The notes under the pieces were generated by a model. The model saw nothing but the letters and a program-made list of their open reading frames with translations. It was not told the DNA's origin and searched no databases. Positions 1 to 64,000 of a stretch of 64,000 nt of DNA are shown here, one piece after another. Origin of the DNA: Zestosphaera sp. GTDB lineage: Archaea; Thermoproteota; Thermoprotei_A; Sulfolobales; NBVN01. The stretch is from assembly GCA_038727705.1 (NCBI GenBank), contig JAVYVJ010000003.1, forward strand, positions 140,035-204,034, read 5' to 3'. Each line of letters begins with the position of its first letter. Position 1 is the stretch's first letter. Made by a program: the position numbers and the translations under genes.

Positions 1-1736
1 TCCTTCACCTCCTCAGGATCCATGAAGGTCAACATGCTCGACGTCAAGTACCTGGCAGGTCTGTAAGTAGCCTCATCCCCTATTAGGGGGAGGTAGCTTA
101 AGTGACCCGACCTCGTGTAACTCAAATCCTCGTTTATGATGAAGACCTCCCCACCCCAAACACCACCGTCGTCACCATACCCAACCCCGTCAACCACTAT
201 AGCTAAAGCCGACCTGCCGAGGATGTTCCTGTCAGCCATAGTGGCTAGTGCGTGAGCATAGTGATGCTGGACCTCGAGGACCTTCAGCCCGTGCTCCGCG
301 GCGAAGAACCTGCCCAACCTGCTGGAATTGTATTGAGGATGCTTATCAATGACCACAACTGACCTGTTGACCTCAACCCTGTAGTTAGTGATTAGGTACT
401 TCAGGTATTTCGAGAGGTCCTCAAGAGTATCGAGGTCGTCAGCATCCCCTATATATTGAGTCAAGACAACCTTGTCCTCAAAACCTACTGCCCCTGCGGA
501 CTGAAGCTCGGCCCCGAACGCCACGACGTTCTTCGGAAGCCTGGCCCCGAGTTTGATCCAGGTTGGCGCGTAACCCCTCCCCCTTCTGAGGAGGACTGGA
601 ACACCGTCCGTGAACCGGACGACCGAGTCGTCCGCCCTGTTCACGATCTCCCTGTCGTGAGTCAGGACGTAGTCCACAACCTTGCCGAGCTTCCCATACA
701 CACACTCTTCGCTGACACACATCGGTTGCCCCTTAGGGTTGCCGCTGGTCATTATGAGGAACTTGTCCCTGGTCTCTAGCAGAAGCAGGTAATGGAGGGC
801 TGTGTAGGGTGTGAACACTCCCTCCACGTCCATCCCAGGCGACACGTGCTTGGAGACTGGCGTATCCTCCCTCTTCGGGAGTAACAGGATTGGTCTTTCA
901 GGGGACTCCAGGAATTCTCTCGCCTCCTCGCCGATCACGACCAGCCTGCTGAGGACTTGAACGTCCAAACCCATAACTGCGAAAGGTTTGGTTGGCCTCT
1001 CCTTCCTCCTCCTCAGCTCAAGCACTACCTCGTCGTCGCTGGCCAGTGCCGCCACGTGGTACCCACCGACCCCTTTAACCGCCACTATGTAGCCCTCATC
1101 AATCAGCTTGGCGGCCTCCTTAACCGGGTCCTCCACCACTACCTTACTGCCGAGGCTGTCGGTGAGCCATAGTTTAGGGCCGTCTTCAGGGCAACTTATC
1201 CCCTGCGCGTGGTATCTCCTCAGATTCTCGACGTCCCGGTACTCACTGAGGCATTTATTGCATAGTCTGTACTTACTCATCGACGTGTTCTCCCTGTCGT
1301 AGGGGATTCTGTATATCATTGTGAACCGGGGGCCGCACCACGCACACGAGTTGAAGGCATACCTATACCTCCTGTCGCTTGAGTTCAGAACCTCCTTCAG
1401 GCAATCATCGCATATGGCGAAGTCTGGAGGTATCATAGATCTCCTTAACGCTCTCACATCGCTCTCCACTATGGTGAAGTCTTGAAAACCACCAGGGCCT
1501 TCAATCAGCTCTACCTCCATGCCCTCAACGCGCGCTACTGGCGGCCTCTCTCTCATTAAACCCTCGATAAACTTGGAGAGGACGCTCCAGTCGCCCTCAA
1601 TAACCACCTCTACCTCCGACCCCCCTACGTTCCTCAGGTAGCCCCTCACGCCAAGTCTGATGCCCAGTCTGTGGAGGAACGGTCTGAAGCCGACGCCCTG
1701 CACAATCCCTTCAATCACTAACCTCAGCACCGGCAT
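1..1736 (-). CDS. hypF: HypF carbamoyltransferase, hydrogenase maturation (3' end outside window)
   Basis: HypF makes the carbamoyl/thiocyanate group that becomes the CN ligands of the [NiFe] site, working with HypE. 578 residues are visible of a family length near 750; the C-terminus lies left of base 1. In order: acylphosphatase domain (about 1-90, VQGVGFRPF), zinc-finger region (Cys 109/112, 131/134, 159/162, 182), YrdC-like domain (KGVGGYH, RPTKPFAVM) and the start of the Kae1-like domain (HHYAHALA, DGVGYGDDGG). The last zinc-finger pair reads CPED, so the eighth cysteine is Asp185. Start is ATG at 1736, giving MPVLRLVIEG. It is on the same strand as hypE-hypC but about 10 kb away. The partner hydrogenase is at 34.5-41.9 kb. 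Identity is secure. Confidence 0.96.
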   Translation of the reverse strand, partial: MPVLRLVIEGIVQGVGFRPFLHRLGIRLGVRGYLRNVGGSEVEVVIEGDWSVLSKFIEGLMRERPPVARVEGMEVELIEGPGGFQDFTIVESDVRALRRSMIPPDFAICDDCLKEVLNSSDRRYRYAFNSCAWCGPRFTMIYRIPYDRENTSMSKYRLCNKCLSEYRDVENLRRYHAQGISCPEDGPKLWLTDSLGSKVVVEDPVKEAAKLIDEGYIVAVKGVGGYHVAALASDDEVVLELRRRKERPTKPFAVMGLDVQVLSRLVVIGEEAREFLESPERPILLLPKREDTPVSKHVSPGMDVEGVFTPYTALHYLLLLETRDKFLIMTSGNPKGQPMCVSEECVYGKLGKVVDYVLTHDREIVNRADDSVVRFTDGVPVLLRRGRGYAPTWIKLGARLPKNVVAFGAELQSAGAVGFEDKVVLTQYIGDADDLDTLEDLSKYLKYLITNYRVEVNRSVVVIDKHPQYNSSRLGRFFAAEHGLKVLEVQHHYAHALATMADRNILGRSALAIVVDGVGYGDDGGVWGGEVFIINEDLSYTRSGHLSYLPLIGDEATYRPARYLTSSMLTFMDPEEVK

Positions 1737-1872
1737 CCTGCGTCAACCCCTCACCCCATTGATGTAACTCTCTCAACCGCGTTAATTAGTACTACGTCTA
1801 GTGAAACCGTTTTGGGTCTCATGTGAAGGGCATACGTTATGAGAGTGAGAGGCTGGCAGCCAACGTAGATCC

Positions 1873-3456
1873 CTAAACTGAGGACTGACCGCTAGGTAAG
1901 TTTTTAAGAGCCGCGATATGATTAGCTACGTAGAGCCTCCTGAGAAGCTCCAGCGTCGCTTGGTCGACTCCCTTCTTCAGTGCTTTCTTCACTCTGAATG
2001 CTTCTTCAGGGAGTTTCACGAGCCAGTTTAGATATAGCGGCAAATGCCTCACAACATACCTGACTGCATTCCCTATGTAGGTGTCCTTCTCCCTGTGCCG
2101 TGTCCTTCGAATCCCTCTTCTCAAGGCATTTTTGAAGTGTTTAACGCTCTTAATGAGGAAGAACGTGTAGTACGCCAGTCTGTCCCTGATGAAGAGTTCC
2201 ACCGGATCCATGTATGTCTTCATCACAGGCGTATGGACGTCGTAGAGGCTCCAGTCAAGTGTTAAGAGACTTCCCTCACGCAACGCCTTGACGAACGAAT
2301 CCGTGCCAGGGAGCGGCGTATATATTGAGAACTGCGCTGAATCCAGGTACTCAGCCAACCCATACGCGTAGGTGAGGGTCTTACGCATCCCCTTCCTGCC
2401 CTCGTAAGGCGCCCCCAGTATGAAGCCTGCGTGGACTATCATGCCCTCACTCACCAAGGACTTAACAGCCTCCACACCGACGTCCGTACTACTGCCCTTC
2501 CTCATCTTCTTGAGGGTTCCTGGGTCCCCGGACTCCAACCCAAGGAATACAACCCTAACGCCGGCGTCGCGGAGGCGTCTCACAATCCACTTATTCCTAG
2601 CGATCAAGTCTGCTCTAACCTGAATTATGTAGCGTAGCCTGCTCAAGTAACTGCCGGCGATCATGTCCAGGAGTCTGAGCTTCTCCTCAAGAACCTTCTT
2701 GACAGGAATTATGAAGTTGTCATCGACTATGAAGACCCATCTGTACCTTAATCTGTAGATAGTTTTGAGCTCCTCTACCACTCGCTCAGCTGTCTTGAAC
2801 CTCCAGGACCTGCCCCACATCCTTGTAGCCGAGCAGTACTCGCAGTTGTATGGGCAACCCCTTGAGGTCTCTAGTGGGGCTACGCTGGCGTGGGGATCAA
2901 GGAGCCCGGCCCTGTAGAGGGCACGGTCAAAGACATCATACCGCGGGAGGGGTAGCCTGTTCAAATCCTCCACAGGACTCCTAGGCTTGGTGACCCTCAC
3001 CTCACCGCCGTCCATGTAGGTTAGTCCTCTCACCTCCCTGAAGGAGGTCCCCTCCGCATAGACCTTAAGGAGCTCGCTGAATGTCTCCTCACCCTCCCCA
3101 ACCACGACCACATCGAAACCTTCCCTCAGCAGTATAGGGTATGTAAATGTGGCGTGATGGCCACCCGCAATTATTAAGGAACCGCACACCCTCTTAAGAA
3201 CTCTGCCCAACCCGACGCTGGCTTTATGGCTTGCCGAGGTGTTCATGAGGAAACCCACCATGTCTGGGTCATATGAGGTAACTTCCAGAGCCAGGGTCCT
3301 CAGGTCCTGTTGACGAGCAACAGAGTCGAAGAATCTCACGCCGACCCCCCTCTCCACAGTCACCGCCGCCAGGTAGGCCGCGGCTAAGGGAGGCACTGTA
3401 AAGCCGAAGCTACTTCCATATACACTGCCCTCGCCCGCTAGGACGAGAGCAACTCT
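1873..3456 (-). CDS. B12-binding domain radical SAM protein
   Basis: An N-terminal cobalamin-binding-type domain (about residues 1-150 from the chosen start; AGGHHATF, GEGEETF) precedes a radical SAM core with the cluster motif CPYNCEYC, followed by the RVVEEL and LGLESG elements usual in this superfamily. Members carry out methylations and other radical reactions; the substrate cannot be told from sequence. The frame is open to a GTG at 3528, but I prefer GTG at 3456: it lies 5 nt after GGGGTG and begins directly with the first beta-strand (RVALVLAGEG). The C-terminal 130 residues are basic and helical. No neighbour suggests a pathway. Confidence 0.85.
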   Translation of the reverse strand, partial: RVALVLAGEGSVYGSSFGFTVPPLAAAYLAAVTVERGVGVRFFDSVARQQDLRTLALEVTSYDPDMVGFLMNTSASHKASVGLGRVLKRVCGSLIIAGGHHATFTYPILLREGFDVVVVGEGEETFSELLKVYAEGTSFREVRGLTYMDGGEVRVTKPRSPVEDLNRLPLPRYDVFDRALYRAGLLDPHASVAPLETSRGCPYNCEYCSATRMWGRSWRFKTAERVVEELKTIYRLRYRWVFIVDDNFIIPVKKVLEEKLRLLDMIAGSYLSRLRYIIQVRADLIARNKWIVRRLRDAGVRVVFLGLESGDPGTLKKMRKGSSTDVGVEAVKSLVSEGMIVHAGFILGAPYEGRKGMRKTLTYAYGLAEYLDSAQFSIYTPLPGTDSFVKALREGSLLTLDWSLYDVHTPVMKTYMDPVELFIRDRLAYYTFFLIKSVKHFKNALRRGIRRTRHREKDTYIGNAVRYVVRHLPLYLNWLVKLPEEAFRVKKALKKGVDQATLELLRRLYVANHIAALKNLPSGQSSV

Positions 3457-3551
3457 CACAACGACACCCCTGACTAGCCCTCTTCTACACTCAATATAAA
3501 TCACGAACCAATGAGGACGGAGGAACACAATCCTTCGGACGCGGAAGAGGG

Positions 3552-4049
3552 TCAGAACGTGTTTACCGCAGTAATTATTCCCTCCAACGCTAGGATCACT
3601 ATAGCTGATGCCACAAGGACCCCGACCACTATAGCAAGTGAGGACTTCAGCTTATTGAGTCCAAAGACGTGAGCTACGAGGGAGGCTGTCCAGGCCCCGG
3701 TGGCCGGGAGTGGGATCGCGACGAAAACCGCGAGCCCCAGATATCCCCACCTCCTCAAGTACTTAGCACCCTGCATCCTAGCCCTGCTAACCAGCCGCAT
3801 GTAGACCCGCGCCAGACCCTCGAGAAGGCCGTCACTCGACTTAAGGAGAATATCTTCAACAAACTGTAGGAGGTTAAGAAGCACGAATGGCAACAGAGCA
3901 TTACACCCGACCGCCAGAGCGACCATCACCCACTTACTATGGTCATCGGGCGCGAGGATGTACGCTAGGGGTATAGCCCCTCTCACCTCAGATACTGGAG
4001 CGAGGGCTGTGAGGATAACTAGAAGCACCGTATTCAGCAACGCCAACAC
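3552..4049 (-). CDS. Putative small multidrug export family membrane protein (COG2426/PF06695)
   Basis: 165-aa membrane protein with about four hydrophobic segments. It carries the two family hallmarks, PVSEVRGAIPLAY near residue 18 and IPLPATGAWTASL near residue 112; both look like re-entrant substrate-path motifs. The transport function is a family label and is not demonstrated. The gene starts at GTG 4049 and lies 95 bp upstream of the radical SAM gene on the same strand. Confidence 0.8.
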   Translation of the reverse strand: MLALLNTVLLVILTALAPVSEVRGAIPLAYILAPDDHSKWVMVALAVGCNALLPFVLLNLLQFVEDILLKSSDGLLEGLARVYMRLVSRARMQGAKYLRRWGYLGLAVFVAIPLPATGAWTASLVAHVFGLNKLKSSLAIVVGVLVASAIVILALEGIITAVNTF

Positions 4050-4097
4050 CCTGAACAGTCAATACATCAATTAACTTATAAGCGTGATGAATTCGTT

Positions 4098-4577
4098 TCA
4101 GGACGACTCCTCAGACCGGTCGTCCTGCATGATGGTAGTGTAGTCCTTAAGGGTCTTCATCAGTCCTAAGTCTGCGAGAACTCCGGCAATCCCTGGAGCG
4201 TTCTCCAGATCTTCCCTACCTACTTTGTAGGTGCTCCCGATATCCTCACTCCTAACGTCCACTCTGATGAACTTCCACTCCCTATGGGGAATCCTGACAG
4301 CTATGTAGGGAACTCCGCCGGCCCTCGCGGCGAAGTCCAGCAACTTCCTTACCTGCTCTCCGTCCACGTAGATGCCGGCGGGTTTGGCTCTGGACTTGAC
4401 CTCAAACACGGCAACCTTGCCATTCATTATTGCGACGATGTCTGGGTATTCTGCCTTCCTTATCCTGGCGCCGCTTGCGGGGGCCCTCATGACGGCGAAG
4501 CCGAGCCTCCACAGCGTGTGCACCAACTCCCTCTCCGCCCTATACCCTCTTGACCTACCCCCGACTACCCCCATCAC
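4098..4577 (-). CDS. hjc: Archaeal Holliday junction resolvase Hjc
   Basis: Homodimeric nuclease that cuts four-way DNA junctions in recombination and fork repair. The PD-(D/E)XK-type active site is complete: Glu15 in ERELV, Asp46 in YPDIVA, Glu59 and Lys61 in FEVKS, with the PASGARI loop before them. At 159 aa it is slightly longer than many Hjc proteins (about 120-145) because of a C-terminal extension after residue 130. The first two codons are GTG-ATG; the ATG at 4574 is an equally good start. It faces away from the stomatin gene, and the short gap between them (4578-4645) holds an AT-rich TTAAATAT element. Confidence 0.93.
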   Translation of the reverse strand: MMGVVGGRSRGYRAERELVHTLWRLGFAVMRAPASGARIRKAEYPDIVAIMNGKVAVFEVKSRAKPAGIYVDGEQVRKLLDFAARAGGVPYIAVRIPHREWKFIRVDVRSEDIGSTYKVGREDLENAPGIAGVLADLGLMKTLKDYTTIMQDDRSEESS

Positions 4578-4645
4578 CCTGTGTTAATCACTTCAGAACC
4601 TGCTTAAATATCTCGTAGCGCTTAAGTAATTGAGGTGTTGGTGTA

Positions 4646-5431
4646 GTGATTGATGTAGGAACTATAATAGTTCTTCTAGTAGTGCTTGTGATAATAGTTG
4701 CCCTGCTAAATGCAAGCATAAAGATAATTCGGGAGTATGAGAGGGCAGTGGTCTTCAGACTCGGGAGGCTGGTCGGGGCTAAGGGTCCAGGACTCATAGT
4801 GATTATACCGTTTGTCGACAATCTGATGAAGGTAGACTTGAGGGTGGTTACGGTGGATGTGCCTAAGCAGGAGATCATAACGAGGGATAATGTTAGTGTG
4901 AAGGTCGATGCAGTCATTTATTACAGGGCGGTGGATCCCGTGGCTGCTATAACTAGGGTAAGCAACTACCACTACTCGATAATGATGCTTGGCCAGACAG
5001 TCTTGAGGGACGTGATAGGCCAGGTCGATCTCGACGACCTACTTCAGAAGAGGGATGAGCTAAACAAGAGGATCCAGGACATAATTGATGAGACCGCCAT
5101 GTCCTGGGGAATTAAGGTCACCGCAGTGACCCTGAAGTCAGTTGAGTTGCCTGAGGAGTTGATGAGGGCGATGGCCAAGCAGGCCGAGGCTGAGAGGTGG
5201 AGGAGAGCCAGAGTCATCGAGGCTGAGGGGGAGAAGCAGGCGTCCGCAGTCCTGGCTGAGGCGGCGGCTATGTATGAAGGTCACCCGACAGCCCTCAGGC
5301 TCAGGGAGCTCCAGACTTTGATGGAGATAGCTAGGGAGAAGGCGTTGGTGGTCGTGACGGAGACGGGGGCAACGGACTTAGGCAGAACTGCCGCCATGTA
5401 TAAAGCATTTAAGGAGCGAGAGACTCAGTAG
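4646..5431 (+). CDS. Stomatin/SPFH-family membrane protein (slipin)
   Basis: One N-terminal membrane helix (residues 5-25) is followed by an SPFH/Band 7 domain (REYERAVVFRLGRL; DVPKQEIITRDNVSV) and an Ala/Glu-rich coiled coil (about 175-225, AEAERWRRARVIEAEGEK). Proteins of this class oligomerise on the membrane, and in archaea they are the substrate of the partner NfeD-type serine protease, which is encoded 7 bp downstream. Starts at GTG 4646; 261 aa is normal for the family. Confidence 0.93.
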   Translation: MIDVGTIIVLLVVLVIIVALLNASIKIIREYERAVVFRLGRLVGAKGPGLIVIIPFVDNLMKVDLRVVTVDVPKQEIITRDNVSVKVDAVIYYRAVDPVAAITRVSNYHYSIMMLGQTVLRDVIGQVDLDDLLQKRDELNKRIQDIIDETAMSWGIKVTAVTLKSVELPEELMRAMAKQAEAERWRRARVIEAEGEKQASAVLAEAAAMYEGHPTALRLRELQTLMEIAREKALVVVTETGATDLGRTAAMYKAFKERETQ

Positions 5432-5438
5432 GTAGGGG

Positions 5439-6812
5439 GTGTGTACGTACAGAAGCATTGTTTTTTACTTTAATGTGTGTTTGGCAATCCTGATTCTACT
5501 CATGACCATCGTCCCGACCGAGTTGAGGGGTCTCGAAGTCGAGAACCAACTCGCCTTTCAGGGTGTGGACGTTGTTAGGAGAGCTATTGCGGTCAGCATA
5601 GAGCCGCCGTGGGATGTCGTGGATGACGGTGTTAAGGAGTGTTTTGTCGGGGCGTTGAGCAGAGCTGAGAGCGAGGGGAAGGCCTTCATATACTTAGTCA
5701 ACAGTTACGGCGGCTACCTGGACGCCGCCTACACCATAGGAGACGCTGTAAGTAATTCCAAGACCCTGACCATAGCCTACGTGAGCGGGGGCAAGGCGTT
5801 GAGCGCCGGAACCCTGATAATCATCCCTGCTAACGTGGTTGCTCTTCATCCATCATCGATCATAGGCGCTATGCAGCCGGTCATGATCAACCCAGTTACG
5901 GGGGAAATTCAATTCATCAACGAGTCAAAGGTCATCAACCCGGTCGTTGAGAAGGCGCTTGCCTACGCTAGGCTGAGAGGGAGGAACGAGTCCCTCATCA
6001 GAGACTTCGTAGTGAAGGCCAGCACGGTGAGTGCTGAGAAGGCATTAGCCTACAGAGTGGCCGACTTGATTGGAGCTGACCTCGCCTCAGTACTTAACTC
6101 CCTACGTGGAGTGGAACTCAACGTCTCCGGGAGGGTTATGAGGGTTGAGATCGAGGACTCCGGCGTCGAGTTCTACGCATGTAGTGTGAGGTCAAGGCTC
6201 ATCTCACTGCTCGAGAACTCGTCAGTTCTTAACGTCCTGCTCACCATAGGTCTTCTAGGCACTATATTTGCGTTGCTCAGCGGCAAGCTAACAGTGCTTC
6301 CGCTGACGCTTCTCTTCCTCTTCTTAGGGCTGGTTGGGAGCGGCTTGAGCCCCAATCTAGTGTCCCTCTTCTTCGTGGTGTTAGGAGCTACCTTGTTGGC
6401 TATAGAGCTCTTCGTGCTTCCCGGCTTCGGGATAGTCGGCGTGAGCGGGATAATCCTTCTCGCCTTCGGGTTCGCACTACTGCCCACATACCTCCCAAGC
6501 GGCTTCATGCCCTCGGAGGAGTATATCAACGCGTTAAGGCTCTTCATAGTCAGCACATCACTCGTTCTCGGCAGTTTCTTTGGCATAGTCTTGTTTAAGG
6601 TGATCAGAGTGAGGAGGAAAAGGCCTTACGAGTTCCTCCCAGTCGGTAAGGTAGGGAGGGCTCTCGACGACCTCAGGCCAGGGGGGACAGGCTTCGTGGT
6701 GGTGGAGGGGGAGTACTGGAGGGCGACCTCAGACGATGAGATTCCTAAGGGCAGTGAGGTCATAGTAGTAGGCCTCGAGGGCTCGACGCTCAAGGTCAAG
6801 AAGAGGCAGTGA
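5439..6812 (+). CDS. NfeD-family membrane-bound serine protease (stomatin operon partner)
   Basis: ClpP-fold protease that cleaves the C-terminal region of stomatin. After a signal-like helix (10-28) comes the protease domain with NSYGGYLDAA (oxyanion region), the nucleophile Ser122 in GGKALSAGT, and a likely general-base Lys164 (NESK), the Ser-Lys dyad layout known from the Pyrococcus 1510-N protein. A block of hydrophobic helices (about 255-385) and a C-terminal OB-fold NfeD domain (about 395-457) follow. It is co-transcribed with the stomatin gene. 457 aa matches long-form NfeD proteins. Confidence 0.92.
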   Translation: MCTYRSIVFYFNVCLAILILLMTIVPTELRGLEVENQLAFQGVDVVRRAIAVSIEPPWDVVDDGVKECFVGALSRAESEGKAFIYLVNSYGGYLDAAYTIGDAVSNSKTLTIAYVSGGKALSAGTLIIIPANVVALHPSSIIGAMQPVMINPVTGEIQFINESKVINPVVEKALAYARLRGRNESLIRDFVVKASTVSAEKALAYRVADLIGADLASVLNSLRGVELNVSGRVMRVEIEDSGVEFYACSVRSRLISLLENSSVLNVLLTIGLLGTIFALLSGKLTVLPLTLLFLFLGLVGSGLSPNLVSLFFVVLGATLLAIELFVLPGFGIVGVSGIILLAFGFALLPTYLPSGFMPSEEYINALRLFIVSTSLVLGSFFGIVLFKVIRVRRKRPYEFLPVGKVGRALDDLRPGGTGFVVVEGEYWRATSDDEIPKGSEVIVVGLEGSTLKVKKRQ

Positions 6813-6846
6813 GCTCCCATATTTAAGCCTTCAAACTCCATATCTA

Positions 6847-8016
6847 GTGAGGGTTATGCCCAGGATCTCAGGCGTCGCCGACCTACCTTTACATGAGGGG
6901 CACGTACCTCACTGGCTAGCCAAGCTCATGCTCAAGCTCTCCAAAAACATCCTGGAGGTAATGCTGCTCGAACTCAGTGACGAGGAGATACTTAAGAGAT
7001 TCTCGAACCCGCTCTGGTTCCAGGCATTCAACAACGTGATAGGGATGGACTGGGACAGTAGCGGATCCACCACAGTCACGACTGCCATGATTAAGAATGC
7101 ATTGGAGGAGTTAAGGGGTGACGTAAGGGTCGCTGGAGGGAAGGGCCTGACCTCAAGAAAGACCCCGAAGGAGATAGTGGATTACGGCGATGAAATGGGG
7201 TTAAGTAGCACTACGGTCGACCAGCTTATTAGGGTTTCCAGGCTGGAGGCTAAGGTGGATTCAGTCCTCCTGCAGGACGGCTTCACCCTCTATCATCATG
7301 TCCTAGCCTTCGATAGAAGTGGTAATTGGGTGGTGATTCAGCAGGGGATGAACACCGAACTGAGGCTTGCGAGGAGGTACCACCTAGCCTGGTTCGTGTC
7401 GGGCGACCCTACCCTAGAGCCTCATGCTGGGGTAGCGTCCGACAACGTGGGTCAGCCCCTCAATCTAACAACTAGGGAGTCGGTAGGAGTTAGAAGAGTT
7501 CTATTGGATCTAGCCGGCGACCAACCGGAATCAACCCTGAGGGAGTTGAGGATGGTCAACGCATACCTCAAAGGGGTTAGAACCCTGACAGGCTTGGAGC
7601 CTCCGAGACCCCTGATAAGAGGGTTGCCGTACTACAGACCTGTGGAGCTCAGCGGCAGGATGCTTAAGGAGTTGCGTGAGGCCTATGAGCTAAGACCCAG
7701 AAATATTGAGGAGCTACTGCTTATCAGGGGCTTAGGGGCTGAGGTAGTCAGGGCGTTGGCCCTCATCTCTGAGTTGATATACAGAGAGCCGCCACCCCTG
7801 AAGGATGTTGTAACTCACAGCTTCTCTCCGTTTAAGTATGCCTACGCCGTGGGAGGTAAGGATGGAGTGCCTTATCCCGTAAAGAAGGAGTTGGTGATGA
7901 CGGTCGTCAAGGAGTTAAGCAGGCTGGTGGAAGAGGCTAAGCTCGAAGGTAAGGAGAGATTGGCGGCGCTCAGAGCTCTCAGGAAACTTGCTCCAGAGGA
8001 TGTCAGCGGGGTCTAG
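6847..8016 (+). CDS. DUF763 family protein
   Basis: 389-aa soluble protein of the DUF763 family (COG1415), common in hyperthermophiles and without an assigned reaction. Recognisable segments are ISGVADLPLHEGHVP at the N-terminus, MDWDSSGSTT, LTSRKTP and a C-terminal HSFSPFKYAYAVGGKDGVPYP stretch. A helix-hairpin-helix-like segment (LLIRGLGAEVVRALA, about 297-311) might bind nucleic acid; that is inference. It starts at GTG 6847, 34 bp after the NfeD gene, so it may be a third gene of that operon. Confidence 0.8.
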   Translation: MRVMPRISGVADLPLHEGHVPHWLAKLMLKLSKNILEVMLLELSDEEILKRFSNPLWFQAFNNVIGMDWDSSGSTTVTTAMIKNALEELRGDVRVAGGKGLTSRKTPKEIVDYGDEMGLSSTTVDQLIRVSRLEAKVDSVLLQDGFTLYHHVLAFDRSGNWVVIQQGMNTELRLARRYHLAWFVSGDPTLEPHAGVASDNVGQPLNLTTRESVGVRRVLLDLAGDQPESTLRELRMVNAYLKGVRTLTGLEPPRPLIRGLPYYRPVELSGRMLKELREAYELRPRNIEELLLIRGLGAEVVRALALISELIYREPPPLKDVVTHSFSPFKYAYAVGGKDGVPYPVKKELVMTVVKELSRLVEEAKLEGKERLAALRALRKLAPEDVSGV

Positions 8017-8335
8017 TCGCCGTTCTCTGTTCTGGGTTGTTTTTGTCGTGGCTTCCTAAGCCAACCCCCGCGGGTCGCCGCAACCTCGGGGGGCTGGGGC
8101 TGCCGACAAACATCTAAAATACTGAGATGACACAGAAACAAAGAACAACCTTATTAAGGTTTCTCGGCCTTTCACTTATGGTCGAGGTCATCATGAATGA
8201 GTTTAACACTAAACACCGGAAACACCGGGTCACCAGCCATGCTGAGTCTGAAAAGCTCTTGGGGGATCCTCAGTAAGATGTTTCCACAACAATTAGTCTC
8301 AGGATCGATGAAGTGATGACCTAGAGGCGGGGTCG
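8017..8335. other. Intergenic region with a GC-rich hairpin and a 32-codon ORF
   Basis: 319 bp without a recognisable protein gene. It holds the GC-rich hairpin listed separately (8042-8110). It also has a short ATG frame at 8178-8276 (32 codons, MVEVIMNEF...) with no strong ribosome site and no family I recognise, which I do not call as a gene. TGATGA-like strings near 8310 do not form a full C/D box guide layout. Confidence 0.5.
8042..8110 (+). ncRNA. Candidate structured RNA (GC-rich long hairpin)
   Basis: A 69-nt segment is closed by a perfect 7-bp stem (TTTGTCG at 8042-8048 with CGACAAA at 8104-8110). It contains an inner pairing of AGCC and CCCCC with GGGGGG and GGCT. The interior is about 70 percent G+C, far above the flanks, as is typical of structured RNA in hyperthermophiles. 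An ACA follows within the 3' arm, which hints at an H/ACA-type guide, but no pseudouridylation pocket could be proved. It could also be an unusual terminator for the upstream gene. The strand is not certain because the hairpin reads on both. Confidence 0.35.
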
Positions 8336-9256
8336 GTGACTGGGCGGTGGAGGAGGTCAGAGATTTGGAAGATTCGTGACGTATTTTTAATGATTATAGC
8401 GTGGGTTAGTACTTCGTCGGCGTCTGTTCTAGTGCTTCTCTCAGAGAGTAACGCACTTACATGTGCCTTCTGGAGGGTTTTCATAACTACATTACTTATA
8501 TACTCGTACACTGTACTTGAGCGGGCCGTTGGTAAGGAAGGTCTTAAGAGTGTCAGCCGCTCAAGCTTCCTTAAAGCATTCGCAGCCGGTGTTCTGCTGG
8601 GGATGCATTTCCTCTCATGGATGGAGTCCTTATTCCTAGTGCCCGTAGCGCTCTCAACTACTGTTGTCGTCACTTACCCACTTATAAACGCGTTGGCTGA
8701 GGGGTTGATGCGCAGGAGGTTGCATGTTGGTGAGGCGTTCGGGTTAATCCTAGCGTTTCTAGGGGTTTTCACGGCTATGAAGCCGCAGATAACTACGAAC
8801 TCCTCAACCGCTGGACTGGTTCTAGCGTTTATCGGTGCCTTAAGCGCTGCTGGCTACTTCCACTTGGGAAGGCTCTCCAGGATGTCCGGCGTATCCCTCA
8901 CCTCCTACACAGTCATAGTCTACGCGTCATCCTCCCTCACCCTAGGGCTCTACGCAATGATCACAGGGTCTTCCGTCTCCCCGTCTTCGGCCACCTCCTG
9001 GACGTACGTGATCTTGTTGGCTCTAATTCCTATGCTAGGGGGTCACACTGTAATGAATTACCTATTGAAGAAGATGAAATCGTATGTGGTGACTTCGATA
9101 TCTTTGGGTGAGCCTCCTGGGGCGACATTGCTGGCGGCAATCCTGCTTGGACAGTCAGTTACGATGGAAACGATTGTCGGGATGGTTTTGGTTCTGACGG
9201 GGATCACGGTAGTGCTACATACCTCGATTAGAGAGACCCGAGCCTTAGAATCCTAA
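8336..9256 (+). CDS. EamA/DMT-family transporter
   Basis: 306-aa integral membrane protein with about ten hydrophobic segments in two repeated five-helix halves, the EamA (drug/metabolite transporter) architecture. FWRVFITTLLIY follows the first helix, and the family motif region VALSTTVVVTYPL lies near 105. The second half ends with SLGEPPGATLLAAILLGQSV, the usual conserved PxxA loop region. Substrate unknown. Starts at GTG 8336 with no operon partner. Confidence 0.85.
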   Translation: MTGRWRRSEIWKIRDVFLMIIAWVSTSSASVLVLLSESNALTCAFWRVFITTLLIYSYTVLERAVGKEGLKSVSRSSFLKAFAAGVLLGMHFLSWMESLFLVPVALSTTVVVTYPLINALAEGLMRRRLHVGEAFGLILAFLGVFTAMKPQITTNSSTAGLVLAFIGALSAAGYFHLGRLSRMSGVSLTSYTVIVYASSSLTLGLYAMITGSSVSPSSATSWTYVILLALIPMLGGHTVMNYLLKKMKSYVVTSISLGEPPGATLLAAILLGQSVTMETIVGMVLVLTGITVVLHTSIRETRALES

Positions 9257-9318
9257 CCAACCTATCATAGTGTTCTTCCGTTAGTTGTAAGGCTGTGTAG
9301 CTTATTGATTAATGAAGT

Positions 9319-10668
9319 CTATTCACCCACCAGAGCCAACTCTTTGTCCCTGCTGACAACAACCATTAGAGCCCCTACTGCGAACGCTAGGGATGCCATG
9401 CCGGCGTATTGCGACACATCGTTGGGACTGACGGTCTGTGTGTCTATGGTGAACGTGTACTTGACCCCGTCGATTACAGAGACTAGGTTACCCTGAATAA
9501 CTACGACCTGTGTCACCATACTACCCTCACCGTGCTTCAGGAAGCCCTCCTCATCGTAGGAACCTCCGAAATACTCAACCGTCATGCTCAGATCACGCCA
9601 TCTATTACCGGCCAACACGCGTATCGGGAAACTTCTGTCACTCAGGCTGAGGCTAGTGCCTGCCTTGCCTGGGTCGTAGAGCAGGCCAGCGGCATTGAGC
9701 CTACTTAAGAGTATCCTTGTAGAGCTCAACGGTATGTCGGCGATGAAGCTCTGAACGTCAGGTAATTGGATTGCCGCGTAGTCACGGTAGGGTGTCTCCA
9801 TGTACGTGTACTGAACGTTCATCACCTTCACGACGCCCATACGTGGTAGCGCGGTCAGCACGTATGCCCCTCCAACGATTACGGAGATGATGACTATGGA
9901 GAGGAAGGTTTTGGAAAGTCTGCTCAAGCCCCTAACCTTAGGGTAAGTCAAGATAAGGTAGGGTAGAGACCTTACGTACTCCACAAACTTCAGCTCTCTA
10001 AGCCTCTCCCGGTCCACAAGCAGTGGAAGCAGAGCCATCCCGGCCAGGAAACCCCCAGCGTGAGCAAATACGGCGACACCTCCTGATATCCTGGCGAAGC
10101 CGTAAAGGACCTGCGTCACGAACCAGAATATTAGGTAAAGTGACGCCCTCAGGGAAAAGCAGGCAGGGAATATGAAGAATATCCAGCAGGCTGTGAGAGA
10201 CGTGCCTGGGTAAAAGATTAAGTAAGCACCTAAAACGCCACTGATAGCTCCTGAAGCCCCTATAGCAGGGATGACGTAGGACGTCAGACCGCCTAGGAAA
10301 CTGAATGCTACGTGGAACAGTGATGCAGCCACCCCTGAGGTCAGGTAGAGTGTCAAATATCTAGGGCCGCCTAACACATCTTCAGCAGCCCTCCCGAATA
10401 TGTAAAGAAAATACATGTTGAAGAATATATGAAATATGTCACCGTGCATGAACATCGAAGTAAATATCCTATACCACTGCGTCGGATCCTCGAGAAGTGC
10501 TGGAACGAATGCTCCCGCGTTAACCCAATAGTCGTCAATCTCTATGAAGAAATTACTATATGAAGTGATTAAATAGATGATAACGTTAGCTATGATCAAT
10601 CCTAAGGTGACCTTAGGCCTCCTCCTGTAGTACGTGTCGCCTAATGGAAACCCGATGCTGTATCTCAT
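9319..10668 (-). CDS. Rhomboid-family intramembrane serine protease with C-terminal extension
   Basis: Residues 20-215 form a six-helix rhomboid core. HGDIFHIFFNM carries the oxyanion-site His80/Asn84, Ser139 lies in GASGAISG, and the catalytic His203 is in FAHAGGF. After residue 230 comes a basic segment, another membrane helix (about 250-270), an approximately 150-residue domain of unknown fold rich in beta-forming residues, and a final hydrophobic helix near 420-440. This tail is unusual for a simple archaeal rhomboid and probably faces outside. ATG start at 10668. Confidence 0.9.
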   Translation of the reverse strand: MRYSIGFPLGDTYYRRRPKVTLGLIIANVIIYLITSYSNFFIEIDDYWVNAGAFVPALLEDPTQWYRIFTSMFMHGDIFHIFFNMYFLYIFGRAAEDVLGGPRYLTLYLTSGVAASLFHVAFSFLGGLTSYVIPAIGASGAISGVLGAYLIFYPGTSLTACWIFFIFPACFSLRASLYLIFWFVTQVLYGFARISGGVAVFAHAGGFLAGMALLPLLVDRERLRELKFVEYVRSLPYLILTYPKVRGLSRLSKTFLSIVIISVIVGGAYVLTALPRMGVVKVMNVQYTYMETPYRDYAAIQLPDVQSFIADIPLSSTRILLSRLNAAGLLYDPGKAGTSLSLSDRSFPIRVLAGNRWRDLSMTVEYFGGSYDEEGFLKHGEGSMVTQVVVIQGNLVSVIDGVKYTFTIDTQTVSPNDVSQYAGMASLAFAVGALMVVVSRDKELALVGE

Positions 10669-10755
10669 TCACACACCACGCCATACTGCTCATGTTCTAT
10701 TACCGAGGCACTCAAATATAAATTGTTGGGCTGGTTATAGATTAGGTGGTGTTTC

Positions 10756-11547
10756 ATGAACAACCTTGTTGAGGGACTTAAGGTCCTAGTAACGGCCTCA
10801 ACTAAGGGTATTGGACGCGGCATTGCGGAGGTTCTCCTGGAGCAGGGGGCTCACGTAGTCATCAACGGAAGGGAAGAGTCCGCAGTTAATGAGGTCCTCA
10901 GCAAGTTGAGGGGCAGGTTCGATGGGAGAATTCACGGGGTCGTTGCCGACCTAACTGTTAAGGCTGATGTGGAGAGGCTGGTCGACGAAGCGGTTGCTCT
11001 GATGGGCGGGCTTGATTCACTAGTTTATGTAACTGGACCTCCCAGGCCAGGAATGTTTAAGGATCTTACTGACGATGATTGGGAGAACGGAGTTAAGCTT
11101 CTAATACTGAACGCCGTTTGGCTAGTCAATAAGGCTCTGACACACCTCAGAAGGTCTACTAATCCATCCATCCTTTTCCTAACTAGTACGACGGTGAGGG
11201 AACCAGAACCTGATTTAGTACTCTCAAACGTCCTGAGGATAAGCGTCCACGGATTGATGAAGACCCTAGTCAGGGAGCTGGGCCCGGAGAGCATCAGGGT
11301 CAATGCAATAATACCAGGCTTCATTGAGACCGACCGGCTTAGGAGCGTGTTCAAGAATAGGGCCCTAAGGGAGGGCAAGACCTATGAGGAAGTGTATAGG
11401 GAGTACGCACAGAACATTCCTCTCAGGAGGGTAGGGAGGCCTGAGGAGGTAGGGTGGCTCGCTGCATTCTTGCTGAGCAGATACGCCTCATACATTCATG
11501 GCGCTTCAATACCTGTAGATGGGGGACGTCTGCGCTCTCACTTCTGA
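10756..11547 (+). CDS. SDR-family oxidoreductase, atypical active site
   Basis: Rossmann-fold short-chain dehydrogenase/reductase of 263 aa. The cofactor motif is TASTKGIGRG (13-22), and the C-terminal NAIIPGFIETDR and IPVDGG segments are standard. The catalytic YxxxK is not present: the aligned segment reads LVLSNVLRIS (155-164), with Ser157 and Arg161 where Tyr and Lys are expected. A beta-ketoacyl-reductase-like SDR subgroup with this loss is known, so this may be a real variant and need not be decay. The start is ATG 10756 after GGTGGTG. Substrate unknown. Confidence 0.87.
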   Translation: MNNLVEGLKVLVTASTKGIGRGIAEVLLEQGAHVVINGREESAVNEVLSKLRGRFDGRIHGVVADLTVKADVERLVDEAVALMGGLDSLVYVTGPPRPGMFKDLTDDDWENGVKLLILNAVWLVNKALTHLRRSTNPSILFLTSTTVREPEPDLVLSNVLRISVHGLMKTLVRELGPESIRVNAIIPGFIETDRLRSVFKNRALREGKTYEEVYREYAQNIPLRRVGRPEEVGWLAAFLLSRYASYIHGASIPVDGGRLRSHF

Positions 11548-11557
11548 CCGTAGCAGA

Positions 11558-11791
11558 TTAAAAGGTCCAAAGTCCTATCTCCCTGTAAAGCCTAAGGGTT
11601 TCCTCAAGCTCGTCTTCATTTATCTTTGAGATGACTATGCCAGCATGGACTATGACGTAGTCACCCTCCTTGACATCTTCGTCTATCGCTACTATCACTT
11701 CCTGCACAACCCCTCCTAAGTCGACATCGGCATACGTTAGACCGCCTGTAAACCGTTTGCTTAAGACCTTCGCGGGAACCCCTAGACACAA
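11558..11791 (-). CDS. hypC: HypC hydrogenase maturation chaperone
   Basis: HypC carries the Fe(CN)2CO unit with HypD and delivers it to the hydrogenase large subunit. Its N-terminal cysteine, exposed after Met removal, is essential. The frame is open to a GTG at 11800, but a TTG at 11791 gives the canonical MCLGVPAKV and has GGTGGT just upstream, so TTG is the likely true start (77 aa). The rest (GDYVIVHAGIVISKI) is typical. It follows hypE by 10 bp in one operon. Confidence 0.95.
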   Translation of the reverse strand: MCLGVPAKVLSKRFTGGLTYADVDLGGVVQEVIVAIDEDVKEGDYVIVHAGIVISKINEDELEETLRLYREIGLWTF

Positions 11792-11801
11792 ACTTACCAC
11801 C

Positions 11802-12860
11802 CTAGCATATCCTTGGTAAGTTGAGGGATTTAGGCTCTATTAAGACTTTGCCACCGACTTCAGTCACTCCAATCACCCTGCCGGTCAAGAACTTGGTTGG
11901 TGGTTCAATCACTTCACCCACCACCTCCGCTCTACGCTCGCCCACATCCCTGAGCATGGCCAGTACCTCCTCGACGACGCTACCTTCTACAGCCAGGACT
12001 GCAATTCCCTCGGAGGCCATGGAGAGGTGATCAACCCCCATCGCCTCAAGAAACGCTCTGACCTCCTCCCTGATGGGGACTTTGCCCCTGTGCAACATTA
12101 TTGCAAGGTTATTAGCTGATGCCCATTCACTGAGGACTGCTGCAAGCCCTCCCCTGGTGGGGTCCCTCGCGGCGTGTATGTGATTCCTGAACTCCCTCAC
12201 CACCTTAAGGAGTGTTCTACTCAACGGTCTCGTATCGCTTCTGAGACCTGACGCTTTGCTCAGGAGCCCCAGCTGAGCAGCAAGTATGGTCGCTCCATGT
12301 TCTGCGACGTCACCGGTGACTATTATCTTATCGCCTACTCTCAACTCGTTGTCGGGAATAGGCCTCTCAGTAAGTCCTAAACCAACCCCTGTTATCAGGA
12401 CCTTGTCGAGAGATCCCTTAGGCATCACCTTGAAGTCGCCGCCTATCAGGGCAACGCCCTCACTCATCAGCGATCCTATCAGAGAGTCTATAATGCCCCT
12501 CAACTCGCTTTCGGGGAATCCTTCCTCAACGACCACAGTGTCCATGAATGCGAGGGGTTTAGCACCTGATACCACTAAATCGTTAATCACCCCATTGGCT
12601 GTCAAGGAGCCTATATCACCGCCGGGGAATCTGTAAGGGCTGACGGTATACGTATCGACTGTGACAACTAAGTATAGGTTCTCACCAATCTTCAGTGCTG
12701 CAGCATCGTCGAGAACGTCCAATCCGTAACCGTCCATAGCCCTGCGTAGCCTGTCTGGGATCTTATTCACTATTAATTCCCTCACCAACCTCCAAGTCTC
12801 TAGAGCACCGGCTCCGTGGGCCAGTGTAATCGTTCCTGAAGTCACCCTCAACACCAACAT
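11802..12860 (-). CDS. hypE: HypE carbamoyl dehydratase
   Basis: HypE accepts the carbamoyl group from HypF on its C-terminal cysteine and dehydrates it with ATP to thiocyanate for the CN ligands. The N-terminal ITLAHGAG, the AIR-synthase-type ATP-site segments (DDAAALKIG, GGDFKVM, RDPTRGGLA) and the C-terminal PRIC with terminal Cys352 are all present, so the enzyme should be functional. It is the first gene of a hypE-hypC operon. 352 aa is close to the usual 330-350. Confidence 0.97.
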   Translation of the reverse strand: MLVLRVTSGTITLAHGAGALETWRLVRELIVNKIPDRLRRAMDGYGLDVLDDAAALKIGENLYLVVTVDTYTVSPYRFPGGDIGSLTANGVINDLVVSGAKPLAFMDTVVVEEGFPESELRGIIDSLIGSLMSEGVALIGGDFKVMPKGSLDKVLITGVGLGLTERPIPDNELRVGDKIIVTGDVAEHGATILAAQLGLLSKASGLRSDTRPLSRTLLKVVREFRNHIHAARDPTRGGLAAVLSEWASANNLAIMLHRGKVPIREEVRAFLEAMGVDHLSMASEGIAVLAVEGSVVEEVLAMLRDVGERRAEVVGEVIEPPTKFLTGRVIGVTEVGGKVLIEPKSLNLPRIC

Positions 12861-12931
12861 AAGAACACTAACAATGCTTATTACTGTTACAGGAGGAAGT
12901 CAACAACTCTTGAAGAGCCTTTACTGACTGT

Positions 12932-14344
12932 TCATGGGATGATTTTCCCGTCAACCCTTAGTTCATTGATTCCGTGTTTCTTTAGCGTTGTACTGACCTC
13001 CTTGAGTAGCGCGTCAACCCTGTCTTTAAGAGCCCTGTACTCCAGCGACTCGCCGTAAATCCTTACCTTAGGCTCGGTGCCGGACTTCCTTACTAAGATC
13101 CAGGATTTGTCCTCGTAATTAACTCTGACCCCGTCAAGGGTAAACACCTCGGCCTCCGGGGTTCTCCACTCCATGAGCTTAGCGGACAACCTCTCGTAAA
13201 CTTCGTCTCTAAGTCCCTTTGGAACCTCGATGGATACCCTGGCTTGTGGATAATCCGGTACCTCACTCAGGAGCTCATCTATGTTCTTACCCTCATCTAT
13301 CATGAGCTTAACTAGGAGGGCTGCCTGATATATACCGTCAACCCAGGGACCCCATTCAGGATCTATGAACTTCCAAGGCTCGGCAGTCATCACAACATCT
13401 GAGTGTCTGAGCAGTCCTGTGTGTGTTGCCCCCAACTTAGTAATATCAAGTTTGCCGCCGGCGGACTCCACAACATCTCTTACCGAGTTACCAACATCTA
13501 TAGAGACGACTACGGTCCCCTTCTTCATGCTGAGGATGTGCTTAGCGAGGAGGGCGATGATCCTGTCCTGCTTCACAAAACCTGATCTAGGGCTCAATAC
13601 CGCCAGTCTATCGCCGTCCCCATCGTGAGCCAGAAAGATGTCGACGTTGAGCGATCTGGCCACAGGCATCAGAGGCTCTAGAACATCCGGCCTGGGCTCT
13701 GGATGCCTGCCGGGGAATCTCCCGTCTATGTTCGAGTTTAGGGTGAATACACGGGCACCCATGCTCACTAGAATCCTCGGAGTCGCTAGGGAGGCACCGC
13801 CGTTCGCAGTATCGACGAGCACCTTAGGTCTGCTCCCTTCACGGAGGGGCTCCATCCTACCTAGCAACTCAGCTATGTAATCATCTATCACACGACCAGT
13901 CGATGTAAGCGTACCCACGTCACACCAATCGGCATGCCTCCATCCTCTATTAAGGAATAGCTCCTCAACTCTTATCTCGTCTTCCTCCAGCAACTCCATT
14001 CCATTGCCGTAAAACGCCTTAAGCCCATTATCGTGCGGTGGGTTGTGCGAGGCCGTCACGTAGACTCCTAGATCGCTTGCGAGATGTCTAGCACTCCATG
14101 CGAGAACGGGCAGTGGGACCAGACCGACGTCTACCACGTCACAGCCGGCCGCTAGAAGACCCACAACCACTGAGCCCTTCAGAACAGGGGTTGTCAACCT
14201 CCCGTCGCCGCCGACGACGCTCCTGCGTGCTTTGAGGTACGTCGCTAGGGATGCCCCCAGACCGAGAAACATCTCCGGATTTACGTCGGCTAAGTACCTA
14301 CCTCTAACGCCGGCGGTTCCGAAGATCTTCCTACATCTGCTCAC
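12932..14344 (-). CDS. Phosphohexomutase (phosphomannomutase/phosphoglucomutase family)
   Basis: Alpha-D-phosphohexomutase interconverting sugar 1- and 6-phosphates. The active serine loop reads TASHNPP, the Mg2+ loop DGDGDR, and the phosphate-binding loop RKSGTEPKVRIY. N-terminal FGTAGVRG is standard. A GTG at 14344 is chosen because it gives a normal N-terminus (VSRCRKIFGTAGVRG, read as Met) after GAGGAG and overlaps the upstream stop by 14 bp; an ATG 4 codons earlier is possible. Whether it prefers mannose, glucose or glucosamine phosphates cannot be seen. It may feed the sugar nucleotidyltransferase at 52.9 kb. Confidence 0.92.
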   Translation of the reverse strand: MSRCRKIFGTAGVRGRYLADVNPEMFLGLGASLATYLKARRSVVGGDGRLTTPVLKGSVVVGLLAAGCDVVDVGLVPLPVLAWSARHLASDLGVYVTASHNPPHDNGLKAFYGNGMELLEEDEIRVEELFLNRGWRHADWCDVGTLTSTGRVIDDYIAELLGRMEPLREGSRPKVLVDTANGGASLATPRILVSMGARVFTLNSNIDGRFPGRHPEPRPDVLEPLMPVARSLNVDIFLAHDGDGDRLAVLSPRSGFVKQDRIIALLAKHILSMKKGTVVVSIDVGNSVRDVVESAGGKLDITKLGATHTGLLRHSDVVMTAEPWKFIDPEWGPWVDGIYQAALLVKLMIDEGKNIDELLSEVPDYPQARVSIEVPKGLRDEVYERLSAKLMEWRTPEAEVFTLDGVRVNYEDKSWILVRKSGTEPKVRIYGESLEYRALKDRVDALLKEVSTTLKKHGINELRVDGKIIP

Positions 14345-14903
14345 CCAACTCCTCACCCACCGACCCCGCTTGAGGATAGTCCCTCAGATTAACCAATTCA
14401 GCGGGCTTTAATAGAGCGACTGCCGCCGCCCTCCTCCCTCTTGAGACTTTAACAACCTTGATGAGGATAACCCAATCAGGGTTCTCGAGGTTTACAGGTC
14501 TTTCGACGTACTTAGCTATCTCTCTAATCGAGTCTATGGAGTGCATGAACCTCCTCCTGCCGTCAGGACAGACGCTAATTAGATGTCCTTGAAGCGTTAT
14601 CCTGAAACTGCTTCCTTCAGGTATTTGGGTCGCTATTTCCTTAACTACGTCAGCTACTTCGTCGACGTAGGGCTCCACCACATGATCTACTGGAATGATT
14701 CTTATGATTGGTGTGCCGCTACCCTTAAGGGCTGCCCTCAAGCCCTCGGCAACTTGATGCGGGTCGCCCTCCACATGATACAGCATAACCGATTGGTAGG
14801 AAGTGATGATCCTCCCTGACGTGCCTAACACTTCCCTCAGTTGATTCCTGGCCCACCTCCAGTTGTCAGTGCCTGGCTCATGAATGACTATCAGGTTAAA
14901 CAC
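14331..14903 (-). CDS. THUMP-domain protein, Tan1-like
   Basis: 190-aa protein resembling archaeal/eukaryal Tan1, which presents tRNA to an acetyltransferase for N4-acetylcytidine formation. The THUMP-like part spans about 60-165: RIIPVDHVVEP, EGSSFRITLQ, ENPDWVILIKVV. The N-terminus (NLIVIHEPG) matches the beta-strand start of Tan1 proteins. The GTG start at 14903 has GGGGTGGT upstream. It is the first gene of an operon with the phosphomutase. Acetylation itself would need a TmcA-type enzyme, which is not in this window. Confidence 0.75.
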   Translation of the reverse strand: MFNLIVIHEPGTDNWRWARNQLREVLGTSGRIITSYQSVMLYHVEGDPHQVAEGLRAALKGSGTPIIRIIPVDHVVEPYVDEVADVVKEIATQIPEGSSFRITLQGHLISVCPDGRRRFMHSIDSIREIAKYVERPVNLENPDWVILIKVVKVSRGRRAAAVALLKPAELVNLRDYPQAGSVGEELGEQM

Positions 14904-15057
14904 TTATACCACCCCTAACGACCCGCGATCGGTCGAAAGCCTCCTGGCCCACTACCGTCACTATACTCAAAGCAGATCAACCATACTATTATGAGATGGC
15001 ATCATTAATAAACAACGCTTATTAACGCTCCCTCCAATGTCAATTTAGGTCATTCCT

Positions 15058-15840
15058 ATGCGTCAGTACGTTATGTGGCGTGAGAAAATAATGAGCAAGC
15101 TGAGTTCCGGGAGACCTCTCCTGGGTGCCTGGATAACTATCTCACATCCTGAGATCGTTGACATACTCTCGAACATGCCCTTCGACTGGTTCATGTTTGA
15201 CATGGAGCATGCCCCCCTCACGGTGAGGGATGTTGAGACGTTGTTGATGCCTCTTAAGGGAACGGACATAATACCGTTTGTGAGGGTTGCGTGGAACGAT
15301 CCAGTCCTCATTAAGCTTGCTTTAGATCTAGGAGTTGCCGGGGTTCTCGTTCCATGGGTGAACAGCAAGGAGGAGGCAGAACGTGCTGTGAGGGCTGTCC
15401 GCTACCCTCCTGCCGGCATCAGGGGTGTGGGACCGCGGAGGTGCGTTAGCTACGGCATCCAGAACGTGACGGAGTACTTCCAGAGATGGAATGAGCTAGC
15501 CACGCTCATAGTTCAGATAGAGACCAAGATAGCGTATGAGAACCTTGATGAGATATTATCGACTGAGGGGGTGTCAGGGGTTTTCGTAGGGCCCTCTGAC
15601 CTCTCAGCCTCGCTAGGGTACTTCGGCAGGGTGGACTCTCAGGAGTTTACGAGGGTGCTTGAGGACATAGTTGAGCGGGCTAGAAGGCATGCTGGAAAGA
15701 TCGTGGGTATAATGGCGACGACGCCGGACTTCGCTAAGAGAGTTGTTGATATGGGCTACAACTTCATATCGTTATCCCATGATACGAGGTACCTGATCAG
15801 GGGGGCTGAGCTGTATCTGAAAGCAGTTCAACAGCATTAG
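15058..15840 (+). CDS. HpcH/HpaI-family aldolase
   Basis: Class II pyruvate aldolase of 260 aa with a TIM barrel. Recognisable elements are GAWITISHPEIVDIL, FDMEHAPL, the metal/substrate region PFVRVAWNDP, GAGVLVPWVNS-like GVAGVLVPWV, QIETKIAYENLDEI (metal-binding Glu) and VGPSDLSASLG (metal-binding Asp). Such enzymes cleave 4-hydroxy-2-oxo acids such as 2-keto-3-deoxy sugar acids into pyruvate and an aldehyde. The natural substrate is unknown. ATG start at 15058. Confidence 0.9.
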   Translation: MRQYVMWREKIMSKLSSGRPLLGAWITISHPEIVDILSNMPFDWFMFDMEHAPLTVRDVETLLMPLKGTDIIPFVRVAWNDPVLIKLALDLGVAGVLVPWVNSKEEAERAVRAVRYPPAGIRGVGPRRCVSYGIQNVTEYFQRWNELATLIVQIETKIAYENLDEILSTEGVSGVFVGPSDLSASLGYFGRVDSQEFTRVLEDIVERARRHAGKIVGIMATTPDFAKRVVDMGYNFISLSHDTRYLIRGAELYLKAVQQH

Positions 15841-15877
15841 CCGGGATCCCATTCTTCGCAAGAGCCAGTAACTCAGG

Positions 15878-17005
15878 TTATTTCAGCCTGCGTTCCTTCA
15901 ACGAGCTTACCCACTCATAGCTCACTCGTTGGGCGAAGGCTCTGGTAAGCCTGACGGTGTTGACGACGTCCTTGAGATCCACCACCTCCACCGGCGAATG
16001 TATGTAACGCGACGGTATTGAGACCACCCCCGCAGGAACGCCCTCTTTATTGAGGGCAATCACCGAGGCGTCGGTAGTGCCTCCTGCAAGTACCTCAACT
16101 TGATACGGTATGCCCAACTCTTCAGCGGTTTTCAGCAGGACGTCTACGACCTCCGGATGGGCTATGAGTCCTGATGCAGACCGGCCGTCAGCTATCTTAA
16201 TAGCAGGCCCCCTCCCCAGCTGTGTACACCACTCGTGCTCAGACACACCGGGAAAGTCACTGGCTACAGTCACGTCCAGCGCTAGGGCCAAGTCAGGGGT
16301 TATCGAATACGCAGCAACCTCAGCCCCCTTAAGCCCTACCTCCTCCTGAACCGTCGCCACGGCATACACGTCAAGCTCAGGCGCTTCAATATATTCGAAC
16401 GCTTTAATCATAGCGGCTAAACCAACCCTGTCGTCTATTGCCTTTCCTGTGACTCTGTCGCCTGACAGGATGCTTAGCTCCCTATCGAAAACGACAATGT
16501 CGCCAACCTTCACACCAAGTTTAAGGACCTCATCTCTTGAGGATGCTCCTATATCAAGGAATAACTCCTTTAACTCCGGGATCTGCCTAGCCTCCTCAGG
16601 CTTAATCACATGAGGTGGTTTCATGCCGATGACGCCTCTGTAGGTTCTTCCGTCTCTAGTCCTAACGACCACTCTTTGATATACTAGGGATCTCTCAGTG
16701 AGCCCGCCTATCGGGAGTGCTCTGAGGAACCCCTTATCATCTACGTGTGAGACGAACAGCCCTATTTCGTCCATGTGCGCGGCCATCATAAACCTGCCAT
16801 TCCCCCTTGAACCCTTCTTAACGGCAATCACGTTGCCTAGCGTGTCAATCCACAGCTTATCCGCCACACTCTTCAACCGGTCAACAACTAGATTTCTAAT
16901 ACTGGCTTCGTTGCCTGAAGGTCCTATCACTTCCGAGAGGGATTTAAGTAACTCAAAAACTTCATCCTTAGAAGGGCCAGGCCATACGTTCATGTGGAAC
17001 ACCAT
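15878..17005 (-). CDS. M42-family aminopeptidase (TET/deblocking type)
   Basis: Dinuclear-metal aminopeptidase that typically forms hollow 12-mers and trims peptides released by the proteasome. Metal ligands and catalytic residues are seen in AAHMDEIG, KAIDDRVG, VQEEVGLKGAEVAA, ALDVTVASD and RYIHSPVEV. 375 aa is slightly longer than the usual 345-360 because of the N-terminus. ATG at 17005 with a TATA-like TTTATATTTG about 25 bp upstream suggests a leaderless mRNA. Substrate preference is not predictable here. Confidence 0.92.
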   Translation of the reverse strand: MVFHMNVWPGPSKDEVFELLKSLSEVIGPSGNEASIRNLVVDRLKSVADKLWIDTLGNVIAVKKGSRGNGRFMMAAHMDEIGLFVSHVDDKGFLRALPIGGLTERSLVYQRVVVRTRDGRTYRGVIGMKPPHVIKPEEARQIPELKELFLDIGASSRDEVLKLGVKVGDIVVFDRELSILSGDRVTGKAIDDRVGLAAMIKAFEYIEAPELDVYAVATVQEEVGLKGAEVAAYSITPDLALALDVTVASDFPGVSEHEWCTQLGRGPAIKIADGRSASGLIAHPEVVDVLLKTAEELGIPYQVEVLAGGTTDASVIALNKEGVPAGVVSIPSRYIHSPVEVVDLKDVVNTVRLTRAFAQRVSYEWVSSLKERRLK

Positions 17006-17250
17006 AATATTAAGTCATGCATGTTCAAATATAAATCCTGCATTATAGCAAGCAGGTATACAGAGCTCTCAGCGGTTAATCCCTTTGAACCCACGTAACA
17101 GCCACTACAACATGTCGTAGACTTGTAAGATAGTTGGGATGGACGTCGTTTGAAGCTGGGATAACCCGTGAAGAAGTATAATGTGGTGTTGAAGTCGTGA
17201 AAGCCAAACCTTACCGATCTTTAAAAATACAATGTAATAAGATGCACTAT

Positions 17251-19134
17251 TTACTTCCTCCTTATAAAGAAGAGTGCAAGTATCGCTACTACTGCCAACA
17301 CAACTACTACGGGTATTAGCGTGTCAGTCATGCTGGGTTGCGTTACTGTAATGGTTGCGGTGATTTGCTGAGTCCGTGTAAGGATTGTAGTGGTTGTATG
17401 GGTAACTGGCTGTGTTACTGTGGTAGTGAGTGACTGTATTTGTGTGTGGACGGAGGTCGTAGTGCGCGTTACCGGCTGTGTTACCGACTGTGTCACCGTA
17501 AGCGTAACTGGTTGAATTATTGTAGTCGTGAGGGTTGGCGTGGGCTCAGTCCCAACGATCTTTGGTTTATAGCCCGTGATCTGGGCAACCCATTCTATGA
17601 AGGTCCACGGTTCGTAATCGGCTCCGTGCTCGCCCTCCCAGTAAATTTCGAAGTTGACGCTCTTGCCAGCATTCTCTAGAGCTATGGCTAGGTTGGTCCA
17701 CATAGTTATCGCGGCATGATTGTCTTTAGAACCTGTGCGGATCCACCAATACTGCGATATGTGAGGCCAGTCCTGCTTTATAAAGTACATTGGGTTCATC
17801 ATATTTATGATCTGTCTTAGCTCGGGGTCGATGCAGGCGCTCGGGTCGCCGGTATCCCATTTAACGCAGAAGTCCGTGAAGTGTCGTGCTGGAACTGTTT
17901 CGTTTCCGAAGAGGAGAACCTCTGGCGTAAGCCCGAGGGCGAAGACATCTCCGAAGGTTAGTTTCTCCGGTAGAGTCAGATTCTCAGGTATGTGAAGTAC
18001 ATCGAACGCTGGACAGCCCTTCATCCTGGATATGCCGTACTCAAGGTATTCGTTCCACGTGAATGAAGCTGTTTGGGTGACTGGATCCCACATGATCCAG
18101 CTATTCCGCTGTAGGTACTGCGCACGGTGCGGCTCTGGCAAAGCTTTTATGTATTTGATTGCTGCAGGGATTAGATAGTTCTTCACTATGTATTTCTCAT
18201 AAGCCTCTGGAGTTGCAAGCAGTTCACCGTTTCTGTCCAGTAGGTTTAACTCTCTGAGATATTCCGGCCAGAGCGACCTCAGCATCTGAGATATGGTCTG
18301 GTTAACCAGACTGCCTGTTGGTAATGGTTTAAGTCCGAATTCCCACTCGTACATCATGTCGGCATGCTCTAAATCGGTTATTGGGCAGTAGGGAGCAGCA
18401 GCAAAAACACGATCGCTAGCTTCTGCAGCCCCGAGCTGTTGTAAATACGGTTCGTAAAGCGGGCTGTCGCCCGAAGCCGCTAAAAGTGCAGAGAGGGCGC
18501 CACCAGCACTAGTACCGATTGGGATAATCCACTCCTCATTACCTGGGAATGTGTCGCTGTTATAGCGCATGTACCTGATTACTGCCTTCAGATCCACGAT
18601 GGCCGCAGGTGCTTTGCCGTACCACGTGCCGTTTGAGAATCTGCAGTCCCACCCGCGCACTCCTGGTACGGCGACTACGTAACCCGCTGCTAGTGCAAGT
18701 GCTACACGTTCAGCTCCTGTGACCCTGGTCGCGAAACCTGTGACGTTGTCAACCCGTATTACTACATCATTTAATGGTATCCCGTTTTCACCGCCTAGTA
18801 TGTTCGATACAGAGAAGTAACCCCCAACATTGATTACAAGTATTATAGGGGCGTTCGAAACGTCAATATAGGTGTTGTTAACTTTTATCGGAACTACGAC
18901 GTCCATACTCTGGTAATTGGGATTCACTGGCTTAGCGACGTAGGGTATGTGGTGGTAGCGCTTAAACACTACAGTGGTCTCAGAGAAGGGAGTGATTACC
19001 TTTATAGTGTGTAGGGTGTAATCATTAACGGGGAACCGTAGAGGATCGACGTTGCTAGACTCGTTCGTTGATGCACTGATTACACTTGCTGACGTCATCG
19101 TGGTGAATGCCGATAAGATTAGTGCAAATACCAT
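17251..19134 (-). CDS. Surface-anchored tannase-like alpha/beta hydrolase
   Basis: 627-aa secreted hydrolase. N-terminal signal helix (1-18). The nucleophile is Ser209 in GTSAGG, preceded by LKAVIRYMRYN and followed by APYCPITDLEHADM (247-260) and MYEWEFG, features I associate with subtype B tannases. The probable triad partners are Asp471 (GSKDNHA) and His503 (EGEHGADYE). Residues about 525-595 form a Thr/Val/Gln stalk of repeated TVTQPVT-like units, likely glycosylated. A C-terminal helix (about 602-622) ends in RRK, so the protein should sit on the outer face of the membrane. The ester substrate is unknown, and plant tannin is unlikely for a hyperthermophile. Neighbours give no clue. Confidence 0.75.
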   Translation of the reverse strand: MVFALILSAFTTMTSASVISASTNESSNVDPLRFPVNDYTLHTIKVITPFSETTVVFKRYHHIPYVAKPVNPNYQSMDVVVPIKVNNTYIDVSNAPIILVINVGGYFSVSNILGGENGIPLNDVVIRVDNVTGFATRVTGAERVALALAAGYVVAVPGVRGWDCRFSNGTWYGKAPAAIVDLKAVIRYMRYNSDTFPGNEEWIIPIGTSAGGALSALLAASGDSPLYEPYLQQLGAAEASDRVFAAAPYCPITDLEHADMMYEWEFGLKPLPTGSLVNQTISQMLRSLWPEYLRELNLLDRNGELLATPEAYEKYIVKNYLIPAAIKYIKALPEPHRAQYLQRNSWIMWDPVTQTASFTWNEYLEYGISRMKGCPAFDVLHIPENLTLPEKLTFGDVFALGLTPEVLLFGNETVPARHFTDFCVKWDTGDPSACIDPELRQIINMMNPMYFIKQDWPHISQYWWIRTGSKDNHAAITMWTNLAIALENAGKSVNFEIYWEGEHGADYEPWTFIEWVAQITGYKPKIVGTEPTPTLTTTIIQPVTLTVTQSVTQPVTRTTTSVHTQIQSLTTTVTQPVTHTTTTILTRTQQITATITVTQPSMTDTLIPVVVVLAVVAILALFFIRRK

Positions 19135-19278
19135 GCTGTAGATATATAAGGTAGTAGTCTGTTTCGCAGATTACACCGTGGTTTTATATTTTTCAAAGCA
19201 TATAAAGATTTCTACTGTGAACGGAATACGTACCTTGAGGGTGAAGTTATTAACGAGAAAGTAACACACCTTTAGGCG

Positions 19279-19596
19279 ATGTATGTGGAGGAAGTTGTAA
19301 TTGCTGAGAGACTTAGAGATGCCGAGCAGGTTCTGAAGAGAGTAGTTGTCCCTGGATTTGATGTGGACGTTATTACGTCGGGGGTTGTGACTAGGTTGAG
19401 AATATCTAAGGATGGGAGGAGGCTGGTGGTTTACTTGGATTTCAAACGGAGCGATCCTAAGTGTCCGTTCTGCATGTTCATAAGTCACGCCCTGTGGACC
19501 ACCATAGCTAGGGAGATTCGGGACTCTCTCCTGGGAAGAGGTTTATTCGAGGAAGTCTCCGTTGTTGATGAGGTTACTAACGCGCAGGTCATTTAG
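19279..19596 (+). CDS. Small MIP18/DUF59-like protein
   Basis: 105-aa protein with a fold pattern resembling MIP18/PaaD iron-sulfur assembly factors: SGVVTRLRIS strand, VVYLDF strand, a CPFC cysteine pair in place of the family's CP motif (about 67-70), an amphipathic helix, then FEEVSVVDEV. If right, it would help insert Fe-S clusters, which would fit the many Fe-S proteins here. Similarity is weak. ATG start at 19279, monocistronic, divergent from the hydrolase gene. Confidence 0.5.
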   Translation: MYVEEVVIAERLRDAEQVLKRVVVPGFDVDVITSGVVTRLRISKDGRRLVVYLDFKRSDPKCPFCMFISHALWTTIAREIRDSLLGRGLFEEVSVVDEVTNAQVI

Positions 19597-19683
19597 GAGG
19601 GGATTCCGTGTCGGAGTTGTGCACGGATTGACCACCTAGCTATTACACTGCTTATCTTAGTGAGCAATCGTATAATGCTTTAG

Positions 19684-21053
19684 GTGTTGCGGGTGGACGA
19701 TAAGGACTGGGTGCTGAAGAGCTCGATAGTCAAGGTGATGATCAAGCTGGGGCTTCCTATAGGCGTCATGCAGGCTCTAAACGTCATCTACAATCTGACG
19801 GATATGTTTTGGTTGGGGAGGCTTGGGAGGGAGGCGTTAGCAGCGATCAACGCCACCTGGCCCGTGGTCTTCTTGGTTGTGGCCGGGCTCGCTGGCGTGC
19901 TCCAGGCTGGCATTTCCCTAGTGTCCCAATACTGGGGGGCCAAGGACTATGAATCCTCCATGAGGGCGGCAGGGCAGGTGCTCCTGCTGGTTTTGCTAGC
20001 GGGGCCGCCGGTCAGTCTGGCGGCTTACGCCGCGTTGCCTCCGCTCCTGCAGCTGATGGGGGTTCCTCAGGACGTGATTCCTGGGGCTGTGACGTATGGG
20101 AGGATCTTCACACTGGGTCTCACGGTGTTCGGCTTAATGGACGCCACGGTATCGATATTCAGCGCTGCAGGCGACACTTTAGCGCCGATGAAGATCAGGC
20201 TCTTCGGGGTGCTTCTTAACGTGATCCTGGATCCCGTGCTGATTTTCGGTGTAGGGTTGATACCACCGCTCGGGATTGCTGGGGCTGCTATAGCCACCTT
20301 AGCAAGCGACCTAGTTGCGGCACTGCTGGCACTCCATGTCCTGGTTAAGGGGGTCAGGGGGGAGAGGCTTAGACCCCTTCATTTAAGACCGCGCCCAGGC
20401 TTGCTGAGCAAGCTAGTTAAGATAGGACTCCCGCTCTCCATCTCTTCAATGGGTGAGGCGGGAGGGTTTGCACTGCTAACGGCCATAATAAGTATGATGG
20501 GTAGTGCCGCGCTGGCGTCATGGGGTGTTGGGGACAGGCCTGTGGGACTCCTCGACATATTTGTGGCTAGCCTTCTGGGTGCAACCACTACTATAGTCGG
20601 CCAGAGCTTAGGGGCCGGGATGTACGACAGGGCTAAAGAGACTGCTCTTAAATCTGTCCTCTACAGTGTGGCGATGGTCGCCGCGGGCATCAGTGCCTTC
20701 ATACTAGTGAGATACGACATCGTGTCGTTCTTCACTCCCTCAGACCCGGAGGTGATTCGGTACGCCGCCGACTTCCTACTGTATATGGGGCCCTCCATAG
20801 TTTTCTTCGTAATTTTAAGGGTCGCGTTCGCCGTAGCCAGCGGTTCAGGTCACACAAAGCCTGTGATGTTCTTAAGCCTCTTCAGACTATGGGTCCTGAG
20901 GAACGTGTTGGCTACCTCTTCGGCCCGGGTCCGTTTGGGATCGGCGTCAAGGGCCTGTGGATTGGCATGTCCGTGAGCAACGTAATAACGGGCATGCTAG
21001 CGCTGGTGTGGGTGTTGAGGGGTAGCTGGCTGAAACCTGTGATAAAGACATGA
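19684..21053 (+). pseudogene. MATE-family efflux transporter, single frameshift near the 3' end
   Basis: Twelve-helix MATE-type Na+/H+-driven exporter. The first frame runs to 20976 and matches the family (LPIGVMQALNVIYNLTDMFWLG, GVLQAGISLVSQYWGA) until LRNVL near 20910, then turns into unrelated sequence. The next frame continues sensibly as GYLFGPGPFGIGVKGLWIG...VIKT and stops at 21053. Adding one G in the TTGG run at 20909-20911 would restore one reading frame of about 457 aa. This is a recent mutation or a homopolymer sequencing error. Start GTG 19684. Confidence 0.85.
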
Positions 21054-21151
21054 GCGGTAACGGGGTTTCGATGCCATAATGTACTGCTTGCGTGTGGTCT
21101 CACCTAAACGCGTTTATAATCACGTACCCCGATTTCTACTGGGTGATTTCA

Positions 21152-22645
21152 ATGTATTTCGTAAACGAGGCTGTTAAGGAACTCCTGAAGCTTTACAGGA
21201 GGGTGTGGGCCTTATCGCATGCAATGTCCGTTATGGGATGGGACTTAGAGACGTACATGCCTGCCGAGGGCATTGAAGAGAGGAGCGTCGCCCATGCCGA
21301 GTTAAGCCTCATGGTTCAAGAGTCTCTACTTCGCAGGGAGTTCCTTGAAGCTCTTGAAAGGGCTTCAAAGCAGGAGTCCTTAAACGATTATGAAAGGGGA
21401 GTAGTGAGGGTTCTCGGGAGGGAGGTCAGGATCGCCAAGGCATTGCCTCCGAAACTTGTTGAGGAGTTGGCCAGGGTGACTCAGGAGGGTAGGATGGCAT
21501 GGAAGGCCGCTAGGGAAAAGAACGACTTCACCACGTTCAAACCGTACCTGGAGAAGATCGTCGAGTTAACTAGAGAGAAAGCCAACTACCTGGGGTTTAA
21601 GGAGCACCCGTACGACGCTTTGCTCGATCTTTACGAGGAGGGCATGACTGTCAGGGATGTTGAAGCGATGTTCACGTACTTAGAGCCTAACGTCAAGAAG
21701 GTCTTGGAGAGAGTTATGAGTGAGGGTAGGTATCCAGCCGAACATCCGCTAGAGAAGGAGAGGTACTTAAGGGAGGAGGCGGAGAGGCTTAACTTTATGG
21801 TTCTTGAGGCGTTCGGGTTCCCGCTTGGGAGCAGAGCCAGACTGGATGTGTCAGCACACCCGTTCACAATCAACATGGGTGTGAGGGACGTTAGGATAAC
21901 CACTAGATATGAAGGCGTTGACTTCAAGAGAACCCTCTTCAGCGTTATTCATGAGTTCGGTCACGCTCTCTACGAATTGCAGGTGGATGAGGAACTTAGA
22001 TACACGCCGATCGGTAGCGGTGTGTCACTCGGTATTCATGAGTCCCAGAGCAGGTTCTGGGAAAACATAGTAGGTAGGTCCAGAGCCTTCGTCGAGTCGT
22101 TCATAGATGGGATCGCATCTGTAGGTCCTGCTAAGGGCCGGGACGCTGAGGACATATACAGGTACTTCAACACAGTGAAACCATCGCTGATTCGCGTGGA
22201 CGCGGATGAGGTCACCTACAACCTTCACATAGCATTGAGGTTTAAGCTGGAGAAGTTATTGATCACGGGCGAGGTGAAGGTGTCTGAGCTCCCGGAGCTG
22301 TGGGACTATGAAATGGAGAAGCTCCTCGGCGTGAGACCTAAGAACTATTCCGAGGGGGTCCTGCAGGATATCCACTGGAGCATGGGTTCTATAGGCTACT
22401 TCCCCACCTATTCCCTAGGCACGATACTCTCGGCCCAGATATCTCACTACATGAGCAGGGATCTCGGGGATCTACAGGTGTTAATACTTAATAAGGAGTT
22501 CCAGCGCATTAAGGAGTACCTAAGGCAGAAAATACACAGGTGGGGGGCAACGTATCCACCGAAAGAGCTACTCCAGAAAGCCTTCAGCACGACCCACGAC
22601 CCTACCTACTTTGTCGAGTACTTAGAAAACAAGTACCTGAAGTGA
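21152..22645 (+). CDS. Carboxypeptidase Taq (M32 metallopeptidase)
   Basis: Zinc/cobalt carboxypeptidase releasing C-terminal amino acids. The M32 motif is clear: HEFGH at 267-271 within SVIHEFGHALYE, followed by HESQSRFWEN and the later IRVDADEVTYNLHI and YFPTYSLG segments. ATG 21152 lies 4 nt after GGGTGAT and gives 497 aa, the usual length; the frame is open 20 codons further upstream but without a good site. Confidence 0.95.
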   Translation: MYFVNEAVKELLKLYRRVWALSHAMSVMGWDLETYMPAEGIEERSVAHAELSLMVQESLLRREFLEALERASKQESLNDYERGVVRVLGREVRIAKALPPKLVEELARVTQEGRMAWKAAREKNDFTTFKPYLEKIVELTREKANYLGFKEHPYDALLDLYEEGMTVRDVEAMFTYLEPNVKKVLERVMSEGRYPAEHPLEKERYLREEAERLNFMVLEAFGFPLGSRARLDVSAHPFTINMGVRDVRITTRYEGVDFKRTLFSVIHEFGHALYELQVDEELRYTPIGSGVSLGIHESQSRFWENIVGRSRAFVESFIDGIASVGPAKGRDAEDIYRYFNTVKPSLIRVDADEVTYNLHIALRFKLEKLLITGEVKVSELPELWDYEMEKLLGVRPKNYSEGVLQDIHWSMGSIGYFPTYSLGTILSAQISHYMSRDLGDLQVLILNKEFQRIKEYLRQKIHRWGATYPPKELLQKAFSTTHDPTYFVEYLENKYLK

Positions 22646-22848
22646 TCAGATCCTGGAGAGGAATTGCTCCCAAGGCTGTCGATCTGCGTAGCCACGTTGT
22701 CAACATAGTCCTGGATGGCTTAAGGCACCCCCTAAGGATCAGAGGCAACATCCACGTAATAGGGGTCAAAGCGATCTCCAGGTTGGTGTCAGCTAATGAG
22801 CCGCTGGAAGGATGCGTTGGTTCAGTCGGACTGCCGACATGTACTTAG
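22642..22848 (+). CDS. Short uncharacterised ORF coupled to carboxypeptidase gene
   Basis: 68-codon frame that starts with a GTG overlapping the TGA of the carboxypeptidase gene (GTGA). The product (VIRSWRGIAPKAVDLR..., read with initial Met) ends in LEGCVGSVGLPTCT. I recognise no family. A second frame just downstream (ending SRTADMYLGEAMGNASN at about 22880) is also open for a short distance, so this could be a decayed longer gene. Weakly supported as a coding gene. Confidence 0.3.
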   Translation: MIRSWRGIAPKAVDLRSHVVNIVLDGLRHPLRIRGNIHVIGVKAISRLVSANEPLEGCVGSVGLPTCT

Positions 22849-22948
22849 GAGAGGCCATGGGCAACGCGTCTAACTAAGATCCACTAACCAAGTGAGTTAA
22901 GCAAGGAACTGAGGGGGACTACAGCGTTCTTCGCCTGTGGACGGAGTT

Positions 22949-23620
22949 TCAATAGTCTGTCGCGGTGAAGGTCCCGCCCTCCAACGTGATTACCCTTGCT
23001 GTGTTGAATCTCCTTAGATAGTTAACTTGATGCGATGACATGATTACGGTTGTGTTAGATTTAAGCCTTCTAACTAACGAGTTCATAAGTGTTTCCCTCT
23101 TCACGCTGTCCAAGTGCGCTAGAGGTTCATCGAGTACTAGGGCCTCTGGGTTCAAGGCAAGGGCACGAGCCAGAGCCACTAGTTGTGCTTGACCGGCCGA
23201 GAGTTTACGTGCGTTCACTGACCGATGTTCCCAGATCCCTAACTCCTCAAGAACTTCCCTCGCAGCCTTGAACGCCTCGTCGCTGGCTATCCCCCTTAAT
23301 GACAATCCGTACATGACGTTATACAGTACTGAGCCTCTCAGCATTATCGGTCTTTCATGGACGTAAGTTACTCTCCTTCGTAGGAGGGTTCTCTCTTCAT
23401 CACTTAGCCTCCAGACGCTGACCCCGTCTACGACGATGTCTCCCTTGGTCGGTCTGTACATCGTTGCCACTATCTTGAGCAACGTGGTCTTACCACTCCC
23501 GTTATGCCCAGTGATTACAACGAACCTCCCGCTTTCAACTTGCAGTGAGACTCCTTTAAGAACCCATTCGCTTGAATTGGGATACTGGAACCACACGTCC
23601 CTGAGCTCTACGTCTACCAT
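22949..23620 (-). CDS. tupC: Tungstate/molybdate-type ABC transporter, ATP-binding subunit
   Basis: 223-aa ABC ATPase. Walker A is GHNGSGKTT, the signature is LSAGQ, Walker B is ALVLDEPLAHLD, and the H-loop follows at SSHQ. It starts at ATG 23620 overlapping the permease stop by 7 bp (ATGGTAG). Gene order binding protein, permease, ATPase and the divergent ModE-like regulator indicate import of tungstate (or molybdate), needed for pterin-cofactor enzymes such as aldehyde:ferredoxin oxidoreductases. Confidence 0.88.
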   Translation of the reverse strand: MVDVELRDVWFQYPNSSEWVLKGVSLQVESGRFVVITGHNGSGKTTLLKIVATMYRPTKGDIVVDGVSVWRLSDEERTLLRRRVTYVHERPIMLRGSVLYNVMYGLSLRGIASDEAFKAAREVLEELGIWEHRSVNARKLSAGQAQLVALARALALNPEALVLDEPLAHLDSVKRETLMNSLVRRLKSNTTVIMSSHQVNYLRRFNTARVITLEGGTFTATDY

Positions 23621-24258
23621 CCCTCATACACCTTACTCAAGTACTTCAATATCATTGCTACGACTATCATGATGGTCAGTAGGATGATACCTAACACTAC
23701 TGCTTCTTCGAATTCCCCTCTCGAGACGCCAAGGGCTATGGTAGTCGTGGCTACGCGTGTGTACCCACTTATGTTGCCGCCTACCATCATAGCAACACCT
23801 AATTCACCCACCGCTCTTGAGAAACCCATTATGGCTGACGCCAGGATTCCCGGTGCGGTTTCCCTCAGAACGAGACCCATCATCTGAGGCCTGCTGGCCC
23901 CTAGGCTGAGAGCCAGTTCGAAATATGATGTGACCGAGTTCCTCAACATCCTGTAGCTGGTCGATACTATCAAAGGGGTCACGAGTATCGCTTCCCCGAT
24001 TATCATGGCTTGAGGAGTGTAGAGTAGCCGTAGCGACGCGAGGGGGCCGGAAGAACTGAAGAGGAAGTAGAGTAGGAGCCCAAGTAGAACTGTTGGCATG
24101 CCTACTAGGGTCTCCATTAACGCCTCAATAAACCCCGCACTCCGCTTGAGCGCTAAGGCGTACGAGGCCGGGACGCTCCAGCTTAGTGAAATCAGGGTTG
24201 CCACACCAGAGATGTAGAGTGATCTCAAGACTATGTCCGCGGTCTCACTACTCAGCAA
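23614..24258 (-). CDS. tupB: Tungstate/molybdate-type ABC transporter, permease
   Basis: About 214-aa permease with five to six hydrophobic segments. The cytoplasmic coupling loop EAA-like motif is ELALSLGASRPQMMGLVLRE, followed by FSRAVGELGVAMMVGGN, typical of TupB/ModB proteins. The reading frame stays open far upstream (to 24492) inside the binding-protein gene, but TTG at 24258, with GGGGTGAGGG just before it and 4 bp after the upstream stop, gives the right length and is taken as the start. Confidence 0.87.
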   Translation of the reverse strand: MLSSETADIVLRSLYISGVATLISLSWSVPASYALALKRSAGFIEALMETLVGMPTVLLGLLLYFLFSSSGPLASLRLLYTPQAMIIGEAILVTPLIVSTSYRMLRNSVTSYFELALSLGASRPQMMGLVLRETAPGILASAIMGFSRAVGELGVAMMVGGNISGYTRVATTTIALGVSRGEFEEAVVLGIILLTIMIVVAMILKYLSKVYEGW

Positions 24259-24262
24259 GCCC

Positions 24263-25168
24263 TCACCCCTGGGAAGCCAGCGACGTCCATAACTCCTTAA
24301 GCTCCTTCTCTTTCTCGCTAGCCGGAAGGAACACAGTAGTGCCGTACTTCTTCGTATTAAATGTTCGAAGCAGTTCCTCCTGATTAGAGGATAGGAAATC
24401 CACGAAGTACTCAGCGTACTTTCTCTCATTATCATGGCACCTATTAGCCACGTACACGCTGTATATGTTGATGAGCATTGGGTCACTCTCATTTAAGTAG
24501 AGAATCTTAAGCTTCTGTAGCCTCCCAGCTTTAGTGAGTGTTAGATATGTTCCTAGGTCACTCAACGTGTAGGAGCCCAGCTCATCAGCTATAATCAACG
24601 CCTCACTCATACCGCAACCACAGTCCTTATACCACGTCGCGCCTTCTAGATTCAGACCGGTTTCACTCCAGAGCCTCAGCTCTCTGGCATGAGTCCCAGA
24701 GCCGTCGCCCCTACTCACGAAGGATGCACGACCTGCCTCGCCGGATTTAAATATCATCTTGAACGCCATAATTATGCTGGTAACTCTGGAGGCGTTGGCC
24801 GGATCATCGGCCGGACCCACCAGGATGAAGTAGCTATAAGCGAAAATCCTTCCCTCACCTATAACGCCGTTCTCCAGGTACTGCTTCTCCAAACCCGGGT
24901 CATGAGTAAGTACTGCGCAGACATCACCACGCTCAGCCATTCTTAGGGCCGCGCCCGTCCCTACAGCGATGAATTCAACCCTGACACCGGGGTTCGCCCC
25001 CGTGAATTCCTCAGCTATGTAGTCAAGCAGCCCAGTAGCGTGGAGTGAGGTGGTCGTTGATATTCTGATCCTCAAAACTCGTTGTTGGTGAGCAACATAG
25101 TATGTTATGAGAAGCGTGAACGCGATGACTGTAAGCACTAAGGCAATCCTGACTGCATTTCTAGGCAT
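24263..25168 (-). CDS. tupA: Tungstate/molybdate-type ABC transporter, substrate-binding protein
   Basis: 301-aa extracellular binding protein with an N-terminal anchor helix (8-24). TupA-like signatures are STTTSLHATGLLDY (oxyanion contacts), FVSRGDGSGTHARE and YTLSDLGTYL. It would capture tungstate with high affinity. No lipobox cysteine is visible, so the N-terminal helix probably holds it in the membrane. It heads a three-gene operon and faces the regulator gene across 107 bp. Confidence 0.9.
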   Translation of the reverse strand: MPRNAVRIALVLTVIAFTLLITYYVAHQQRVLRIRISTTTSLHATGLLDYIAEEFTGANPGVRVEFIAVGTGAALRMAERGDVCAVLTHDPGLEKQYLENGVIGEGRIFAYSYFILVGPADDPANASRVTSIIMAFKMIFKSGEAGRASFVSRGDGSGTHARELRLWSETGLNLEGATWYKDCGCGMSEALIIADELGSYTLSDLGTYLTLTKAGRLQKLKILYLNESDPMLINIYSVYVANRCHDNERKYAEYFVDFLSSNQEELLRTFNTKKYGTTVFLPASEKEKELKELWTSLASQG

Positions 25169-25212
25169 CAGGTCACACCAATTAACGTGATTAAGATATT
25201 TCTAAAATATTT

Positions 25213-25234
25213 CGTTATTGAGATACCAATAACG
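25213..25234. promoter_or_regulatory. Perfect inverted repeat, probable ModE-type operator
   Basis: CGTTATTG at 25213-25220 and CAATAACG at 25227-25234 form a perfect 8-bp inverted repeat with a 6-bp spacer, in the shared promoter region of the transporter and regulator genes. The outer CGTTAT/ATAACG resembles known bacterial ModE boxes. It lies 42 bp before the regulator start and 45 bp before the transporter start, so one bound dimer could control both. Confidence 0.7.
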
Positions 25235-25275
25235 CTTATATTAGTTCAGATCATGTATTCTATCGGTCAACGTTA

Positions 25276-26319
25276 ATGAGCGTGAAGGATTTAATAATTC
25301 GTTACAGTGTGGTCATAGAGTCACGTGGCGAGCGCGTTATCGACGATGGCGCGGCTAAGATCCTCAGGACTTTGAGGGAGACAGGATCTATTCTAGCGAC
25401 CTCAAGGATTTTGGGAATACCATACTCAAGGGTCTGGGAGACAATGAACAAGATTGAACGCGCTGCAGGCAGGAGGATCGTTGAAGGGAGGCGAGGTGGT
25501 AAGGGCGGAGGAGGTGTCAGGCTAACGAGGTTTGGCGAGGAACTCCTGACCCTCTACGACATTGCTAAGTCCAGACTGGAGGGTCTTGGTCTCATTGGAC
25601 CGTCGCACAGTACCCCTTCCAAGCCCGACTTGACTGTGGCCCACAGTCATGACCCGGTATTGGCTTCTATTATATCGATGCTCTCTAGGAACGGTGTTAA
25701 CGTGAATAGCTTCTGCGTTGGGTCCGGACTCTCACTAGCTATGCTCTCATTAGGAAGTGCTGACGTTGCCTGTATTCACCTCTACGACCCACATACGGGG
25801 CTTTACAATAAGCCATTCATGGAGAGGTTTTGGCTAGGGGACAATACTGTTTTAATAGGTAGCTATGCTAGAGAGCTAGTCCTGGCTTATAGGAGGGAGC
25901 TAGAATTTGAGGACCTCGATGACGCGCTACTGAGGATCCTCAACGGCGAAGTGAGGGTAGCGTTTAGGAACAGGGGCTCAGGCACTAAGGAATACCTAGA
26001 GCACATTCTGAAGAAGAAAGCTGATGAGTTCAAACGCGACTTAAGCATGGTTCAAGGTATTGGAACAGAACTCCAAACGCATGAGGAAGTAGCCAACTCA
26101 ATAGCGACCGGTAAGGCCGACGTAGGACTAACGCTACGCTACACAGCCGAGAACCACGACCTAGAGTGGATCCATGTAACGTGGGAACCATATGAGTGTT
26201 ACGCCTTGAAGGACAGGGTTTCCAGCCCTGGTATAGCGAAGATGAGGGATGTTATGAACTCCGAGTCACTTAAGAACTTATTGAGTACCTTACCCGGATA
26301 CAAGACCTCAATATCCTAA
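25276..26319 (+). CDS. ModE-type HTH regulator fused to a periplasmic-binding-like oxyanion domain
   Basis: Residues about 1-110 are a ModE/LysR-like winged helix (GAAKILRTLRETGSILATSRILGIPYSRVWETMNKIE, then GGKGGGGVRLT). Residues 115-347 look like a TupA/ModA-like binding domain without a signal peptide (LTVAHSHDPVLASI, AFRNRGSGTKEYLE), so the protein senses oxyanion in the cytoplasm. It probably represses the divergent tup operon, and perhaps itself, when tungstate is present. The fusion differs from E. coli ModE, which uses molbindin domains. Confidence 0.88.
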   Translation: MSVKDLIIRYSVVIESRGERVIDDGAAKILRTLRETGSILATSRILGIPYSRVWETMNKIERAAGRRIVEGRRGGKGGGGVRLTRFGEELLTLYDIAKSRLEGLGLIGPSHSTPSKPDLTVAHSHDPVLASIISMLSRNGVNVNSFCVGSGLSLAMLSLGSADVACIHLYDPHTGLYNKPFMERFWLGDNTVLIGSYARELVLAYRRELEFEDLDDALLRILNGEVRVAFRNRGSGTKEYLEHILKKKADEFKRDLSMVQGIGTELQTHEEVANSIATGKADVGLTLRYTAENHDLEWIHVTWEPYECYALKDRVSSPGIAKMRDVMNSESLKNLLSTLPGYKTSIS

Positions 26320-26538
26320 GACCCTACCTTCGGTAACTGATAGGCACAGCCTAAGGGACGAGGAGATCGAGAGATATCCTGTAGAACTACTGGATCCCGT
26401 GCTACATGCTTAAAACACGTAAAGCGTCATAATTATCCTACTGAGGAGTCACGGTGGTATGCTAACCAACTTCAAAACGCCGTAGTAATTGCACTATGGA
26501 TACAATCTACGGCCGGAAAGTTGTCCTCATACCTAAGG

Positions 26539-26579
26539 CTTATAAGTTCTCCCGTAGAACTATAGTTCTGGGGGAGAAC
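26539..26579 (+). promoter_or_regulatory. TATA box followed by a 34-bp near-perfect palindrome
   Basis: CTTATAAG at 26539-26546 is a good TATA box. It runs directly into a palindrome at 26546-26579: outer arms GTTCTCCC and GGGAGAAC, inner perfect core AGAACTATAGTTCT at 26556-26569, with two mismatched pairs between. The expected transcription start (about 26568) falls inside it, and the TTG start codon of the ATPase gene is at 26582. A repressor bound here would block initiation. Confidence 0.65.
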
Positions 26580-26581
26580 AA

Positions 26582-27616
26582 TTGCTGTTCGACCCGAGGC
26601 CTAAGACTAATAGGGGTGAGCTTTTCGGAAGGGATCGCGAGCTTGAATCACTTCACGCCAACGTTGATGTGCCCATTACGATCATTACTGGTGTTAGGAG
26701 GGTTGGGAAAACCTCTCTTTTAAGTGTATTTCTTAATGAGGTGAGTATTCCGAGCATTATGGTTGATCTAAGAGGTCTGCGTACTAACTACGGTCTGCGG
26801 GATCTATACAGTCTGCTCTCTAGGGCCTTTTCATCAAGGTTCGAGAAGCTCTATGATGTTCTTAGGTCCATATCAGGTGTAAGGATTAATGGTATTGAGG
26901 TAGAGATTAGGTGGAAGGGTAGAGGTTCGCTCACGCTTTCCTCGCTCTTTGATGCTCTTAACAGGAAGAGGGTGATAGTAGCTTTCGACGAGGCTCAGAA
27001 GCTCAGAGGTCCCCGTTCTCAGGAATTCCTTAACGCGCTTGCGCACGCGTATGACTACGATAGGAATGTAACGTTCATACTGACTGGTTCGGAGGTCGGT
27101 CTACTCTACGGGTTTCTAGGAATTGATAGGTCGGACTCATCATTATACGGAAGGTACTGTCTTAACCTCGGGCTTGAGAGATTCGATGAGAGCGCTTCAC
27201 TCGAATTCCTGAGAGCAGGATTCAAGGAATTAGGTATGTATGTGGAAAGCGAAGTTCTGGAAATGGCTGTAGAGGAGTTCGATGGTATACCTGGTTGGTT
27301 GACACTCTTTGGTAACGAGTACTCAAGAGGTAATAAGAACATATCTAGGATAAAGGAGCTAGCTATAGATATAGCTATTGGGGAACTCCAAAACATCGTT
27401 AAAGAGAGAGGTAGGAGGTACGCATTAGTTCTTAGAGGAATAGCGGAAGGGCGTGGTACCTGGAACGGCTTGAGAAGATACGTTGAAGAAAAGGAGGGGA
27501 CCACGATATCGTCGAGCATACTGTACAACGTAGTGAAAAACTTAGAAGACATGAGCATAGTCCATAATTACAGGTTCTTAGACCCCATATATAGGGAAGC
27601 AGCTCTTAGAATTTGA
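26582..27616 (+). CDS. Archaeal AAA-type ATPase (PF01637 family)
   Basis: STAND/AAA-class ATPase of 344 aa. N-terminal FGRDRELESL sensor segment, Walker A GVRRVGKTSL (about 38-47), Walker B VIVAFDEAQKL (about 131-141), sensor region FILTGSEVGLL and a C-terminal winged helix (TISSSILYNVVKNLEDMSIV). Families like this are variable between archaeal strains, and their role is uncertain (proposed in mobile-element or stress contexts). The gene looks more A+T-rich than its neighbours. TTG start at 26582, directly after the palindrome. Confidence 0.85.
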   Translation: MLFDPRPKTNRGELFGRDRELESLHANVDVPITIITGVRRVGKTSLLSVFLNEVSIPSIMVDLRGLRTNYGLRDLYSLLSRAFSSRFEKLYDVLRSISGVRINGIEVEIRWKGRGSLTLSSLFDALNRKRVIVAFDEAQKLRGPRSQEFLNALAHAYDYDRNVTFILTGSEVGLLYGFLGIDRSDSSLYGRYCLNLGLERFDESASLEFLRAGFKELGMYVESEVLEMAVEEFDGIPGWLTLFGNEYSRGNKNISRIKELAIDIAIGELQNIVKERGRRYALVLRGIAEGRGTWNGLRRYVEEKEGTTISSSILYNVVKNLEDMSIVHNYRFLDPIYREAALRI

Positions 27617-27821
27617 GGGCATCAGAGCCCTAATCGATAATCAAGACACACGTGATCGGTGATATGGTGGACATAAGATCCGCTGGAGATCTCCATATGT
27701 CTGATGAAGAGGTCCACGTAGAAGTCCTCGCTAGTTAAGCTCTCTTTGTGGTGGAGTATCCTCATGATCTTCTTGTAGGGCTATCTTGAAATTAAATTTA
27801 AAAGCCTCATCCCAACCATAA

Positions 27822-29204
27822 ATGGCGAGGTCTTCGAACATAATGGGTGTTAAAGGGCCTTATGAGTTCGAGCACGTTGACGTGATCGCGTTAATTGAGG
27901 CGGTCAAGCTAGCTGAGAGGGTCAAGCCTGCACAACAAGCGAAGAGGGATGCCTTTAGGAGATTCAACATTTTAGGCACCAGACGTGACCCACCACTCAC
28001 TGCAATCTTCCACAGCATAATGTTGAGGCTGGGGTTAATTGACTGCATTGTTAGGGACATCACGGGGGTCGTGAACCCTCTGCTCCTGGACGCGACCTTA
28101 AGAGCGGTTTTGAGAGTCTTCATAGGTTTAGGGGTCTTCTGCCGGGATAGGGTCAAGTTTCAAGACTTCAACATGATCAAGAACAGGGTCTCGCAATACC
28201 TGTCAGAGAACAGCCACCCGTACTCAGGCATGTGGTTCTGGGATGTCGTTGAGACCTTGATGAAATACGAGTATAAACCGCGGACGCCTGAGGATGAGTT
28301 AGTGGCTAAGTACTTGCTTCCCACCTGGTATGTTAGGAAAATCCAGAACCTGATAGGTGAGGAGCATGCAGAGGAGCTTTTCAAGGCATTCCTCAGGGTT
28401 CCTAAGATAGCCATCAGAGTTAATACATTGAAGTCCTCCGTCGAGGAAGTATTTAAGGCCTTCCAGGAATGTGGCGTTAAGGAACTTGAAGTGTCTCGTA
28501 TTGTACCTACTGTAATCAAGTTTAAAGGGCCCTTCAACTTTGATAGGTCAAACCTGGTTAGAGAGGGAAAGATAGTGGTTCAGGATGAGGCTGCCGCCCT
28601 AGCGGCAATCCTTCTAGATCCTAAGCCGGGTGAGGTGGTGGTCGACATAGCGGCCGCCCCCGGTGGCAAGACTCAATTCATTGGTGAGCTAATGAGGGAT
28701 GAAGGAATTATCTACGCCTTCGACGTGGATCAACCACGTATCAGTAAGATGAGAAGATTACTCAAAGGAACGGGCGTCACTATAGTGAGGATATATAGGA
28801 GGGACGGTAGAGATGCTCCCAACTTACTCGGGGAGGACATTGCAGATAAGGTTCTCGTGGACCCTCCATGCAGTTCGGACGGGACTCTTATGAAAAATCA
28901 TGACCTGAGGTGGAGGCTTGTCGAGGATGAGGTGCCTAAGCTCGCACAGCTCCAGTATGAGTTGTTGCTAGCTGGGCTCAGGTTACTTAAGCGAGGTGGG
29001 CGTCTACTCTACTCAACTTGCTCCTTATTAAGGGAGGAGAATGAAGATGTGGTGCTTCGTGCCCTTAAGAAGAGGAGGGACGTAAGGTTAATTCCTCTTA
29101 AGGGACCCTATGACGAGGGCTTTATTGAGGGCACTATGAGGGCATGGCCTCAGAAACACGGCACAACAGGCTTCTTCTACGCTCTCCTTATTAAGGAGGG
29201 ATAA
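27822..29204 (+). CDS. NOL1/NOP2/Sun-family RNA cytosine-C5 methyltransferase
   Basis: 460-aa SAM-dependent enzyme that methylates C5 of cytosine in tRNA or rRNA. An N-terminal NusB-like helical part (about 20-150) precedes the catalytic domain: SAM loop DIAAAPGGKTQ, motif IV DPPCSSDGT with one active Cys, motif VI YSTCSLLREEN with the nucleophile Cys. The C-terminal PQKHGTTGFFYALL is typical. ATG 27822 has a TATA-like TTTAAAAG about 22 bp upstream, so the mRNA may be leaderless. Target base unknown. Confidence 0.93.
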   Translation: MARSSNIMGVKGPYEFEHVDVIALIEAVKLAERVKPAQQAKRDAFRRFNILGTRRDPPLTAIFHSIMLRLGLIDCIVRDITGVVNPLLLDATLRAVLRVFIGLGVFCRDRVKFQDFNMIKNRVSQYLSENSHPYSGMWFWDVVETLMKYEYKPRTPEDELVAKYLLPTWYVRKIQNLIGEEHAEELFKAFLRVPKIAIRVNTLKSSVEEVFKAFQECGVKELEVSRIVPTVIKFKGPFNFDRSNLVREGKIVVQDEAAALAAILLDPKPGEVVVDIAAAPGGKTQFIGELMRDEGIIYAFDVDQPRISKMRRLLKGTGVTIVRIYRRDGRDAPNLLGEDIADKVLVDPPCSSDGTLMKNHDLRWRLVEDEVPKLAQLQYELLLAGLRLLKRGGRLLYSTCSLLREENEDVVLRALKKRRDVRLIPLKGPYDEGFIEGTMRAWPQKHGTTGFFYALLIKEG

Positions 29205-29207
29205 CTC

Positions 29208-29915
29208 TTGAGTCCAGTACCGCGGCACAAAGTGCAGAGAGCGCCTGAATTCAGGGAAGTGATTTACGGCCCCGCTACATGGGAGCTGTTGAGGAGATTG
29301 AGGGTTAAGGCGATAAAGATAGTCGAGGCGCTAAATGGCTGTGGTTTCAACGCGATAGTGCATGGATCCCTTGCCAGAGGGGATGTCACTCCATCAAGCG
29401 ATGTGGATGTGGTAATCACATACTTGATACAACCCTACAGAGCTGTCCTCTGCCTTGAGGATTCAGGATTCACCATCTACAAGCAATATGTGGTCAAGGC
29501 TACGCCGGCCGCTACGCCTAAGGCATATATGGAGCTCGATGCGGACGGCAAGGAAGTGGTTTCGTTCCCGCTTCAAGAAACTACTAACACAGAGTGGGAA
29601 TTCTATAGATTTGGCGGTACAGTCGCCCTACATGAGTTAAGAAGCGGCGTAAGAGTTCCAGGCGTCAATAAGAACCTGGTTCTCATAATTCCCACGGATA
29701 GGGGGCACATCGAAGCACCGGTCATAGACTACGAAGCATACGTAGCATCCATACTCGGGGTATCTATTAACGTGGTTCACGAGAGGGTCAGGCTACTGAC
29801 CAGAAGGGATAGGCTTGGAAGGACGGGGACCTACCTCACATACGTTCTTAAAACGAACGAAAGTTTTGAAGAGGCGCTCACGAAGTTAAAGAAGGAAGGT
29901 AAGCTAACCCTCTAA
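29208..29915 (+). CDS. Predicted nucleotidyltransferase (COG1665-like)
   Basis: 235-aa protein with the nucleotidyltransferase-fold signature HGSLARGDVTPSSDVDVVI (about 52-70), where the two aspartates bind metal. The C-terminal half (PVIDYEAYVASILGVS, HERVRLLTRRDRLGRTGTY) matches a conserved archaeal family of unknown target. TTG start 3 bp after the methyltransferase stop, with AAGGAGGG ahead, so the two genes form an operon and a role in RNA metabolism is plausible. Confidence 0.8.
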   Translation: MSPVPRHKVQRAPEFREVIYGPATWELLRRLRVKAIKIVEALNGCGFNAIVHGSLARGDVTPSSDVDVVITYLIQPYRAVLCLEDSGFTIYKQYVVKATPAATPKAYMELDADGKEVVSFPLQETTNTEWEFYRFGGTVALHELRSGVRVPGVNKNLVLIIPTDRGHIEAPVIDYEAYVASILGVSINVVHERVRLLTRRDRLGRTGTYLTYVLKTNESFEEALTKLKKEGKLTL

Positions 29916-30066
29916 CACTGTTCCGGCCCCCCTTAGAGGGATTACACTTTTCACTATGTACAGGTAAGGGACTGTAGGCAACGAAATACGTTGAATCATA
30001 GATTCACTAGACTTTTTAAGGGGTTCCCGCTTCTTTCAAGAATGTGATGTCATCCCTAGTTAAAAC

Positions 30067-30075
30067 CTTATAAAG
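30067..30075 (+). promoter_or_regulatory. TATA box of the Mrp-hydrogenase operon
   Basis: CTTATAAAG centred about 23 bp before the first ATG (30094). The spacing implies transcription begins at or next to the start codon (leaderless mRNA). It is the only clear promoter before the antiporter module. Confidence 0.65.
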
Positions 30076-30093
30076 CCGCCTGTTCTAGAAAGT

Positions 30094-30396
30094 ATGGGTC
30101 GGATGTTAATGATTGATTTAGAGTGGTGGGTGGAATCATGCCTTACTCTGCTAATGATCCCCTACTTTGTAGCTTTCCTCCTTTATATGGTTAGGATACT
30201 TAAGGGTCCTACACTATCGGACAGGGTGTTGGCGGTCGATGCCCTAGGTTATGACTTGGCCGCCTTCATGACGGTTCTCACGATCCTTCTGAAGTCCCCT
30301 ATAATCATAGTGTGTAGCGTTGTTCTGATTCTGTGGATCTTCTCACTTGACATATACGTCGCTAAATATCTTGAGGCAAAGGAATTGGGTGGTTGA
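30094..30396 (+). CDS. mrpF: Mrp antiporter subunit MrpF/MbhB-like
   Basis: 100-aa protein with three membrane helices, first gene of the antiporter module. The MrpF/PhaF signature is RILKGPTLSDRVLAVDALGYDLAA (cytoplasmic loop after helix 1). In Mbh-type complexes this subunit belongs to the small-subunit core involved in sodium handling. Starts at ATG 30094 right behind the TATA box. Confidence 0.93.
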   Translation: MGRMLMIDLEWWVESCLTLLMIPYFVAFLLYMVRILKGPTLSDRVLAVDALGYDLAAFMTVLTILLKSPIIIVCSVVLILWIFSLDIYVAKYLEAKELGG

Positions 30397-30397
30397 C

Positions 30398-30781
30398 TTG
30401 GCCTCGCCCGTTGACTGGTTGTTAGTTATAGCGGGTCAAGTCCTGATAACTGTAGGTGTTTTCTGCGATCTCGTTGCCTCAATATCCATGATAAGATTTC
30501 CTAACTTCTACACCAGACTGCATGCCGCCACAGTGGGGAGTATAGGAGGTGCTTTCGTGCCTATAATTGGGGTTGCCTTAGTTGCTGCAGGCTCTGAGTT
30601 CCTGGGTGTTTATAGGTGGTTTTTATGCGGCGCCTCCTTAGTAATCGCCTTTGTTGAACTACTGCTTGCCGGAGCAGGCAGTCATGCTCTTGCCAGGGCA
30701 ACCCACAGAGCCAAGGCAGCACCCGTAATGCCGGTTATCGTGGATCAGCTAGAGGAGGACAGAAGCAGAGGTGAGGTATGA
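30398..30781 (+). CDS. mrpG: Mrp antiporter subunit MrpG/MbhC-like
   Basis: About 127-aa three-helix subunit. The family motif SMIRFPNFYTRLHAATVGSIGG lies at the cytoplasmic end of helix 2. The frame is open upstream within mrpF, but TTG at 30398, one base after the mrpF stop and behind GGGTGGT, gives a normal N-terminus (ASPVDWLLVIAG). The hydrophilic C-terminal tail (EEDRSRGEV) is longer than in some homologues. It overlaps the next gene by ATGA. Confidence 0.9.
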   Translation: MASPVDWLLVIAGQVLITVGVFCDLVASISMIRFPNFYTRLHAATVGSIGGAFVPIIGVALVAAGSEFLGVYRWFLCGASLVIAFVELLLAGAGSHALARATHRAKAAPVMPVIVDQLEEDRSRGEV

Positions 30782-31044
30782 TGGACTACGTGGACCTGGC
30801 CTTCGTGCTGATGGGTTCTGTGGCACTTCTTTCCGTCGCATTTACATTCCTGGCCATTAGGACCAGGGACTTAATGAACGCCGTTATATTCTCGTCCGTC
30901 CAAAGCATAGCATACGCCCTGATTTATTTCTTGTTAATGGCTCCTGACATAGTCTTAGTATACATAGCCGTCTCTGTAGGGATATACCCGCTTATCCTCA
31001 TACTCCTCATAAAGAAGGTCGGCAGATTAGAGGTGACGGGCTAA
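30778..31044 (+). CDS. MbhD-like subunit (DUF4040)
   Basis: 88-aa three-helix protein matching the MbhD/DUF4040 family, which corresponds to part of the MrpA C-terminal region. Key stretch: RTRDLMNAVIFSSVQSIAYALIYFLLMAPDIVLVYIAVSVG, with a membrane Glu/Asp-type acidic residue in APDIVL. ATG overlaps the mrpG stop (ATGA), and the next gene starts directly at its stop. Confidence 0.88.
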   Translation: MMDYVDLAFVLMGSVALLSVAFTFLAIRTRDLMNAVIFSSVQSIAYALIYFLLMAPDIVLVYIAVSVGIYPLILILLIKKVGRLEVTG

Positions 31045-31857
31045 ATGTTGAGAGACGCGGTATTCACCACGTTGCTAATCATAGTCATCATAGCTCTTAC
31101 CTACCTAACATACTCAGGAGGCCTTGGCGACCTGCCGCCGCAAGACATTAGGTTGATAGCCAAGAACTATCTAAACCTGACCTACAATCGCGATGCCTAC
31201 TGGTTATGGACTGCCTCGCCGGAAGCGGTAAGCGCTATCGTCTGGGACTATAGAGGACTTGACACGCTCTTTGAGACGGCAGTGTTTTACGGGGCAATAC
31301 TTGCTGCTTTAACCGTCTTTAGAGGTGTGGCGAAACTGCCTGATACTGCAGGCAGTGCAGGACTAAGCCTAGTTGTGAAGAGAAGTACAGCCCTCGTCAC
31401 ATTGGCGATATTAACAGTCGCAACGTCCACGGCTCTCCACGGCCACCTGACGCCCGGCGGAGGCTTCCAGGGTGGTGCTATAGCATCAATAGCCCCTTTA
31501 TTACTTCTAGTGGTCTTCGGCAGGAGGTTCTTCACCGATAATAGAATAACTTACGGCAAGCTACTCACACTTAGGAACATATCCTTATCTCTGCTCGGCA
31601 TCTCCACCCTGACTATTTTGCTCTACGGCCTGCTCATCAACGCGTCAGGGTACATATTCCAGAATCAGGCTAAAGCAACGTCCCCACTCTCCTATCCTTC
31701 GCACATACTTGACGTACCACTTGGAGGCACTATATTCTTCCTTAACCTATTTGAGTTCCTTGCAGTGACTAGCGGCTTCACATTGGTGTTCACAATACTT
31801 CTAAGTAGTGAGGAGATATTGAGCAAGGAATTTGAAGGTGAGGATCATGGATATTGA
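31045..31857 (+). CDS. mrpB: MbhE-MbhF/MrpB-like fused subunit
   Basis: 270 aa. The N-terminal part has the MbhE (MrpA tail) motif VWDYRGLDTLFETAVFY (about 67-83). The C-terminal part is MrpB/MbhF-like, with HGHLTPGGGFQGGAIASIAP (about 133-152) and DVPLGGTIFFLNLFEF. In Pyrococcus Mbh these are two proteins, MbhE and MbhF; here they are one chain. About seven membrane helices. It ends overlapping the mrpC start. Confidence 0.9.
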   Translation: MLRDAVFTTLLIIVIIALTYLTYSGGLGDLPPQDIRLIAKNYLNLTYNRDAYWLWTASPEAVSAIVWDYRGLDTLFETAVFYGAILAALTVFRGVAKLPDTAGSAGLSLVVKRSTALVTLAILTVATSTALHGHLTPGGGFQGGAIASIAPLLLLVVFGRRFFTDNRITYGKLLTLRNISLSLLGISTLTILLYGLLINASGYIFQNQAKATSPLSYPSHILDVPLGGTIFFLNLFEFLAVTSGFTLVFTILLSSEEILSKEFEGEDHGY

Positions 31858-32278
31858 GCTAGTTATATTTATGTTCATGCTTACAGTGATGTCGCTCTAT
31901 TTCAACTTTGCGATCTCACTCTACGGTGTTGTAGCGAAGGTAAATTTAGTGAAGAAGCTCATAGCGCTGACAATCCTTCAGGACACCATCAACATATTCA
32001 CAGTATTAGTTGGTTATAGGCTATTGCGACCAGGGTTAACTCTTCAGCCGCCAGTAGTGATAGACCTAAACCCCACGCCGGAGGTCATTAAGGAGTTCGT
32101 TACGAGATCTGTGGATCCGCTTCCTCAAGCATTCGTTTTAACGGCTGTAGTTATAGGTCTCGCGGTGACGCTCTTCCTAACCACTATAGTGCTTCATGTA
32201 AGCCGCCACTTCAAAACTGTAAACGTAGATGAAATAGGAAGGTTGAAGAGGGGGTACATACATGAAGAGGCTGTGTAA
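31847..32278 (+). CDS. mrpC: Mrp antiporter subunit MrpC/MbhG-like (NuoK-like)
   Basis: 143-aa three-helix NuoK homologue. Helix 2 carries LVKKLIALTILQDTINIFTVLVGY and helix 3 DPLPQAFVLTAVVIGLAVT, the classic PQALxLTAIVI region of MrpC. ATG 31847, behind GGTGAGG, is preferred over the codon 15 bp upstream. It overlaps the previous stop by 11 bp and the following start by 17 bp. Confidence 0.92.
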   Translation: MDIELVIFMFMLTVMSLYFNFAISLYGVVAKVNLVKKLIALTILQDTINIFTVLVGYRLLRPGLTLQPPVVIDLNPTPEVIKEFVTRSVDPLPQAFVLTAVVIGLAVTLFLTTIVLHVSRHFKTVNVDEIGRLKRGYIHEEAV

Positions 32279-32768
32279 AGCCGTAGTTCCCATCCTGCTT
32301 TCGTTTACCATATACATAGTATATACCGGGTCTCTCAGGCTGTATGACATAGTCACGGGATTGTTGGTTGCAGTGATAGTTGGATCCCTCACTTCAGGTC
32401 TTCTAGTAGAGGACTGGAAGAAGGCGTTAGACGTGAGGAGGTTTATACACCTGCTCAGGTTTGCAGTGAGATACTTGTTGGTGGATGAGGTCAAAGCGCA
32501 CCTGCTTGTCATAAAATTAGGGCTGAGGCCTAAGCTCGACCTGAGACCCGCCATAATTAGGATGCCTATAAAGTCCAGAAACGACTACGGTATAACCCTG
32601 GTCTCCCTCTCCATAACCAACACCCCAGGAACCGTTGTGGTCGATCTAAGCAAGGAGAAGGGAAACATATACGTTCACTGGATATACGCCACGACCACTG
32701 AGCCTGAGGAGTCATACCGGGAAGTCAGTGAGGTATTTGACAAGTACGCACTGAGGATTTTCGGGTAG
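32262..32768 (+). CDS. mrpE: Mrp antiporter subunit MrpE/MbhA-like
   Basis: 168-aa subunit with two to three N-terminal helices and a soluble C-terminal domain. Family features: FAVRYLLVDEVKAHLLVIKLGLRP, the TLVSLSITNTPGTVVVDLSKEKGNIYVHWI core and the ESYREVSEVFDKYALRIFG tail. It is placed after mrpC; in Pyrococcus Mbh it is the first gene, so the order is rearranged. Confidence 0.92.
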   Translation: MKRLCKAVVPILLSFTIYIVYTGSLRLYDIVTGLLVAVIVGSLTSGLLVEDWKKALDVRRFIHLLRFAVRYLLVDEVKAHLLVIKLGLRPKLDLRPAIIRMPIKSRNDYGITLVSLSITNTPGTVVVDLSKEKGNIYVHWIYATTTEPEESYREVSEVFDKYALRIFG

Positions 32769-32778
32769 GTGATGAGGT

Positions 32779-34440
32779 ATGAACGATCTGGCAGTCGGTC
32801 TAACCACTATGCTACCGACGGTAGTTGCTTTCATTACGCCTCTCTTAACGCTTAAGTTCAGGTCACGCGCTCTCTACGCCACCTTAACCGTTATGACCAC
32901 ATCATCCGTGTGGCTCTTAACGCTCCTCTGCCTAATGAGCACAGTGAGAGGTGAGGTGCTTACATACGCGTTCGGTGGATGGCCACCCCCATTGGGGATT
33001 GTTTACGTAGTGGATTTCCTCAACGGAACGCTGGGCTTTCTAGCAGCAACTTTATTCCTGCTTGCCTCCATCTACATGTTCTGGTATTTCAATGTATTAG
33101 AATCTGGGCATGAGTGGCTCTCAACACTGACCCTCATACTACTGACTGGCGTGATGGGATGTCTATACACTGGTGACCTTTTCAATTTCTTCGTGATGCT
33201 TGAGGTTCTCAGCATATCCTCCTATGCTCTAGTGACTTTCTTCAGGAGGAGGAGATGGGCTGTCGAGGCGGCAATGGCTTACAGCTTCATAGGGGCCTTA
33301 GCGACCATGCTGTTCTTCTTCGGTGTGATATTTATATACGCATCATTCGGCACCGTCAACATAGCTGACCTAATTATCAAGGCGCATGGACTGTCGGGCT
33401 TAGACACGAACTCCTTAGAGACTTGGTCCGGCACGTGCGCTGGGAGCTGGTGCTATGGGAACGTGTTCATAAGTTCAGCACTGGCCGTTGCTTTCATGCT
33501 CTGGGCCCTGAACTTCGAGGCAGGCATATTCCCGAACAATTATTGGATGCCCAGCGCCTACACTGAGTCGCCGACCCCCGCTTCAGCCCTCTTCGCGGGC
33601 ATAGTGGACAAGGTAGGCACCTACGGCGTCTTAAGACTCTTCCTAACAGTGTTTACAGGGTATGGCTCCACACTGATGTTCTCTGTAGGAGGCTTCGTGT
33701 TCAGGGACCTCATACTAGTGGCTCTCAGTACTCTGGGCTTAATAACTGGGTACCTGGGCGCTCTGCTAATGTTTCCTCAGATGAACGTTAAGAGATTACT
33801 AACATACTCAACGATAAGCCACATAGGAATAATATTCACCGCATTCGGTGCCTTCCTCTCACACGTAAGTCCCACCACGTCGGCGGAGGCGCTTGCTGGG
33901 GTGATACTCCACATGATCACGCACGCGCTTGGAGAGTTTCTACTCTTCATAGGTCTTGGCACTCTATCCATAATGACTGGATCAACCAACCTTAGTAGAA
34001 TGTACGGTATAGGGGCCCGGCACCCCGCGCTCACAGCCTCCATAATCGTAGGATTCTTAAGCTTGCTTGGGGTGATGCCCCTCGCAGGGTTCTTCAGTAA
34101 GTACATAATGTTCACAGCCTTAATGGAGGCGGGTCTTACCGTGCATGCCATCTCAATAGTGCTTATTTCAGGCATTTCAGCCCTCGGCTACTTCAAAGTC
34201 ATCTACGCCTTGATAATAGGTAAGAGGAGGGAGAACGCTGTTAAGGAGGCACGACTCTACGTCCCGACCGCAGTGACTGCGGTCCTAGCGGTAGCGTTAG
34301 TAGTTTTAGGCATCTTCCTTGCTCAGGGGGTACTGATCACTACATTCATGAATCAAATAGCAAGCCTAACAAGTGTTGAGAGCGTAATTAAGTACGTCAA
34401 CGAAGTAAGCAAGTTAAGCTGGTTTTTGAGGGGCGCTTAA
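32779..34440 (+). CDS. mrpD: Mrp antiporter subunit MrpD/MbhH-like (ion-translocating)
   Basis: 553-aa protein with about 14 helices, homologous to NuoL/M/N ion-pumping subunits. Landmark segments: MLEVLSISSYALVTF (conserved membrane Glu), PNNYWMPSAYTESPTPASALFAGIVDKVGTYGVLR (conserved Lys), KRLLTYSTISHIGIIF and LIHMITHALGE-like ILHMITHALGEFLLF. It is the main antiporter-like channel of the first module. A 100-bp A+T-rich gap follows, the largest break in the cluster. Confidence 0.93.
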   Translation: MNDLAVGLTTMLPTVVAFITPLLTLKFRSRALYATLTVMTTSSVWLLTLLCLMSTVRGEVLTYAFGGWPPPLGIVYVVDFLNGTLGFLAATLFLLASIYMFWYFNVLESGHEWLSTLTLILLTGVMGCLYTGDLFNFFVMLEVLSISSYALVTFFRRRRWAVEAAMAYSFIGALATMLFFFGVIFIYASFGTVNIADLIIKAHGLSGLDTNSLETWSGTCAGSWCYGNVFISSALAVAFMLWALNFEAGIFPNNYWMPSAYTESPTPASALFAGIVDKVGTYGVLRLFLTVFTGYGSTLMFSVGGFVFRDLILVALSTLGLITGYLGALLMFPQMNVKRLLTYSTISHIGIIFTAFGAFLSHVSPTTSAEALAGVILHMITHALGEFLLFIGLGTLSIMTGSTNLSRMYGIGARHPALTASIIVGFLSLLGVMPLAGFFSKYIMFTALMEAGLTVHAISIVLISGISALGYFKVIYALIIGKRRENAVKEARLYVPTAVTAVLAVALVVLGIFLAQGVLITTFMNQIASLTSVESVIKYVNEVSKLSWFLRGA

Positions 34441-34539
34441 ATATGTTTAAGTTTATCGATCCATACCTTATATATGAGGAAACATATTTAAATACTTTTA
34501 AACTTAGTAAACATGAGTTAAGCGGGAGGTAATGATCTG
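34439..34539 (+). promoter_or_regulatory. Internal promoter region before the hydrogenase module, with inverted repeat
   Basis: The only sizeable gap inside the cluster is strongly A+T-rich. It has a perfect 10-bp inverted repeat (AAATATGTTT at 34439-34448, AAACATATTT at 34480-34489) and TATA-like TATTTAAATA near 34485-34494. The ribosome site GGGAGGT lies before TTG 34540. This suggests that the hydrogenase half can be transcribed on its own. Confidence 0.6.
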
Positions 34540-36072
34540 TTGGAGTTGATTGAGGACTGGATGATTTTGTATGTGATGGCGTTTACATCGTTTTCCTTAT
34601 GCATACTGGGCAATGTGCTCAGAAGTAAAGCATCTCTGATCTCCCTCATTTTAAGGGAGTCCTCAGCCACATTACTGACGCTCTACTCCCTGTTTATAGC
34701 GAGTAGCCCTCTTGGTCTGATTCGAGGCACGCTTGCCCTCCTCACCGCATTGATAGCTGTCTTTGTAATACCGTACACAAACGGTTACGAACGGCACAAG
34801 TATCCTGGAAGGAATCTCTCCATCATAGTAGACATGTTTGTTTTAAGTATCTACATGGTCTTCGTCTCCGAGACTTTGCTGACGTTCATAATGTTCTGGC
34901 TCTTCGCCGAGATCGTGGGCTTTTTCACTATAGTCTTCGAGGTTGAGAGGAGGACTTTGATAGCGGGTCTTAGATACTTAATAGTGTCTATGGTTCCAGC
35001 AGACGTGGCTTTGTTGAGCATACTTGGAGTATCGGCGATCAAGTACGGGTTCGCTCAAGCACTTCAAATGCCGATTAACGACATAGCTACTCCTTTGCAG
35101 GGTTTAAATCCGGCGTTACACTTGATAATAGCTCTCGGATTTCTTGCGAAAGCTGCTGTAGCACCTCTACACTTCTGGTTGCCTGACGCGCACTCACTGG
35201 CACCTGCACCTGGTTCAGCTATCTTGTCTGGAGCCATGGTCAAGATGGGTGTCTACGGCCTGTTGCTGATAATTCCAGCAGTGGATTCTCCTTACGTGCA
35301 TTACACCCTACTGACTCTCGCGTCTCTGACCGTTGTTTATGGAGGGCTTCAAGCCCTAATTCAAGCAGATATAAAGAGGATTCTGGCCTACAGCACTATC
35401 GAAAATACTGGATTAATAACCTTGGCGGCAGTGTCCTACAAGTGCTTCAACGTGAATCTACTCCTCACCGCGGCAGTCGTGTATTCACTAGCCCACGGCT
35501 TATTCAAAGCGTCCTTGTTCATGAACTCAGGCACTGTTGAGATAATAACCCATACAAGAGACATAAGTAAGCTGGGCTATCTGGCCAGGGTGTCAAGCAG
35601 ACCAGCCCTTACAACGTTGCTCTCCGTCCTCTCCCTCATTGGCGCCCCACCTATGCTGGGTTTTCTGGGCAAGATATTACTTCTCGCTGGATTGGTCTCA
35701 ATATATCAGGTGTCAATGACCGCAGCCGTGGTGCTGGTGGTTGTGGCTGCTTTAGGGGCTGCACTAGCGGTTGCCTACGGCTTAAGATACATAACGGTTT
35801 ACTGGGGATCCGCATTACCTAAAGAGCTGGTGAAATCAAGACCTAACCCAGGCACCGAACTACCTGAATTAAGTCTCTCTCTTCTTAATCTCTTGACGAC
35901 GCTCCCACTCTATGCAGTTCTAGTCTTATCAGGCTTTCTAGTATTGGATCTCCTGTACATAGTGCCTATGAGCCTGGCCACAATAATGATGCTATCACTT
36001 ATATACTACATCTACTCCTATATTAGGAGGAGTGCCAGGGAGGAATCCTGGTTAGGGGGCGCCCTGCCTTGA
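34540..36072 (+). CDS. Hydrogenase-associated ion-pumping subunit (NuoL/M/N, HycC-like)
   Basis: 510-aa second antiporter-like subunit, about 13-14 helices. Conserved elements: FWLFAEIVGFFTIVFE (membrane Glu), LGFLAKAAVAPLHFWLPDAHSLAPAPGSAILSGAMVKMGVYGL (two membrane lysines, LPDAH) and KRILAYSTIENTGLI. It starts at TTG 34540 and overlaps the next gene by 4 bp. It belongs with the hydrogenase membrane arm and resembles the extra pumping subunit of formate-hydrogenlyase-type complexes. Confidence 0.9.
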   Translation: MELIEDWMILYVMAFTSFSLCILGNVLRSKASLISLILRESSATLLTLYSLFIASSPLGLIRGTLALLTALIAVFVIPYTNGYERHKYPGRNLSIIVDMFVLSIYMVFVSETLLTFIMFWLFAEIVGFFTIVFEVERRTLIAGLRYLIVSMVPADVALLSILGVSAIKYGFAQALQMPINDIATPLQGLNPALHLIIALGFLAKAAVAPLHFWLPDAHSLAPAPGSAILSGAMVKMGVYGLLLIIPAVDSPYVHYTLLTLASLTVVYGGLQALIQADIKRILAYSTIENTGLITLAAVSYKCFNVNLLLTAAVVYSLAHGLFKASLFMNSGTVEIITHTRDISKLGYLARVSSRPALTTLLSVLSLIGAPPMLGFLGKILLLAGLVSIYQVSMTAAVVLVVVAALGAALAVAYGLRYITVYWGSALPKELVKSRPNPGTELPELSLSLLNLLTTLPLYAVLVLSGFLVLDLLYIVPMSLATIMMLSLIYYIYSYIRRSAREESWLGGALP

Positions 36073-36431
36073 GTTCTGAATCGGCCTCTATTATGGCTAG
36101 GTTGGAAGACTTAATACGTAAGTACTTAAGGAAGCTCATCCCTAGCTCGGTTAAAATGAGCTTCTACTACGATATAGGTCAGAACTTCGAAGGCGGTGAA
36201 AGAACTCTCGCGTATTACGTGCTTGACGCTGCCAGCCGTTTGTACAAGATGTTCAGCGTGAGTGAGAGATCCCTCTACAAGCACTACACTACTTTCGTCA
36301 AGGACCTCATAAACGTTACGTCCGCAGTGGAGGATGCACTATCGTTTACCTCACTATACATGAACCTTCTAGTCGTTTTCGCAATGTTACTTATGGTGTT
36401 CTGGGCATGGAGACCTCAGCAGCTTCCGTAA
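36069..36431 (+). CDS. Small MbhI-like subunit (lateral helix remnant)
   Basis: 120 aa: a basic amphipathic helical region (about 10-95, LEDLIRKYLRKLIP, YYVLDAASRLYKMFSVSE, TTFVKDLINVTSAVEDAL) followed by one membrane helix (LYMNLLVVFAMLLMVFWAW). This layout resembles the C-terminal lateral helix plus last helix of NuoL and the MbhI subunit that joins the antiporter and hydrogenase parts. Assignment is by pattern and position, so moderate. It overlaps both neighbours. Confidence 0.6.
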   Translation: MSSESASIMARLEDLIRKYLRKLIPSSVKMSFYYDIGQNFEGGERTLAYYVLDAASRLYKMFSVSERSLYKHYTTFVKDLINVTSAVEDALSFTSLYMNLLVVFAMLLMVFWAWRPQQLP

Positions 36432-37315
36432 CCTCGCTACTGACGACAGGCGTACTGCTCTTCCTTCCACCTCTCCTTGACAGTGTGGAGAGGAAGGTGA
36501 GAGCTAAGATTCAGAGCAGAATTGGTCCGCCCACGCTCCTTCAGACGTGGTACGACCTGATAAAACTATGCGTCAAGGAGTTGAAGATCCCGGCAAGCGG
36601 CGAGCCCTCAATCCTGCTGACTTCGCTCTCTCTCATAGCATCCATTACAGCGTTATATCTTGTGATGTACTCAGCCATCTTGCTGCCTTCGTCATTGAGT
36701 CCAATCACTCTCGCATCTCTTCTAATCTTGATAACAGCATCGCATAGCTTAACGCTCATGGCATCAGCAACTACGTCGAATCCGTTCGCGGTAATAGGTA
36801 GTTACAGGGGCGTGTTTCTGGCACTGCTCAACGAATTCGGCATTATTTCAGGCAGCATTTTAGCTATCTACACAGGATTTGGACTTGCCACCAACTACAC
36901 GCTATCCAATCTTGTTGTATATCTTTTGAGTCTCTCCATCCTTCTGGTGGCATCATACGTCGGCGGGGGCAGGTTACCCTTTGACATACATGAAGCGGAA
37001 CCGGAGCTGGCATCCGGGGTTCTCATAGAGTTCAGTGGTAAGTTGCTTGCACTGTATATATACGTGCATCTACTAACAAGGTATGTTCTATCGTTGCTCG
37101 TATCGGTAGCACTTATAACTCCTTTCACGTCATCGAGTAGCATACTCATACTTCTTTCCGCGACGGTTGTGACCTCACTGTTGCTCTACGTGCTGTACGG
37201 CGTGACTGCAGCGCTCCTTGGAAGAACCCGTGTTGACATAGGTATTAAGTCACTGCTTACGTACTACGCAGTTGTTTTAATTGCTTTGGTGATTTTTACT
37301 TGGATACGTATTTAA
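36407..37315 (+). CDS. Hydrogenase membrane anchor subunit (NuoH/HycD/MbhM-like)
   Basis: 302-aa protein, about eight helices, docking the hydrophilic hydrogenase arm. The N-terminal cytoplasmic loop DSVERKVRAKIQSRIGPPTLLQTWYD and the later GGRLPFDIHEAEPELASGVLIEFSG loop are diagnostic of NuoH-type subunits; the acidic loop connects to the ion path. The start overlaps the previous gene by 25 bp. Confidence 0.94.
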   Translation: METSAASVTSLLTTGVLLFLPPLLDSVERKVRAKIQSRIGPPTLLQTWYDLIKLCVKELKIPASGEPSILLTSLSLIASITALYLVMYSAILLPSSLSPITLASLLILITASHSLTLMASATTSNPFAVIGSYRGVFLALLNEFGIISGSILAIYTGFGLATNYTLSNLVVYLLSLSILLVASYVGGGRLPFDIHEAEPELASGVLIEFSGKLLALYIYVHLLTRYVLSLLVSVALITPFTSSSSILILLSATVVTSLLLYVLYGVTAALLGRTRVDIGIKSLLTYYAVVLIALVIFTWIRI

Positions 37316-37339
37316 TCGTAAATAACAATGTAATAATGG

Positions 37340-39061
37340 GTGAGGATGATGTTCAGTGATCTTGAGCGCCTCAGACCTATGGACAGTATAGCCCGCGGGC
37401 CTCGAAGTCTTGCAATACTGAATAAGTTAGCGGACGTTTGCGGAGACTCAATACTGGATGTGACCCGAGACGGCATCACGATTAGGATTACCCTCAAGGC
37501 CGGATGCCTTCGTAAGGCCCTTGAGACTATTTACAGTGAGCATGACCTGTATTTCAGAACTCTGACTGCATCTGATGAGAGACGTGAGGAGGGTGTTTAC
37601 AAGCTCTACTACGTTCTAGGTATAGATAGTGAGGGAACGAATTTAGTTATTGAGGTACCTGTCCCAGAGGCCGTGGAGATTTACACGGCCAGCGACCTCT
37701 TCAGAGCCTCCGACTGGTATGAATTGGAAGCCCACGATCTTTTTGGGATTAGGTTCAACGGCAGGACTCTGAGGAGGCTGGTCTTGCCTGAGGACTGGCC
37801 TGAAGATCTCCATCCACTGAGGAAGGACGTTAGTGTTGAGGAGCTTAGAGAGCTCTATCAACCGCAGATGATCTCTAGGGTGGTTACTGAACTAGGTGTG
37901 GAGGAGGTGGTTAGGATCCCTATAGGACCCTACCACCCAGCCCTCCACGAGCCTGAGTATTTTGAGTTGTACGTTAGGGGAGAGAAGGTGGTTGACGCTA
38001 GATATATTGGCTTCATGGTTCATAGGGGTATTGAGAAGTTGGCCGAGAGCATGAAGTATGATCAGGTACCTTTTCTAGCTGAACGCATCTGCGGCATATG
38101 CGGCTTTGTACACTCGACGAGCTACGTGCAGGCGGTGGAAGACGCTCTAAACATAGAGGTTCCTGAAAGGGCGGAATTCATAAGGTCCATAGTGCTTGAG
38201 GTTGAGCGGCTTCACAGTCATCTTCTGTGGCTTGGGGTGGCCCTCCACCTCCTCGGATACGACACGGGCTTCATGCATGCATGGAGGATTAGAGAGAAGA
38301 TTATGGTGCTTGCCGAACTGCTCACAGGCAGTAGGAAGACGTATGGCATAGCTCTCGTAGGCGGGGTTAAAAAAGACATCGCTCAAGATACTGTATCTAA
38401 AGTTAAGGAGACTTTAGACCGGTTAAAGAGGGAGTATAGGGAGTTCGTAGACGTCGCGACCAGCGTGCCGCAAGTTAGAGCTAGGCTAACTGGGACCGGG
38501 ATACTGCCCAGGGGTGAGGCGAGGGCCTACTCACTAGTGGGTCCCACAGTCCGCGGCTCGGGTCTGGCTAGAGATGTGAGGAAAGATTACACGTACGCGG
38601 CGTATCACTACGTAAGCTTCAATGTTCCCGTCTACACAGAGGGCGATAACCTAGCTAGGACGCTGGTTAGGGTTGACGAGGTGTTCGAGAGCATAAGTAT
38701 TTTAGAACAGCTGATAGATATGCTACCTAGCGGACCTATAATGGTTGAGAGTTGGGAAACACAACCAATGAAACTCGGTATAGGCTCTGTAGAGGCTCCG
38801 AGAGGTGAGGTCATTCACGTCGTCGTGACCGGGCATTACAGTCCCTACAGGTGGAGGGTCAGAGCTCCTACCTATCAGAACCTCCAGGCAGTGCCGATCA
38901 TGCTAAAGGGCGTTGACTTAGCTGACGCACCACTGACCATAGCGAGCATAGACCCGTGCTTCTCATGCACTGATAGAGCTACAATAATCAACCTGAGATC
39001 GGGAAGCGTTAAGACCGTGCCCATCGAGATTATTTCCAGGAGGGGTTCAGGTCGTGGTTAA
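37340..39061 (+). CDS. Group 4 [NiFe] hydrogenase large subunit, NuoC-NuoD fusion (HycE-like)
   Basis: Catalytic subunit, 573 aa. Residues 1-175 are NuoC-like (ASDWYELEAHDLFGIRF, LRRLVLPEDWPEDLHPLRK); residues 180-573 are NuoD-like. Both nickel-binding motifs are intact: Cys251/Cys254 in RICGICGFVH and Cys540/Cys543 in DPCFSCTDR. So this is a true hydrogenase rather than a Mbs-type sulfane reductase. A tail of about 27 residues follows the last motif and may or may not be cleaved. It makes or uses H2 at the NiFe(CN)2CO centre built by the Hyp proteins. GTG 37340 is used; ATGs 6 and 9 bp downstream are alternatives. Confidence 0.95.
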   Translation: MRMMFSDLERLRPMDSIARGPRSLAILNKLADVCGDSILDVTRDGITIRITLKAGCLRKALETIYSEHDLYFRTLTASDERREEGVYKLYYVLGIDSEGTNLVIEVPVPEAVEIYTASDLFRASDWYELEAHDLFGIRFNGRTLRRLVLPEDWPEDLHPLRKDVSVEELRELYQPQMISRVVTELGVEEVVRIPIGPYHPALHEPEYFELYVRGEKVVDARYIGFMVHRGIEKLAESMKYDQVPFLAERICGICGFVHSTSYVQAVEDALNIEVPERAEFIRSIVLEVERLHSHLLWLGVALHLLGYDTGFMHAWRIREKIMVLAELLTGSRKTYGIALVGGVKKDIAQDTVSKVKETLDRLKREYREFVDVATSVPQVRARLTGTGILPRGEARAYSLVGPTVRGSGLARDVRKDYTYAAYHYVSFNVPVYTEGDNLARTLVRVDEVFESISILEQLIDMLPSGPIMVESWETQPMKLGIGSVEAPRGEVIHVVVTGHYSPYRWRVRAPTYQNLQAVPIMLKGVDLADAPLTIASIDPCFSCTDRATIINLRSGSVKTVPIEIISRRGSGRG

Positions 39062-39572
39062 GTTCTTGAGGATGCTCGCTATATCGGCTCGTGAAGGAAC
39101 TGCCACAAGGAAATATCCGTTTGAGTCGTCATTAGTGACTCCAGAATTCAGAGGTAGAGTAGATATAGATCCAGCCAAATGCGTGGGTTGCGGAGCCTGT
39201 GTGAGGATATGCCCCCCAAGCGCCCTCACATTAAATTACGAGAGCGATGAGGTAGTTCTTAAGTACTTCATAGGCCGGTGTATCTTCTGCGGCATGTGTG
39301 CCTACGTGTGTCCCCAGGACGCAATAACGATTACCAAGGAATTTGAATTAGCGACTCCTGAGTTAAACGATCTCTATGACGAGGTGGTTCACACCGCAGT
39401 TAAATGCAACGTCTGCGGGAAGCCGTTCACAACCGTTAAGTTAGTCAAGGAGGTTGAGAAAAGAATTGACGGCGGCGACATGAGCCCGCTATTTAACACA
39501 TGCCCTGAGTGTAGGAGAAAACTCACTGCTCGTAGGGTAGGGAGTGGTGTAACGGGTGTCAGCGTTGAGTAG
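39054..39572 (+). CDS. Hydrogenase ferredoxin-like subunit (NuoI/HycF/MbhN-like)
   Basis: 172-aa electron-transfer subunit with two [4Fe-4S] motifs: Cys43/46/49/53 and Cys76/79/82/86. A C-terminal pair of CxxC motifs (118/121 and 150/153) should hold a zinc or rubredoxin-like site, as seen in some HycF proteins. It relays electrons between ferredoxin and the small subunit. GTG overlaps the large-subunit stop by 8 bp behind AGGAGGGG. Confidence 0.94.
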   Translation: MVKFLRMLAISAREGTATRKYPFESSLVTPEFRGRVDIDPAKCVGCGACVRICPPSALTLNYESDEVVLKYFIGRCIFCGMCAYVCPQDAITITKEFELATPELNDLYDEVVHTAVKCNVCGKPFTTVKLVKEVEKRIDGGDMSPLFNTCPECRRKLTARRVGSGVTGVSVE

Positions 39573-40089
39573 CGATGGTTTAGATGGTCTAACCAACGGC
39601 CCGCTGGAGGAAGCATTTAAGAGGCTTAAGAGAAGCGTGTGGGTTTTCCACTTGAATACAGGCAGTTGTAATGGCTGTGATATAGAGGTTCTTGACGTAC
39701 TTACCCCGTACTTCGATGTGGAGAGATTCGGCATTAAGTTGGTGGGGTCTCCCAGACATGCCGACCTGATACTACTCACAGGCCCTGTAACTATCAAGAC
39801 CCTCAGCAAAGTGATTAAAGCAATTAAGGCGATGCCTAGACCGAGACTAATCCTAGCGTTAGGTTCTTGCGCAGTCGGTGGCGGGATATGGTTTAACACG
39901 TACTCAACGCTCGGCGGATATCCAAAACTGGAGGAAGTGCTTAAAAAGGTCGGGGTAGAGGTTGATAAAGTCGTCTACGTTCCGGGATGCCCGGTGAGAC
40001 CTGAAGCCATAATTTATGGCGCTGCTGTCCTGCTGGGACTCCTTCAACCCAAAGTAACGCACAGGAGGATGGTGGCTGTTGAAGGTTAG
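39556..40089 (+). CDS. [NiFe] hydrogenase small subunit (NuoB/HycG/MbhJ-like)
   Basis: 177-aa subunit carrying the proximal [4Fe-4S] cluster. All four ligands are visible: Cys38 and Cys41 in GSCNGCD, Cys105 in GSCAVGGG and Cys145 in PGCPVRPE. The GTG start at 39556 overlaps the previous gene by 17 bp. Together with the large and ferredoxin subunits it completes the peripheral arm. Confidence 0.95.
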   Translation: MSALSSDGLDGLTNGPLEEAFKRLKRSVWVFHLNTGSCNGCDIEVLDVLTPYFDVERFGIKLVGSPRHADLILLTGPVTIKTLSKVIKAIKAMPRPRLILALGSCAVGGGIWFNTYSTLGGYPKLEEVLKKVGVEVDKVVYVPGCPVRPEAIIYGAAVLLGLLQPKVTHRRMVAVEG

Positions 40090-40360
40090 GATATATCACT
40101 GCATTGAACATGGTTCAGGCGCTATAATCCCGAGACATCACGTACCCTCATACTCAATATGCGAAGATATTAGTGAGGTTGAGTTACAGGAGTTGAGGAG
40201 TTCCCTGCCGGGCAAGACCATAGAGACGCTTGTCAGGCGAGGGGAACTCATGATTAGTGATCCGGACCTGGTTGAGGGTCTCTCTGGAAGGAAAGTGGAG
40301 AACTCGTACGTTAAATTAATTATTGTTTCAGAACATCTAGGAGGTGATGTTAAGGGATGA
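40079..40360 (+). CDS. Unknown 93-aa protein in hydrogenase operon
   Basis: TTG start overlapping the small-subunit gene by 11 bp; its stop overlaps the next start (ATGA). It is therefore firmly embedded in the operon and likely translated. The sequence (KVRIYHCIEHGSGAIIPRH...) has Cys8, His11, His20, His21 and Cys28 in its first third, enough for a metal site. No membrane helix. I do not recognise a family. It may be an assembly factor or a linker to the flavoprotein. Confidence 0.7.
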   Translation: MKVRIYHCIEHGSGAIIPRHHVPSYSICEDISEVELQELRSSLPGKTIETLVRRGELMISDPDLVEGLSGRKVENSYVKLIIVSEHLGGDVKG

Positions 40361-41415
40361 AGTTCGCCTTCATGTGTAAGGGCGGCAGGGGAGGAGGCAG
40401 AGGGAGGGTAGCGGTTGTAGGGGGCGGTCCCGCCGGCTTAACCGCCGCAGGCTACTTAGTATGTCAAGGGTATGAAGTCGATCTATTCGATAAGTTGCCT
40501 TTAGCAGGAGGTATGATGATGTTCGCAATACCGCCTACTAGAATTCCCAGGGAGAATATAACGGAGGGCGTGGACGACCTTGAAGGCAACTTCGGAGTTA
40601 AGTTCAACTACAAGACCAAAGTCTTCTGCGGCGATAACGTGAGGCATGACGAGGGGGATGAGTTCGTTGAGAGAACTGTGGAATTGAGTAAGCTGATGGC
40701 GGACTATGATGCAGTGTTAATAACCACTGGTATCTGGTCCTCCAGGAAGCTAGGGGTGCCAGGTGACGACGCTAAGAACGTCTACACTGCGCTCGAGTAC
40801 CTGTTCAGCTTATGGGTCTACGAGCTCGGCCTTACCAGTCATAAACCCTCAATAGGGAGTAAGGTGGTTGTGGTGGGCGGAGGCTACAGCGCCATCGACG
40901 CTGCGGAGACGGCCCTCAGAAAGGGGGCTAAAGAGGTCTACCTGACCTACAGGAGGACGATCAAAGAAGCTCCAGCGGGGGAATATGAAGTGAGTAGAGT
41001 GGCTTCTGAAGGCGTTAACTGGGTTGAGCTAGCCCAGCCTACGAGGGTGATCGTGGACAACGGCAAAGTCGTTGGTGTGGAGTTCATTAAGATGAAGTTA
41101 GGAGAGCCGGATGAGACGGGCAGACCTAGGCCGATCCCAATACCTGGGTCGGAACACATCATTGAAGCTGACACGGTTTTAGCAGCCGTAGGTGAAATCC
41201 CCACACCCCCGCTAAACACCGAATGTGACGGTATCAAAGTAGACCCTAGAAAGAGGACGGTCGTAGTGAACAGCAAGATGCAAACAGGAGTGGAGAAGGT
41301 CTTTGCCGCAGGTGATGTGGTAACAGGTCCCTCCATGGTCGGTAAGGCTGTGGGCAGCGGACTGAGGGTCGCAGCACAAATAGATGCTTTCTTAAGATCC
41401 AGGAAGGTGGTGTGA
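40357..41415 (+). CDS. GltD/NfnB-like FAD-dependent NAD(P)H oxidoreductase subunit
   Basis: 352-aa flavoprotein. FAD site VAVVGGGPAGLTAAG (about 18-32) with AGGMMMFAIPPTRIP, second nucleotide site VVVVGGGYSAIDAAETA, and C-terminal VFAAGDVVTGPSMVGKAVGSG. Compared with usual GltD/NfnB proteins (about 470 aa) it lacks the N-terminal Fe-S domain. The four-cluster protein encoded next could supply those centres. It probably transfers electrons between NAD(P)H and the Fe-S subunit, linking the hydrogenase to pyridine nucleotides. The partner relationship is inferred from the operon. Confidence 0.85.
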   Translation: MKFAFMCKGGRGGGRGRVAVVGGGPAGLTAAGYLVCQGYEVDLFDKLPLAGGMMMFAIPPTRIPRENITEGVDDLEGNFGVKFNYKTKVFCGDNVRHDEGDEFVERTVELSKLMADYDAVLITTGIWSSRKLGVPGDDAKNVYTALEYLFSLWVYELGLTSHKPSIGSKVVVVGGGYSAIDAAETALRKGAKEVYLTYRRTIKEAPAGEYEVSRVASEGVNWVELAQPTRVIVDNGKVVGVEFIKMKLGEPDETGRPRPIPIPGSEHIIEADTVLAAVGEIPTPPLNTECDGIKVDPRKRTVVVNSKMQTGVEKVFAAGDVVTGPSMVGKAVGSGLRVAAQIDAFLRSRKVV

Positions 41416-41416
41416 A

Positions 41417-41908
41417 TTGAATCAAGAGGTAGTAAGCAAATATGGCGGTATGGTGAGAGTGATAAATTACGACGTATGTATAGGTTGCTTCACATGTGAG
41501 GAAGTGTGTAAGTTCGTGCACGAGGGCACAGGCTACATCATACTTTATGACATAGGGGGAGGACTCAACAAGCCGATATCATGCTTTCACTGTGTGAAAG
41601 CACCTTGCGTCATTGCATGCCCGACTAAGGCTATGCATAGAGATAAGGACGGTGCTGTCCTAGTTGACATATCTAAGTGTATAGGATGCTCAGCCTGCGT
41701 TGCTGCTTGCCCCTTCGGCATCCCCGAGATAGTGCCGCCGGGATTCGCAACTAAATGCGATCTATGCCTTCCTCTGAGAAAGGAGGGACTGACCCCCGGG
41801 TGCGTGGCGATGTGTCCTACTAAAGCAATACTCTGGGGCGGCACTACTAAAGTTGCAGAGGAGTTGAGGGTAAGAGCCCTCAAGAAGCTCGTATATAAAC
41901 CACTTTGA
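41417..41908 (+). CDS. Four-cluster ferredoxin-type electron transfer subunit (FdhB/HycB-like)
   Basis: 163 aa with sixteen cysteines in four groups (21/24/27/31, 56/59/64/68, 88/91/94/98, 114/117/129/133), the layout of DMSO-reductase/formate-dehydrogenase beta subunits. TTG start one base after the flavoprotein stop. It should wire the flavoprotein, or an absent catalytic partner such as a formate dehydrogenase, to the hydrogenase. No FdhA-type gene follows; the next gene is on the other strand. Confidence 0.9.
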   Translation: MNQEVVSKYGGMVRVINYDVCIGCFTCEEVCKFVHEGTGYIILYDIGGGLNKPISCFHCVKAPCVIACPTKAMHRDKDGAVLVDISKCIGCSACVAACPFGIPEIVPPGFATKCDLCLPLRKEGLTPGCVAMCPTKAILWGGTTKVAEELRVRALKKLVYKPL

Positions 41909-41979
41909 AGTGAACCGCGACCGTCTTTAAACCATCGCACAATCTCGATAGACGAAATTTCGTCAAGGATTATTGATCT

Positions 41980-42804
41980 CTAAGACTTCCCCTCAACCCT
42001 CTCGCTCTCGACGTATGCTTCACTTAGTCTCTCTAAGTAATGCTCGTTAAACCCCACCAGTATGCACTCCACCTTCCTAACGCTATTTAAGTGTATTGAG
42101 AGAGCGTCGGAACCTTCACAGACTCTGGCCTTAGCACCAAGGGCTAAGGCTATCCTCAGTGCGGCAGCTACGTCCACGTTTCTTAACTTAGCCCTGGTGT
42201 CGATGAATGCTTCCGCGTTGCCTAAGCCAACATGAATTATATCTAATGCAGCGCTGCCCAACGACCTTAGACTAGCGCGCGAACCTCTCTTAACCCAGTA
42301 TTCAGGGATTATCCTGTAGGCTCTAGGGACTTCGAAGTATCCTAGAACCACCTCCGGCGGTTTAGGTCTTCGGGACGCGGGGGCTCCGCTCACCAGCACT
42401 CCCTCGTCAAACCCGAAGCTGTAGTTGATCTTGCGGTAGATATCGTACACCACGGCATATTCTATGTCGCCTACACTCACGTCCTCCGCTAACGGAGCTG
42501 CAGCAATCGAAACCGAGACCCATGGTATGGATGCCTCATAGTTGATGGAACCATCCACAGGATCCACTACAATGACCCATTTAGGTTCCTCGCAGAACCT
42601 TTGAACGCCGGATTCTTCACTGACAAATATGAAACAGTCCTCAACGCCCTTCCTCAGTTCCTCAAATATTAATCTCTCAGACACTACATCGAATTCCTTC
42701 GAAGTATCACCGGAAGCATTCACGCCAACAGTGATTGATGATCGGCGGATCTCAGTCAGGTAGTCCCCAACCCTTCTGGCAGCAGCTTTTAATATCTCCA
42801 GCAA
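41980..42804 (-). CDS. Inositol monophosphatase-family phosphatase
   Basis: Mg2+-dependent phosphatase of 274 aa. Metal ligands sit in SEESG (Glu63/64) and DPVDGSINYE (Asp81, Asp84), with a later RNVDVAAALRIA (Asp) motif. Archaeal members act on inositol 1-phosphate and often on fructose 1,6-bisphosphate too. The ino1 gene at 48-49 kb makes the substrate, so a role in inositol for archaetidylinositol lipids or di-inositol phosphate is plausible. It is convergent with the hydrogenase operon. Confidence 0.88.
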   Translation of the reverse strand: MLEILKAAARRVGDYLTEIRRSSITVGVNASGDTSKEFDVVSERLIFEELRKGVEDCFIFVSEESGVQRFCEEPKWVIVVDPVDGSINYEASIPWVSVSIAAAPLAEDVSVGDIEYAVVYDIYRKINYSFGFDEGVLVSGAPASRRPKPPEVVLGYFEVPRAYRIIPEYWVKRGSRASLRSLGSAALDIIHVGLGNAEAFIDTRAKLRNVDVAAALRIALALGAKARVCEGSDALSIHLNSVRKVECILVGFNEHYLERLSEAYVESERVEGKS

Positions 42805-42879
42805 CTCCTTACACTCAATTAACTATACCCTTCAAGACTCTTTTAAGCGTTAGCTCCGCAGTAGATTAGGGCGTTACGG

Positions 42880-45552
42880 TTGAGCTGGCATGCGATGGAG
42901 GTTGCGGAGGTTCTGAAGGAGTTAGGTAGCGGCTATGAGGGCCTCACATCGACGGAGGCTGCTAGAAGACTCTCAATTCACGGACGTAACGAGCTCATTA
43001 GCAAACCTAGATCCTCCATCTCTATATTCCTGAAACAGTTCACCAACTTCCTAATATTGGTTCTCTTAGCAGCCACGCTAGTCTCAATCTTTTTAGGGGA
43101 GGTCATAGATGCTCTGGCAATCCTGACTATAGTGCTTGTGATGGGTTTCTCAGGCTTTATACAGGAGTTCAGAGCGGAGAAGGCTATCGAAGCGTTGAAG
43201 AAGTTGGTAGTGTCTGAAGTCAAGGTCGTCAGAGACGGTGAAATCAAGGTCATTCCATCAACGGAGTTGGTGCCCGGCGACGTGATCCTCCTCGGCGAAG
43301 GCGATAAGGTGCCCGCCGACGTCAGGCTCATAGAGTCAATTGAGTTAAGAGTGGATGAGTCACCTCTGACAGGTGAGTCTGAGCCGGTTCCGAAGGAACA
43401 CACGACGCCGCTCCCTCCGAATACGGAACTACCCTCAAGGACTAACATGCTCTTCATGGGCACGTACATATATTCAGGTAAATGTAGAGGGGTCGTTGTC
43501 GCCACAGGCTCTAAAACGGAGTTAGGCAAGATAGCTGTTAAGCTGGGCGAGATCAAGGAGAAGAGAACCTTACTTGAGGTGGAGTTGGACAGGCTTGGAA
43601 GAAGACTCGGCGCTGTGATTCTCTGCATAAGTGTTTTGGTATTCGTTATATCTTACCTAATTGTCAAGGAACCTGTGATTGAATCAATGCTCCTAGCGGT
43701 CGCATTAGCTGTGGCCGCCATACCGGAGGGTCTGCCGGCTATAGCGACATCCGTCCTTGCACTAGGTGCCTACAGAATGTCTGAACAAAAAATCATAGTG
43801 AGGGAGTTAGGGGCCATAGAAACCTTAGGTGCGTGTGATGTCGTAGCTTCAGATAAAACGGGGACGATAACCACGGGTGAGATGACTGTTAAGAAGGTGT
43901 GGCTGAGCAGAACGGAACTCGGCGTGAGTGGTCAGGGCTTCAAACCTGAAGGTGAGGTATTGCTGCCTAGAGAGTTCAATCGCTCATTAACTAAAGAAGT
44001 CGAGATATTGGCTAATTACGTCGTCGCGCACGTTGGCGAGGATGCGAGTGTATTCCGCGAAGGGGATACTTGGAAGATTAAGGGCTCACCAACCGAGGGT
44101 GCAGCACTAGTCTTCGCTTATAAAGTGCTTGGACATAAGGCGAGTGACGAGCTCGGGAAAAACTTAGAAACAGTTAAGACAATGCCCTTCGACAGGTTCC
44201 GAAAGAGGAAAACGACTATTCACAGACTTGATGGAGGAGAGTTCCTTGCCATATCTTCGGGTGCTCCGGAGGTCCTCCTAAGTTTGTCAAGATATCTGAG
44301 GGTTGAGGGTAACGTCGCCGAACTCGACGCCCAGCTCAGGGGTGAGGTAAGCAGGTATATAGAGACTATAGCTTCCCAGGGTTTCAGGACCTATGGCATC
44401 GCTTATAGAGTTATAGACTCCAGGACGCTCGACGCAGGGGCGGAGGTCATTGAGAACGACCTTGTTTTCTTTGCCGTTATGGGGATTATAGACCCTCCTA
44501 GGGAGGGGGTGAGGGAAGCCGTTGAGGAGTTGCGTCGGGCTGGCATAAAGACCATCATGATTACTGGAGATCATAAACTTACAGCGGAGGCGGTAGGTCG
44601 GTTAATAGGGCTTGATAAAGGCCTCATGCTTGAGGGTAAGGAACTCGATTCTATGAGTGATGAAGAGTTGGAGAGAATCATTGATGATGTGGTGATTCTG
44701 GCCAGAGTAACTCCTGAGCATAAGAGGAGGGTCGTCAAGGCGCTTCAAGCGAGGGGGCATGTGGTCGCCATGACCGGTGACGGCGTTAATGACGCGCTGG
44801 CGTTGAAGGAGGCGAACCTGGGTATAGCTATGGGGATTAAAGGAACCGACGTCGCTAAGGAGGTCTCTAAACTCATCATTAAGGACGATAACTTCGTCAC
44901 TATATCTGTTGCTGTTAAGGAGGGAAGAATAATATTTGAGAATCTCAAGAAGCCTATAAACTACCTCCTGCCGGCAAACCTGGGCGAGATAGCCACCATT
45001 TTAGCCGCTGAATTATCTGCCCTGCCGTCACCGTTAACTCCAGCTCAACTACTCTGGATAAACGTGACTACGGACGCGTTACCGGCACTAGCGCTCAGCG
45101 CTGAACCACCAGAGCCGGATATAATGGACAGACCGCCTAGAAGAATGCATGAGGCGTTCCTAACCAACAGGAAGATTGCTTACTTCACACTATTAGGTGC
45201 CCTAATAGGAATCACCAACTTGCTGATATACCGATATGTCCTTACATCCTATCTAGACATATCGCTGGCAAGGACTTCGACCTACCTAGCGATCGGGATG
45301 AGCGAATTTGGACGAGCACTGGTCTCCAGGTCAGAGACCAGACACTTCTGGTTTAGGCCCCATAACAAGTGGTTAATACCGGCCATCACTCTGTCGCTAG
45401 TGTTGCTTGCTTCGACGATATACATCCCGGCACTCTCCTCAATCTTCAAAACAGTCGGTCTGTCGGTAGAGTTACTAGTTCTCGCCAGCGTAACATCGTT
45501 GCCAATACTAATCATAGATGAGCTGAGGAAGGAGTTGAGGAAGAGGATCTAA
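42880..45552 (+). CDS. P-type cation-transporting ATPase (P2A-like)
   Basis: 890-aa pump. Order: actuator domain with TGES (VDESPLTGESEPVPK), M4 with AIPEGLPAIAT (a calcium-pump-like motif), phosphorylation site Asp325 in SDKTGTITTGEM, nucleotide domain KGSPTEGA, hinge MTGDGVNDALALKEANLG, and C-terminal helices including INVTTDALPALAL. These point to a type 2A Ca2+ or Mn2+ exporter; a Na+ or other specificity is possible. Starts at TTG 42880 (WHAMEVAEVLKELG). Confidence 0.93.
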   Translation: MSWHAMEVAEVLKELGSGYEGLTSTEAARRLSIHGRNELISKPRSSISIFLKQFTNFLILVLLAATLVSIFLGEVIDALAILTIVLVMGFSGFIQEFRAEKAIEALKKLVVSEVKVVRDGEIKVIPSTELVPGDVILLGEGDKVPADVRLIESIELRVDESPLTGESEPVPKEHTTPLPPNTELPSRTNMLFMGTYIYSGKCRGVVVATGSKTELGKIAVKLGEIKEKRTLLEVELDRLGRRLGAVILCISVLVFVISYLIVKEPVIESMLLAVALAVAAIPEGLPAIATSVLALGAYRMSEQKIIVRELGAIETLGACDVVASDKTGTITTGEMTVKKVWLSRTELGVSGQGFKPEGEVLLPREFNRSLTKEVEILANYVVAHVGEDASVFREGDTWKIKGSPTEGAALVFAYKVLGHKASDELGKNLETVKTMPFDRFRKRKTTIHRLDGGEFLAISSGAPEVLLSLSRYLRVEGNVAELDAQLRGEVSRYIETIASQGFRTYGIAYRVIDSRTLDAGAEVIENDLVFFAVMGIIDPPREGVREAVEELRRAGIKTIMITGDHKLTAEAVGRLIGLDKGLMLEGKELDSMSDEELERIIDDVVILARVTPEHKRRVVKALQARGHVVAMTGDGVNDALALKEANLGIAMGIKGTDVAKEVSKLIIKDDNFVTISVAVKEGRIIFENLKKPINYLLPANLGEIATILAAELSALPSPLTPAQLLWINVTTDALPALALSAEPPEPDIMDRPPRRMHEAFLTNRKIAYFTLLGALIGITNLLIYRYVLTSYLDISLARTSTYLAIGMSEFGRALVSRSETRHFWFRPHNKWLIPAITLSLVLLASTIYIPALSSIFKTVGLSVELLVLASVTSLPILIIDELRKELRKRI

Positions 45553-45668
45553 CTCGCTTTAACTGCTTGGTGGTAAACTCAATTGCGGTTAAAATGTAGT
45601 GTATACATGGTCAGTACTTCAAGCTTAAAGGTATAGTTAATTTCCTTATATTTTAGGGTAGGTGGGCT

Positions 45669-46502
45669 TTGAGGAGCAACGACGTACTAGGTCTAATCTT
45701 GACGTTCTCGACTCTAGGGGGACTGTTCAAGATCCTAGGAGGTCTGCTCTACGGCTCGAGGGCGGTCTTCGTCGATGCTTTAACCTCTATAGCCAACTTA
45801 ATAGCTCTACTACTATCAATTAGGTTCTGGAGAAGTAGCTTAGAGCCTCCAGATGAGGATCATCATTTCGGGCACTACAAGCTAGCCTTCGGCGGCACTA
45901 TATCAACTCTGATGGTTTATTCATTCGTCGCGGGCATAGCCACTTTCAAGTTGCTAGACGTTGGAAGATATTCCGTCTCGCTGGGTGCTCCGCTAATGGC
46001 TTTACTGGGTGTTCTTTGCTACACTATTTCCGTACTGGTTTCGAAGAGATTCGGCAGCATATTCGTTCACTACTCAGCATTCACTGTCAGCGAGTTAATA
46101 GAGGGTGCAGTGGTGATTCTGTCCTCGCTGGGGGGCGCAATCCTGAGCTACCTGATAGACTACGGCGGTGCGGTAGTGCTTACAATCTACATACTCCACG
46201 AGCTGAAGGGGGTTTTTAACGAAGTTTTAGGTTACATCAGCGACATAGCGCCTTCAGCAGAATTAATGGATCTAGTGAGGAAGGAGTTCGTGACGAACGG
46301 TCTCCACCTGAGTGAATTGCGCCTTAGGAGTGTGGACGGCAAGCATTATCAAGGTACCGCATCTGTGGTGGTGGAGTCTGAGGATGATATATCGCTCGTA
46401 AGTAGCAGAGTTGACAACGTCAAGAAGTTGTTAGGACGTCGTGGTATCGAGCTAGTTGTTGAGATTAAGCCGGAGGCATTAGGGCGGGAGTCGGGTGAGT
46501 GA
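45669..46502 (+). CDS. Cation diffusion facilitator (CDF) transporter
   Basis: 277-aa metal exporter with six helices. The site A residues are in FVDALTS (Asp36) and HHFGHYKLA (His65/66, His69); the second half has SELIEGAVVILSS. The C-terminal cytoplasmic ferredoxin-like domain spans about 195-275. Likely substrates are Zn2+, Mn2+ or Fe2+. TTG start 45669 after GGTGGG. The downstream folE begins 3 bp after its stop, so the two may be co-transcribed. Confidence 0.9.
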   Translation: MRSNDVLGLILTFSTLGGLFKILGGLLYGSRAVFVDALTSIANLIALLLSIRFWRSSLEPPDEDHHFGHYKLAFGGTISTLMVYSFVAGIATFKLLDVGRYSVSLGAPLMALLGVLCYTISVLVSKRFGSIFVHYSAFTVSELIEGAVVILSSLGGAILSYLIDYGGAVVLTIYILHELKGVFNEVLGYISDIAPSAELMDLVRKEFVTNGLHLSELRLRSVDGKHYQGTASVVVESEDDISLVSSRVDNVKKLLGRRGIELVVEIKPEALGRESGE

Positions 46503-46505
46503 CTT

Positions 46506-47132
46506 ATGGGAGTAAATGAAGATCTGAACTCAAGACGTGATGCGTTAAAGAGAGTCATAAGAGACTTTATTAAGCTCATCGGAGACGATCCTGAGCGCCC
46601 GGAACTAATGGAAACTCCTGAGAGGGTAGCTAGGATGTGGCTTGAAGAACTGGCTTCCGGATATGGTCAAGACCCAGATGAATACCTTAAATATTTCTAC
46701 GTCAACTCTGTCGATTATGTGAGCGCCAGCCGACTGATTGCCGTGATGAACATACCGGTTAGATCTGTTTGTGAGCACCACCTGCTGCCGTTTTACGGAT
46801 ACGCCCACATTGCGTACATCCCGGGTAGCGAGGTTGTGGGTTTGAGTAAATTCGCGCGGATAGTTAACGTGTTTGCTAGAAGGCTTCAGCTTCAGGAGAG
46901 ACTCACGGAGGAGATAGCCGACTACCTGAACAGGAAGCTCAAGACCAGAGGACTTCTGGTGATTATCGAGGCGATGCACACGTGCGCCTTAGTCAGAGGG
47001 ATTGAGGAACCATTAAGCATGATTACTTCCTCGACGAGGGGCGAGCTGACCACCGATAGAGAGCTGCGTGAGGAAGCCATTGAGTTAATAAACTCTAGGA
47101 GGATGCCTCCTAAAGGGTTACAGGCTTCCTGA
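46506..47132 (+). CDS. folE: GTP cyclohydrolase I, bacterial-type (FolE, type IA)
   Basis: Converts GTP to dihydroneopterin triphosphate, the first step to pterins. 208 aa, with the zinc ligands Cys89 and His92 in SVCEHHLLPF and Cys160 in MHTCALVRG, plus the allosteric/quaternary segment PVRS and TSSTRGE. Most archaea use the unrelated MptA (type IB), so a type IA enzyme is less common here and may be horizontally acquired or serve another pathway such as queuosine/archaeosine 7-deazaguanine synthesis. Overlaps the convergent peptidase gene by 15 bp. Confidence 0.93.
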   Translation: MGVNEDLNSRRDALKRVIRDFIKLIGDDPERPELMETPERVARMWLEELASGYGQDPDEYLKYFYVNSVDYVSASRLIAVMNIPVRSVCEHHLLPFYGYAHIAYIPGSEVVGLSKFARIVNVFARRLQLQERLTEEIADYLNRKLKTRGLLVIIEAMHTCALVRGIEEPLSMITSSTRGELTTDRELREEAIELINSRRMPPKGLQAS

Positions 47133-48053
47133 TCGTTTGAACCCGGTCAGCATCAATTCCTTTGACTCGACCTTAATATAACCCCACGGCATAGCCTGCG
47201 TGTTGTATGCCCCATACGGGTTTCCGTTACAGTCAAGCACTATCAGGCCGGCTGTGTCTCTGCCGTAGAGTGACGTGTGATATTGGATTGCCATACCGGC
47301 TGCAGTATCCGCTAGGTACCCCTCGTTAATCAACTTTACCGCCCTATACGACAACATGCTCATCATTATGGTCTCCCCTATACCCGTAGCTACTGCAGCG
47401 CCGTACCTGTTAGCGAAGAACCCGGCGCCGGGAATGGCTGAGTCACCAACGCGTCCTGGGAACTTGAGGATCACGCCACCTGTTGATACTGCCGCAGCCA
47501 GCCTACCCTCACTATCTAGCGCAATCGCGCCTACAGTGTCGACGTAGCCTAGCTCGCGAGCTAATTCAAGACTCTTTTTGAAGATGAGATCACCCGATTT
47601 AATCCTGCTTAGAGCCTCCTCGTATCGCCTTCTAGCTCTCTCAGAGGGACCTGGGTGTTGAGGTAGCTCTAGTCGTGCGGCTAGCTCGTCGGCAGCGCTT
47701 CCAGCAAGTAGAATGTGATCTGTCAGCTCAAGAACCTTACGGGCAAGTACTACCGGGTTCTTAGGGTACTTAACAGCGGCGACCGCCCCAGCCTTTCCGC
47801 TCCATCCATCCATGACTCCTGCATCCATCGAGATGTCCCCCCTTATATCGAGGACTGAACCCAATCCCGCGTTAAGGACGCCTGAATCCTCCAGCTTTAC
47901 TGTGGCTTCAACGGCAGACTCGAGGGCTGATCCGCCCCTCTCCAACACTTCCGCGCCAGACGTTAAAGCGTCCGTAACCACTTTCTTAACCAGGGCCTCG
48001 TCGAGATATCTCCACGTACCGGCTCCGGCGTGAACAACCACCACTCCCCTCAT
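47118..48053 (-). CDS. Isoaspartyl peptidase/L-asparaginase (Ntn hydrolase)
   Basis: Proenzyme that self-cleaves before a threonine and then hydrolyses isoaspartyl dipeptides and asparagine, a protein-damage clean-up job at high temperature. The cleavage site is GYVD/TVGAIALD (Thr173 from the chosen start); ATGIGE and SMDAGVMDG are family motifs. The frame is open to 48077, but ATG 48053 gives the normal start MRGVVVVHAGAG. Confidence 0.92.
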   Translation of the reverse strand: MRGVVVVHAGAGTWRYLDEALVKKVVTDALTSGAEVLERGGSALESAVEATVKLEDSGVLNAGLGSVLDIRGDISMDAGVMDGWSGKAGAVAAVKYPKNPVVLARKVLELTDHILLAGSAADELAARLELPQHPGPSERARRRYEEALSRIKSGDLIFKKSLELARELGYVDTVGAIALDSEGRLAAAVSTGGVILKFPGRVGDSAIPGAGFFANRYGAAVATGIGETIMMSMLSYRAVKLINEGYLADTAAGMAIQYHTSLYGRDTAGLIVLDCNGNPYGAYNTQAMPWGYIKVESKELMLTGFKRSGSL

Positions 48054-48104
48054 GTGTTGGTCCCGAAAGAAAGACAATCCTTGTGGTAATAAGCTCTGCG
48101 GGGG

Positions 48105-49247
48105 TCATTCAAGGTCAAACTTGTTGAGCAACTCATAGTAAGCCCTGGTTTTACATATGTTGGGCGCGCCGCGCGGTCCAGGTCTCTTCATGTAGAATGC
48201 GTTGACCTCATAGACAGTGCCTCTCCAGCCCCTATCCACTGAGATCTTTCCGAGTCTAATTAGGTCGCATAATATTCCTGCCAATGCGGGTGAGTCGTTT
48301 ATCCTCGCATTAACGTATATGGAGTCCCTGAAGTCGTTGAAGCTTAAGTATTCTATGTGCATTGCAACATACTTCTTATCTCCTAAAGGCTCTAGGTAGC
48401 CAGTGGGTCTAATGTATGTAGGCACTTCATATCCTAGTATGTCCTTAACCATGCTGGACTTAGTTAGTTCCTTCATGCGGTTCCTGTCCTCCCTAGTTAA
48501 CGCGTAGAAGTCCGTGTTACCGCCTATGTTGAACTGAACTATGAACTCAACGAGTCTGTTCCTCTGCGCCAGATGCTCGATTAGATCCGCCGTCAGAGGG
48601 GTGGCGCCGGTGGCTCCGTCATCGCCGAACACGGTAACTCCTGAGTCCTCTAGGATCTTAAGGAGTCCTGGATTATTGGCTACAGGTGTTGGTATCACGT
48701 TCACGAAAGCGGCCCTTCCCCTGCGTTTAGCGTATAGTGCAGTCACGTAGGCGTATGAGTGTGTGGCCGGCACATCGCCTGCCTCAAGCCTCTTAAGCGC
48801 TGTTGTCTCATCATCGTACTCCTCACCGTACTCCGTCGATATTATGTTTACTATTACATCGGGACCCAGACCCATCCACTCTTCAAGTAATGTTCTCACG
48901 CCGTTAGCGTAGCCCATGATGTCGTCGAGTCCTTGGGCCTCAACATCTAGTCCATCTGTTGAATTCCTCCTTAACCCCCTTCTAACAACTACGGTCTTGA
49001 GTTCTTCAGGGACTGGGTACTCATCTCCCATAACCTCCCTAGCCACATCATATAAAGTCTTACCAACTTTAGAGTTGTCAACATCGTAAACTCCTACGAT
49101 CTCTATGTCCTCCACGTTATAGGGCAGTTTGTGCTTGGCTAGAGGTATGCCATAGGGTTTAATAAGGCCTTTCTTCAGTCTTGTCAAGCCTGTCGCTAGG
49201 TGAGCGGCGACATACCCAGAACCTAGCAACACTGCTCTAATTGCCAT
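48105..49247 (-). CDS. ino1: myo-Inositol-1-phosphate synthase
   Basis: NAD-dependent enzyme converting glucose 6-phosphate to inositol 1-phosphate for archaeal inositol lipids and compatible solutes. 380 aa. The Rossmann start is VLLGSGYVAAHLATG; the family signature region includes FGDDGATGATPLTADLIEHLA, FNIGGNTDF, VPTYIRPTG and KYVAMHIEYLSFNDF. ATG 49247, with GTGGGGAT a few bases upstream, is chosen over GTG 49259. It pairs functionally with the phosphatase at 42 kb. Confidence 0.94.
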   Translation of the reverse strand: MAIRAVLLGSGYVAAHLATGLTRLKKGLIKPYGIPLAKHKLPYNVEDIEIVGVYDVDNSKVGKTLYDVAREVMGDEYPVPEELKTVVVRRGLRRNSTDGLDVEAQGLDDIMGYANGVRTLLEEWMGLGPDVIVNIISTEYGEEYDDETTALKRLEAGDVPATHSYAYVTALYAKRRGRAAFVNVIPTPVANNPGLLKILEDSGVTVFGDDGATGATPLTADLIEHLAQRNRLVEFIVQFNIGGNTDFYALTREDRNRMKELTKSSMVKDILGYEVPTYIRPTGYLEPLGDKKYVAMHIEYLSFNDFRDSIYVNARINDSPALAGILCDLIRLGKISVDRGWRGTVYEVNAFYMKRPGPRGAPNICKTRAYYELLNKFDLE

Positions 49248-49376
49248 ATTTATCCCCACAAATATAGTTTCAGAGAAATTAAATCTTTCGGAACCGCATG
49301 TACCTGTAGCTCATCCACTGCGACTTCGATAGCAAAGTTAATAAAGTTCTACGTTTGTTCTGTTATAGGTGATTAA

Positions 49377-51821
49377 GTGACGCTGGAGCCGAAGGTTAGG
49401 ATTAAGAGATGGGAACCCTCTGTAGAGGAGGAGCTGCTTAGGAAATGGATTGAGGAGGAGGTTAAGGAGCCTGAAATAGACTTCATCAGTGACGATAGCT
49501 ACGTGGTTATAGACACCCCACCACCGTATCCTTCAGGCGAGTGGGGTGTTGGTCAAGCAGCCCATTACGCGCAAATAGACATGGTTGCTCGGGCTCTGAG
49601 AATCCTTGGCCATAAAGTCTTGCTACCTTTTTACGCGGATCGAAACGGACTACCGGCAGAGGTAGTTGTTGAGAGGAAATACGGGATCTCGGCACATGAG
49701 ATTGCAAACACATCTGAAGGCAGACTTAAGTTCCTTGAGATGGTCAGCAGCGTGCTGGACGAGTACGAGTCCACCCTAGTAAGGACTTGGAGGAGATTGG
49801 GGTGTTCGTATCAGTACTGGACTGAAGGCACGGATTCACCTAACTACAGGAGGTTGACGCAGGCAACGTTCATGGATATGTGGAGTAAGGGCCTCATATA
49901 TGAGGCCGAGAGGCCTGTCATGTGGTGCCCTAGGTGCAGGACCTCCCTGGCTGAGGCGGAGATAGAGTTTAGGGAGGAGGAGGGGAAGCTCTACCACATA
50001 AAGTTCAGAGTTGCTGAAACAGGGGAGGATATAGTTATAGCGACGACCAGACCTGAGTTGCTTAACGGGTGCGGTGCTGTGATATTCCATCCGGACGACT
50101 CCAGATATAAACACCTTGAAGGAAAACACGCGGTGGTGCCCCTCTATGATAACGAAGTGCCTATAATTGCGAGCACGTACGCCAACCCTGACTTCGGCAC
50201 GGGCTTGGCTATGATGTGTTCCTACGGTGACACTAGAGATATATGGTTCTTTAAAGAACAAGAGATCGCGCCGAGAATACTAATTAACCCGGACGGGACT
50301 ATGAACGAAAAATCGGGCTTTCTCAAGGGGTTGACAATCAGGAAGGCTCGGGATGTCATAGCGGATGAGCTCAAGAAGAAGGACCATCTCCTGAAGGAGG
50401 AGTTCCTAAAACATGAGATCCCGGTATGTTGGAGATGCAAAACACCAGTAGAGTACATCCACGTTAAAGAGTTCTTCCTGAGGCAGATCGACTTCAAGGA
50501 TGAGATCCTTAAGATAGGCAACATGATGTCTTTCAAACCTCCAGAGCATAAGATCAAGTTCGACAACTGGGTCAACTCGCTCAAGATGGATTGGCCTATC
50601 TCAAGGACCAGGTTCTACGGAACTGAAATACCTATATGGAGATGTAGCAAATGCGGTCACATACTCCTCGGAAGGTATGGAGAGTATGTGAGACCTTGGA
50701 TCGATCCGCCGCCGCACGATAAATGTCCTAACTGCGGGGCCTCTAAGGAACACCTACTAGGTGAGACCAGAACCTTTGACACTTGGTTCGACTCGTCCGT
50801 CAGCGTGCTCTATGTAACCAGGTGGCTCAACAATAAGGAGGCCGCTCTTAAAGCCTTGGATCACTCGCTGAGGCCGCAGGGATACGACATAATAAGGACA
50901 TGGCTTTACTACTCCACGTTAAGAGTGTGGCTACTGGCGGGGAAACCCCCCTTCAAGTGGGTCAGGATATCCGGGATGGGCTTAGATCCTAAGGGGAGAG
51001 CCATGCATAAGTCGTTAGGGAATATAGTGCCACCGATGCCCTACATAGAGAAGTATGGTGCTGACGCATTCAGGTATTGGGCGGCTGCGTCCGGAATGCT
51101 TGGTAGTGACTACAGATGGTCAGAAGGTCTAGTTAGGAGTGGTCAAGCGTTTGCAACAAAGTTAGTCAACATAGGCAGGTTCATTTCATTCTTCGATGAA
51201 CCCCCGCTGGAGGATTCAGTGCTGAAGGAGGTGGATAGAGCTATGATTAAATATGCGGTCTCCACAGTCAAGAGGGTTCTCGACCACTACAGAGAGCTTG
51301 ACGTGTTCAGACCTATAAACGAGCTTTACACATTAGCGTGGGATGTTTTCGCATCCAACTACTTGGAGATCGCTAAGATGAGGGCCTACGGGATGGGCAA
51401 CTATGACGAGAGGTACGTGAACGGCGCTAGGTACACCCTTCACAGAGTCTTTAAACTCATACTCAAGGCCCTACATCCAATCATGCCCTTCGTGACTGAC
51501 TACCTATGGAGATGCATGTATTCTCCTAAAGGATTGAGGAACGTCACGATCACAGATGAGGACTTAAGCGTATTAGGCGGTGACGAGGTACTGATAGAGA
51601 ACTTAATAAAAGTTAACTCGGCGATATGGAAGTATAAGAAGGAGAACAACATATCGTTTGCCGAACCACTGGAGGCCGCCCTATATCTCCCGCAGGAATG
51701 CGAGAAAATAGCCGATGAAATCAGAGACCTACATAAAGTCAGAACTGTAGTGGTGGGTCTTCCTAAGGACGTCTCCAAAGCGATTAAGCTGGACGAGGGG
51801 ATTTTCCTCATGCAAATGTGA
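49377..51821 (+). CDS. valS: Divergent valyl-tRNA synthetase
   Basis: 814-aa class I synthetase of the archaeal ValRS type. TPPPYPSGEWGVGQAAHY (48-64) stands at the HIGH site, which reads G-V-G-Q (57-60) instead of H-I-G-H. A zinc-like CPRC and an editing domain with TTRPELL, GTG and CSYGDTRDIW follow, then DWPISRTRFYGTEIPIW and RPQGYDIIRTW. The KMSKS loop reads AMHKS (542-546), keeping only the second lysine (Lys545). The C-terminal helical anticodon-binding domain is complete. Either an active lineage-specific form or a second copy; I cannot tell whether a standard valS exists elsewhere. GTG start at 49377 after GGTGAT. Confidence 0.85.
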   Translation: MTLEPKVRIKRWEPSVEEELLRKWIEEEVKEPEIDFISDDSYVVIDTPPPYPSGEWGVGQAAHYAQIDMVARALRILGHKVLLPFYADRNGLPAEVVVERKYGISAHEIANTSEGRLKFLEMVSSVLDEYESTLVRTWRRLGCSYQYWTEGTDSPNYRRLTQATFMDMWSKGLIYEAERPVMWCPRCRTSLAEAEIEFREEEGKLYHIKFRVAETGEDIVIATTRPELLNGCGAVIFHPDDSRYKHLEGKHAVVPLYDNEVPIIASTYANPDFGTGLAMMCSYGDTRDIWFFKEQEIAPRILINPDGTMNEKSGFLKGLTIRKARDVIADELKKKDHLLKEEFLKHEIPVCWRCKTPVEYIHVKEFFLRQIDFKDEILKIGNMMSFKPPEHKIKFDNWVNSLKMDWPISRTRFYGTEIPIWRCSKCGHILLGRYGEYVRPWIDPPPHDKCPNCGASKEHLLGETRTFDTWFDSSVSVLYVTRWLNNKEAALKALDHSLRPQGYDIIRTWLYYSTLRVWLLAGKPPFKWVRISGMGLDPKGRAMHKSLGNIVPPMPYIEKYGADAFRYWAAASGMLGSDYRWSEGLVRSGQAFATKLVNIGRFISFFDEPPLEDSVLKEVDRAMIKYAVSTVKRVLDHYRELDVFRPINELYTLAWDVFASNYLEIAKMRAYGMGNYDERYVNGARYTLHRVFKLILKALHPIMPFVTDYLWRCMYSPKGLRNVTITDEDLSVLGGDEVLIENLIKVNSAIWKYKKENNISFAEPLEAALYLPQECEKIADEIRDLHKVRTVVVGLPKDVSKAIKLDEGIFLMQM

Positions 51822-51845
51822 TGACGTACGAACGGCAGGAGAAAC

Positions 51846-52886
51846 ATGCAAAAACAAACCCCAAGCAACTGTGATGAAGTAGGGTGCTGGGTCGGTAAAC
51901 TCCCTAAGGGATGCGCTCAATGCATTAAAGGTTTGAAGAGCGTCTTCTTCGCCACCGGTATATGTGGTGAGAGATGTTTTTATTGTCCACTCTCAAGTCA
52001 TAGAAAAGGTAGCGCGAGGAATTACATTAACGAGTCTTTGGTGAGAGATGAACGAGACATACTGCTGGAGATACTGGCGTCGAGCTCCAAAGGCGTAGGG
52101 GTAACGGGTGGCGATCCACTCATAGTGGCTGACTACGTTGCTGAAGTCATTAGACTGTTAAAGGATAACCTAGGTCGAAGGTTCCATGTACATCTATACA
52201 CTACGGGGAAGCATCTCGACGAAAAAGTTATGAACACGTTAGTTAACGTAGGACTCGACGAGCTCAGAATCCACGTTACTGGAACACACTCCTGGGAGGC
52301 CTTAAGGATTGCACTAGACCACAACCTAGATGTTGGAATAGAGAATCCGGCCGTCCCAGATTTCGAGGGACTCAAAAACATGATTAGTGAAGGCGTTAAA
52401 TTCGGTGTGGACTTCATAAATTTGAACGAGATGGAGGTAAGCGAGTCAAACTACTTAGGGATTATGAGTAAAGGTTTAAGGGTGAACAGTGATGGCCTAA
52501 CGGTGGCCGGGTCAAGGGAGACGGCATTACGTGTTATGGCTTGGGTATTGGAGGAAGGCGTGCCAGTAAACATACACTATTGTCCGGCGAGGTTTAAAGA
52601 CATGTACCAGTTCAGAAGAAGGTTGATTAGAAGATTCAGGGCGGTCAGGATGCCTTACGAAACCCTCAGCATAGAGGGTACCGTCAAATGGGTTGAGGTA
52701 CCCTATAGCGAGAGCGAGTCCCTCAGAAGGCTCATCCTCTCAGGACTTGCGGTCCGGCGAGGAAACACAGTCTACGCAAGTGTTAAAGCTACCAAGTACT
52801 GGCGTGCAAACCTGCCTAACAATTGCAGGGTCGTTGAGGCTTATCCAACAACACCCAGGAGAATCCTCAACACGTGCGAGATATAA
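51846..52886 (+). CDS. Radical SAM protein (COG2108-like)
   Basis: 346-aa protein with the radical SAM triad in CGERCFYCP (about 39-46) and a GVTGGDPL glycine motif. An N-terminal cysteine group (GCWVGKLPKGCAQC) could bind another cluster or zinc. The C-terminal part is an uncharacterised domain, with HYCPARFKD. COG2108 members are common in archaea, related in sequence to pyruvate-formate-lyase activating enzymes, and have no known substrate. It begins 24 bp after valS, so the two may be co-transcribed. Confidence 0.85.
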   Translation: MQKQTPSNCDEVGCWVGKLPKGCAQCIKGLKSVFFATGICGERCFYCPLSSHRKGSARNYINESLVRDERDILLEILASSSKGVGVTGGDPLIVADYVAEVIRLLKDNLGRRFHVHLYTTGKHLDEKVMNTLVNVGLDELRIHVTGTHSWEALRIALDHNLDVGIENPAVPDFEGLKNMISEGVKFGVDFINLNEMEVSESNYLGIMSKGLRVNSDGLTVAGSRETALRVMAWVLEEGVPVNIHYCPARFKDMYQFRRRLIRRFRAVRMPYETLSIEGTVKWVEVPYSESESLRRLILSGLAVRRGNTVYASVKATKYWRANLPNNCRVVEAYPTTPRRILNTCEI

Positions 52887-52935
52887 CGTAACCTTAACTA
52901 TGGAGAAGTTCTTGCTTAGAGGTTTAGTGAAGTGT

Positions 52936-54042
52936 TCAGAGGATCACCTTCCCCTCTTCTTCGATGTCTTCATTTAACTCCTTATGCGGTAGGATCGTAA
53001 CGTCCCTGGTTATGAAGACCTCATCGTATACCCTAACCTCATCGCCTAAGACAACGCCCGACGATATCCGGGCCCACCTACCTATGTGGGATCCAGCACC
53101 GACTATAACTCCCTTCATATGTGAAGCCGACCCGATGACCACGTTATCCAGGAGCAGTGAGTCGGCTATGCGGCTACTACTACCTACTATGGAGTTCCTC
53201 CCTATTAGCGTGTAAGGACCTATCACCGACCCTGTCTCAAGTCTGACAAACTCATCTATGAAGACTGGCTGAATCACTTCGACATCCTGGTCTATCTCAG
53301 CTGTAGGTGATATGAAGCCCTCTGGCATGAGATATTTCAACGCGCTCAGGTTTGCTTTAAGATAGTCTGTGGGAACTCCTATGTCAAGCCAGATACCTTC
53401 ATGTATGTAGGCATGCAGAAGTCCTAACTCAACCAGTTTAGGGAGTACATCTACTGCAAGTTTGGAGGGTCTCTTAACAGGGAAATACTTAATCAGGCTA
53501 GGGTCGAATATGTAGACTCCCGCATTAACGAGATTCGATGGAGGTGATTCATGGGGCTTCTCAATGAACTTAACTACCCTACCCCTCTCATCAACTTGAG
53601 CTACCCCATATCTCGACGGGTTCTCAACACGCGTTAAAATCATGGATGCCGGCGAACCGTTATTCATGTAGGCTTTAACGAAGTCGATTATGGGAGCGTC
53701 AGTGAATATGTCGCCGTAGATGACTAGGAAAGGCTTGTCGAGGTTGAATCTGCTTACTATTAAAGGTACGGGTCCTCCATCACCCAGAGGATTCACCTCC
53801 TCAACGTATTCTATGCTAATCTGGCGACTCGACCCATCGCCGTACCTGTCCTTAATCAGATTGCTCATATACCTTACAGACATGATCACCCTCTTAACGC
53901 CGGCTTTCCTCAAGTTATCAAGTATCCAGTCGAGGAGGGGTCTCCCTAAAATCGGTAACAACGCCTTAGGTCTTGTGAGCGTTAGGGGTCGTAAGCGGGT
54001 TGCGTAGCCGCCTGCAAGAATTATTGCGGTATCCACACCCAT
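52936..54042 (-). CDS. Sugar-1-phosphate nucleotidyltransferase with left-handed beta-helix
   Basis: 368 aa. N-terminal nucleotidyltransferase domain (about 1-235): AIILAGGYATRLRPLTLTRPKALLPI nucleotide loop, IYGDIF metal aspartate, IEKP. C-terminal beta-helix of hexapeptide repeats (about 250-350; VIGPYTLIGRNSIVG). This architecture fits GDP-mannose pyrophosphorylase or a related glucose-1-phosphate enzyme used for glycan and sugar donors. It lies downstream of a ROK kinase on the same strand, and the phosphomutase at 13-14 kb could make the sugar 1-phosphate. Confidence 0.9.
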   Translation of the reverse strand: MGVDTAIILAGGYATRLRPLTLTRPKALLPILGRPLLDWILDNLRKAGVKRVIMSVRYMSNLIKDRYGDGSSRQISIEYVEEVNPLGDGGPVPLIVSRFNLDKPFLVIYGDIFTDAPIIDFVKAYMNNGSPASMILTRVENPSRYGVAQVDERGRVVKFIEKPHESPPSNLVNAGVYIFDPSLIKYFPVKRPSKLAVDVLPKLVELGLLHAYIHEGIWLDIGVPTDYLKANLSALKYLMPEGFISPTAEIDQDVEVIQPVFIDEFVRLETGSVIGPYTLIGRNSIVGSSSRIADSLLLDNVVIGSASHMKGVIVGAGSHIGRWARISSGVVLGDEVRVYDEVFITRDVTILPHKELNEDIEEEGKVIL

Positions 54043-54179
54043 CTACAATCCCATATAACATAATAACATAGGGGGTCTTAAGAATTAAATATTCACTAGG
54101 GTTCGAAAAATCAACTGTAGAGCTGCTATGATCGAAGGCTTCACGGCCTACGGTAGAAATGGAGAAGGCTTGACGTGAA

Positions 54180-55163
54180 TCATGTCTGTTCCTGAATTCT
54201 CGTCAGTTCCTTAGGTGGTTTATGAGCAATCCAAGCCGCACCGTAGAGCACTACATCGTCTCCAAACCTAGTTACCACGGCTTCAGGCATCCTATTTGTT
54301 ACGTACGTGTCGACGTGATTCAGGACTAACGCAAGGAACTCTGGATTGTTAAGCATCACTGAGCCGCCAAAGCTGATTACCTCAGGATCGTAGGCGTTAA
54401 TCACCGAAGCTATTCCAGCAGCGTCCACCTTAGCTAACTCGCTCACTACATAAGCGGCGAAGTCATCGCCCTCACGCCAGTATCTAAACAGAGTCTCGGC
54501 CTGTACTTCCGTAGAGGAAGTCAGTCTATAAAGTTCTGAATCACCACGCCATCTATCCCTAAGAAGTCCGATGAACTTCCATAAGTTGTTCCCTGACGCT
54601 AGGGCTTCCCAATGACCTACGCCGCCACATCCACATCTAATGTTTGAATCGTATGAGACTACCAGATGTCCTATCTCATGCGCGTTACCGTCCTTCCCCA
54701 GGATGAGATGACCGTCGACGATTACGCCGGCCCCTATGCCTGAGCTGATAGTTATGTAGACCACGTTATCTCGTCCTACCCCAACGCCGCTCATATACTC
54801 GGCGTAGACAGCGGCAACGCAGTCGTTCACTACATACGTGGGTACATTGAATCGCTTCACTAAGGGTTCTCTCAAACTGAAAGCCCTTAATCGGACATTA
54901 GGTGGGTTGACCACACAACCGCGTTTGATGTCTAAAGGTCCTATAGTACCGACGCCGACCGCCACTACACCACTCAACCCTAATGACGTAATCAAGTGTT
55001 CAGCAACCTCTGCAATAATTCCGGCGACGACGTCCTCACCTCCTTCCTGAGGCGTTCTAATGACCTCCTTACGTAATAACTTCATGTCCTTAGAATCAAG
55101 TAGAGCTATCCTAGTCTTAGTGGCTCCAACATCTACTGCCAGCACGTGACTCAATGCATTCAC
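54180..55163 (-). CDS. ROK-family sugar kinase (glucokinase-like)
   Basis: 327 aa. The ATP-binding loop is AVDVGATKTRIAL; the later TISSGIGAGVIVDGHL and the zinc motif CGCGGVGHWEALASG (with EIGH upstream) are ROK hallmarks. It would phosphorylate glucose or another hexose at C6. GTG overlaps the previous gene's TGA (GTGA), so the two are translationally coupled. The exact sugar and donor are unknown. Confidence 0.9.
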   Translation of the reverse strand: MNALSHVLAVDVGATKTRIALLDSKDMKLLRKEVIRTPQEGGEDVVAGIIAEVAEHLITSLGLSGVVAVGVGTIGPLDIKRGCVVNPPNVRLRAFSLREPLVKRFNVPTYVVNDCVAAVYAEYMSGVGVGRDNVVYITISSGIGAGVIVDGHLILGKDGNAHEIGHLVVSYDSNIRCGCGGVGHWEALASGNNLWKFIGLLRDRWRGDSELYRLTSSTEVQAETLFRYWREGDDFAAYVVSELAKVDAAGIASVINAYDPEVISFGGSVMLNNPEFLALVLNHVDTYVTNRMPEAVVTRFGDDVVLYGAAWIAHKPPKELTRIQEQT

Positions 55164-55660
55164 CCGTGTTGCGGAAGCCTATAAGAGAACTTACTTGCCC
55201 TAAGATCTTCACACAGATCTTTAAGCAGGCCATCTTCACTATCGTACTTCCTGATAGACGCTAATTTCCTCTGATCAAGGTACTCTGGCAGGGTCTCAGC
55301 GATGTCTGTAGGCATTCCAGTCCCGACCAGCACATATGCAGGCTTGCCCTCGGTATATGCTGTTACGAGCTCCTGAAGACAGCCGGCACCACCCCCGAGA
55401 ATCACGAGCGCGTCGGAAGTCCTGACGAGGAAGACAGACCTAACCCTGTAGGAGGTACCAGTCCTCACCACCAATGCCTTCTCAGGAAAGTTGACGTGTT
55501 CTTGTTCTAGGGGAGGCACTATCAATACCCTAGCTCCCACATTAAGGGCCGAATCAACTACCTCCTTCATCAAACCCCAATACCCCCCGACAACAATCAC
55601 TAAGTCGTTGGGGTAACACGCACACAGACCTCTAACTAACTTTGATGCCTTGAGCTTCAA
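55160..55660 (-). CDS. LOG/TIGR00725-like Rossmann protein, start uncertain
   Basis: 166-aa protein of the SLOG (lysine-decarboxylase-like) nucleotide-binding class: VVGGYWGLMKEVVD and ILGGGAGCLQELVTAYTEGKP match the two glycine motifs. TTG 55660, behind GAGGAG, is the only start codon after the upstream stop. However, the 17 codons before it in the same frame read like the missing first strand (KYVGFAAHSGNVEES) and contain no ATG, GTG or TTG. Function unknown; it is coupled to the ROK kinase gene. Confidence 0.75.
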   Translation of the reverse strand: MKLKASKLVRGLCACYPNDLVIVVGGYWGLMKEVVDSALNVGARVLIVPPLEQEHVNFPEKALVVRTGTSYRVRSVFLVRTSDALVILGGGAGCLQELVTAYTEGKPAYVLVGTGMPTDIAETLPEYLDQRKLASIRKYDSEDGLLKDLCEDLRASKFSYRLPQHG

Positions 55661-55773
55661 GGACTCCTCAACGTTTCCTGAATGGGCTGCAAATCCTACG
55701 TATTTAAACTTTCACCACCGAAATATGTCTCGCTTTAACTGTAATTAAAACTCACGATACTTCACTAAGTCTG

Positions 55774-56544
55774 TTACACGTGATAGTCATGAATGTGTAT
55801 ATGCTTCTCATGAATCGATACGGCCGTGCCGTAGACCCTCCTAAGAATCTCCTCGTGGAGGACCTCGTCAGACCTCCCGAAAAACCACTCGCCATTACCG
55901 AGTAGCAACACATTATCGGTGTGAGGCAGTAGCAATGTCGGGTCATGGCTACTAATTATAATTGTCACGTTCTTTTCCTTAAATAGCTTGACAAGCGTTG
56001 AAGCCAACGAGACCTTACCGACAGGATCTACTGAGGAGAAGGGCTCATCTAGTACAAGGAGTTTGGGGTTATGGATTAACGCCCTAGCCACTAACACCCT
56101 CTGTCTCTGACCTCCAGACAGACTCCAGAAGCTCTTATGCTTTACGTCCGCATCCAAATCAACGAGCCTCAAAACCTCGTCAACCCTCTCCCTGGCAAGC
56201 CCATCTGAAAAGATTCTCGGCCACTTACTCCTGTAGAGGAGGTACGAGAACTCTATAAACTCCTCAACACTTACTGGATATGTGAAATACGACGGTGTGA
56301 AAATCTGGGGGACGTACCCTACATGCCTCCCAACAATGTTGGGTTTTGCTGTGACGTCCATCCCGTAAAGGTACACTTTACCGCTCAAGGGTCTTACAAG
56401 CCCCACAAGAGTCTTGAGTAGGGTAGTTTTGCCTGAACCGTTAGCCCCGATCACCTGGGTTAGCGTGCCTTCCTGGAACTCGACAGTAATTCCAGTGATT
56501 AGAGGCTCTGAATACCCTATGCTTAAGTAGTTGGTTCTCAGCAT
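55774..56544 (-). CDS. Zinc/manganese-type ABC transporter, ATP-binding subunit
   Basis: 256-aa ATPase of the metal (ZnuC/TroB) family. Walker A GANGSGKTT, Q-loop YVPQIF, signature LSGGQRQR, Walker B LLVLDEPFSSVD. The histidine-rich C-terminus (HEKHIHIHDYH) is suggestive of zinc handling. ATG 56544 has AGGAGAGG just before it. The frame is open a little further upstream, but that part overlaps the operator. It is divergent from its binding-protein and permease genes. Confidence 0.9.
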   Translation of the reverse strand: MLRTNYLSIGYSEPLITGITVEFQEGTLTQVIGANGSGKTTLLKTLVGLVRPLSGKVYLYGMDVTAKPNIVGRHVGYVPQIFTPSYFTYPVSVEEFIEFSYLLYRSKWPRIFSDGLARERVDEVLRLVDLDADVKHKSFWSLSGGQRQRVLVARALIHNPKLLVLDEPFSSVDPVGKVSLASTLVKLFKEKNVTIIISSHDPTLLLPHTDNVLLLGNGEWFFGRSDEVLHEEILRRVYGTAVSIHEKHIHIHDYHV

Positions 56545-56553
56545 TTCCTCTCC

Positions 56554-56596
56554 TGTGCACACTTCATTACAGGATTTATAAACTTTGTGCACACTT
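56554..56596. promoter_or_regulatory. Divergent promoter with twin TGTGCACACTT boxes
   Basis: Two direct copies of TGTGCACACTT (56554-56564 and 56586-56596; each starts with palindromic TGTGCACA) are spaced 32 bp, about three helical turns. They flank a symmetric TATA box TTTATAAA (56575-56582) that can serve both directions. Each box lies where transcription should start for one side. The likely binder is the RHH regulator at 58.5 kb or another metal sensor. Confidence 0.75.
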
Positions 56597-56606
56597 ACTC
56601 GTTGGG

Positions 56607-57611
56607 ATGGGGTATATGAAGAGAGTTGCGGGGTACGTGTTATTGTCCTGCACCGTCATCCTGCTATTTAGCCCTACTGTGGTAGCGGTTGATGGGTTGA
56701 CCATAGTTACTACATCTCCAGGTCTCGCAGACGACGTTAACCTGATTAAGTGTGAGAGCGACCGTGTGTACTCACTCCTTCCAGAGACTGCAGATCCGCA
56801 CGAGTACTCCCTGAAGCCCAGCGACTTAAGTATGCTGAGGCAGGCAGATCTACTCGTATCAACAGCCCACACCCACTTCGAACTGGAAATAAATGAACTG
56901 ATTTCACGCGGTGAGATCAACGCCACGCTTGTGGAGATACCCAGGATAGCTGGGATCAGGATATTGAAAAATCCGGCAACGTTAACAGATAATCTTCATA
57001 CCCCCACTTATGATCCTCAGAACTACGTTGCCTTCTTAAGAAATGTTACCGAGTTGATGAAGAGACTTAATCCGTCATGCTCCTCAGTGTATGAGACTAA
57101 CTATGAACTCCTCAGAAGTAGGGTCGAGTCTTTAATGAATAGCAAGCCTAACTCGATGAACATGCTAGTCGGGATAGCTACTGAACCCACTGTCCAGTAT
57201 GCTGTGGCGTGGCTCGGCATCAACGTGACTAAATTACTGATTCCAGAGGAGGGACTGAGTCCTACTCCTGCTACGGTAATAGAGATTGAAAACGCTGTCA
57301 GGAACCGTGAGGTTGATGTCTTGATAGTCGTTAAAGGCGGGGAATATTCAAGTTACCTGATTAATCTGGGCAGGAGTTATCATGTGCCAGTCATAGAGGT
57401 TCTACCGCCATATATGAATGGATCAACAATCGATAAACTGGTTCACGTGCTCGTTCAATATGCAGGGTTGCAAAACACAGAGACGCTGGGCGGGGTTTTT
57501 GACTTACCTAACACGACTAGCGTAACACATGCGGTTTCGGAACTGATTATACTCCTCCTGCTCATTGTTACAATAATATCCTACATAATATCAGACGGAG
57601 GTCGAGGTTGA
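56607..57611 (+). CDS. Zinc/manganese-type ABC transporter, substrate-binding protein
   Basis: 334-aa cluster A-I binding protein (ZnuA/TroA class). Signal helix at 5-27, then the domain with likely metal ligands in TADPHEYSLKPSD (His), TAHTHFE and the LHTPTYDP region. A second hydrophobic helix near the C-terminus (about 309-328) should anchor it in the membrane instead of a lipid. ATG 56607 sits about 28 bp after the TATA centre (leaderless); ATG 56616 is possible. It overlaps the permease by ATGA-type coupling. Confidence 0.88.
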   Translation: MGYMKRVAGYVLLSCTVILLFSPTVVAVDGLTIVTTSPGLADDVNLIKCESDRVYSLLPETADPHEYSLKPSDLSMLRQADLLVSTAHTHFELEINELISRGEINATLVEIPRIAGIRILKNPATLTDNLHTPTYDPQNYVAFLRNVTELMKRLNPSCSSVYETNYELLRSRVESLMNSKPNSMNMLVGIATEPTVQYAVAWLGINVTKLLIPEEGLSPTPATVIEIENAVRNREVDVLIVVKGGEYSSYLINLGRSYHVPVIEVLPPYMNGSTIDKLVHVLVQYAGLQNTETLGGVFDLPNTTSVTHAVSELIILLLLIVTIISYIISDGGRG

Positions 57612-58480
57612 TGCGCACGTTCAGATTAATCATACTCTATACAGCGGTCGCTACAATCCTATCCGTTCTCAACCCACTATTTAAGGTCGAGTTCAAGTGG
57701 AACGTGACTTTCACCGCGTTGGGACTTCTGTTCGGTTCCCTAAGCCCCCTAATAGCTACCAGGAGACTCTACTACCTCTCAGCAGCCGCCCCTCACGCCT
57801 CGCTTTTCTCTGTCGCGCTCTCCATGCTTATTGCTGGGGCTTTGGGGATCAGCGACTACTACGTTACAGCAATCTTCGTATCAACGCTACTTGTACTTGG
57901 CGTTGGTTATATGATTAGGTCAGGCCTTGATCCAGACGTAGCGACGTCCGTGTTCGTATCTAGCACGACAGCGTTAAGTGTTCTCCTAATGTACTATGTC
58001 TTGACTAAATATAGGTTAACCTCGATCAACGCCATAATGCTGGGTGATCCTCTGCTAATTCCGTACCACGAGGTTCTGATGTTAACGGTGATGTCGGTTT
58101 TGGTTCTAGTAGTGGTCCTCACAACCTTTAAAGAGAGCGTCTGTGCTGGCATAGACTCTGACCTGGTAAAGTTGAGCGGAGTTAAAGCAATCCTTTATGA
58201 TTTAATCCCCTACGCCTTAGTAGGACTGGTCGCCGTGACCTCGCTAAAGCTCGTGGGGTACGTATTGTCTCACGTGCTGGCATTGCTTCCTTCGCTGACA
58301 TCGATTAACGTAAGCAAGCAAGCACGTGAGTCTTTAATCCATAGCATAGGCCTCACCACCATAGCAACCCTAACCGGACTCCCCCTCTCGACATACTTTA
58401 ACGTATCGCCATCAGGCACTGTTGGGATTCTGTTAACGTTATTTTATTTGATGACACTAGTAAAGAGGAGGATGCCTTGA
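57608..58480 (+). CDS. Zinc/manganese-type ABC transporter, permease
   Basis: 290-aa membrane protein with about eight helices, ABC-3 family (ZnuB-like). Conserved segments are YYLSAAAPHASLFSVALS and TSINAIMLGDPLLIPYHE; a cytoplasmic loop near SVCAGIDSDLVKLSGVK corresponds to the ATPase contact. It lies between the binding protein and the regulator gene, with short or overlapping junctions. Confidence 0.87.
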   Translation: MMRTFRLIILYTAVATILSVLNPLFKVEFKWNVTFTALGLLFGSLSPLIATRRLYYLSAAAPHASLFSVALSMLIAGALGISDYYVTAIFVSTLLVLGVGYMIRSGLDPDVATSVFVSSTTALSVLLMYYVLTKYRLTSINAIMLGDPLLIPYHEVLMLTVMSVLVLVVVLTTFKESVCAGIDSDLVKLSGVKAILYDLIPYALVGLVAVTSLKLVGYVLSHVLALLPSLTSINVSKQARESLIHSIGLTTIATLTGLPLSTYFNVSPSGTVGILLTLFYLMTLVKRRMP

Positions 58481-58483
58481 ACT

Positions 58484-58873
58484 ATGACCAAAGAGAGGTT
58501 CGGTGTCTCAGTGCCTGCCGACCTTTCAAGGAAGGTTAAAGAACTCGCCAGCAGGAGGGGTGTTTCAAGATCTGAGCTAATAACGGAGATGATGAGGAGC
58601 TACATTACAGATTTGGAACATGAGAATCTCCCTCACTACTGCACAGGCGTTATGGTGATAGTTAAAGAGAAAGCGGAGATAAGTCTAGAGAGGGTATATG
58701 AAGCCTTTAAGGAGGTTATAATAGGGTATACCCACCAACACGTGGGGGGCATGTGTGTTAACGTAGTGTTCGTCTCGGGCTCCTCCGAAAGGATAGACGA
58801 CCTTTCTAAGAGTCTGAATATGTGTGGGTGTTTCATAAGGTATCTACCACTCCATGGCGGGAAGAGACGGTAG
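58484..58873 (+). CDS. NikR-like ribbon-helix-helix metalloregulator
   Basis: 129 aa: RHH DNA-binding domain (RFGVSVPADLSRKVKELASRRGVSRSELI, residues 5-33) and an ACT-like sensor domain with THQHVGGMCVNVVFVSG (83-99). His84, His86 and Cys91 match three NikR metal ligands, with one residue fewer in the His-Cys spacing; the first NikR ligand (E. coli His76) seems missing, and extra Cys (53, 114, 116) and His51 are present. It may therefore sense zinc or another metal. Encoded 3 bp after the permease, it probably represses the TGTGCACACTT promoters. Confidence 0.82.
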   Translation: MTKERFGVSVPADLSRKVKELASRRGVSRSELITEMMRSYITDLEHENLPHYCTGVMVIVKEKAEISLERVYEAFKEVIIGYTHQHVGGMCVNVVFVSGSSERIDDLSKSLNMCGCFIRYLPLHGGKRR

Positions 58874-58919
58874 GCATTCGCATGACAGCAATTCAAACAC
58901 TTCCCTGCTGTAAGGGGAG

Positions 58920-59615
58920 TCAGGCCTTGATTACCCACTTCTTCCTGTTCCTATCATAGTACGCTATGGCAGACTCAGACAGCTTTTTAAGTAACTCGAC
59001 CTCCTGCCGACTGAGTGTCTTGGATATGTCTGGTTCCTTGTCTGAGGTTAGCGACTCGATTTTCTTAATGAAGTCGCTCCAGAACTCCTCGTCAACAGCT
59101 ATTCTCTGGTCCTTAAGCTCCAGAACTACCGCACCCTCCCTCTCCAGCTTGTCGAAGAACGCATCCCTATTTCTTATCTTCTTAGCTATGTCAGCCTCAT
59201 AGATTATCTTTTGTCTCTTGAGAATTTCAATGGCTGTCACTCTCTCCTTTGGCGCCTCTTCTTTAAGCGCCTGAGGCTTAGCGACCTCGACCGCCTGCTG
59301 AGCAACTATCTTGGAGGGGAGTTCCTCCACTTTAGACCCGAGCTCGTCAAGAACCTCACGCACCTCCACTAACCGATCCCTCAGCTCTGTAAGGAGTGAG
59401 GAATAGGTGTTTATGGTGTCTGTAGCTGACCTCAAGAGCCTCTGAATGCTTCCCAGAGACTCGTCCTGAGTCACTTGCCGTTGAGCGGGCTTGCTTAAAT
59501 AATCCTCAATCGCCTTTCTGATAAGCTCCTCAGGCTTTAAGCCGGGGTAAATCTTCCTCAGTGAATTGAGCAGCTCTTCAGGCAGGTCGAGAACCACTTG
59601 AACCAAATTTATCAC
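58920..59615 (-). CDS. Uncharacterised archaeal protein with RHH-like N-terminus and coiled coil
   Basis: 231 aa. The first 45 residues (VQVVLDLPEELLNSLRKIYPGLKPEELIRKAIEDYL) look like a strand-helix-helix ribbon motif. Residues about 60-120 form a heptad coiled coil (LLTELRDRLVEVREVLDELGSKVEELP). The C-terminal part (130-190) reads like a winged-helix unit (AIEILKRQKIIYEADIAKKIRNRDAFFDKLEREGAVVLE). It may be a DNA-associated structural or regulatory protein. GTG start with TATA-like CTTTAAAT about 25 bp upstream; tail-to-tail with the regulator gene. Confidence 0.6.
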   Translation of the reverse strand: MINLVQVVLDLPEELLNSLRKIYPGLKPEELIRKAIEDYLSKPAQRQVTQDESLGSIQRLLRSATDTINTYSSLLTELRDRLVEVREVLDELGSKVEELPSKIVAQQAVEVAKPQALKEEAPKERVTAIEILKRQKIIYEADIAKKIRNRDAFFDKLEREGAVVLELKDQRIAVDEEFWSDFIKKIESLTSDKEPDISKTLSRQEVELLKKLSESAIAYYDRNRKKWVIKA

Positions 59616-59672
59616 TCCATAATGTCTACATTTAAAGAGTTAATAATAATGTACTTAATCACGACTTGCCCC

Positions 59673-60836
59673 TCACGTCTCAGCGCCTGACCTGAGCAGT
59701 GGAATCATTGTCAACAATGACGCTGCCTCCATAGCCACGGAGTAGGGTATTAGGTAGATTGGACTTACCGAGTATATGAACCCCGCGGCAAAGCCGCCAA
59801 ACATCCATGCAGACCCGTAGATCAGTCCGTAGGTTCCATACGCGAGAGCCCTCCTAGAGGGATCCACTAGATCCGGTATTGCGGCCCTCATGTTGGTCTC
59901 GTAGATTGCCATAACAATCCCCCATATTGCCGCCATCGCATATGCGGCGATCCTTGAATTTGCGATGAGCAATGAAGGTATTGTTAGAGTCAAGAGGGGC
60001 GTCAGGATTAATGATTTAAGTCCCATCCTGTCGTAGAGCATGCCTACAGGTAGCGCGACTAGTGCGTCAACCCCCATAGCTATCGCGTAGAGCAGTGAGA
60101 TCTCCGGGTCGCTCAATAACCCTGACTCCTTAGCATGATATGAGATAAGCGACCAGGCTATGTAGCCGGCGGTCATGAGGGCCAGCGAAGCAGAGAAGAG
60201 GTTGAACCTCCTTCCAAGACGTCGCCCCACTCTAGCCTTCTCGACGGTGACAGTCCTCACGACCGGATATTTGCGAAATGCTGTGAGTAAACACGCTAGG
60301 GAAAGTGTTGCAGGGACGGCGAGGGAGGTGAAAGCCAAGCTGTAGTCACTTCTGGAAGAGCTTAAAACCCACATAACCAGCAGCGGCCCCGCGAAAGCCC
60401 CGACCTGGTCCATAACTTCATGCAACCCGAAGCCCTTACCCCGTCCGATACCCTCCACCACCTCAGAGAGAATCACGTCCCTCACAGGAGCTCTCAAGCC
60501 CTTACCAACTCTCTCGACATAGAGGAGTGTGAGGGCTACCTCCCACCTACCGCTTAACGCCAGCATAGGCACCGCCACTAAGTTAATTACGTATCCCATT
60601 ATCGTCAATCCCCACAATACACTACTTCTTCTGAGCTTGTCTGCCATATACCCGCTGACGAACCTGATGACGTAACCTAGGAACTCGCCCACAGTAACTG
60701 CACCAGCTATTACTGCAGTCCCTCCAAGCACCTCCAGGTAAGCGCCTGAAACCCCTCTGGCGCCCTCGTAGGTCATGTCAGCAAATAATGAAACAAGTCC
60801 CAGAAGAATGAAGACCGTAAGTAGTCTCCTCTCCAC
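59673..60836 (-). CDS. Major facilitator superfamily transporter
   Basis: 387 aa, about eleven to twelve helices. The helix 2-3 loop SGYMADKLRRSSVLWG matches the MFS G-D-R-x7 motif, and the second-half counterpart is GMLYDRMGLKSLIL. The conserved YVERVGKGLRAPVRDVILSE in helix 4 is typical of a family of archaeal/bacterial MFS proteins with no proven substrate. GTG start 60836, monocistronic. Confidence 0.87.
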   Translation of the reverse strand: MERRLLTVFILLGLVSLFADMTYEGARGVSGAYLEVLGGTAVIAGAVTVGEFLGYVIRFVSGYMADKLRRSSVLWGLTIMGYVINLVAVPMLALSGRWEVALTLLYVERVGKGLRAPVRDVILSEVVEGIGRGKGFGLHEVMDQVGAFAGPLLVMWVLSSSRSDYSLAFTSLAVPATLSLACLLTAFRKYPVVRTVTVEKARVGRRLGRRFNLFSASLALMTAGYIAWSLISYHAKESGLLSDPEISLLYAIAMGVDALVALPVGMLYDRMGLKSLILTPLLTLTIPSLLIANSRIAAYAMAAIWGIVMAIYETNMRAAIPDLVDPSRRALAYGTYGLIYGSAWMFGGFAAGFIYSVSPIYLIPYSVAMEAASLLTMIPLLRSGAET

Positions 60837-60899
60837 ATATCACACCATGGTTAACCAAGGTTAGGTGGTGTATAAAAACTTACATGAGTTCTAGATCTA

Positions 60900-61547
60900 T
60901 TGGTGTCAAAGGGGATGAATGATATTAGTTCGTCCATAGATCTGATCAACACACTTTATAGGCTAAGCAAGGAGGAGAGGGAAAGGCACCCGCGGAGGCC
61001 GGAGGCCTACTGGGTCACGGATCTTGTTAGGTGTATTCTTAAAAGAGACTTCGAACTTAAATACCCCGAACTAGTCGAGAGTGAGGTGTTTACACCTACC
61101 TATATTCTCGGCACCCTCGTTCACAAGGGATTACAGGAATTGCTGAAGTCCACAATCTCGAATGACGTGCTGACGGAAGTTGAAGGCAGGCGTGAGGTAA
61201 GGTTGCCTGACAATAGAGTGGTGAGTGTGGAGGGCAGAGCTGACTTGTTGATTAGGACCGGCGAGGAGTTGGTTGGAGTTGAGATAAAGACATCCAGATC
61301 GGATCTTGAGCTACCTAAGCAGCATCATGTAGATCAGGCGAGAATATATAACTGGCTCTTCAACCTAAGGCACACAATACTCATCTACGTGACTCCTGAA
61401 CGAGTGACTCAATTCCTCGTAGAGGATAGGGTCACCGACGAGGAGGTAATAAGGAGGTTAACCATAAGCAGATTCCCCAGGTATGAGTGGGAATGCCGAT
61501 ACTGTAGCTACTCAGTCCTATGCCCGTATAAAGTGTCTGTGAGGTGA
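60900..61547 (+). CDS. Solitary Cas4-like Fe-S exonuclease (PD-(D/E)XK)
   Basis: 215 aa. RecB-type nuclease residues: His75 (LVHKGLQE), Asp115 (EGRADLL), Glu128 and Lys130 (VEIKTS), then HVDQARIYNW. Cysteines 45 (LVRC) and 199, 202, 208 (CRYCSYSVLC) should hold a [4Fe-4S] cluster. This is the Cas4 layout, but no cas1, cas2 or CRISPR repeat is found in the window, so it is more likely a stand-alone DNA repair or host nuclease. TTG 60900 or GTG 60903 start behind a TATA box. Confidence 0.85.
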   Translation: MVSKGMNDISSSIDLINTLYRLSKEERERHPRRPEAYWVTDLVRCILKRDFELKYPELVESEVFTPTYILGTLVHKGLQELLKSTISNDVLTEVEGRREVRLPDNRVVSVEGRADLLIRTGEELVGVEIKTSRSDLELPKQHHVDQARIYNWLFNLRHTILIYVTPERVTQFLVEDRVTDEEVIRRLTISRFPRYEWECRYCSYSVLCPYKVSVR

Positions 61548-61591
61548 AGATTTAAAATGGTTATATGCATAATCTTTAATGAGGTATTTGT

Positions 61592-62458
61592 ATGGCCAAG
61601 TTCGTACCTCGTGAGAAGGCCCTTAAAAAATTGTGGGATGAGGTAAAAGCCGGCAGGATGATAGTTATCGCTAGCGCTGGAGACGGGTTCTTCGCCAAGA
61701 TATTCGATATGGCCGGCATAGACATCATAGGTGTGTACAACTCTGGCTTCGGAAGGCATCTGGGGATAGGCTCACTTTCAGGTCTAATGCCCATATTTGA
61801 TACTAACAGGCTAGTAATAAAGATGGGCTACGAGATACTCCCGCGTGTTAAGAACTCGCTTGTGTTAGCTGGGGTATGTGCCCAGGACCCGCGAACCATA
61901 TGGCCTGAATACCTGGAGAAACTGAAGAAGATGGGGTTCTCAGGTATTCAGAACTTCCCGACCGTTGCGTTAATTGACAAGAACTCCCTGTTCAGGAGGA
62001 ACTTAGAGGAGTCTGGCTTCGGATATAACAAAGAGGTTGAAGTGCTTAAAATGGCCCGTGAGATGGACATGTTCACTCTCGGCTACGCCTTCACTGAGGA
62101 TGAAGTTGAGGCGTTAGCGAAGGCAGGTGTTGATTTAATAGCGGTCCACGTAGGCCTGACCACTGGTGGAATAATAGGGGCTAAGACCACCGTCACGATA
62201 GAAGAGGCGATTGAGAGAACGAATAAACTCTTAGACGTGGCCTACAGAGTGAGGCCAGAGGGCGATTTCATACCGATAACCCACGGAGGTCCGATGGAGG
62301 ATCCCGAAACCACTGCCCGAGTGCTAAGCGCCACTAAGGCCGTTGGGTTTGTGTCAGGCTCCGCTATAGAGAGAACTCCAGTGGAGAAGTTCCTGGTAGA
62401 AGAATGCAAGAGATGGAAATCTATAAAAGTAGAGCCAAGCAAGCTAGGACTGAAGTAA
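61592..62458 (+). CDS. Phosphoenolpyruvate hydrolase-like TIM-barrel protein (PF09370)
   Basis: 288 aa, TIM barrel family first described in the Tm-1 resistance protein's C-terminal half. Recognisable parts: IASAGDGFFAKIFDMAGIDIIGVYNSG, GVCAQDPRTIWPEYL, GIQNFPTVALIDKNS and GGPMEDPETTARVLSATKAVGFVSGSAIER. The reaction is not established. The UPF0261 partner follows 156 bp downstream. ATG 61592 with TTATATGC about 25 bp upstream (possibly leaderless). Confidence 0.88.
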   Translation: MAKFVPREKALKKLWDEVKAGRMIVIASAGDGFFAKIFDMAGIDIIGVYNSGFGRHLGIGSLSGLMPIFDTNRLVIKMGYEILPRVKNSLVLAGVCAQDPRTIWPEYLEKLKKMGFSGIQNFPTVALIDKNSLFRRNLEESGFGYNKEVEVLKMAREMDMFTLGYAFTEDEVEALAKAGVDLIAVHVGLTTGGIIGAKTTVTIEEAIERTNKLLDVAYRVRPEGDFIPITHGGPMEDPETTARVLSATKAVGFVSGSAIERTPVEKFLVEECKRWKSIKVEPSKLGLK

Positions 62459-62614
62459 GGATAACAGGATTTAGAACGGGAATAAATCCATAACTTTCAC
62501 TTTTTATTGCTCATCGTTCTATCCCACGTATTCACTTCGAAAATAGACATGAGCTCTCCCGTGTAGGAAATGCTTAAAAACAATAACACCTAAATAATAT
62601 TTGAGGTATTAATT

Positions 62615-64000
62615 ATGGGTTCAGAAGCACCTGGAGTCCTCGTTATGGGCATAGCTGACACTAAAGGCCCGGAGCTTAAATTCCTGATTGAGTTAGTGAA
62701 GCGCGCTGGCGGCAAGCCCATCTTTATGGAGCTTACCGCTTCGGGAAAGCCTGCAGGGTGGGCTGACATATCAATAGAAGATGTGGCTAGGGAAGCAGGC
62801 ATTACTGCCGAAGAACTAAGTAGAATAACGAGGGAAAAGGCCGCCGAGTATATAGTGGCTGGCGGCGTCAAGATAGCCCGCAAACTATATGAGGAGGGCA
62901 AGATAAGGAGCGCAATTGCTTTCGGAGGCTCGCTAGGAACCTCCATGGCCAGCAGGATCATGCGGGCCCTACCGTATGGTGTCGGGAAGTTCATGTTATC
63001 TACCATGGCCTCAGGTGATGTTAGACCTTACGTAGACATCAAAGACTTAGCTATGTGGTATCCCCTTGCCGAGAAAGGTATTAACGTTGTGACTGCGAAA
63101 ATATTAGCGACGGCTGCTGGAGCCGCTGTAGGTGCGGCTAAAGCGCCTGAGCCAGGGGTGGCGTTGAGGCCCCTCATAGGGTACACCATGTTCGGTACCA
63201 CCACACCCTGCGTTAAGGCGGTCTCAGAGCACTTCGAGCAAAGGGGGTATGACTCAATGATATTGCATGCCGTTGGTACAGGAGGTAGGTCGCTGGAGGA
63301 GTTGATTAGAGATGGTTTCATAGAGGCTGTAGCTGACATAACAACCCATGAGCTTACAGACCTGGTTTGCGGCGGTATCCTTAGCGCTGGCCCTGAACGG
63401 CTCACTGCAGCGGGGGAGAAGGGAATACCTCAGGTAGTGTCGACGGGCGGCGCTGATATGATTAACTTCGGACCTAGGGAAGAGGTTAAAGGAAAGAAAT
63501 CCTTGGTTACGGGAAGAGAGTTTGAGGTAGAGGAGGCGGAAGGTCTTCCGGGCAGGAGAATACACGTACATCATCCGATGGTCACAGTAGTCGGCACTCT
63601 GCCTGTTGAAGCAAGACGCTTAGCACAGGAAATAGCGATTAGACTGAATAAGTCTAAAGGACCTACAGCATTGGTAGTCCCTATGAGAGGCTGGAGTGCT
63701 TACGACATACGTGAGCCATCTCTTGAACTAGGGTGGGCTGGTCCAGGATCAGGACCTTTCTGGGCATCACACCAGGAGAAACCCGAGTGGAGCTTAAGGT
63801 CGGTGGCATTCGTGGATGAGCTAAGTAAGCATTTGGACTTAAGTAGGGAGAACCTAGATCTAATAATATGTGATAAACACATAAACGAGAAGGACTTCGG
63901 CCTGCTCATAGCAGGAATACTGGACGATATGCTCACAGGGAGATGGAAGAAAGGCTCATACTTCACGAAGCCCTGGACCCTCACGTTAAGTGATTTCAAA
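62615..64000 (+). CDS. Tm-1-like ATP-binding domain protein (UPF0261), runs off the window
   Basis: 462 codons are visible with no stop before base 64000. The first 420 residues match UPF0261/Tm-1-like proteins: GIADTKGPELKFL, ALPYGVGKFMLSTMASGDVRPY, AVGTGGRSLEELI, ELTDLVCGGILSAGPERLTAA and VSTGGADMINFG. A C-terminal part (ICDKHINEKDFG) follows. Two-domain ATP-dependent role, substrate unknown. ATG 62615 follows GAGGT. With the preceding gene it forms the two-part Tm-1 system. Confidence 0.9.
   Translation, partial: MGSEAPGVLVMGIADTKGPELKFLIELVKRAGGKPIFMELTASGKPAGWADISIEDVAREAGITAEELSRITREKAAEYIVAGGVKIARKLYEEGKIRSAIAFGGSLGTSMASRIMRALPYGVGKFMLSTMASGDVRPYVDIKDLAMWYPLAEKGINVVTAKILATAAGAAVGAAKAPEPGVALRPLIGYTMFGTTTPCVKAVSEHFEQRGYDSMILHAVGTGGRSLEELIRDGFIEAVADITTHELTDLVCGGILSAGPERLTAAGEKGIPQVVSTGGADMINFGPREEVKGKKSLVTGREFEVEEAEGLPGRRIHVHHPMVTVVGTLPVEARRLAQEIAIRLNKSKGPTALVVPMRGWSAYDIREPSLELGWAGPGSGPFWASHQEKPEWSLRSVAFVDELSKHLDLSRENLDLIICDKHINEKDFGLLIAGILDDMLTGRWKKGSYFTKPWTLTLSDFK

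Follow-up and report, generated by a model that had tools for sequence, protein, structure and literature searches.

A pair of 8-bp TGTGCACA boxes, found across about a hundred archaea and tracking a NikR-like ribbon-helix-helix (RHH) protein, very probably acts as a metal-controlled off-switch for a zinc-type importer, as far as can be judged from the sequences compared here. In the window, that is, the whole 64-kb stretch of DNA analysed, the pair lies between the divergent genes of such an importer, and both the gene content and the TATA-box promoter look archaeal. The features of the locus are the following (strand given where one was assigned):

55774..56544, minus strand: ABC transporter ATPase, ZnuC-like (Pfam ABC_tran 2.4e-28; ATG at 56544)
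56547..56553, minus strand: purine-rich GGAGAGG, probable ribosome-binding site of the ATPase gene, as suggested by its sequence
56554..56561: putative operator box 1, ATPase side, TGTGCACA (exact in the window; aligned box in 25/25 relatives)
56575..56582: TATA box TTTATAAA, by its sequence, probably common to both directions
56586..56593: putative operator box 2, SBP side, TGTGCACA (exact in the window; at 32-35 bp from box 1 in all 25 relatives)
56607..57611, plus strand: ZnuA-type solute-binding protein (SBP; Pfam ZnuA 1.6e-19)
57608..58480, plus strand: ABC-3 family permease, ZnuB-like (Pfam ABC-3 5e-25)
58484..58873, plus strand: NikR-like RHH regulator of 129 aa, proposed binder of both boxes (Pfam RHH_1 6.2e-07; NikR_C 22.2 bits)

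The ZnuA-type SBP, the ABC-3 permease and the ABC ATPase are encoded together, as in ZnuABC-type (cluster A-I) importers. The start of the ATPase gene was set at the ATG at 56544, since the relatives align from that Met, and a GTG at 56592, the use of which would have placed the boxes inside the gene, was ruled out by the same alignment. The motif GGAGAGG adjoins box 1, ahead of this start.

The initial annotation had described a TATA box bracketed by two identical 11-bp boxes, and this was confirmed: TGTGCACACTT was present as two exact copies at 56554-56564 and 56586-56596, with a start-to-start distance of 32 bp and TTTATAAA at 56575-56582 between them, and no third copy was found in the 64-kb window. 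The symmetry attributed to the promoter was not borne out: the TATA box, measured from its centre, is 21 bp away from box 1 and 11 bp away from box 2, and TTTATAAA is separated from box 2 by a gap of 3 bp. In the relatives the median distances of the TATA-like element were 21 bp (ATPase-side box) and 12 bp (SBP-side box), the latter box being the nearer in 20 of the 23 relatives with a clear TATA, and therefore the element is consistently off-centre. Neither did 11 bp hold as the unit, since the alignment columns of 25 relatives defined a conserved unit of exactly 8 bp, TGTGCACA, and each column beyond it (the CTT) carried less than 0.5 bit.

In archaeal promoters the start site lies about 26 bp from the centre of the TATA box. 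With the start sites estimated from this general distance, box 1 would span roughly positions −2 to −9 relative to the ATPase start site and box 2 roughly −12 to −19 relative to that of the SBP gene, instead of each box covering one start site as had been proposed. The distance from the TATA centre to the ATG of the SBP gene is 28.5 bp, and the transcript of this gene is probably leaderless or nearly so. Taken as a whole, the earlier interpretation is partly supported, being right in outline and wrong in geometry.

Relatives were found by means of orthologues of the RHH protein, and their flanking DNA was compared. The cluster, with the ATPase gene on one side and the SBP, permease and RHH genes on the other, was kept in the relatives, with some rearranged versions. 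A TGTGCACA-like box pair was present in all 25 divergent intergenic regions examined, with start-to-start distances of 32-35 bp; conservation of the boxes had been set beforehand as a test that could refute the interpretation, and no refutation was obtained. The parts of the boxes facing the TATA element were near-invariant (TGCACA in the left box and TGTGCA in the right box), the inner hexamer of box 1 being invariant in 24-25 of the 25 relatives and its outer T-G variable. Because the inner halves are near-invariant and the outer bases variable, the pair can be regarded as one large dyad. It was also kept where the gene order differs (L059, L063 and L064), and cluster and pair were found together in a genome (G214/L143) that belongs to a different order of the class.

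When 214 genomes of the order were scanned without bias for two boxes with any intervening gap from 10 to 40 bp, 78 places were obtained, in 68 of which the boxes were 31-35 bp apart. When the fixed pattern TGTGCACA-N24-27-TGTGCACA was used, the pair was detected in 81 of the 214 genomes, versus 8 for the reversed pattern that served as control. In the genome of the window the boxes occur as a pair only once. A single TGTGCACA is not enriched there (17 copies in 1.59 Mb), as would be expected of twin repeats that surround a TATA box by chance and have no regulatory role; the probability of such a coincidence is negligible, being contradicted by the conservation at fixed spacing in 25 of 25 relatives and by the spacing peak of the unbiased scan. 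Judged by these comparisons, the pair is a genuine element with a biological meaning. A broader TGTGCACA regulon in the same genome was considered and rejected, as 14 of the remaining 15 copies are within ORFs. The sole other intergenic copy (G000:C2, L013:997-1012) is contained in a perfect 16-bp palindrome, CTTGTGTGCACACAAG, beside the sequence TTTAAAA.

The protein encoded at the end of the SBP operon showed an N-terminal RHH domain, with helices at residues 12-25 and 29-48 of its AlphaFold model (pLDDT 88), and a C-terminal ACT-like NikR_C fold, whose score of 22.2 bits compares with a cut-off of 22. NikR structures were the top PDB folds for this model in Foldseek (best E 5.6e-09), and the best score with the NCBIfam NikR model was 36.3 bits, far under the cut-off of 105, so the likeness to NikR is weak by sequence and clear by predicted fold. 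Residues R5-F6-G7 (the DNA-reading strand), S30, H51, C53, G55 and G99 were invariant in 30 orthologues, and H84, H86 and C91, found in 29 of the 30, are equivalent to NikR His87, His89 and Cys95. The square-planar nickel site of NikR consists of His76, His87, His89 and Cys95 (PMC7055735); no conserved His was found at the H76 position in any of the 30 orthologues (30/30), the feature present instead being the invariant H51-x-C53. In one genome (G057) the RHH orthologue (L043:1501-1863) was devoid of all three of H84, H86 and C91, and a slightly degenerate pair was still present (L072).

A canonical NikR with the QH motif was encoded in most of the relatives examined and in the window's own genome, and the canonical NikRs formed a clade apart from the RHH protein with support of 100/99. 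With a canonical NikR in the same genomes, a separate clade and the loss of H76, the RHH protein should therefore be considered a NikR-like paralogue and not NikR proper. The canonical NikR of the window's genome (G000:C3:50474; L146:1394-1822) is located outside the window and keeps a QHE motif. A single nikR/cbiM intergenic region (L133) was inspected for the canonical NikR operator of this order, and no dyad was seen in it.

The initial proposal of a compact metal-regulated operator serving the transporter genes on both sides, with the RHH protein encoded from 58484 as its candidate regulator, finds strong support in the genome comparisons, where the pair follows the cluster and the RHH orthologue. 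The latter was encoded in 80 of the 81 genomes with the pair (Fisher p 7e-29, uncorrected for kinship, which overstates the evidence because the genomes are related and the co-occurrence counts are not independent), and in the lone exception (G169) the contig ends inside the SBP gene, ahead of the RHH position. There were 36 genomes with the RHH orthologue and without the exact pair; a looser pattern recovered it, at plausible positions, in about six of these genomes, and the rest, apart from some 17, were inspected individually (13 genomes). Degenerate pairs at 32-35 bp were seen in 12 of the 13, and in the other one (G125) the sequence examined next to the RHH gene contained no pair. No pair was present at the eleven ZnuA-type loci that lack a close RHH orthologue. 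Where the RHH gene is unlinked (L089-L091; G007, G010 and G017) the pair remains at the transporter, and no autoregulatory site was found near the unlinked RHH genes of L056, L061 and L065.

Archaea have many metal sensors, and operon neighbourhood is by itself no proof of binding; it could be argued on these grounds that another sensor (e.g., of the DtxR/MntR, ArsR or MarR type) binds the boxes and that the RHH gene only travels with the transporter. We regard this as highly improbable, because the pair tracks the RHH orthologue both when the RHH gene is unlinked (L089-L091) and when the target transporter is a different one (L095, L096 and L115), and because it is missing from the ZnuA loci that lack the RHH protein.

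It appears likely that a NikR-derived, autoregulated tetramer, most likely responsive to zinc, grips both boxes of 56554-56593 and shuts the shared divergent promoter. Binding, bridging by a tetramer, metal-dependent repression, the choice of zinc and transcription in both directions from a single TATA box are all predicted features of this model. The regulator at 58484-58873, located at the end of the same operon, would have 56554-56593 as its operator. Given an RHH DNA-binding half and an ACT-like metal-binding half, it would be expected to assemble into a tetramer carrying two such DNA-binding domains, as NikR tetramers do (PMC7055735). When metal, most likely zinc, is sufficient, the loaded tetramer would place one DNA-binding domain on each TGTGCACA, and the boxes would face roughly the same side of the helix because 32-33 bp is close to three helical turns (some spacings, at 35 bp, deviate from an exact three turns). 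On the clamped promoter the loading of TBP, TFB and RNA polymerase would be blocked, and both directions would shut, since a gap of 3 bp separates box 2 from the TATA box and box 1 lies at the start site of the ATPase gene. Under metal shortage the protein would release the DNA, allowing expression of both the ATPase gene and the SBP-permease-regulator operon; the regulator, being encoded in the released operon, would therefore control itself. That the RHH protein might activate, or act in a metal-free form, instead of repressing when loaded with metal is quite improbable, considering that the positions of the boxes, one of them 3 bp away from the TATA element and the other at the start of the ATPase gene, are suited to blocking, and that its NikR relatives, in metal-loaded form, repress nickel-uptake genes (PMC7055735).

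Zinc was chosen as the most likely metal for this repressor in view of its ZnuABC-type target and of the nickel sensor that the genome already encodes. In the SBP, His85, His108, His151 and Glu112 are near-invariant and the third canonical site is not conserved; at this level of analysis the residues of the SBP do not settle the metal. The same operator and regulator might instead sense nickel or cobalt, the RHH protein being a divergent NikR and the ZnuA-type transporter an importer of that metal, which we consider rather unlikely. In its favour, three of the four nickel ligands of NikR are retained, and in genera g34/g35 a pair 31-32 bp apart precedes a NicO-like permease (L095:3117-3156, L096:2732-2771 and L115:1572-1610), so that the metal could be nickel or cobalt. 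This membrane protein carries a HGATPDEHTW motif and only sub-threshold similarity to NicO/LysE (NicO E 0.018-0.22), and possibly represents an undescribed metal permease family. Family f6 has TGTGCACA pairs with a spacing of 21-22 bp, near that of the classic NikR operator, just ahead of cbiM in G045, G151 and G152:

L109:1545-1574, L110:1484-1512 and L111:1488-1516: TGTGCACA pairs of f6 before cbiM

Also in G151 (L117:1070-1098), a TATGCACA/TGTGCACA pair 21 bp apart is located ahead of the gene for a NikA-like binding protein, and the pairs before cbiM and this gene likewise fit a nickel or cobalt signal. The RHH proteins found in f6 have in common the RFG(V/I) strand and have lost the metal ligands. 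The nickel/cobalt alternative is opposed by the missing equivalent of H76 and the H51-x-C53 invariant in its stead, by the separate clade of the canonical NikRs, by the main target being a ZnuA/ABC-3 transporter, and by the canonical NikR with H76 in the window's own genome and most relatives examined, which would make a second nickel sensor redundant.

In addition to the two- and three-turn arrangements, boxes 42 bp apart (about four turns) were found at or near the ATPase start in G084 (C20:6687-6735), G085 (C7:52924-52972) and G099 (L155:882 and 924), with a separate 32-bp pair besides them in G084 and G099. The series of two, three and four turns suggests one helical ruler, the two- and four-turn cases being few. 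With respect to the zinc-responsive repressor, we tentatively put forward, as possible though short of probable, a zinc switch formed by a separate NikR-derived family present in two orders of the class, in which H76 was lost, H51-x-C53 gained and the operator re-spaced from two to three turns, so that the tetramer straddles the TATA box and closes a two-way promoter. If this is true, the pairs of about two turns before cbiM in f6 and the four-turn pairs of G084, G085 and G099 would be other settings of the same ruler.

To our knowledge no zinc-uptake regulator is known for this group of archaea; none was found in the open-licence literature, and TGTGCACA was absent from the archaeal promoter papers found there. 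The regulator and operator proposed here provide a concrete prediction for about a hundred genomes, with TGTGCACA-N24-27-TGTGCACA as the predicted binding site, and a natural experiment on possible changes of metal and of DNA geometry in a metal sensor that has split from NikR.

Repressors of the CopG/MetJ type read short palindromic boxes, repeated at fixed helical spacing, by means of a beta-ribbon. The pair described here shares with them short palindromic boxes at a fixed helical spacing, which in this case is about three turns, whereas those repressors are devoid of a metal-binding ACT domain. As in the bacterial Zur/znuABC system (for which PMC6103462 is a review), a compact divergent promoter lies between transporter genes and repression would be expected under zinc-replete conditions; Zur is a Fur-family protein, in contrast to the RHH/NikR-type protein and the archaeal (TATA/TBP) promoter found here. 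The parallels with NikR lie in the RHH and ACT-like C-terminal domains, the NikR fold and the residues equivalent to H87, H89 and C95, and also in an operator that is a two-part dyad, which a single tetramer would contact through two DNA-binding domains. The protein differs from NikR in the lost H76, the invariant H51-x-C53 and a score of 36 bits against the equivalog cut-off of 105, and its target would be a ZnuABC-type transporter. The E. coli NikR operator is GTATGA-N16-TCATAC (PMC7055735), with 6-bp half sites 22 bp apart, whereas the operator proposed here has two full 8-bp palindromes 32-35 bp apart.
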